24,660 bases of DNA from a virus. Each line of letters begins with the position of its first letter. Within the stretch, counting starts at the first letter, position 1. This document shows, one piece after another, positions 1 through 24,660 of the stretch. The stretch covers positions 1 through 24,660 of IMG/VR virus record IMGVR_UViG_3300017692_000008; one strand, given 5' to 3'. Position numbers and translations under genes: made by a program. A model generated the notes under the pieces. That model was not told where the DNA came from, ran no database searches, and saw only the letters and a list, made by a program, of their open reading frames with translations.

Positions 1-1
1 C

Positions 2-169
2 AATATTGGGACAGGTGCGCTCGCATCGTCCACGCTCATCAAGAAGCACAAGGCTGGGGACTACGCCGGTGCTGCCGCTGAGTTTGCCCGTTGGAACAAG
101 GCCAGTGGCAAGGTGCTGGCGGGCCTGACGCGCCGTCGCGCGGCTGAAGCGGCTGTGTATCGGTCATGA
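2..169 (+). CDS. Endolysin, GH24 (T4-type) lysozyme family, C-terminal fragment
   Basis: Only the last 55 residues are in the window; the gene begins before base 1. The reading frame opens at base 2 and ends with TGA at 167-169. The visible tail has the typical end of RrrD-type phage lysozymes: a Gly-Thr-Gly-Ala then Ser-Ser-Thr-Leu stretch, then F-x-R-W-N-K-A-x-G-K, then G-L-x-R-R-R-x-A-E. Members cut the MurNAc-GlcNAc bond of peptidoglycan at the end of infection. The catalytic Glu lies upstream and cannot be checked. The stop overlaps the start of the next, holin-like gene (ATGA), which supports a lysis cassette. Confidence 0.85.
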   Translation, partial: NIGTGALASSTLIKKHKAGDYAGAAAEFARWNKASGKVLAGLTRRRAAEAAVYRS

Positions 170-399
170 CCGAACGCCACGCCCTCATCGCTTTCAGCGC
201 GTTGGTATTCGCCATCTGCTATCTAGCGACGATCGCCGCCCTGCTGGCCTACAATGGCAAGTATGCCGAGGCGCTGGGCTTTGGCGGGCTGACCACCGGT
301 CTTGTCGGCGTGCTGGGCACGTTCAAGCCCAAGAACAGCGGAACCGAACCGGCCGGCACGCCGGCAGATCCAATCTCAACGAAGGACGTAGAACTATGA
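166..399 (+). CDS. Small membrane protein, probable holin
   Basis: This 77-residue protein has a hydrophobic segment at about residues 6-29 and a second, Gly-rich one at about 36-53. A polar Pro/Thr/Lys tail follows. Size, two possible membrane spans and a 4-nt ATGA overlap with the endolysin gene fit a phage holin, which would make inner-membrane holes that release the endolysin. No family motif identifies it, so the role rests on context and topology. The next gene again overlaps by 4 nt. Confidence 0.6.
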   Translation: MTERHALIAFSALVFAICYLATIAALLAYNGKYAEALGFGGLTTGLVGVLGTFKPKNSGTEPAGTPADPISTKDVEL

Positions 400-749
400 G
401 CTTTTTCAGCAAGCTATTCAGCAAAAAGAACATCACCGCCGTCATTGAGCTTACCGACGCGCAGAAGGCCATTGCAGCCCTCAAAAACACCGAAGTCGGC
501 GCCGCGGTGGCTGCGGATATCAAGGCGCTTACCAGCAGCACGCTTAGCGGTCCTGAGAAGTTTGAAGCAGTGGTCGTCAACACGCTGCCCCTACTGGTCG
601 ATGCGCTGAAGGCTGGTGGTATCACCAAGGGCCTGAAGGAAGTCGAGGACATCGGTCGCGCATTTGTGCAGGACGTGTTCAACTCGACTGTCAGCAAGAA
701 GGCCGAAACGATCGGTTCTCTGCTGCTCAAGGTCCTAGGCCTCAAGTGA
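396..749 (+). CDS. Hypothetical protein, lysis-region
   Basis: This is a 117-residue protein of unknown function. It starts with a Phe/Lys-rich stretch and continues as mostly helical, Ala/Lys/Val-rich sequence. There is no cysteine, no clear signal peptide and no strong transmembrane segment. It overlaps the holin-like gene by ATGA and the next gene by GTGA, so it is co-translated with the lysis cassette. A part in lysis or virion assembly is possible but not shown. I do not recognise a family. Confidence 0.75.
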   Translation: MSFFSKLFSKKNITAVIELTDAQKAIAALKNTEVGAAVAADIKALTSSTLSGPEKFEAVVVNTLPLLVDALKAGGITKGLKEVEDIGRAFVQDVFNSTVSKKAETIGSLLLKVLGLK

Positions 750-988
750 GCAAGCTGGACCGCCTGCTGGGCAAGCTACCGCCGGAAATCCCGGCAGGCG
801 GACGCGCGTACGTGTCTATGGACCGCGGCGACGGCACCGAATGGTCCGTGCGGGTGGACATGGGCGACGGTGAGAAGGGTATGCGCCTGGGGCCGTCGTT
901 TACGCGGCAGGTGGTGGCTTATTCGTACCTAGATTGGATTGAGGGGGTGGTGCCGTCGTTTGAGTATCCAGCGGACGGGGCGGCTTAG
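746..988 (+). CDS. Hypothetical protein (GTG start)
   Basis: This 80-residue protein starts with GTG overlapping the previous stop (GTGA). It is acidic and has two M-D-x-G-D-G motifs, in the segments around S-M-D-R-G-D-G and D-M-G-D-G-E, which look like a small beta structure. There is no membrane segment or signal peptide, so it is not an obvious spanin. It is the last gene of the rightward late unit. A hairpin at 990-1014 follows at once. Confidence 0.65.
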   Translation: MSKLDRLLGKLPPEIPAGGRAYVSMDRGDGTEWSVRVDMGDGEKGMRLGPSFTRQVVAYSYLDWIEGVVPSFEYPADGAA

Positions 989-989
989 C

Positions 990-1014
990 GTTTGCCAATC
1001 TAACTGCGGCAAAC
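990..1014. terminator. Stem-loop between convergent genes
   Basis: A perfect 7-bp inverted repeat, GTTTGCC and GGCAAAC, surrounds an 11-nt loop. It lies between the rightward lysis unit (stop at 988) and the leftward early operon (last stop at 1049). It has no long T-tract, so efficient intrinsic termination is uncertain, but the position suits a bidirectional terminator. Confidence 0.45.
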
Positions 1015-1048
1015 ATTTGGCTGGTGAGAACGCCACTTATGATAGCTC

Positions 1049-1306
1049 TCATTCTTTCACCTCGACCTGAGTGGCAACCGCGTTGTAAAACACGGGCAGA
1101 TCAGCCATCATGGCGAGTGCTTCATAAAGCACCGCTACCTGCTTCTGCCGTATCCTAAAAAATTCCGGATCGAGCCGTTCGCCAGCTTCATGAGCAGCTT
1201 CGTGTCCACGCTGAATCAGTTTGCGAACGACACTCATGGCATCTGACTTTCGGAACATCTTCGTCCCCGCCTGCGCGACCTTGGGGACTATCTCCACCTC
1301 AATCAT
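1049..1306 (-). CDS. Hypothetical protein, last gene of leftward early operon
   Basis: About 85 residues, amphipathic and Lys/Arg/Glu-rich, probably alpha-helical, with no recognised domain. The ATG at 1306 shares a base with the upstream gene's TGA (TGATG). A GTG one codon earlier is an alternative. A purine-rich GAGGGGGAA precedes the start. It ends the leftward transcription unit and faces the lysis genes. Confidence 0.6.
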   Translation of the reverse strand: MIEVEIVPKVAQAGTKMFRKSDAMSVVRKLIQRGHEAAHEAGERLDPEFFRIRQKQVAVLYEALAMMADLPVFYNAVATQVEVKE

Positions 1307-1452
1307 CACTTCCCCCTCACCTGATCGAGCGCTGCGATGGCGGCGCGGGCAATGCGCGCAGCATGGTAAGCCGACCGCGGTATAGTTGCGATCTGCTCCA
1401 ATGCTTTGCGCGCTATGACCACAGCCTCTACCTCTTGGTCAGTCGGGGTCAT
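1306..1452 (-). CDS. Small hypothetical protein (48 aa)
   Basis: The frame is open further upstream to 1626, but the ATG at 1450-1452 has a strong AAGGAGG Shine-Dalgarno and overlaps the upstream stop by ATGA. The product is 48 residues, Ala- and Ile-rich with several basic residues, likely one or two helices. No family is recognised. The longer reading would overlap the upstream gene along its whole length and is rejected. Confidence 0.6.
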   Translation of the reverse strand: MTPTDQEVEAVVIARKALEQIATIPRSAYHAARIARAAIAALDQVRGK

Positions 1453-1610
1453 ACTGCGCCCTCCTTTGTCACACGTAAGGTTGCAACTAAAGCGAGCGCC
1501 GCGGAAACATGATCGCGCGCAGTCTTGTCGCGATGCTTCCATGCTGCCTCTACTGCGCTCGACATCGCGGCCATCATAGCGCTTACGGTGTCGGCCTCTT
1601 GCTTTGTCAT
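1449..1610 (-). CDS. Small hypothetical protein (53 aa)
   Basis: This short gene lies in a different frame from its neighbours. The ATG at 1608-1610 follows AGGGGGAGAG, and the TGA at 1449-1451 overlaps the next ATG. The 53-residue product is Ala/Met-rich and helical, with W-K-H-R-D-K near the middle. Evidence for it is the ATGA coupling on both sides and good ribosome binding sites. No function can be assigned. Confidence 0.6.
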   Translation of the reverse strand: MTKQEADTVSAMMAAMSSAVEAAWKHRDKTARDHVSAALALVATLRVTKEGAV

Positions 1611-1933
1611 CTCTCCCCCTCCCCACCGGCGTCGATGCCGCGGATGGCGGTTTCTACGTATTCAAGCGCTTCGATGCTGTGCTGGCGCTGTTCATATATC
1701 TCAAAATCCAATTCGCTTTGTTTTCCAGCATCACGCTCCATCTTGCTGCGATATAGGTCCGCCTGTACGTGACACACCTTAGCACACCGCTCCCGCATCG
1801 CATCCTCGGCTTGCTGGCGGTGGGTGGCGAAGGCTCTTTCAAGCAGCATAAGGTCCTTCGAACCCATTCCAGCCTCGCTCAGCGCATAAAAGGTTTGCTG
1901 AGCGACGCGGTCCTCCTGCCTCACCTCAATCAT
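1607..1933 (-). CDS. Hypothetical helical protein (108 aa)
   Basis: The start was set at the ATG 1931-1933, which has GGGAGG upstream. A longer frame to 2011 would overlap the preceding gene. The product is Glu/Gln/Arg/Ala-rich and looks like a long helical or coiled-coil protein. It has two cysteines in C-A-K-V-C at about the middle. Its stop overlaps the next ATG. Function unknown; context is the accessory early operon. Confidence 0.65.
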   Translation of the reverse strand: MIEVRQEDRVAQQTFYALSEAGMGSKDLMLLERAFATHRQQAEDAMRERCAKVCHVQADLYRSKMERDAGKQSELDFEIYEQRQHSIEALEYVETAIRGIDAGGEGER

Positions 1934-2234
1934 CGCTGCCTCCCATGGTGGCGGCTCGGGCGGCAGTAGCACGCTCCCACATGGTCGGCCTGCCATCAGG
2001 GAACGACGCACGGAACGGATTGGTCGGGATATCGCTTGGCAGCCAATGGGTCGGCATGAACTCCAAGTCGGTCAGTTGCTCGTCGGTTGAATGGCCAAGA
2101 TACCATTCTCCGCCACGACGATACGCGACCGCCGCCCAACCAATGCCATCACCGACGATGCAATCGCTACCATCCGCGGTGTCTATGTCGCGCCATTGCT
2201 CTACGGGCGCCAGCAGTTCAGCCTCACTCGCCAT
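1926..2234 (-). CDS. DUF551-like protein
   Basis: This 102-residue protein starts at the ATG 2232-2234 with AAAGGA upstream. It has the DUF551 signature in outline: an early W-R-D-I-D-T-A, a central G-E-W-Y segment and a closing P-T-H-W-L-P. It is longer at the C terminus than its neighbour at 2224-2436, which shares the same pattern, so the two look like diverged tandem copies. DUF551 proteins are common in phage early regions and have no known activity. Confidence 0.65.
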   Translation of the reverse strand: MASEAELLAPVEQWRDIDTADGSDCIVGDGIGWAAVAYRRGGEWYLGHSTDEQLTDLEFMPTHWLPSDIPTNPFRASFPDGRPTMWERATAARAATMGGSDD

Positions 2235-2436
2235 CGTCAGTGTCCTTTGCGGGGAGTGGGGGTAACGACATCCAATGAGTCGGCGTGATCCCGCCTTCAG
2301 CTTTGCGCATCCTCCACCAGTCGCCATCAGGAAGCGCAATTTCGGGCTCAGCTATGTAGCCGCCAACGACGATGATACGCTTGTCGCCTAGCCCGGTCGC
2401 AGCCGGTGCGGTCGATATGTCCTGCCATTCCATCAT
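2224..2436 (-). CDS. DUF551 family protein
   Basis: This is a 70-residue protein with the typical DUF551 layout: W-Q-D-I-S-T-A-P near residue 4, a variable middle with G-D-W-W, and P-T-H-W-M-S-L-P-P-L-P near the end. The length matches the family. The ATG at 2434-2436 is followed directly by a second ATG, and AAGGATGAGG lies upstream. It overlaps the next DUF551-like gene by 11 nt. The biochemical role is unknown. Confidence 0.8.
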   Translation of the reverse strand: MMEWQDISTAPAATGLGDKRIIVVGGYIAEPEIALPDGDWWRMRKAEGGITPTHWMSLPPLPAKDTDDGE

Positions 2437-2473
2437 CGCGCCTCATCCTTGTTGGGGGTGGGTGGGGTCAGGC

Positions 2474-2908
2474 TCATCTTGCAATCCTCCTGCGCTTTTT
2501 CCTGTTGTCCGAATAGCATGTCCAACACTCACGCCAGCCGCGCTTAGTCGCGCTGCGAGTAAGGTTGGCGCCATCCAGCAGATGGCCTCTCTTGCAGTAC
2601 GTCTTGGCCTTGTTGATTGCGGTAACGGCGTTGCTGTTTTCAAGCGTATTAACTTTTGGCGTTACCACTCTTAGGTGCTGAGGATTCACACATGACCTGT
2701 TATGGCACGTGTGGTCCACGACACGCCCGACCGGCAATTCCCTGTCATCTAACAAGACGGATATGCGATGCGCTCGCCAACTGCGGCCTTGGTAGTGGAT
2801 TTGACCGTAGCCCTGGCTCACCGATCCCTGCCATACCCAGCATCTGCCGCCAGTTTTATCGACCAAGGACCAGAATAAGGCTTGGAAGGCTTCGTCAAAG
2901 AGCATCAT
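2474..2908 (-). CDS. HNH endonuclease (homing-type, C-terminal zinc motif)
   Basis: About 144 residues from the ATG 2906-2908 (a second ATG follows). The centre reads V-V-D-H-T-C-H-N-R-S-C-V-N-P-x-H-L, the classic HNH beta-beta-alpha metal site with D-H, N and H. A C-x-x-G-H and a W-R-E-C-W-T-C segment follow, likely a C-terminal zinc ribbon, then a very basic tail. Such proteins nick or cut DNA and often behave as free-standing homing endonucleases in phage genomes. The start overlaps the preceding gene by 14 nt. Confidence 0.85.
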   Translation of the reverse strand: MMLFDEAFQALFWSLVDKTGGRCWVWQGSVSQGYGQIHYQGRSWRAHRISVLLDDRELPVGRVVDHTCHNRSCVNPQHLRVVTPKVNTLENSNAVTAINKAKTYCKRGHLLDGANLTRSATKRGWRECWTCYSDNRKKRRRIAR

Positions 2909-3881
2909 CGCCCGCCTGTTCCAGCAAGTCCCCGCCGGGGGTGGTGGTGAGCGTGGGGCGCGTTGACCATGCAGCCAATGCCCCGGCCCTCGCCTCATTA
3001 AGATCACGCGCGTTATACAGAACCTGCATATGGCAACGGGTGCAGCTCACATGCGCTTGGAAGATGCCAGAATGCGGGAAAAGCCGAGCAAACGTTGATG
3101 GCGTTCCTTCGCAGCACGGGCATCGAGCAACAGCCCCTTCTAGCATAAGGCGAATGTCTTCCGCGTCTGGATTCAGGCAAACGTACGGCTGCGGCTCGCG
3201 CACCTCCTCGCCGCCCGTCGCCCCGTCCGTCGCATCGGTGTCGAGCACGTAATCCATGCCATCGCGCGGGCCGTCTGGTCCGTTCGGGTGGCTGTGTCTG
3301 ACGGCTTCGGCTAGCGTGTAGCGGCCCGCCTCCGCTTTGTGGCTGGTGTAACCGTGCGCGTTCGGGCGATAGTAATATCCTCCCTTGCGGATCAGGTATC
3401 GGGCTTCCCCGTCGGTCGCATAGGTGGGGGTGGCGCAACCTCCTGGGCGACATTGGTCAATCGACGCCAAACGGCGTCCGCACGTTGCTAGAAACCCCGT
3501 AGCGCTGCGGTTATCGGTAAGTACCCGCCTTTTGCAGTCTGGGCACTCTTCTGCCTTGTCTTTCGCATTGGCGGCTAGGGCATGAAATCGCCGGACAATA
3601 TCACTCGCCGCGTAAAAGTTTTCCGGCGTGAGTGTACCTGTCCAGTGATCGCGCCCCCATTCGAGCCGAAGGGTTTCGCCTCGCTTGCCAACATGACCCG
3701 CGAATGGGCGGAGTGCTGCGATTGCTTCCCGTAGCAACCCCGCCCCGGTGTCGCTCGCGACCTTACCGTCGAGGATCGCGCGGGCCTGTACGCGTGCAAG
3801 GCGGCGGATGATCGGCGTTGCGTCGTCTTCGGTGGCGCGCATCATGCTTTCGAGCGCGATCCGTGCGGTAAGCTCAACCAT
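2895..3881 (-). CDS. Mosaic protein with C-terminal Lar-like zinc ribbon
   Basis: A 328-residue protein from the ATG 3879-3881, with GGGAG upstream and an 8-nt overlap with the previous stop. The N-terminal part carries K-V-A-S-D-T at residues 40-45, a peptide also found twice in the next gene upstream. A C-P-D-C at 113-116 and a Tyr-rich middle block (165-195) follow. Residues 250-310 resemble Lar-type restriction-alleviation zinc ribbons: C-P-C-C at 254-257, C-T-R-C at 280-283, then A-x-A-x-W-S-T-R. Lar of the Rac prophage modulates type I restriction. The same activity here is only possible. The fused modules suggest domain shuffling. Confidence 0.65.
   Translation of the reverse strand: MVELTARIALESMMRATEDDATPIIRRLARVQARAILDGKVASDTGAGLLREAIAALRPFAGHVGKRGETLRLEWGRDHWTGTLTPENFYAASDIVRRFHALAANAKDKAEECPDCKRRVLTDNRSATGFLATCGRRLASIDQCRPGGCATPTYATDGEARYLIRKGGYYYRPNAHGYTSHKAEAGRYTLAEAVRHSHPNGPDGPRDGMDYVLDTDATDGATGGEEVREPQPYVCLNPDAEDIRLMLEGAVARCPCCEGTPSTFARLFPHSGIFQAHVSCTRCHMQVLYNARDLNEARAGALAAWSTRPTLTTTPGGDLLEQAGDDAL
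3746..3764 (-). repeat. 19-bp in-frame repeat, copy 1
   Basis: Exact copy of AAGGTCGCGAGCGACACCG on the minus strand, encoding K-V-A-S-D-T at residues 40-45 of the Lar-like mosaic protein. Two further exact copies lie in the neighbouring gene. Confidence 0.85.
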
Positions 3882-4659
3882 GCGACTTCTCCCGTCCGAT
3901 GGCGTCAAGAGCCGCTGTCACCTTGGCCTGCAACTCGTCGTGTAACTCGACGCCACACGGGTGCATTTTCTCGCGGCTGGTGATGAACACGCGGCTCTGT
4001 TGGAGGTGCAATTCCACCTCGGCCAAGAGCATCGCTTGCTCGCGCTCGGCTTCGCGCGTGTTGACCCAGCTGTTCGGCAGGGCGGTGTCGCTCGCGACCT
4101 TGCGTTTGCGGATCACCACGCGACCGGGATGGATCGCGACGCCATCAACTTCGATGCCGATCCCGTAGACCTTGGCGTCGTCATGCGAGTTGCGCTGTTC
4201 GGTGTCGCTCGCGACCTTGGGGGCTGCGGCGGTGTTCAACAGGTTCGCGATCAACCGCGCATCGTCTACCTGCCACACACGGCAGACCTCGACGCCCTTT
4301 GCTAAAGATATGACACCGTAATTGACGCAATCAGTCGGCGCACCGCCAGCAACGAAACGCGCCTCGTATTTCCCCGCCGGAACCGCGGCATCGCTCGCGG
4401 GCGGCGTGATCCACTGGTCAATGCCGGCCTGACGTTCAGCGTCGGTCAGTGGTTTCGTAATGCAAGTGACGCCCTCGGTAATCGGCGCGGGTGGAGCCGC
4501 TGCTAGAAGTGCTGCCAGATCATCACGGGTGACGACAACCCGGTCAGTACCGATGATGCCGCGACGGAAGCCAAGCCGGCGATCTACGGCCTCTTGCAGA
4601 CGCGCCCGCGCATCGGGCAGCACAGCGGGAGTGGGGGAAGAGGTCATGTTGCGGGCCAA
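3874..4659 (-). CDS. Hypothetical protein with two K-V-A-S-D-T linkers (TTG start)
   Basis: A 261-residue protein of unknown function. The frame begins with TTG at 4657-4659, which has AGGAG seven bases upstream. An ATG at 4645-4647 overlaps the upstream stop (ATGA) but lies too far from that AGGAG, so TTG is preferred. The exact peptide K-V-A-S-D-T occurs at 148-153 and 187-192, splitting the chain into about three modules. The last module (about 200-255) is Glu/Gln/Leu-rich and helical. No enzymatic motif is visible. Confidence 0.65.
   Translation of the reverse strand: MARNMTSSPTPAVLPDARARLQEAVDRRLGFRRGIIGTDRVVVTRDDLAALLAAAPPAPITEGVTCITKPLTDAERQAGIDQWITPPASDAAVPAGKYEARFVAGGAPTDCVNYGVISLAKGVEVCRVWQVDDARLIANLLNTAAAPKVASDTEQRNSHDDAKVYGIGIEVDGVAIHPGRVVIRKRKVASDTALPNSWVNTREAEREQAMLLAEVELHLQQSRVFITSREKMHPCGVELHDELQAKVTAALDAIGREKSHG
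4083..4101 (-). repeat. 19-bp in-frame repeat, copy 2
   Basis: Second exact copy of the 19-bp element, read as K-V-A-S-D-T at residues 187-192 of the gene at 3874-4659. Confidence 0.85.
4200..4218 (-). repeat. 19-bp in-frame repeat, copy 3
   Basis: Third exact copy, in the same frame, read as K-V-A-S-D-T at residues 148-153 of the gene at 3874-4659. It lies 117 bp from copy 2. Confidence 0.85.
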
Positions 4660-4796
4660 AATACGTCTCCTGTCTCATCGTCTCTCTCGCCAGGGCAAGA
4701 GCAGAAGGGGCACCGAACTGACGTGGTGCCGGGGCTATCGAGGTCATGAGCATGGTCCACCCACTCATGGAGGCAGTTGTCCCAATCATTAACCAA
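4644..4796 (-). CDS. Small zinc-ribbon-like protein (50 aa, TTG start)
   Basis: A short open frame fills the gap between two larger genes and uses TTG at 4794-4796, nine bases after AGGAGG. The 50-residue product has N-C-L-H-E-W-V-D-H-A-H-D, then C-P-F-C-S-C-P-G, a likely zinc-binding knuckle, and an acidic C terminus. The start overlaps the previous gene's TAA and the stop (TGA 4644-4646) overlaps the next gene. Its composition looks like a real protein, unlike the overlapping frame at 4544-4894. Function unknown. Confidence 0.6.
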   Translation of the reverse strand: MVNDWDNCLHEWVDHAHDLDSPGTTSVRCPFCSCPGERDDETGDVFWPAT

Positions 4797-5289
4797 GATC
4801 TGTACCCTCCTGCGTCGAAGGATGGGCGGTCCGCTTGTGGGCCATATAGGCTTTGACCGTTTCCATGCGCTCTTGTTCGGTCTGGGCTATCCACACATCC
4901 TCATCCGGCCACTGGAACCCCTCCCCCGCCATCGGTGCGGGGCTATGGGTGGCGAGGATACGGTCCGCGGCAGAGAATGCTTCGGCGCGGCGCATGTCGC
5001 GGTTAATGCGAAGGTCGAAGTTGTCCGTTGGCTCAAACGCTTCCGGGTCGATCAGGCGAGCGATGTCTTCGCGCCCCGCAACCGGGCGGGGATCGGAGTG
5101 GGCGATGCGGTGGCGGGCGAAGGCTTGGACGAGATCGCCGGCGTCACCTTCGTCCTCACCGAGGCGTGCGCCCGCTTTCTCGTCCTTGATCGCCTCCATC
5201 AGCTTGTTCAGTCGTAGGCGATGGAACGCTTGCACCATGTCCCGATCCGCTTGGATCACCGCCACCACCTCGTTGCTTACGGCGGTCAT
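4789..5289 (-). CDS. Hypothetical acidic protein (166 aa)
   Basis: Starts at the ATG 5287-5289, which shares a base with the upstream TGA (TGATG). The frame is open further upstream, but that part overlaps the previous gene. The product is charged and probably helical, with an R-L-R-L-N-K-L-M-E-A-I-K-D-E-K segment near residue 25 and a C-terminal half rich in Asp and Glu. There are no cysteines or membrane spans. No family recognised. Confidence 0.65.
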   Translation of the reverse strand: MTAVSNEVVAVIQADRDMVQAFHRLRLNKLMEAIKDEKAGARLGEDEGDAGDLVQAFARHRIAHSDPRPVAGREDIARLIDPEAFEPTDNFDLRINRDMRRAEAFSAADRILATHSPAPMAGEGFQWPDEDVWIAQTEQERMETVKAYMAHKRTAHPSTQEGTDLG

Positions 5290-5510
5290 CACAGCGACAC
5301 CACAAGAGCAACGACAGCCGCCACCAGTACCGCAACCGCCAGAAACTCCTTCAGGCTCACGATATAGTCCGGCTTTCCCTCCAATGGGATCAGCTCGCCC
5401 ATCGTCTCTTTCTGCCACTGCGACAGCTTCGCGGGCTGATCGGCATCGTAGCCAGAGCGAGTTACGCCGAAGCTGGCGCGCTTCGTGGTTTTGAAAATAC
5501 GGGGTTCCAT
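5289..5510 (-). CDS. Small C-terminally anchored membrane protein
   Basis: A 73-residue protein from the ATG 5508-5510, with AAGGAAGG upstream. The first 50 residues are polar and basic. Residues about 53-73 are a strong hydrophobic segment of Leu, Ala and Val that runs to the end, so the protein is probably tail-anchored in the inner membrane with its N terminus in the cytoplasm. It is encoded early in infection by its operon position. Function unknown. Confidence 0.7.
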   Translation of the reverse strand: MEPRIFKTTKRASFGVTRSGYDADQPAKLSQWQKETMGELIPLEGKPDYIVSLKEFLAVAVLVAAVVALVVSL

Positions 5511-5511
5511 G

Positions 5512-5742
5512 TCAATTGCCTTCCTTATCCCAGATAGCCTGCATGTGGCGGAGTACGTTGGCCTCATGATCGGCAAACAAAGCGTTGATAGCGGCCTGAC
5601 CCTTGGTGCGTTCTGCCTCGAACGGTGCTGGGTCGCGCCAGTAAGACTCAATCGTGGCAAACTCAGGCTCCAGCCCGAGCCGCGCCTGTGCATCATGGAC
5701 GGAGCGCATGATATCGGCGTTGGTGGGGATCTCCAACTGCAT
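5512..5742 (-). CDS. Hypothetical protein (76 aa)
   Basis: The ATG at 5740-5742 shares a base with the upstream TAA (TAATG) and is preferred. A GTG at 5754 is a possible alternative. The product is a soluble, likely helical protein with no cysteine and no recognised motif. It precedes the membrane-anchored gene with a one-base gap between stop and start. Confidence 0.65.
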   Translation of the reverse strand: MQLEIPTNADIMRSVHDAQARLGLEPEFATIESYWRDPAPFEAERTKGQAAINALFADHEANVLRHMQAIWDKEGN

Positions 5743-5927
5743 TACAGCGGCCACCCGGCGTAAGGCGCCGCACGAAACGCATCAGCCTCGCCATGCTGCA
5801 CATCGCCGGTGCCGCGCAGTGCGCTGCCATACTTGGCGAACGCACCGGTCGCACGGAGTGCTGCCATGTTGCGGGCATGGTCGGCGATCAGCTCGTCAAT
5901 GTCGCTTCGGGTCATGAGGTGGGGCAT
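5742..5927 (-). CDS. First gene of the leftward early operon (61 aa, unknown)
   Basis: A 61-residue protein from the ATG 5925-5927 with AAGGAAA upstream. The N-terminal half contains D-I-D-E-L-I-A-D-H-A and looks helical; the rest is Gly/Ala-rich. It is the first gene after the leftward promoter, so it should be made very early. Its position recalls small anti-host or antitermination proteins at the start of phage early operons, but nothing in the sequence proves that. Confidence 0.7.
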   Translation of the reverse strand: MPHLMTRSDIDELIADHARNMAALRATGAFAKYGSALRGTGDVQHGEADAFRAAPYAGWPL

Positions 5928-5950
5928 TTTGGGTTTCCTTGTTGGGGACC

Positions 5951-5979
5951 TTATAAGCCGCTTGAACTAATTGCGTCAA
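5951..5979 (-). promoter_or_regulatory. Leftward early promoter (sigma-70 type)
   Basis: On the minus strand there is TTGACG (5979-5974), a 17-bp spacer and TTATAA (5956-5951). Spacing is ideal and five of six -35 bases match consensus. It lies 24 bp upstream of the ATG at 5927 and should drive 5927 to 1049. An ATTG-N3-CAAT palindrome at 5970-5980 covers the -35 box. Confidence 0.75.
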
Positions 5980-6008
5980 TCCACAAAATTCACGCTTGTG
6001 AATATAAT
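5980..6008 (+). promoter_or_regulatory. Rightward early promoter
   Basis: A perfect TATAAT at 6003-6008 is preceded 17 bp upstream by TCCACA (5980-5985), a four-of-six -35 match. The predicted transcript would start near 6015, only about 14 nt before the ATG at 6029, so the regulator mRNA would be nearly leaderless. The weak -35 may reflect repression or activation at the palindrome lying in the spacer. Confidence 0.65.
5988..6003. promoter_or_regulatory. Operator-like palindrome ATTCAC-N4-GTGAAT
   Basis: Perfect 6-bp arms with a 4-bp centre, placed between the -35 and -10 of the rightward promoter and just upstream of the leftward -35. This is the expected position for the binding site of a Cro-like dimer. 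The adjacent gene at 6029 is the likely ligand. Confidence 0.65.
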
Positions 6009-6028
6009 TTGCCGTGATATGAAGCGGT

Positions 6029-6229
6029 ATGAGCACTGCACCCAACCCCCACGCCGCCGCGCTGGACCGCATCGGTCGCAAGCGCGTGATGGATCACTTC
6101 AACATCAGCACCACTGCGTACAGCAACTGGAAGAGGCGGGGCGTGCCTCGCTACTATGTTGCGTCGGTTCGCACACTGGCAGCGGTCAACGGGGTGCAAG
6201 TTCCTGAGTTATATGGAGAAGAAATGTAA
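6029..6229 (+). CDS. Cro/YdaS-like helix-turn-helix regulator
   Basis: A 66-residue protein. Residues about 16-40 form a helix-turn-helix of the Cro/YdaS kind: R-V-M-D-H-F-N-I-S-T-T-A-Y-S-N-W-K-R-R-G-V-P. A short helix and a V-P-E-L end follow, the usual finish in YdaS-type proteins. It is the first gene of the rightward arm and lies next to an operator-like palindrome, so it probably represses one or both divergent promoters. Its TAA overlaps the next ATG (TAATG). No partner CI-type repressor is seen in the window. Confidence 0.8.
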   Translation: MSTAPNPHAAALDRIGRKRVMDHFNISTTAYSNWKRRGVPRYYVASVRTLAAVNGVQVPELYGEEM

Positions 6230-6909
6230 TGGCTATCATCGAAACCAAGTTCAGCATTGGCGACGTTGTCTACCACGCTGGCACGACCACTCAGACCAAG
6301 CAGCGCCCGTGCCCTGATTGCAACGACACCAAGAAGTGGTCGGCAGTCTCACCCGCTGGCAACGAATACACGTTTGGCTGTCCGCGGTGCGCCGCATCAT
6401 ACGCGCACCATAATGACCTGAGTTTGCGCTATACGGCTCATGTGCCTCACGTGCGCATACTGACGATCGGCAGCGTCCAGTACAACTCTCAGTATGGCCA
6501 CTATGATAGCGGCGCCCGTTACATGTGCCTTGAGACTGGGGTCGGCAGCGGTTCGGTTTATGCCGAGGCTGATTTGTTTGATAATGAGGTTGATGCGCTG
6601 ACCGCGGCTGAGGCTAAGGCCGCTGTGGCCGACAAGACTGTGCCGTATGTCGTTGAGGCCTATAATCGCGCGCTGGAGATCAGCGATTACCAGCTTGAGA
6701 ATGCTCTGCTGAAGAAGGCCAAAGAAAAGACCAGCACAGCCGGGCATTTGCTGTGGAACGTCAACGACCTGTTCGAAACTATCAAGGAAGCGGCGGACAA
6801 GGACGCCATCATCGAAGCTGTTGAGGACTATCAGTCTTATGAGCGTGAACGCGACATTGAGCGGCTGTTTGAGGTCGTAGATGAAGCGCGCGCGGAGCAG
6901 GTGACATGA
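6229..6909 (+). CDS. Zinc-finger-containing hypothetical protein
   Basis: A 226-residue protein with a four-cysteine zinc site near the N terminus: C-P-D-C at 28-31 and C-P-R-C at 51-54, separated by a short beta-like stretch. A Tyr/Gly-rich segment follows at about 80-115. The C-terminal half is helical and acidic with many Ala, Glu and Lys residues. GGAGAAG precedes the ATG. No enzymatic motif is visible. It follows the regulator gene in the early rightward operon. Confidence 0.8.
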   Translation: MAIIETKFSIGDVVYHAGTTTQTKQRPCPDCNDTKKWSAVSPAGNEYTFGCPRCAASYAHHNDLSLRYTAHVPHVRILTIGSVQYNSQYGHYDSGARYMCLETGVGSGSVYAEADLFDNEVDALTAAEAKAAVADKTVPYVVEAYNRALEISDYQLENALLKKAKEKTSTAGHLLWNVNDLFETIKEAADKDAIIEAVEDYQSYERERDIERLFEVVDEARAEQVT

Positions 6910-6955
6910 TAAGTCTTAAATATTTTTGTAAAAACATAAAACAGGAGAGAATGCC

Positions 6956-7084
6956 ATGATTGTATTCATAATCGCAGTCCTCGCCCTCATCGCTGGTATA
7001 GTATTTCTATACGTAAACACTGTCGAAGGTTGGCAAGACGAGGACGGATTCCATTATGGGAAAAAGCCAGACGAGGACTTATAA
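6956..7084 (+). CDS. Membrane microprotein (42 aa)
   Basis: The ATG at 6956-6958 has AGGAGAGA at a good distance. The first 20 residues form one hydrophobic helix starting M-I-V-F-I-I-A-V-L-A. An acidic, aromatic tail follows, with W-Q-D-E-D and Y-G-K-K-P-D-E-D. The protein should span the inner membrane once with a short polar C terminus. The stop is one base before the next ATG. Upstream, 6910-6955 is AT-rich and noncoding. Confidence 0.7.
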   Translation: MIVFIIAVLALIAGIVFLYVNTVEGWQDEDGFHYGKKPDEDL

Positions 7085-7085
7085 A

Positions 7086-7406
7086 ATGCTCCCCAACATC
7101 GACATCATCGACGAATACGCCATGGAAAACAGCGCATTCGCGGCGCTCAAGGAAATGCGCGAGGACGGCTATTATATCAACGTTCACGTCCTGCATCACC
7201 GGATCAAGCACCTCAACGCTGCTGGCATCCGTCGCTCGATTCCGCATAATGAGCGACTGGCTAACATCGATTCTTACAACGTCGAGATCAGTCGGGCGCA
7301 GTCTCAGGAGGGATGCCGCAACCTGCTGGAGGCACAGATCCGTTCCGGCCAGTATATGGGCGTTCCTATGGCTGCGTGGGAAGCGCGGCATGGGGTGGCG
7401 GCGTGA
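7086..7406 (+). CDS. Hypothetical protein (106 aa)
   Basis: Starts at the ATG 7086-7088, directly after the previous stop, with GAGGAC upstream; the frame runs open to 7056 but that part overlaps the microprotein. The product is soluble and helical, with Y-Y-I-N-V-H-V-L-H-H and a basic centre. No family recognised. It overlaps the methyltransferase-like gene by GTGA. Confidence 0.65.
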   Translation: MLPNIDIIDEYAMENSAFAALKEMREDGYYINVHVLHHRIKHLNAAGIRRSIPHNERLANIDSYNVEISRAQSQEGCRNLLEAQIRSGQYMGVPMAAWEARHGVAA

Positions 7407-7984
7407 GGGTCCTCGTAGCTTGCGAGTATTCCGCCACGGTTCGGGATGCGTTCCGTGCGCGCGGGCATGACGCCTGGTCTTGCGATCTGCTGCCGACTGA
7501 GGGTGATCCGCAGTGGCACTTTCAGGGTGATGCGATAGCCAACGCTTACACTGCCCCTTGGGAGCGTGGCGGCTTGTGGGATTTGATTATCGCGCATCCA
7601 CCCTGCACTGATCTCGCTGTTAGTGGTGCACGTCACTTTTTGGCAAAGATTGCAGATGGGCGGCAGCAGCGCGCGCTGGATTTTGTCCAAAAGCTGATGG
7701 ATGCGCCAGCAGAGCGCATAGCCATAGAAAATCCCATCAGCGTCATTAGCAGCAAAATCCGTAAGCCCGATCAAATTATCCAGCCATGGCAATTCGGGCA
7801 TGGCGAGACAAAGGCGACATGCCTGTGGCTCAAGAACCTGCCGAAGCTGGTGCCGACCAACATCGTAGAAGGCCGATCCGATCGCATTCACAAGATGCCG
7901 CCTGGGCCCAACCGGTGGAAGGAACGCAGTCGGACATATCAGGGAATCGCCAACGCTATGGCGGAACAGTGGGGAGCGCTATGA
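7403..7984 (+). CDS. C5-cytosine-methyltransferase-like protein
   Basis: 193 residues with a GTG start at 7403 overlapping the previous stop. It has a short Rossmann start (V-L-V-A-C-E-Y-S-A-T-V), a H-P-P-C motif with the would-be catalytic Cys at residue 68, and E-N-P at 109-111. These are motifs I, IV and VI of cytosine-5 DNA methyltransferases. It is much shorter than true C5 enzymes (over 300 residues), and no target recognition domain is visible. Phage relatives of this size are usually annotated as DNA methyltransferase, but their activity is little tested. It may protect phage DNA from restriction or act in another base-modification step. Confidence 0.75.
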   Translation: MRVLVACEYSATVRDAFRARGHDAWSCDLLPTEGDPQWHFQGDAIANAYTAPWERGGLWDLIIAHPPCTDLAVSGARHFLAKIADGRQQRALDFVQKLMDAPAERIAIENPISVISSKIRKPDQIIQPWQFGHGETKATCLWLKNLPKLVPTNIVEGRSDRIHKMPPGPNRWKERSRTYQGIANAMAEQWGAL

Positions 7985-8292
7985 TCCTTTCCCTAGCCAA
8001 GGTGCAGGATGCCTGCGCTCATGTGTTCGTGGGAGAAAGGGGAATGACGTTCCATAAGATTAGCGAACCAATATTGGGTGGGCTTTCCGTATACAAATGC
8101 GATGTGCCTGTAGGATCAAAGCCGATTCCATCCAAAAATAGCAACACATGCTGGACACCTCAAGAGGATCTTATTCTTAAACAGCTTTATAAAAATGGTG
8201 AAACATTGGCGGCAATTGCTTTTGCTGTAGGCAGGACTTCTGATTCTGTAAGGAAAAGGAAATCCAGACTTCGGGTAGGAAAGCGCAAATGA
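7981..8292 (+). CDS. Myb/GcrA-like DNA-binding protein, AT-rich gene
   Basis: 103 residues from the ATG 7981, coupled to the methyltransferase-like gene (ATGA). The C-terminal part (about 57-100) reads W-T-P-Q-E-D, then L-x-x-L-Y, then I-A-x-x-V-G-R-T-S-D-S-V-R-K-R, the pattern of a small Myb/SANT or GcrA-type helix-turn-helix. The N-terminal 50 residues match nothing I know. From about 8040 the gene is clearly richer in A and T than its neighbours, which suggests recent acquisition. It may be a transcription regulator or a DNA-binding part of a mobile nuclease. Confidence 0.7.
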   Translation: MILSLAKVQDACAHVFVGERGMTFHKISEPILGGLSVYKCDVPVGSKPIPSKNSNTCWTPQEDLILKQLYKNGETLAAIAFAVGRTSDSVRKRKSRLRVGKRK

Positions 8293-8495
8293 CCTCCATA
8301 ACCACCAAATACCCCGACGAAGCCGTATCGGCGTATCTCGCATCGCAGCGTGTCAGGAATGCGCGCGTGGTGCGGGATTGCCTGAAGGCTGTGGCCGGTG
8401 AGACGAAGGATCCGCGGTTGATGACGGCGTTGCTGGTTGTGGCTGGGGCGGAGGATTTGGTGTTGGATCGGGTGTTTCGGGGGGTGAAGATATGA
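8289..8495 (+). CDS. Small hypothetical protein (68 aa)
   Basis: ATGA overlaps at both ends. The product is soluble and probably helical, with Val/Ala/Arg-rich sequence and a single L-M-T-A-L-L-V-V-A-G-A hydrophobic patch that is short for a membrane span. The second half of the gene is unusually G-rich on the coding strand. No family recognised. Confidence 0.65.
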   Translation: MTSITTKYPDEAVSAYLASQRVRNARVVRDCLKAVAGETKDPRLMTALLVVAGAEDLVLDRVFRGVKI

Positions 8496-9322
8496 CGCAA
8501 AATGAGATGTTTGATGTGGATCGCCCTACGCCCGAACAGACGATCGCTGCGGCGCTCGCGCATAACCCCGTCGCAATTTATGCGCTGTTTTCCGGAGGAG
8601 ACGGCAGCTTGCGCGCAACTCACTGGGCAATGAACAACGTCCCTGGATGCCGTGTCGCGCATATGAACACTGGTGTGGGCCTTGATGCTACCCGCAAGTT
8701 TGTGCGCGAAACGTGCGCTTACTATGGCTGGGATTTGACCGAAATCCGCGCCAAGGAGGATTGCGGGCAGGATTACGATCGTATCGTTCTGCAGCATGGT
8801 TTTCCGGGACCGGCCTCACACCGCTACATGTATATTCAGCTTAAAGAGCGCGCGATTGAGGAATTGGTTCGCAGATCAAAACAGCGTGGGTCGCGTGAAA
8901 AGGTAATGTTGTTGACTGGTATCCAGCACGACGACAGCCAGCGTCGAAGCGGTTACGGCGGTGGTGAAATCACTTTCAACAAGGCGCAGATGTGGGTCAA
9001 CCACATGTATTGGACGGATAAATCATCAGTATACCATTACCTGCGCGACCATCAGATCAAACGCAATCCTGTTTCAATCGAACTCGGTATGTCCGGTGAA
9101 TGCGGTTGCGGCGCTTTCGCTGACAAAGGCGAACTTGCAATTTGGCGCAGGGCCGACCCCAGTTTCGGTGAGCGGATTGACCGCTTGCAAGTGGAAGCCG
9201 CACAGGCCGGGGTTTATTGTCGGTGGGAAGGTGCCCCGCCTAAGCAGCGCGATGATACTCAGACGGAAGACATGTTTTCGCCGCTTTGCACCCATTGCAT
9301 TAAATCAAGGATGCCAACATGA
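8492..9322 (+). CDS. PAPS-reductase-like PP-loop protein
   Basis: 276 residues. An N-terminal pyrophosphate loop reads S-G-G-D-G-S at 34-39, followed by H44. Later come L-T-G-I-Q-H-D-D-S-Q-R-R at 141-152, the tG-x-R-x-x-E-S-x-x-R region of the family, then C204/C206 and C266/C269, a possible metal or Fe-S site. PAPS reductase, CysD and DndC share this fold and use ATP or an adenylated sulfate. Phage members have unknown substrates. The usual loop is S-G-G-x-D-S; here the Asp is displaced. Close to the methyltransferase-like gene, it may take part in DNA or nucleotide modification. Confidence 0.8.
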   Translation: MTQNEMFDVDRPTPEQTIAAALAHNPVAIYALFSGGDGSLRATHWAMNNVPGCRVAHMNTGVGLDATRKFVRETCAYYGWDLTEIRAKEDCGQDYDRIVLQHGFPGPASHRYMYIQLKERAIEELVRRSKQRGSREKVMLLTGIQHDDSQRRSGYGGGEITFNKAQMWVNHMYWTDKSSVYHYLRDHQIKRNPVSIELGMSGECGCGAFADKGELAIWRRADPSFGERIDRLQVEAAQAGVYCRWEGAPPKQRDDTQTEDMFSPLCTHCIKSRMPT

Positions 9323-9618
9323 CCAAGCCTAGCTATTTATATCCATGGCGCCGAGCTTTCGCTTTGCTCCCTACTCGTATGACGACAGGCGGCGGGCGTC
9401 TAATCTGGCTTCGTTCCTACGAAGAGCGTTACATAGGCAGCGGCTATTGGGAAGATTATTACGATCGTCGCGAGCTTGGTGATTTACTTGCTGATCCATT
9501 TTTCGAAGAAGCCATCATTTTTGCCGTAGAACGCGAGATTGCCGGAGCTGAGTTGGCGTATTTAGATGAAGCAATTCGCACAGGTGTCCGTGCTGCGTTA
9601 GATAGCTATCGCAAGTAA
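9319..9618 (+). CDS. Hypothetical protein (99 aa), end of rightward early operon
   Basis: Coupled to the PP-loop gene by ATGA. The protein is rich in Tyr, Glu and Arg, with an aromatic Y-I-G-S-G-Y-W-E-D-Y-Y-D stretch around residue 40 and an acidic helical C terminus. There are no cysteines or membrane spans. It ends the rightward arm, and two hairpins follow. No family recognised. Confidence 0.7.
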   Translation: MTKPSYLYPWRRAFALLPTRMTTGGGRLIWLRSYEERYIGSGYWEDYYDRRELGDLLADPFFEEAIIFAVEREIAGAELAYLDEAIRTGVRAALDSYRK

Positions 9619-9640
9619 AACCTCTTTTCAGACACGGAAA

Positions 9641-9664
9641 CGGCCGCATTTTTAGGTGCGGCCG
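9641..9664. terminator. GC-rich hairpin, convergent terminator zone
   Basis: A perfect 8-bp stem, CGGCCGCA and TGCGGCCG, with an 8-nt loop starting with five T. It lies 22 nt after the stop of the rightward operon. A T-run sits in the loop rather than after the stem, so it is not a textbook intrinsic terminator in either direction. Confidence 0.5.
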
Positions 9665-9727
9665 CCGGTAGAAGATCCTCGTGAGAAATTGCGCTGTAGC
9701 TGCTAACGCGCTCTTGTCAATTTAGGA

Positions 9728-9742
9728 AAGGGGTGCCCCCTT
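9728..9742. terminator. Short G/C hairpin, convergent terminator zone
   Basis: AAGGGG-TGC-CCCCTT, a perfect 6-bp stem with a 3-nt loop, lies 35 nt past the stop of the leftward replication operon (9778). The rest of 9619-9777 shows no gene. Together with 9641-9664 it probably separates the converging transcripts. Confidence 0.45.
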
Positions 9743-9777
9743 CCCCACACACACATCGCTTAGGCTCCGGGTGGTTC

Positions 9778-10020
9778 CTAAAGATCCTGCCTCATAGGCC
9801 ACAGCCTCTTAACCTCATTCTCTACGGTTAAACGAAGCGGCGCGGGTATTTTTGCCAGCGCCGCTATTCTTTCGTACTTGTCGTCCATCAGCACGATTTC
9901 GCGCGCACCTTCGAAGATGAAGAAGCGTGACCAACTTAGGACCGATGGGGGGATTTTGTCCGCGGGTAGGATGCCAGTGAGGTACTGGTTGAGCCACCAC
10001 GTTACAGTGCGGACTTCCAT
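9778..10020 (-). CDS. Hypothetical protein (80 aa), end of replication operon
   Basis: The ATG at 10018-10020 has GGGAGG ten bases upstream; the frame is open further but would lie inside the nuclease gene. The product starts M-E-V-R-T-V-T-W-W-L-N-Q-Y and ends in a basic helix. It overlaps the VRR-NUC gene by 19 nt and is the last of the leftward replication genes. Function unknown. Confidence 0.65.
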   Translation of the reverse strand: MEVRTVTWWLNQYLTGILPADKIPPSVLSWSRFFIFEGAREIVLMDDKYERIAALAKIPAPLRLTVENEVKRLWPMRQDL

Positions 10021-10415
10021 ACCGTAAATGCCTCCCAAGCCGCCACAGCACCCAAGGCGACGCAGGCGAACGCACCGGCATCCTGTGCCGCCTGAAGGTA
10101 CTCCAGCTGCCCCTCCTGCCAATGCGACTGCGTGTGGTCCGCGCGCTTGATCTCGCACACAAAGCTAGGTGAGGCGGGGATAACCACGTCGGACGCCCCC
10201 ACCGCCATGCCCTCAGCCTTGTGCTTGACTACAGTCGAGAACTGCCCGCCCTGCTTGAGGCCCTCATTCCTAGGGTGCAAAACCAGCCGCCCCCAAGTGT
10301 CGGGATGCTCGCGGCGAATGCGGTTGATGATCGAGGTTTGCTCGATATGCTCAAGGAAGCATTTACCGCGAAACGACTGATCGCCGTAGACAGGCAGCCA
10401 TGGGGGAAACTTCAT
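10002..10415 (-). CDS. VRR-NUC-type nuclease (Holliday-junction-resolvase fold)
   Basis: 137 residues with the VRR-NUC core: G-A-S-D-V-V-I-P with D76, then F-V-C-E-I-K with E88 and K90, then Q-L-E-Y-L-Q-A-A-Q-D-A-G-A. This gives the D/E-x-K catalytic set of PD-(D/E)xK nucleases. Phage VRR-NUC proteins of this size are thought to cut branched or flapped DNA. GGAGATGG lies before the ATG, which overlaps the stop of the helicase gene (ATGA). Helicase, resolvase and exonuclease genes in one operon point to joint work in recombination or replication repair. Confidence 0.85.
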   Translation of the reverse strand: MKFPPWLPVYGDQSFRGKCFLEHIEQTSIINRIRREHPDTWGRLVLHPRNEGLKQGGQFSTVVKHKAEGMAVGASDVVIPASPSFVCEIKRADHTQSHWQEGQLEYLQAAQDAGAFACVALGAVAAWEAFTVWKSAL

Positions 10416-12211
10416 GCTGCCATCTCCTGTATGGTGTCGGCCGGCTCGTTGAACGCCAGCACGCGAAAGAACCCGTTCATTTCCTTGACGTAGCTAATTG
10501 TTTCCGGCTGTCCGTGGCGCGTTGCATCGTCAAAGCGCTGCCAATCCCTCTGGGCTTTCGCGAAAGTCGCTTCGGGCTGATGGAAGGTTGCAAACCGCCG
10601 ATACGGCGTGACCCAATCTGCACGCACTACGGGGTTGCCTCTCTGCGATACAGAGTCTTTCCGCGACACGGACAGCACGACATCAGTTTGCGGAGCATAC
10701 GGATCTTTCTTCAGCGCTTCGAATTGCAGCACCAGGCGATCGTTCGGATTAATGATCTCGGCTTTGCAGGATCGGCAGAAGCGTGCGGCGATGTCGTTCT
10801 TCTCTCCGCATGCTTCACACTCCTTGGAGGTCCAGTAATAGCCGCAGCGTTCGTACTCCGGCCCGATCTTGACCAATCCGTTGCAGCGCCGGCCAAAGTG
10901 TCCTGGCATGGGACCGTATTCGGTTTCCACCCGCGCACCCCACACGTCGAGGCAGTAGCCGTGCTTGTCGAGTTTGTACGCTTGGCCGTCGGGCGTGGCG
11001 GTGAAGTTGTTGGCATAGCCACAGGATGGGCATTCCGCCTCAATACCGTCACCGGCTTCGGAAGCTTTGCCGGCCTTGATGGTAGGTTTGTAGATGTCAC
11101 CATCAGGGAAGTGACGCTCGACGTTGCCGGCATAGTCCAACCACAGCGCGTCCTTCTTGCCCTCGAACAGCCGCCATGCCCGCCCCAGGATCTGAGTCAG
11201 CAACGTGGCGGATTCGGTATAGCGCAGAACGGCGATAATCTCGGTCCACGGAGCATCGAAGCCAGTGGTGAGTTTGCCGACCGAGACGATATAACGGATG
11301 CGATGCGCTTTGTAATCAGCAACCGCCTTCTTCTCTGCATCTTTGCCTATGTCATCCGTCACCAGCACGGAGTTACCCGGCGGCAGGCTGGCCATAATCT
11401 CGTGCGCGTGCGCCACGGTAGCGGCAAAGAGCATTACACCTCCCCGCCGAGATTGCGCCTGCGCGACGACATCGGCCACCACATGCGCGGTTTGGCGTCC
11501 GTGGCCTACGAAGGCGCGTTCGACCGTAGAGGCGTCTAGGTGGCCGTTAAGCATCAACACCACGCCTGAGGTGTCATAGGCGTCAGTGTTGATCGCGCCG
11601 ACGACCATGGGGGTGATGTAGCCGGCATCCAGCATCTCGCGGGCGGACACTTGGTACACGCATCGCGTAAAATACGGGTCGCGCGTCAGATCGCCACCGT
11701 TGACCTTGCCGCTCGGGTGCTGGCGGAAGATGTATCCCTTACCGAGGACGTAGGGCGTGCCGGTCAGGCCTAGAACGCGCAGGTTGGGGTTGCCAGCGCG
11801 CATGGCGTCGATGATGGTGCGTATTGTCGGCGTCATGCCGTGGCACTCATCCACGACGACGGCGCAATAGCTGCCGTCGCTAAAGCGGCTGATGGCGTTC
11901 TTCACGGTGCCGGGGGTGGCGAAGACGATGTTATGCCGCGTGGACTTGGCGCCCGCTGATGCCGAAAAGATGGACGACTTATGCCCGGTCAGATCCATCT
12001 TTTCCTTGTTCTGATGCACCAGTTTGGCATTGGGTGCGAGGCACAGGATGCGCTTTCCGCCGCTGATGTCGTGCAGCCGATCCGCGATATGCGCTATCAT
12101 GTGGCTCTTGCCCGCCGCGGGCGCTGCGTCGATCAGGCACGGGCTGGTGGTGGTGCGCATGTATTCTAGGGCGGCGTTGCAGGCGGCGGCTTGGTAGGGG
12201 CGTAGGGTCAT
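10412..12211 (-). CDS. SF2 DEAD/DEAH-type helicase with zinc-binding C terminus
   Basis: 599 residues with superfamily 2 motifs in order: Q-like R-P-Y-Q at 4-7, Walker A A-A-P-A-A-G-K-S at 29-36, D-E-C-H at 121-124, T-G-T-P at 150-153, then T-T-G-F-D-A-P and Q-I-L-G-R-A-W-R (motif VI) near 315-345. After the helicase core there are clustered cysteines: C-P-S-C-G-Y at about 395 and C-E-A-C-G-E-K-N-D then C-R-S-C-K at about 460-485, likely zinc ribbons. This is the UvsW/RecG-like unwinding and branch-migration role in many phages. It is coupled to the exonuclease gene upstream and the nuclease gene downstream by 4-nt overlaps. Confidence 0.9.
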   Translation of the reverse strand: MTLRPYQAAACNAALEYMRTTTSPCLIDAAPAAGKSHMIAHIADRLHDISGGKRILCLAPNAKLVHQNKEKMDLTGHKSSIFSASAGAKSTRHNIVFATPGTVKNAISRFSDGSYCAVVVDECHGMTPTIRTIIDAMRAGNPNLRVLGLTGTPYVLGKGYIFRQHPSGKVNGGDLTRDPYFTRCVYQVSAREMLDAGYITPMVVGAINTDAYDTSGVVLMLNGHLDASTVERAFVGHGRQTAHVVADVVAQAQSRRGGVMLFAATVAHAHEIMASLPPGNSVLVTDDIGKDAEKKAVADYKAHRIRYIVSVGKLTTGFDAPWTEIIAVLRYTESATLLTQILGRAWRLFEGKKDALWLDYAGNVERHFPDGDIYKPTIKAGKASEAGDGIEAECPSCGYANNFTATPDGQAYKLDKHGYCLDVWGARVETEYGPMPGHFGRRCNGLVKIGPEYERCGYYWTSKECEACGEKNDIAARFCRSCKAEIINPNDRLVLQFEALKKDPYAPQTDVVLSVSRKDSVSQRGNPVVRADWVTPYRRFATFHQPEATFAKAQRDWQRFDDATRHGQPETISYVKEMNGFFRVLAFNEPADTIQEMAA

Positions 12212-13071
12212 TTAAGCCCCCAATAGCTCGACGGCTTGCCCGCCCACTTCGACAGATCCGCGTCAGGACATAGCTCTTTTACCGCCTTGGCGTATGACAC
12301 CGAACCAGCCTTGCGGGTCAGCGTCAGCTTGCGGCCACCGAACACGGAGTTCCGCTCCCCCGCGAGCGCCACCATCTCTGACAGCAGATCTTTCTTTCGT
12401 TCCTCCGCAAGCGAAATGGCTTCGGATAGCTGGTCGTATTCGGCTACCATGAGGGCGGCGGCGGGGGTGTCGATGGTGATGCGCAGGGGTTCGAGATATT
12501 CCGCCGGGTCCTTGCAGGCGTCGAGGAACTCGGCGTGGAATTGGCGCAAGATCGGCAGATGCTGGTTAAGCCAGTCGTCATCACGCTTTACCAGTTCGTG
12601 AGAGTTGCCGTGCGGCGTCCACTGCCAGAAGTGCAATTCGCTCCAGCCGCAGCAGTGCATCTCGATCATGGTCTGCGCACGGTAATGCGGCTGGTCGTCA
12701 AGCGTCTTGAATACGGGATCGGGATCGTTGCGGATGCCGTAGGGGCATTTCACTTCCAAGCCACGGCCCTCTGTCTCGCCATCGGGTGAAGAGCCAAGCC
12801 AATCATCGCAAGGGACGAATGGCATGGACTTCACAACCAGGCCCTGTTTCATCTCAAACTCCGCCACCGCGTGTGCCTCCATAGCCGTACCCCAGGCCGT
12901 CGCGGCGTTGCCGGTGAACTCCCGAGGTGCGTCGTGGTACTCACGCACCATCGCGCGCATCGCGTCGTCGCGGGACATGTATGGGGACAGCCCTAGGATC
13001 GCGCCGACCATGGAGCCGGTTACGCGTCCTTTGCGGGCGGCGAACCAAGCCTCGCTACGTTGTTCAATCAT
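12208..13071 (-). CDS. YqaJ-type (lambda-exonuclease-like) recombination exonuclease
   Basis: 287 residues from the ATG 13069-13071, with AGGA upstream; an in-frame ATG at 13092 lacks a binding site. It shows the YqaJ/lambda Exo pattern: R-S-x-x-W-F-A-A-R-K-G-R-V-T-G-S at the start, G-T-A-M-E-A-H with E65, S-P-D-G with D97, and L-E-V-K-C-P with E106 and K108. These give the metal site of a 5'-3' dsDNA exonuclease that makes 3' tails for annealing. The C-terminal helical part carries basic residues. The Sak4-like and SSB-like genes upstream are natural partners. Confidence 0.9.
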   Translation of the reverse strand: MIEQRSEAWFAARKGRVTGSMVGAILGLSPYMSRDDAMRAMVREYHDAPREFTGNAATAWGTAMEAHAVAEFEMKQGLVVKSMPFVPCDDWLGSSPDGETEGRGLEVKCPYGIRNDPDPVFKTLDDQPHYRAQTMIEMHCCGWSELHFWQWTPHGNSHELVKRDDDWLNQHLPILRQFHAEFLDACKDPAEYLEPLRITIDTPAAALMVAEYDQLSEAISLAEERKKDLLSEMVALAGERNSVFGGRKLTLTRKAGSVSYAKAVKELCPDADLSKWAGKPSSYWGLK

Positions 13072-13585
13072 GAGATTTGATCCTGTGAACATAGCGACCG
13101 CGCACGCGGTTGCTGGTTGCTGGGGGCGGAGCAATGCCGTGATGCTCTACGCCGTGGCATTTTACGCAAATCCACTCCACGTCTAACGGGAATGCATAGT
13201 CATGATGATGAGCGTGTAAATCTCGTCGTCTTGGCGTGTCACCGCATCTGTTACACTGCTCGGGCTTCATAATCCGACCGGATTTTACAGCGCTTCCTAC
13301 TATCAGGTTAGCAGCTCGCTTTTCAGGGTTAAGAGCATTACGCTTTTTGACAGAAGCGGATTGCGCGGCTTTTCCTGCTTCTGTTAAGCTATAAGCCTTG
13401 TTAGCTGCTGCCCTTTGCGGATCGCGCTTGTATCGCATCTTTTCGTACTGGCGATATTGTTCACTTCTTTCGGCTCTGTTCGCCCTAACCTCTTTCTTAT
13501 GACATTCTTTACACCGGCAGTTTACGCCTTTGTAAAACTCCGCCGTTTCACTGCTGGCTCCGCAGATTTTGCATGTGCGCGTCAT
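13064..13585 (-). CDS. HNH-type endonuclease VII-like protein inserted in replication operon
   Basis: 173 residues from the ATG 13583-13585, with GGAG upstream. The N terminus has a zinc ribbon, C-K-I-C-G then C-R-C-K-E-C-H-K-K. A very basic helical linker follows. The C-terminal core has C-N-R-C-G, L-H-A-H-H-H-D-Y and C-V-K-C-H-G-V-E-H-H, a zinc-stabilised HNH/His-Me finger site. Such genes are often mobile homing endonucleases. It sits between the SSB-like and exonuclease genes, is more AT-rich than both, and overlaps the exonuclease start by 8 nt. Its own start lies in a hairpin (13584-13605). Confidence 0.8.
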   Translation of the reverse strand: MTRTCKICGASSETAEFYKGVNCRCKECHKKEVRANRAERSEQYRQYEKMRYKRDPQRAAANKAYSLTEAGKAAQSASVKKRNALNPEKRAANLIVGSAVKSGRIMKPEQCNRCGDTPRRRDLHAHHHDYAFPLDVEWICVKCHGVEHHGIAPPPATSNRVRGRYVHRIKSHD

Positions 13586-13605
13586 ACCGGTATGATCTCC
13601 GGTAT
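13584..13605 (-). promoter_or_regulatory. mRNA hairpin covering the HNH start and Shine-Dalgarno
   Basis: On the mRNA, ATACCGG and CCGGTAT form a perfect 7-bp stem around an 8-nt loop. The GGAG Shine-Dalgarno spans the stem-loop border, and the first two bases of the ATG close the stem. The structure should hinder ribosome entry. A 12-bp palindrome, CATACCGGTATG at 13583-13594, overlaps it. Confidence 0.55.
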
Positions 13606-13630
13606 AACGGCACATGTCAACTAATACCGT

Positions 13631-14230
13631 TTAGAACGGCACATCCGAGTTATCATCGAAACCATCATCCGCAAAAGCCGCCGCCTTTGGTTTTGCCTTG
13701 CTCGCGATCTCCGTCACCGGCGCCGACTTCGGCTTTACCGCCTGCACCCAATTCCCCCCAGGCGTCTTGCCACCTGCGCCGTCGTCCTTGTCCCACACGC
13801 CGAGCGTGGCGACGAACTGGCCGCCGACAAGCGCCATGGCGAGCTGGTCGTTATCCATGCGCGAGGTCAGCTTCGCCAAGCGACCCTTGGCATTGGCATC
13901 GATCGCCATGAGCATCTTCTTATGCTTGTCGCGCTTGGTCTTGGCCTTGGCATTGTCGAACACGCCGTTGGTCTTTACGCCGGGGTCAAGGTCATCCACC
14001 CACAGCTTGAAGAACAAGACGCGATTTGCATACGCCTCGGGCTTCAGCACGCGCACCTTCAGGTTCACAAACTCTTCTTGGATCTGATACCCAGGCTTCC
14101 AATGAGCATCTTCTACCGTCACGAGGACACTCGTGCCTTTGGGAATTACATCAAAGTCAACGCCGCCCGCACTGAATTCCTTGTCGCCACTGACGGCGCT
14201 GGTGCCGTCGTCCAAATCCCAAAAGCTCAC
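13631..14230 (-). CDS. Phage SSB-like protein (DUF669-like)
   Basis: 199 residues with a GTG start at 14228-14230, nine bases after AGGAG and overlapping the previous stop (GTGA). It begins M-S-F-W-D-L-D-D-G, like DUF669 proteins, and has a mixed beta core. It ends with a flexible Lys/Ala/Pro-rich linker and an acidic tip, D-D-G-F-D-D-N-S-D-V-P-F. This tip resembles that of bacterial SSB (D-D-D-I-P-F), which recruits repair proteins. The position after the Sak4-like ATPase supports a single-strand-binding role in replication and recombination. Confidence 0.8.
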   Translation of the reverse strand: MSFWDLDDGTSAVSGDKEFSAGGVDFDVIPKGTSVLVTVEDAHWKPGYQIQEEFVNLKVRVLKPEAYANRVLFFKLWVDDLDPGVKTNGVFDNAKAKTKRDKHKKMLMAIDANAKGRLAKLTSRMDNDQLAMALVGGQFVATLGVWDKDDGAGGKTPGGNWVQAVKPKSAPVTEIASKAKPKAAAFADDGFDDNSDVPF

Positions 14231-15087
14231 GCTGCATTCTCCTCTTCATCAATGCTGTCAGGGGTATTGTCTTCGTTCACCGGCTCGGGCTTGGGTCGTA
14301 CCTTCTTGGGCTTTCCCTGCCCCACATAAGCGGCCAGCGGGTTTTCGCCCTTCACAACCTCAAGATCCTCGGTGATGCCGTAGCGGTTCTTGCTCGCCAT
14401 TGCCGGCGTCAGGTACGTCACCAGCACGCGATCACCACTGCTGATGGCACGGCCCGGCTTTGCGCCACGATCGCCCTTGGCTTCGACGGCACCGCGCACG
14501 ATACGCTCCTGCTTCAGGAAGCCAACGCAGTCCACGGAGTCCAGGTAGGGCGCCATCGATTTCTTAGGCAGTCGCAGTGAGTAGGACGAATATGGTTCAC
14601 CGTCAGGCGGTGACACATCCACGATCTCGGCATGCGCCAGAAAGATAATATTCATGCCCTTCTGTTTGCGCAGCATCTCAGCGGCTTTGCGGACGCGCAT
14701 GTGCATCGCTGATACCATGCTTGCGCCGTTACCATAGCCGCCGTGGCTCTGGTTGAGGCCGCGGGCGTTAGAGTCCGCTGCCAGCACGTCCTGCGTAAAC
14801 AGGATATCGAGGCCGGTAGCCGTGTCGAATGCCAGCGTCTTGAAGGCATGATCTTCACGCAGCAGCGCCTTCAATGCGTCCCACAGCTCGGCTGCGGTTT
14901 CAATTTCCAGCGTCGTAGGCTGCTGGTTCTCGGTGATATCCTGCGGCGGTTTTTCGCCCTGCGTGCGGATCATGAACACATCGGGAAATGTACATGCTAG
15001 GCTGGTCTTGCCTGTGCCTTGTACGCCGACGATGGTGCCGACGAAGGGTTCGGCCTCCGGTTTGGAGGCGCGGGATAGGATGGACAT
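14227..15087 (-). CDS. Sak4-like RecA-fold ATPase (AAA_24)
   Basis: 286 residues from the ATG 15085-15087 with AAAGGAAG upstream; the open frame continues to 15192 but crosses the promoter region. The N terminus has Walker A, G-V-Q-G-T-G-K-T at 21-28, then L-A-F-D-T with D88 as Walker B, and N-I-I-F-L-A-H-A-E, typical of AAA_24/Sak4 proteins. Sak4 members are RecA-core annealing or recombination mediators that work with an SSB, which is the next gene here. The C-terminal 40 residues are acidic, Pro/Lys-rich and probably disordered. First gene of the leftward replication operon. Confidence 0.85.
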   Translation of the reverse strand: MSILSRASKPEAEPFVGTIVGVQGTGKTSLACTFPDVFMIRTQGEKPPQDITENQQPTTLEIETAAELWDALKALLREDHAFKTLAFDTATGLDILFTQDVLAADSNARGLNQSHGGYGNGASMVSAMHMRVRKAAEMLRKQKGMNIIFLAHAEIVDVSPPDGEPYSSYSLRLPKKSMAPYLDSVDCVGFLKQERIVRGAVEAKGDRGAKPGRAISSGDRVLVTYLTPAMASKNRYGITEDLEVVKGENPLAAYVGQGKPKKVRPKPEPVNEDNTPDSIDEEENAA

Positions 15088-15115
15088 ATTGGCTTCTTCC
15101 TTTCTTGCCCTTGCG

Positions 15116-15144
15116 GTGTAAGCCGACGCTGTGTAGGGTGTCAA
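15116..15144 (-). promoter_or_regulatory. Leftward replication promoter (candidate)
   Basis: A perfect TTGACA on the minus strand (15144-15139) is followed by 17-18 bp and a poor -10 (TTACAC or TACACC). Placed 29 bp before the Sak4-like start, it could drive 15087 to 9778. The weak -10 suggests that an activator or phage factor may be needed. The -35 lies inside GGTGTCAACA, a word also found at 17729-17738. Confidence 0.5.
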
Positions 15145-15164
15145 CAGACAATTTGGAGGGTTCG

Positions 15165-15341
15165 ATGACATTGGAAGAAATTCGATCCGCATTGCAGGAT
15201 CGCAGGATACGGATGGTAGCTAAAGCGGTGGGGGTGCATCATACCACAATTTACGCTCTTCGCGATGACCCGCAGCACATGCCGACCCGGCGCGTGGCGC
15301 AGGCTCTGGCGGATTATCTCAGCAAGGATAACAGGGCATGA
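15165..15341 (+). CDS. Small helix-turn-helix regulator
   Basis: 58 residues from the ATG 15165-15167, with TTTGGAGGG upstream; the frame is open back to 14988 but lies antisense to the Sak4-like gene. Residues about 15-38 form a helix-turn-helix: R-M-V-A-K-A-V-G-V-H-H-T-T-I-Y-A-L-R-D. The rest is a short helix pair. It starts the rightward replication arm beside a divergent promoter region and overlaps the primase-helicase gene by ATGA. It probably controls one or both promoters in 15088-15164, or acts at the downstream origin-like region. Confidence 0.75.
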   Translation: MTLEEIRSALQDRRIRMVAKAVGVHHTTIYALRDDPQHMPTRRVAQALADYLSKDNRA

Positions 15342-17476
15342 AGGGCCACGACTTCGACGCCATCAAGCAGAATTATCCGCTTGATGAGGTCATCGGCCGC
15401 ACGATCAAGCTGCGCAAGCACAGTGGCTGGTACGAGGGTCTATGCCCGTTCCACAACGAGAATAGCCCGAGCCTGAAGTTCAAGGAATCGGACGAGCACT
15501 GGCATTGCTTCGGCTGCGGCGCGCATGGCGATGTGATCGATTTTGTATCCAAGATCGAGCATATCACTATCGCCGAAGCTGTAGGCCGGTTGACCGGCGG
15601 GCAGTCTATCGAGCTGTCCGATACCGATCGGCAGAAGCGTAAGGAATGGCTGGCAGCGCAGGAGGCTATTGCTCAGCAGTTACGCAAAGCCGCCATTGAG
15701 CAAGCCAACCGCCGTTGGGATCGTGCGCGCGACGTTGAAGGCACGCAAGGCTATCTGGAGCGCAAGCATGTCGCGCCATGCGGGTCGCGCATGGAGGGTG
15801 ACAATCTTCTTGTGCCGATGTGGGACGCCAATGGCGACATCATCAACGTCCAGTCGATCGCACCGGATGGTACCAAGCGGTTCCAGAAAGATGCCCCCAC
15901 AGTCGGCGCGCGCTTCTACATAGGCATCGGTTTTGGTCGCGTTACGATCTGTGAGGGATTCGCAACAGGCGCGTCCATCTATGAGGCCGTGCCTGACAAG
16001 GTGTGCATCGCCTTCAGTGCGGGGCAGGTAGAGAATATCGCGCGGGAAATGATTGCCGCCGGTGTGGGCGTGGTCATCGCCGCGGATCGCAAGGGCTTGT
16101 CCGCCATGGAGCAGCTTGGTGCGGAGCTGGGGGTGCCGGTAATTGCGCCGCCGCAGCTTGCCAGTGGGGATGACGATTTCAACGGGCAGATGATCGAGCA
16201 AGGTGTCGAGGCGGTGGCTGCGACGTTCCGGCAAGGGCTGATCGACTTCGCCAACCGTCCCGAGCCGCCAGCAGCAGCGCCGCCATGCGCTATCTCGTTT
16301 GTCGATGCCATGGACTTTAAGGAAGCGGACATCCCGTTGCGCCCGTGGATAATACCTGGCGCGTTGTTGGCGGGATCCACGCACATTCTTGCAGCGCCTG
16401 GTGGCACCGGAAAGTCGGTGTTTACGCTTCAGCTAGGGCTTATGCTGGCTGCGGGCAAAGAATGGGCAAAGTGGCGCCCGAAGAAGAAGTGCAAGGTGCT
16501 TATCATCAATGCAGAGGATGACATAGCCGAGCAGCGGCGGCGTATGGTGGCGGCGCAGACTGTGATGGGATTTGGTGCCGAGCGAGGGCAGATCATGCTT
16601 GCCGATGCGCCAGAAAATATCCTGATGTCCACCAGCGATCCGGTGAAAAAGTCCCTGATCGCGACGCCGTTGGTGGACCAGTTGGTGGATGTCATCAAGC
16701 ATTACGGCATTGACGTGGTGATCGTGGACCCATTTGCGGAGACGTTCGATGGCGACGAGAATAGCAACGGCGACACCAAGTGGGCGATGAAGATATGGCG
16801 CGATAAGATCGCTCGCCCGACAGGCGCCGCGGTCTATCTGGTACATCACACCACCAAGGGGTCCGAGGACAAGGCGGGTAGCGCGGACGTGATTCGCGGT
16901 GGCGGCGCCATCGTAAATTCCGCACGTCTGGCGGCAACGCTGTTCGTGATGTCGAAGGGTGAGGCGTCCGCGCTATCGGTGAAGGAAGATGATCGCTTTC
17001 GCTACGTTCGATACGACGATGCCAAATCCAACAATTCGTTGATTGGCGGGCGGTCGTGGTTTGAGAAAATTTCTGTCGTTCTCCAGAATGGGGCGGCTGA
17101 CGATAGCGAGGGCGGTGATGAGGTTGGAGCGCTCAAGCCATGGGTGCCCAATGGCCTTGGTGCATATGAGCCATCGCAGATCATGCGGGTGCTGAATGCG
17201 CTTGAAGACGGCTTTGTCGATCAGGATGGCGTGGCCACAGATCAGCCATTCAGCAAGAGCGCGGCCGGCGGGTCGAAGCGCTGGATAGGCTATCTGATTG
17301 GTGACATGATGGGCGTCGAGGATGACGAGGCGCGCAAGATCACCAGCCTGCTGATGGATGGCAAGATGATCGAAGAATACGATTTTCACGATAGCGTGAA
17401 GGGTCGCGCGGCAAAGGGTTTGCGGGCCAATATCGAGGTCGCAAACAAGGCTTTTGGCCTTTCCCCAATTGGGTAA
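15338..17476 (+). CDS. Primase-helicase (CHC2 zinc finger, TOPRIM, RepA-like RecA ATPase)
   Basis: 712 residues with three modules. Residues 30-75 form the DnaG-type CHC2 zinc finger: C36, H39, C57 and C60. Residues about 155-295 resemble a TOPRIM fold, with C-E-G-F-A-T-G-A-S (E206) and A-A-D-R-K-G (D250). The usual second acidic residue after D250 is absent. Residues 335-590 form a RecA/RepA-like ATPase: A-P-G-G-T-G-K-S at 353-360, then V-V-I-V-D-P-F and Y-L-V-H-H-T-T-K-G. The protein should prime and unwind at the phage origin. It is coupled to the HTH gene by ATGA. The stop lies in the repeat region starting at 17461. Confidence 0.9.
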   Translation: MKGHDFDAIKQNYPLDEVIGRTIKLRKHSGWYEGLCPFHNENSPSLKFKESDEHWHCFGCGAHGDVIDFVSKIEHITIAEAVGRLTGGQSIELSDTDRQKRKEWLAAQEAIAQQLRKAAIEQANRRWDRARDVEGTQGYLERKHVAPCGSRMEGDNLLVPMWDANGDIINVQSIAPDGTKRFQKDAPTVGARFYIGIGFGRVTICEGFATGASIYEAVPDKVCIAFSAGQVENIAREMIAAGVGVVIAADRKGLSAMEQLGAELGVPVIAPPQLASGDDDFNGQMIEQGVEAVAATFRQGLIDFANRPEPPAAAPPCAISFVDAMDFKEADIPLRPWIIPGALLAGSTHILAAPGGTGKSVFTLQLGLMLAAGKEWAKWRPKKKCKVLIINAEDDIAEQRRRMVAAQTVMGFGAERGQIMLADAPENILMSTSDPVKKSLIATPLVDQLVDVIKHYGIDVVIVDPFAETFDGDENSNGDTKWAMKIWRDKIARPTGAAVYLVHHTTKGSEDKAGSADVIRGGGAIVNSARLAATLFVMSKGEASALSVKEDDRFRYVRYDDAKSNNSLIGGRSWFEKISVVLQNGAADDSEGGDEVGALKPWVPNGLGAYEPSQIMRVLNALEDGFVDQDGVATDQPFSKSAAGGSKRWIGYLIGDMMGVEDDEARKITSLLMDGKMIEEYDFHDSVKGRAAKGLRANIEVANKAFGLSPIG

Positions 17477-17489
17477 AATAATTGGGGAA
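17461..17489. repeat. 10-bp inverted repeat over the primase stop
   Basis: TTCCCCAATT and AATTGGGGAA are perfect 10-bp arms with a 9-nt spacer that contains the TAA stop of the primase-helicase gene. It could form a hairpin or be a pair of facing protein-binding sites. It is the left edge of the repeat-dense region. Confidence 0.75.
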
Positions 17490-17550
17490 TGTTTTGGGAA
17501 ATTGGATTCAAGAATGGCGGAAAACTGCCAATCCCCAATTCCCCAAAACA
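17490..17550. repeat. 16-bp near-perfect inverted repeat with inner hairpin
   Basis: TGTTTTGGGAAATTGG at 17490-17505 pairs with CCAATTCCCCAAAACA at 17535-17550 with one mismatch. The 29-nt spacer contains TGGC and GCCA around GGAAAACT, a second small hairpin, so a branched fold is possible. Confidence 0.7.
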
Positions 17551-17574
17551 CGCCCCCCTAAAGGGGGGGGGCGT
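17550..17574. repeat. Very GC-rich hairpin with nine consecutive G
   Basis: ACGCCCCCC, a TAAA loop, then nine G followed by CGT. Nine base pairs can form, with three G left over. It directly follows the 16-bp inverted repeat and could stop transcription or a replication fork. Confidence 0.65.
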
Positions 17575-17699
17575 ATGTTTGGGGATGAAATTGGGGAGGC
17601 TGGCATGTTTTCCAGATGGGGATTGGGGAAGCAGATGGCGTAGCGCTAACCCCTCCCCCTGCCGTGGTTGTGGGGTGAGAAAAAAGTTGGTGGTGGGTG

Positions 17700-17728
17700 T
17701 TGACGGGATGGCGATATGGCGTCATATT
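17700..17728 (+). promoter_or_regulatory. Promoter for the small-gene and packaging operon
   Basis: TTGACG at 17700-17705, a 17-bp spacer, then CATATT at 17723-17728 (four of six). It lies 22 bp before the ATG at 17751. TGTTGAC (17698-17704) and GTCAACA (17732-17738) flank the promoter as inverted copies, a possible operator pair. Confidence 0.6.
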
Positions 17729-17750
17729 GGTGTCAACAAGGAGACGCGCG

Positions 17751-17984
17751 ATGATTACTGCAACCACCACCAACACCGGCCCTGCCTACGAAGTGATCGC
17801 TCGTGGTGTTTCCTACTACCTTCGCACCAACACGATGGGCCGCTACGAACTGTCGAGCCGCCGGCTTGCAATGGCCACCTTCGGCCAAGTGCGCCACTTC
17901 GATACACTGGATCAGGTTGAAGCAGCGGTTAAGGCTTTTCGTGGCCTTTCTGCTCTTACCGAAGCGCTGCCGGTGGCAGCGTGA
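17751..17984 (+). CDS. Hypothetical protein (77 aa)
   Basis: The ATG at 17751-17753 has AAGGAGACG upstream; the open frame back to 17697 would run through the promoter. The product looks like a small alpha/beta protein, with Y-E-V-I-A-R-G-V-S-Y-Y-L-R and a helix containing D-T-L-D-Q-V-E-A-A-V-K-A-F. No family recognised. First gene of the operon that leads into the packaging genes. Confidence 0.7.
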   Translation: MITATTTNTGPAYEVIARGVSYYLRTNTMGRYELSSRRLAMATFGQVRHFDTLDQVEAAVKAFRGLSALTEALPVAA

Positions 17985-18274
17985 CCATGTGGTACGATAT
18001 GGCACCCGCGCAGTACGCAAGCGGGCTCCAATTTTATGCCGAGCGAAATGAGGAAGCGGCATTCTACAAAGATCGCGAAGGTAAGCCGTGGAGCGTCGGC
18101 GAGGCGGCGCGTAATCGCAGAACGGCGCGGCGGCTTAGAGCGATGGCGAAGATTGCCGAAAATTCCACGGCAATACGCGCTGGCGATGTGGATTTCTTGG
18201 GTATGCAAAATCCATCGCAAACCCTTGAAGAAGAGGAAGCCGCAATTGCAGCGGCAAATGAGGTAAAAGCATGA
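17981..18274 (+). CDS. Hypothetical protein (97 aa, GTG start)
   Basis: GTG at 17981 overlaps the previous stop (GTGA); an in-frame ATG follows at 17987 and is an alternative start. The middle is strongly basic, with N-R-R-T-A-R-R-L-R-A-M-A-K, and the end is acidic and Ala/Glu-rich. It is likely helical. Nucleic acid binding is possible from the basic stretch, but no domain is recognised. Confidence 0.65.
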   Translation: MTMWYDMAPAQYASGLQFYAERNEEAAFYKDREGKPWSVGEAARNRRTARRLRAMAKIAENSTAIRAGDVDFLGMQNPSQTLEEEEAAIAAANEVKA

Positions 18275-18453
18275 AAACCCAAGCAGACCACGCCCGCGCC
18301 TACCGCAAGCGCAAGGCTGCCAAACTCCAACGGCTGGCGGCGTACGAGGCGGCGCTGCGGGAGATTGCGACGGGATACTATGGCGCCACGGCTCATATTA
18401 TCGCGGAATCCGCCCTCGCCGCAGACCGTTTCGAATTGGAGAATGGGGCATGA
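18271..18453 (+). CDS. Small basic protein (60 aa)
   Basis: ATGA overlaps at both ends. The N-terminal half is basic (Y-R-K-R-K-A-A-K-L-Q-R-L) and likely one long helix; the C-terminal half is Ala-rich. It could bind nucleic acid, but nothing specific shows it. Function unknown. Confidence 0.65.
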   Translation: MKTQADHARAYRKRKAAKLQRLAAYEAALREIATGYYGATAHIIAESALAADRFELENGA

Positions 18454-18731
18454 GTGAAGCACCGACGTATTCCATCAGCACCCTGCAAGACATGGCGCGG
18501 ATCCCGGTAGAGGCAGAGGCAAGGTTCCTGTCTGAGCTGCCCGGCATTCTCGCTGAGGTTCGCCGCGTTCAGGCGGTGGCTGCGCAGTTCAACGAGGCAT
18601 TCGCTGGCGTGATGAACTTCGACCTTGAAAACGCTGGTGCGCCAACCTGGATCGATGACGACAAGGGTATCGGTACTGTCACGGTTCGCATGCCCGACGG
18701 CGAGGTTCTTCAAGCGGGAGAGACGGCATGA
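18450..18731 (+). CDS. Hypothetical protein (93 aa)
   Basis: Coupled to its neighbours by ATGA overlaps. It begins with a helical segment with I-P-V-E-A-E-A-R-F-L-S-E-L-P, then a beta-rich end with D-D-D-K-G-I-G-T-V-T-V-R. It contains no cysteines or membrane span. I do not recognise a family. Confidence 0.7.
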   Translation: MSEAPTYSISTLQDMARIPVEAEARFLSELPGILAEVRRVQAVAAQFNEAFAGVMNFDLENAGAPTWIDDDKGIGTVTVRMPDGEVLQAGETA

Positions 18732-19018
18732 AGCCGCCTGCTTTTGAGGATCTGCGGTTTTGCCTAGCTGATGATCTTACCAGCGCGGTGGCAAAATTAC
18801 CAAAAGGTTGGTGGTGGTCAGGAGGCGTTTGCAGCGTGTCGTGCCATGCATCGATCGGGCCTGATGTTGCCTATGTAGGACAGCCGATGCTCAACGCATT
18901 TGATGATGGCTTTCACGCGGACCTTGCACAGCCTGCTACACTTGCGGAGGCAGTTCGGGACTGCATCGAGCAGGCAGAGGAAGCCATTCGCGCCCTCGAA
19001 AAGGAGGCGGGGCGGTGA
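18728..19018 (+). CDS. Hypothetical protein (96 aa)
   Basis: ATGA overlap with the gene before it and TGATG with the next. The start contains P-K-G-W-W-W-S-G-G-V and two nearby cysteines (C-S-V-S-C-H); the end is a charged helix, E-Q-A-E-E-A-I-R-A-L-E-K-E-A. Similar small proteins occur in phage accessory regions, but no function is known. Confidence 0.7.
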   Translation: MKPPAFEDLRFCLADDLTSAVAKLPKGWWWSGGVCSVSCHASIGPDVAYVGQPMLNAFDDGFHADLAQPATLAEAVRDCIEQAEEAIRALEKEAGR

Positions 19019-19185
19019 TGAACGACATGCAAATTGCGGAGGCCTTGCGGGAGTCTCAGGTTGCTGCTCGCAGTGCCGCATCTTCGCCCAGCACAGGCAA
19101 AGCGATCTGGTGGCTTGGTATATCCGCTAGTTATCAGCGCCATGCGCGCCGCCTGTCCACCCCCACCCACCGAAAGGGAGAGTAG
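19018..19185 (+). CDS. Small hypothetical protein (55 aa)
   Basis: The ATG at 19018-19020 shares a base with the previous TGA, and AAGGAGG lies upstream. TAG is at 19183-19185. The product has a helical N terminus, a short W-W-L-G-I-S patch and a basic tail. The strong binding site and coupling support it. No family recognised. Confidence 0.6.
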   Translation: MNDMQIAEALRESQVAARSAASSPSTGKAIWWLGISASYQRHARRLSTPTHRKGE

Positions 19186-19186
19186 C

Positions 19187-19339
19187 ATGATCCTGGATGA
19201 CGAGGCTTTGGTGGAGCGGGTGGCTCGGGCGATTTCTATTGCCGAGAATTGTCCCGAGGATTGGTGGAGACAATTTATCGTTCACGCTACCGCCGCAATC
19301 GAGGCCGTGCGGGTGCATATGTGGGATGATGGTAAATGA
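19187..19339 (+). CDS. Small hypothetical protein (50 aa)
   Basis: The ATG at 19187-19189 has AAGGGAGAG upstream, within the end of the previous gene. A longer frame back to 19034 would overlap that gene fully. The product reads as a helix with D-D-E-A-L-V-E-R-V-A-R-A-I, then E-D-W-W-R-Q, similar in style to many short phage proteins of unknown role. Overlaps the next gene by ATGA. Confidence 0.65.
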   Translation: MILDDEALVERVARAISIAENCPEDWWRQFIVHATAAIEAVRVHMWDDGK

Positions 19340-19482
19340 CCAACGAAAGACGACGGGAATTGCGATTGAGGCGTATCAGACTCCAGCAAAAACTGGCACA
19401 GGCTGCGGGAATTGGTTTCTTTTCGCACGAGCTGGCCATGTCTGAGATGCGCGCTCAGTTTGAAGCGGAGCGGCGCAAATGA
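19336..19482 (+). CDS. Small basic helical protein (48 aa)
   Basis: ATGA overlaps at both ends. The first half is very basic (R-R-R-E-L-R-L-R-R-I-R-L-Q-Q-K), with a short G-I-G-F-F middle and a mixed-charge end. It may form a single helix that binds nucleic acid or a protein partner. No family recognised. Confidence 0.55.
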   Translation: MTNERRRELRLRRIRLQQKLAQAAGIGFFSHELAMSEMRAQFEAERRK

Positions 19483-19568
19483 CCATCTGGCACCACTTCC
19501 AACGCGGCTTAGGCTGGGGCCTTGGGCGCGATCTTGCGCGGGCCATCATTCGTGGTATATTCCGGTAA
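19479..19568 (+). CDS. Micro-ORF upstream of terminase (29 aa)
   Basis: A 29-residue frame from the ATG 19479, with ATGA overlap before it and TAATG into TerS. Sequence is W-H-H-F-Q-R-G-L-G-W-G-L-G-R-D-L-A-R, amphipathic with Gly and Trp. It bridges two genes with no gap and looks coding. It may couple translation of TerS or have its own small function. Confidence 0.5.
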   Translation: MTIWHHFQRGLGWGLGRDLARAIIRGIFR

Positions 19569-19924
19569 TGCCAGCAGGACGCCCAACCAAGTATGATCCT
19601 TCCTATTGTGAGGAAGTGATTGAGACGATGAAGCTGGGGCTGTCCCTGACGGCTTTTGCAGGTCGCATCCTTGTCGCACGGTCTACCGTCAATGAATGGA
19701 TGGATCAGCACCCGGAATTTTCGGAAAGTGTACGCGTAGGGAAGGCTGCCAGGACTGCGGCGCTTGAAGAAGGCATGCTTGGAGCCGAGAGTGGACCGGC
19801 TGTTACGGCTCGCATGTTTGCACTCAAGAACGCAGATCCAGACGAGTGGCGCGACAAGTCTGAAGTAAAGCAGACCATCACTATGAGCGAAGAGGCCGCC
19901 TCATGGCTGGGACACAAGTCCTAA
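19568..19924 (+). CDS. Terminase small subunit
   Basis: 118 residues. The start G-R-P-T-K-Y-D-P-S-Y-C-E-E-V-I-E, then L-S-L-T-A-F-A-G-R-I-x-V-A-R-S-T-V-N-E-W, is the helix-turn-helix of a common TerS class. D-P-D-E-W-R-D-K near the end is also typical. TerS binds the packaging site on phage DNA and recruits TerL. The gene overlaps TerL by 22 nt, longer than other junctions in the window. The start shares a base with the preceding micro-ORF stop. Confidence 0.85.
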   Translation: MPAGRPTKYDPSYCEEVIETMKLGLSLTAFAGRILVARSTVNEWMDQHPEFSESVRVGKAARTAALEEGMLGAESGPAVTARMFALKNADPDEWRDKSEVKQTITMSEEAASWLGHKS

Positions 19925-21396
19925 ACCTTGCAGCCAAGCGTTGGCCAACTAAGCGAGACCGCTTGGCTGATGGCTTTTACAGCATCAAAGACAAGAACGG
20001 CGCAACTGTGCCATTCCGCATGAACGAAGATCAGGCGAAGTTTATTGATGAGCGGCACGGTATGGACGTGGTGCTTAAGGCCCGACAGAAAGGATTTACG
20101 ACAGTCATCCAGATAGACATGCTGGACGATTGTTTGTTCATTCCAAACACTGCGGCCGGCGTGATTGCGCACAACCTTAACGACGCCAAGGCGTTCTTCG
20201 CGGACAAAATCAAGTTCGCTTACGACAAGCTGCCGGTTGAATTCCGCGCCGTGGTGTCGGCGGAACAGGACGCCGCGGACAGCATGAAGTTCAGCAACGG
20301 GTCCAGCATCCGCGTTGGCACGTCATTGCGCTCAGGGACCCTTCAGAGGCTGCATGTGAGCGAATATGGCAAGCTGTGCGCCAAATACCCCGAGAAGGCC
20401 CGTGAGGTGCGTTCTGGTGCGTTTAACACGGTGCAGGCAGGCCAGAGGATCGTTGTGGAAAGCACGGCAGAGGGGCAGGCTGGGCATTTCTATGACCTGA
20501 CGCAGAAGGCGCAGCAGAAGGCCGACGCTGGTACCGCTTTGACCGCGCTCGACTTCAAGTTTCATTTCGCGCCGTGGTGGACCAGCGCCGAATACGAACT
20601 GCACGAGGACGTGACGGTTACGTCGGAGTGGCAGGCGTATTTCGAGGATCTGGCTCACAAGCACGGCATTCAGCTACGCCAGGAGCAGGTCGCTTGGTAC
20701 ATCAAGAAGGCCGAGCAACAGGGCGATGACATGAAGCGCGAGTATCCCTCGACGCCTCAGGAAGCCTTTGAGGCCAGCGTAGAGGGGGCGTACTTCGGCA
20801 CTGAGATGCGCAAGATGCGCAAAGAGGGCCGCATCTGCCGCATCCCGATCATGGAGGCTCCGGTCTACACGACGTGGGATCTGGGTCTCAACGACAGCAT
20901 GACGATCACGTTCTGGCAGGACCATGGGTTCGAGCGGCGCGCGATCGACTATTACGAGAACAGCGGCGAGGGCTTCAACCATTACGCTGCCGTATTGAAC
21001 CGTAAGGGGTACAACTACAGCCGGCACTACATGCCCCACGACGCTGACCAGCGGTCGTTGACCGAGGTGGCTGACACGCGGCGGATGCATGCGGAGCGAG
21101 CTGGGATCAAGCCTATCGAGGTGCTGAAGCGCATTGACACCGAGCAAGCCGGTATTGACGCTAGCCGGTCGTTCTTGGCTAAAGTGTGGATTGACGAGAC
21201 ACGATGCGCGCGATTGATCGCTTGCCTGGATAATTACCGAAAGGCTTGGGATGACAAGCTGGGCCAGTTCAAATCTTACGCATTGCACGATGAGTTCTCC
21301 CACGGGTATAAGAGCTTCGAGAGTGCGGCTATCCGGACTGAGAAGTCCGGTAGCGGGGCTTTGGACCTAAGCAAGTTGCGCCGGGGAGTTGTTTGA
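19903..21396 (+). CDS. Terminase large subunit (packaging ATPase/nuclease)
   Basis: 497 residues. The ATPase half has a Walker A-like K-A-R-Q-K-G-F-T-T at 59-67 and L-H-V-S-E-Y-G-K at 150-157, the Walker B region, then E-S-T-A-E-G near 187. The nuclease half has T-T-W-D-L-G-L-N-D-S near 324, M-P-H-D-A-D and H-D-E-F-S-H-G-Y-K-S-F-E with acidic metal-site residues. TerL moves DNA into the prohead through the portal and cuts it. It is placed directly after TerS and, after one small gene, before the portal. The start codon follows GAGG. Confidence 0.92.
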   Translation: MAGTQVLNLAAKRWPTKRDRLADGFYSIKDKNGATVPFRMNEDQAKFIDERHGMDVVLKARQKGFTTVIQIDMLDDCLFIPNTAAGVIAHNLNDAKAFFADKIKFAYDKLPVEFRAVVSAEQDAADSMKFSNGSSIRVGTSLRSGTLQRLHVSEYGKLCAKYPEKAREVRSGAFNTVQAGQRIVVESTAEGQAGHFYDLTQKAQQKADAGTALTALDFKFHFAPWWTSAEYELHEDVTVTSEWQAYFEDLAHKHGIQLRQEQVAWYIKKAEQQGDDMKREYPSTPQEAFEASVEGAYFGTEMRKMRKEGRICRIPIMEAPVYTTWDLGLNDSMTITFWQDHGFERRAIDYYENSGEGFNHYAAVLNRKGYNYSRHYMPHDADQRSLTEVADTRRMHAERAGIKPIEVLKRIDTEQAGIDASRSFLAKVWIDETRCARLIACLDNYRKAWDDKLGQFKSYALHDEFSHGYKSFESAAIRTEKSGSGALDLSKLRRGVV

Positions 21397-21605
21397 TGGC
21401 ATTGCGGGTTTTGTGGCCTGAAGGCGAACCGGACAAAGCGATTCTTACCGCCAATCTGTTAAAGGATTGGGGGCTCTCATTTCTATGGAGTTGGAGGGCC
21501 AAGAGGACCTTGAGAATGTATTCTTGGATTGACGGAAAGAGCGATCCAGTGCTGGAAGCGCGTGTGGCTGAACGCATTATCTCCAATTTTAAGGCAGGCC
21601 GCTAA
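21396..21605 (+). CDS. Hypothetical protein between TerL and portal (69 aa)
   Basis: The ATG at 21396-21398 shares a base with the TerL stop (TGATG) and has GGGGAG upstream. The product has several Trp residues (W-P-E-G, D-W-G-L-S-F-L-W-S-W) and a basic middle. It could be a small head or packaging accessory, but no family is recognised. It overlaps the portal gene by TAATG. Confidence 0.7.
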   Translation: MALRVLWPEGEPDKAILTANLLKDWGLSFLWSWRAKRTLRMYSWIDGKSDPVLEARVAERIISNFKAGR

Positions 21606-23770
21606 TGCCCCCCTTCTCTCAAGAGGACGCCACTCTCAACGGCTGGGACATGCCCGCGGAGCCTGCACCCGGCATCGACATGGATGAGCTGGTATCGGCG
21701 CTTCAACGGGAAGCTGATGCAGCCAATTCGGAATACGATCGTGTGTCGGGCTTGGTGGATCTTGCCATCCGCTTCTATGAAGCCAAGCCGTTCGGCAACG
21801 AGGTTGATGGTCGTAGCCAGATCATCATGCCGGACGTGCAGGAAACTGTCGATTACATGGCCACGTCGGTTCTGCGCCCGTTCGTCAGCGGCGATAAGGT
21901 GGTTGAGTTCGAGGCGACCGATGAAAGCGAAGAAGAGGCGGTGCAGATCGCAGCGGCTGCGGTCAACTTCAGTTTCATGCGGGATCAGGATGGCTACCGC
22001 ATGCTGCTGGACTGGACAAACTGCGGCCTGCTGGAAAAGCTCGGCGTGGCTAAGACCATGGTTACGACTGAAGAGCGTGTGAAGCGCGAGACCGTGCAGG
22101 TTGTCGATCCTGTCGAGCTTGAACAGATTGACGCTGAGATTGAAGATGCCACCGAAAATGAGGATGGCTCGCTATCGGTTACGCTGAAGCGGGTTATCAA
22201 GCGCAAGCGTTCGACTGACGAGTCTGTGCCGCTGGCTGAATTTCGCTATTCGCCGTGTGCCCGTCATGAAGACACCTCCGACTATCTCGCGCATTGCCCG
22301 GTCAAGACGCGATCCGATCTGGTCGATATGGGTTTCGATCGTGAGCAGGTTTACGCGCTGCCGACCTATGACAAGGTGCCGGACGGTCGCGCCGACGATC
22401 GTTACGACAACGATCCGGAAAGCACGTCTGCCCTGCAAAAGGTCTGGCTGTGGGAGGAATACGCCCGCATCGATATCGATGGCGATGGCATTGCCGAGCG
22501 GGTCAAGATCTTTCGCGTCGATGATCAGATTTTGCGTTGGGCTGATGGCGAACCAGCAATTGAGACGGTGGACGACCAGCCGTTCTCTATCTTTTGCCCG
22601 TTCCCGCGCGCCCACCGCATTGACGGCTGGTCACTAGCTGACAAGGTGCTGGACATTCAGTTGGGCCGTTCGACGGTGGTCCGTCAGTTGCTCGACGGTC
22701 TCAACTTTGGAAACATGCCACGACCCATCGTCAGCTCGCGTGGCTCGAACGAAAATACCATTGACGACTTGTTGTCGCCGATTCCCGGCGCTCCTATCCG
22801 TGTCGATGACCCTACCGCGGTACAGCCGTTCGTTACGGGCTTCGATGTCGGCAAGTCGCTGACCGTTGCTGAGTGGTTTACTGGCGAACGCGAGAGCCGC
22901 ACCGGCATCACCCGCCTGAACCAAGGCCTAGACGCTGACGCGCTCAACAAGACGGCGACCGGCACAGCCATGATGCAGGCGCAGGGGCAGCAGCAGGAAG
23001 AGTTTATTGCCCGCAACCTTGGCGAGGCCCTTTCGCGGTTGTTCGCCAAGAAGTACCGAATGATGCGCGCGGAATGCGACCCGTTTAAGATCAAGGTCGA
23101 TGGCAAATATATGATGGTTGATCCGGCTACGTGGCCGGAAGAAGTCAACATGAACCTGCGAGTTGGTCTGGGCACCGGCAGCAAGGACAAGCGCATTCAA
23201 GCGCGCATGATGCTTGCACCCATCTTGGCTGACGGCTTCCAGAATAAGCAGGTTACGCCTAAGCATCTGTTCCACGCTGTTGACGGCTTGGTCCGCGACC
23301 TTGGTATCGGCCAGGGTGATGATTTCTGGAAAGATCCCGACGCGCCGCCGGAGATTGATCCTAACACCGGCCAACCCGTGCAGGAGCAAGAGCAGCTCGA
23401 CCCAGAGGTTATGGCGGCGCAGGCTGAGCAGCAACGCGAACAGGCCAAGATGGAGTTCGAGCAGCAGAAGGTGCAGGCCCAGATGCAGCTTGACCGTGAG
23501 AAGGCGGAGGCCACGCTGACGTTGCAGCAGCAGAAGGACGCTGCTGACATCCAGGCGCAGCGGGAACGTCATGCGCTTGAGATGGAGCAGCAGCGGGAGA
23601 AGGCGGCTCTGGAGGCTACGCTGGCACGCGATAAGGCGTCTGCGGAGGCTGACATCGCCATCTACCGCATTGACCGGGAGGCGGAGGTCAAGCGGTATGC
23701 TGCGGACCGTAACCAAGCGCAGGGCGATAATATCGGGCAGAACCGCGAAGGTGGAGCATTGGACGCATGA
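21605..23770 (+). CDS. Portal protein (P22-like), coiled-coil C terminus
   Basis: 721 residues. N-terminal and central parts match P22/podovirus-type portals: G-R-S-Q-I-I-M-P-D-V-Q-E-T, then a central D-G-D-G-I-A-E-R-V, and T-G-I-T-R-L-N-Q-G-L-D-A-D-A-L-N-K-T-A-T-G, a common portal signature. The portal is a dodecamer at the head vertex through which TerL drives DNA. The last 125 residues are Gln, Glu, Lys and Arg-rich heptad-like sequence, much longer than many portals, and should form a coiled coil or barrel inside the head. The length fits the P22 gp1 size class. Overlaps the next gene by ATGA. Confidence 0.9.
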   Translation: MPPFSQEDATLNGWDMPAEPAPGIDMDELVSALQREADAANSEYDRVSGLVDLAIRFYEAKPFGNEVDGRSQIIMPDVQETVDYMATSVLRPFVSGDKVVEFEATDESEEEAVQIAAAAVNFSFMRDQDGYRMLLDWTNCGLLEKLGVAKTMVTTEERVKRETVQVVDPVELEQIDAEIEDATENEDGSLSVTLKRVIKRKRSTDESVPLAEFRYSPCARHEDTSDYLAHCPVKTRSDLVDMGFDREQVYALPTYDKVPDGRADDRYDNDPESTSALQKVWLWEEYARIDIDGDGIAERVKIFRVDDQILRWADGEPAIETVDDQPFSIFCPFPRAHRIDGWSLADKVLDIQLGRSTVVRQLLDGLNFGNMPRPIVSSRGSNENTIDDLLSPIPGAPIRVDDPTAVQPFVTGFDVGKSLTVAEWFTGERESRTGITRLNQGLDADALNKTATGTAMMQAQGQQQEEFIARNLGEALSRLFAKKYRMMRAECDPFKIKVDGKYMMVDPATWPEEVNMNLRVGLGTGSKDKRIQARMMLAPILADGFQNKQVTPKHLFHAVDGLVRDLGIGQGDDFWKDPDAPPEIDPNTGQPVQEQEQLDPEVMAAQAEQQREQAKMEFEQQKVQAQMQLDREKAEATLTLQQQKDAADIQAQRERHALEMEQQREKAALEATLARDKASAEADIAIYRIDREAEVKRYAADRNQAQGDNIGQNREGGALDA

Positions 23771-23922
23771 ATGAGTATCGTATCGTGGCCTGCATTTCGG
23801 GCTTCATCGTTTATGATTGTCGCGCCCCTATGGGAAGCATGCAATCCTGCTGGGCTTTCACAACTGCCGTTGAAGCGGCGGACAAGTTGTTGGAATTGAT
23901 GCAGAAAGACGAGTCAGAATGA
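23767..23922 (+). CDS. Small hypothetical protein (51 aa)
   Basis: ATG at 23767, coupled to the portal stop (ATGA), and TGA at 23920-23922 overlaps the next ATG. It has three cysteines, a short hydrophobic I-V-A-C-I-S-G-F-I-V-Y start and an acidic end, E-L-M-Q-K-D-E-S-E. It is encoded between head genes. Function unknown. Confidence 0.6.
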   Translation: MNEYRIVACISGFIVYDCRAPMGSMQSCWAFTTAVEAADKLLELMQKDESE

Positions 23923-24272
23923 TCCGTCGCATAGCCGCATGGCTCGTCACCTACCTCGCCCACCGCTTCAACATCGCGCTGGTGGCGGAGCAGCGCATCG
24001 CCAATGGCACGGACAAGGTTGCGCGGGGGCAGCGGTATGAAGCATTCTATCTGGAAGAAGACGGCCTGCGCGATATGTTCACCGCATTGCGCCGCGACTA
24101 TTTCGAGAAAGTGGGTGATGTGAAGCCCGGTGACACGGATAGTCTGAAGGCGCTCGCGATGGCGGACAAGATCGCACGCGAGATTGAGCGTAAATTCCAG
24201 ACTGTTATTGAAACTGGCAAAATTTATGGTAATGATACCCGCCATACGCAGAAGATTGCCAATATCCGGTAA
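23919..24272 (+). CDS. Hypothetical head-region protein (117 aa)
   Basis: The N-terminal 25 residues form an amphipathic to hydrophobic helix; the rest is charged, with Y-L-E-E-D-G-L-R-D-M-F and a Lys/Glu-rich helix. No domain is recognised. Its place between the portal and a likely scaffold suggests head assembly, by analogy with small virion genes there. It overlaps the previous gene by ATGA. Confidence 0.65.
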   Translation: MIRRIAAWLVTYLAHRFNIALVAEQRIANGTDKVARGQRYEAFYLEEDGLRDMFTALRRDYFEKVGDVKPGDTDSLKALAMADKIAREIERKFQTVIETGKIYGNDTRHTQKIANIR

Positions 24273-24293
24273 TTGCGCGTATGGGAGTTCAGC

Positions 24294-24521
24294 ATGGCTC
24301 ACGTTGATAGTAAGTCCGACGAGCGCACCGTTAATAACGTGATGCGCCACGGATACCGAGTTCTGACTGATGCCGAAAAGGCTCAGATGCAGAAGATCAA
24401 GGACGACGGGCTTGCAATCTGGGAAATGGTGGACGGCATCGGCAGCAGCCGCGAGCTTTCCATCGCCAAGACCAAGATTGAAGAAGCGGTCATGTGGGCC
24501 GTCAAGCACATCACCGCATAA
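24294..24521 (+). CDS. Hypothetical protein of Acb2-like size (75 aa)
   Basis: ATG at 24294 with GGGAG upstream; a TTG at 24273 extends the frame but lacks a binding site. The product has R-H-G-Y-R-V-L-T-D-A-E-K-A-Q-M-Q-K-I-K and ends with a helix containing K-I-E-E-A-V-M-W-A-V-K-H-I-T. Small phage head-region proteins with a closing A-x-x-W-x-V-K-H-I pattern include the cyclic-nucleotide sponge Acb2. The similarity is suggestive only, and I cannot align it here. It is the gene before the scaffold-like gene. Confidence 0.6.
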   Translation: MAHVDSKSDERTVNNVMRHGYRVLTDAEKAQMQKIKDDGLAIWEMVDGIGSSRELSIAKTKIEEAVMWAVKHITA

Positions 24522-24549
24522 TATACCAATTGCGGCATAGGAGCAGTTA

Positions 24550-24660
24550 ATGGCCCATCTCGACGTAGAAGCCGGCAACGCACCCATCGATGACATGGAC
24601 AGTGCAGCCGCAGCAATTGGTGATTTGAACCTAGGCGACGATGACAACATCCGCCGGGTA
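24550..24660 (+). CDS. Start of acidic protein, probable scaffold (partial)
   Basis: The ATG at 24550-24552 follows ATAGGAGC. Only 37 residues are in the window: an acidic stretch with D-V-E-A-G-N-A-P-I-D-D-M-D and D-D-D-N-I-R-R. Acidic, low-complexity starts two or three genes after the portal fit a scaffolding protein, which is usually followed by the major capsid gene. The assignment rests on position and composition. Confidence 0.45.
   Translation, partial: MAHLDVEAGNAPIDDMDSAAAAIGDLNLGDDDNIRRV

Follow-up and report, generated by a model that had tools for sequence, protein, structure and literature searches.

What is the function of a field of short repeats that begins within the last codons of a phage primase-helicase gene, and which protein reads it? 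The question is raised by IMG/VR virus record IMGVR_UViG_3300017692_000008, of which positions 1 to 24,660 were analysed (24,660 nucleotides, here called the window) and in which a first-pass annotation had proposed an iteron field and candidate origin after the primase gene. The proposal is supported, as relatives that keep the primase also have a repeat array at this place. We regard it as quite likely that the array serves as the phage's replication origin, with the phage's own primase-helicase as its reader. This view is drawn from sequence comparison alone, and the start of replication at this site is inferred in the absence of binding or replication data.

The gene in question (15338..17476, plus strand) encodes 712 residues comprising a CHC2 zinc ribbon (5-95), a Toprim domain (~202-260), a RepA/DnaB-like RecA-fold ATPase of the AAA_25 family (315-509) and a predicted C-terminal winged helix. 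Pfam detects Zn_ribbon_DnaG (6.7e-25), AAA_25 (8.8e-38) and, under its cut-off, Toprim_3 (2.5e-4); the PDB search matches RepA of RSF1010 (1g8y, E 2.4e-13), and no SF3 helicase family was reported by either search. For the C-terminal domain, Pfam and PDB sequence searches gave nothing significant, and a fold search of the PDB returned weak matches only, all of them to winged-helix proteins (best E 5e-3). AlphaFold models residues 582-712 with a mean pLDDT of 83, rising above 90 over most of the predicted winged-helix core (~residues 650-697; 17285..17428, plus strand), which consists of two helices followed by a β-hairpin wing. The tip of the wing is formed by residues 686-689 in the model; the codons of K688-G689-R690 (17399..17407, plus strand), which covary with the repeats, lie at this strand-turn-strand position. 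A helix-turn-helix (HTH) gene is located directly upstream of the primase gene (15162-15341). Divergent genes for Sak4-like, SSB-like, YqaJ nuclease and DEAD helicase proteins lie to the left, and small unknown genes, the terminase and an SU10-type portal to the right. Elsewhere in the window, the open reading frame at 8492-9322 has a weak match to a PAPS reductase domain, just under the cut-off (E 3.6e-4).

The repeats themselves are confined to this single place in the window. Five exact copies of ATTGGGGA had been counted, three forward and two reverse, and all five could be located within 17462-17629: on the plus strand at 17481-17488, 17590-17597 and 17622-17629, and on the minus strand at 17462-17469 and 17532-17539. 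In 100 dinucleotide shuffles of the whole window 0.55 copies are expected and three are the maximum, and a scan of the whole window found none outside the array. Allowing up to one mismatch, TTCCCCAA occurs at nine sites in 17461-17630 (score 85; the shuffles average 44 and reach 56 at most); four of the nine are near copies, in line with the degenerate copies described before. Relative to the primase stop codon the array spans -13 to +157. It opens with iteron 1 (TTGGGGAA, 17461..17468, minus strand), which overlaps the 3' end of the primase gene, and a degenerate copy that includes the stop codon (TTGGGTAA, 17469..17476, plus). Iteron 2 (TTGGGGAA, 17482..17489, plus) is followed 11 bp on by the degenerate iteron 3 (17493..17500, plus), and iteron 4 (TTGGGGAT, 17531..17538, minus) 8 bp on by iteron 5 (TTGGGGAA, 17539..17546, minus). 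Iterons 6 (TTGGGGAT, 17579..17586) and 7 (TTGGGGAG, 17591..17598), 12 bp apart, and iteron 8 (TTGGGGAA, 17623..17630) are all on the plus strand. The large inverted repeats noted earlier were confirmed, with arms at 17461-17470/17480-17489 and 17484-17505/17535-17556, and the left one indeed crosses the end of the gene, the stop codon TAA (17474-17476) lying inside it. The last primase residues (...L-S-P-I-G) are encoded by the first reverse copy. Owing to this overlap of iteron 1 with the end of the coding sequence (17461-17476), a different word entails different terminal residues: the protein ends in LSPIG in the window, in LSITS in L002 and in SSITK in L013. A DNA-level search of the array region against sequenced phages gave no match, and a tRNA search found none.

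Much of the array is folded into a conserved hairpin of ~95 nt (17519..17613), composed of an outer stem, two pairs of iterons and a GC-rich central stem with a TAAA loop. Folded as DNA, the 126-nt piece that carries it reaches -37 kcal/mol compared with -19.5 for shuffles (z -6.4). Its shape is common to twelve close relatives, in which compensatory changes occupy 32 cells versus 13.7 in shuffles, with slid controls lower than the true hairpin alignment. More broadly, a strong hairpin (z below -3) is found at 95% of 77 array loci and in 9% of control stretches. At its centre, the palindrome CCCCCCTAAAGGGGGGGG (17553..17570) forms a C-rich/A+T/G-rich hairpin that recurs in relatives with a different iteron word; this central element, for example CCCCCCTAAAGGGGGG, stays while the surrounding word changes, and could be a priming site. 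In three further relatives (L022, L023, L025) the sequence past the stop codon carries repeats rich in GCAGTAGC/CTGCTGC together with a long nested hairpin, from which a single word is hard to extract.

Conservation was assessed in ~130 distinct relatives, obtained by searching viral contigs, species genomes, phages and plasmids at the protein level; a search of genome contigs gave no matches with close alignment and seven host genomes with broader alignment. Of the ~130, more than 60 phages, prophages and plasmids of Alphaproteobacteria have an array behind the homologous gene. Every member of the close set has one past the stop codon, with words that differ: TTGGGG in most, ATGAGG in L002, L003, L004 and L011, TTGAGG in L013 and L014, and TTGGA in L016. 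Deeper relatives use TGGCGCA, TGACGCA, CCGGGGA, TTGCGCA, TTCGCGGA, GTGCGGA, TGTGGCA and others, and TTGGGGA, TTGAGGA and ATGAGGA are likewise among the array words. Each array holds one word, all copies of which change in concert between relatives. The layout is kept as well: a reverse copy, ~20 bp, a forward copy, 11 bp, another forward copy, and then more copies around a GC-rich hairpin. With R for reverse and F for forward, the ATTGGGGA array of the window reads R-13 F8 F19 R57 R65 F105 F117 F149, and the ATGGCGCA array of the Novosphingobium prophage L045 R29 F47 F58 F67 R100 R108 F145 F155 F185; the forward-forward step measures 10-12 bp in 15 of the 21 distinct arrays scored. The conservation that the first-pass annotation proposed to check holds for an array after homologous primase genes and not for the spelling ATTGGGGA; relatives share the layout and have copies that agree with one another. 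The array is the single cluster in each of 13 long records, several of them closed by terminal overlap: no second repeat cluster was found in them, and outside the array there are at most two copies of the word per 400 bp.

The picture is not uniform. About one third of the relatives have no array by automatic call; in some of them the array is displaced or its word falls outside the pattern that was scored, and in others it seems to be absent. Rhizobium phage RHph_X2_26, whose annotated primase is among the best protein matches, has neither the wing motif nor an array and hence provides no test of a rule linking the two. In L300, L303 and L304, which have an unrelated C-terminus, short repeats still follow the primase-helicase stop codon (GTGTGCGG, GTCCGC and ACGTCCGGC); perhaps the C-termini here are other reader domains, each with its own word.

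When the C-terminal domains were aligned beside the words, the tripeptide corresponding to K688-G689-R690 of the window appeared to follow the word. A comparison by eye, automated afterwards, yielded the rule that R at column 689 goes with a word ending in GCA and any other residue with GGA, and this rule was fixed before later loci were fetched. Scored automatically, residue 689 agrees with word position p7 in 55 of 56 cases of the rule-making set, in 17 of 18 later-fetched loci and in all six scorable loci of a second batch. After clustering the domains at 50% identity 32 of 34 agree (p 3e-7). The automatic call covers only words ending in G[G/C]A, leaving 45 loci uncalled and 11 ambiguous, and strongly self-complementary arrays (TTCCGCAA) cannot be oriented. 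The exceptions are L016, which fits if the alignment is shifted by one residue, and L252, which has three weak copies only. Associations with p4 and p5 are weaker and have exceptions of their own, such as L075 and L105, which combine K with C at p5.

The word also switches together with the domain. Identity between L009 and L016 is 81-95% over most of the gene and ~45% at the C-terminal domain and array; L005 and L002 share ~90% identity over the gene's first half, and their domains and arrays differ. The array is shared by the window and L005 at 96-99% identity, and nearly all stretches past +200 are below 50%. The word therefore travels with the C-terminal domain and not with the body of the gene or its neighbours; the identities of the Sak4, SSB, YqaJ nuclease and DEAD helicase proteins do not track it. 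The link to the primase, first proposed from its position, is far stronger than suggested, since the word changes with the wing tip in the C-terminal domain of the primase itself.

Binding by this domain would account equally well for the co-change of word and wing if the array were an operator or attenuator through which the domain regulates its own or downstream genes, the origin lying elsewhere. Terminator-like hairpins within the array and a promoter-like match starting at 17700 would also suit such a role. We nevertheless consider it unlikely. Phages with a common array have unrelated sequence downstream, and some arrays are displaced from the primase stop codon, by +1.95 kb in L204, +1.75 kb in L087 and ~+0.55 kb in L068, with words that still match the wing in L204 and L068, so that no fixed target gene remains. 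The displaced array of L204 (TGTGGCA, with a KRM tip) is closely similar to the gene-adjacent array of L118, which also has KRM, as though an insertion had separated the array from its gene. In both L204 and L068 the words are those that the wing predicts (R with GCA), which speaks for a separate cis site of the protein and against a by-product of the end of the gene. Moreover, the terminator-like hairpin lacks a clear T run, and the arrangement of eight to nine phased sites, of either orientation, about a long hairpin resembles an origin.

Shared ancestry alone could also couple word and wing, if domain and array were inherited as a cassette without physical contact. In favour of this, the two are often swapped jointly, and the permutation scores of the column scan are not corrected for ancestry. 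In that scan, however, columns 688, 689 and 690 of the predicted wing tip rank first in the whole domain for p5, p7 and p4, respectively (z 9.6, 21 and 5.0). Furthermore, close pairs switch both partners: L287 (KSN/GGA) and L288 (KRN/GCA) within one 70% cluster, and the Microvirga plasmids L296 (KGN/GGA) and L295 (KRN/GCA). A helicase-domain tree provides six independent contrasts at p7, in which the residue follows the word in 5.7 on average and opposes it in none (p 0.03). In our judgement mere co-inheritance is therefore improbable.

A structured RNA or transcription terminator, in which the repeats would be by-products of base pairing, is suggested by the ~95-nt hairpin and its compensatory changes; against this, an Rfam search with the element found no match, the copies outside the hairpin (17461-17500 and 17623-17630) change along with those inside, and the word tracks residues of a protein, leaving very little room for this explanation. 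Binding by the neighbouring HTH protein, which the first-pass annotation had considered on account of its nearby gene, is excluded, since no HTH homologue was detected in L005, whose array keeps its word unchanged, and we give next to no credence to another phage regulator, as the identities of the other candidates do not follow the word.

With the primase-helicase as the most plausible reader, the co-change of wing tip and word across relatives reveals part of a putative natural recognition code. A wider proposal, towards which we lean only slightly, is that the three-residue tip of the wing sets the origin word for a large family of phage and plasmid replicons, and that one to three residue changes together with changes in eight to nine dispersed copies would give rise to a new replicon, the old and the new being mutually incompatible. 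Such diversification may be driven by incompatibility or by parasites that target origins.

How might such an origin work? In the proposed scheme the C-terminal winged helix would bind iterons starting within the final codons of the gene that encodes it, with the wing tip K688-G689-R690 reading the variable bases of the word. When several phased copies of both orientations are occupied, the RepA/DnaB-like helicase may be loaded and assembled; the ~95-nt inverted repeat would either melt or be extruded as a hairpin, where the zinc-finger/Toprim primase could lay the first primers. As all of these steps reside in the primase-helicase, one protein would recognise, open and prime the origin. The conserved place of the array, its layout and hairpin, and the co-change of wing tip and word are supported by comparison of sequences; physical binding, melting, priming and the start of replication at the array are inferred only. 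General features of iteron origins are met, namely multiple copies of a short word, phased and confined to one place of the replicon. GC skew, proposed earlier as a check, is ~0 to the left of the array and positive to the right, which is compatible with an origin here and does not locate it: the rise is gradual across the primase gene, over the 2-3 kb upstream of the array, so the skew does not pin the origin.

Plasmids offer a complementary view. Three of the four complete circular Alphaproteobacteria plasmids checked carry the gene with a clearly matching array; one of them, a 54-kb Rhodoplanes phage-plasmid, has eight copies of GGTGACGC, and a Methylobacterium plasmid has G-rich repeats that the automatic call did not class. 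One Microvirga plasmid also encodes repB and repC, so the primase-array module is not the sole replicon there. The system is best explained as a self-contained replicon in which the initiator docks on iterons located 3' of the gene that encodes it. This reading supplies a candidate replication origin for Alphaproteobacteria phages of a large group, most of them uncultured, and for plasmids related to them. AAA_25 primase-helicases, which have been described as a family that lacks any known function (PMC8965321), would acquire a likely role. With more than 20 words paired with wing tips, the word is partly predictable from the protein sequence and vice versa, and this natural variation makes initiator-origin specificity directly testable.

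Several known systems resemble parts of this arrangement. The α protein of satellite phage P4 is described as a single protein with a bacterial-type (Toprim) primase, a helicase and a winged helix that binds origin repeats, and that then unwinds and primes (PMC4234260). The window protein likewise has a bacterial-type primase at its N-terminus (Zn_ribbon_DnaG, with Toprim_3 under the cut-off), whereas its helicase is an AAA_25 domain related to RSF1010 RepA instead of the SF3 type of P4 α. The winged helix of P4 α binds the repeats; for the window protein we have a predicted fold and strong co-change with the repeats, and no binding data. P4 also differs in using an origin plus crr, in contrast to one repeat cluster per genome here (13 long records), and the long conserved hairpin built partly from iterons sets the present system apart from it.

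Similarly, the Pri-Rep proteins of PICI/SaPI elements have an iteron origin immediately 3' of the replication gene, and gene plus ori drives plasmid replication (PMC6092414). The array of the window is also immediately 3' of its gene, in the same place as in most relatives, although the helicase types differ and the PICI/SaPI iteron sets flank an AT-rich region, whereas the centre here is a GC-rich hairpin with a TAAA loop. To our knowledge, the residues that read the word have not been mapped in Pri-Rep.

A modular exchange of domain and origin has been reported for Vibrio PLE, where the DNA-binding domain of RepA and the origin covary and are swapped as a module (PMC8263062), much like domain and array here. 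The PLE initiator is unrelated (RepA_N domain) and its iterons are semi-palindromic, of ~30 bp; the passages of that source consulted here contain no residue-level code for it.

In RSF1010, RepA, RepB' and RepC act with oriV iterons and ssi priming hairpins (PMC4234260). The RecA-fold helicase is homologous (PDB 1g8y) and iterons are again combined with a hairpin, but what RSF1010 divides among three separate proteins, the window unites as primase, helicase and predicted iteron reader in one chain, with the origin following the gene. The primase-helicase ORF904 of the archaeal plasmid pRN1 has a C-terminal winged helix and, ~50 bp 3', a hairpin of ~100 nt conserved in shape and not in sequence (PMC4234260). 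A ~100-nt stem-loop kept in shape is likewise found 3' of the gene in the window and its relatives. Unlike the window array, the pRN1 origin lacks iterons. No specific binding was detected for pRN1, and the archaeo-eukaryotic prim/pol and SF3 helicase of pRN1 were not found in the window protein by Pfam. Taken together, the best explanation that this comparison offers is a system that would work like P4 α and PICI Pri-Rep, with a stem-loop like that of pRN1, but with a RepA/DnaB-like helicase.
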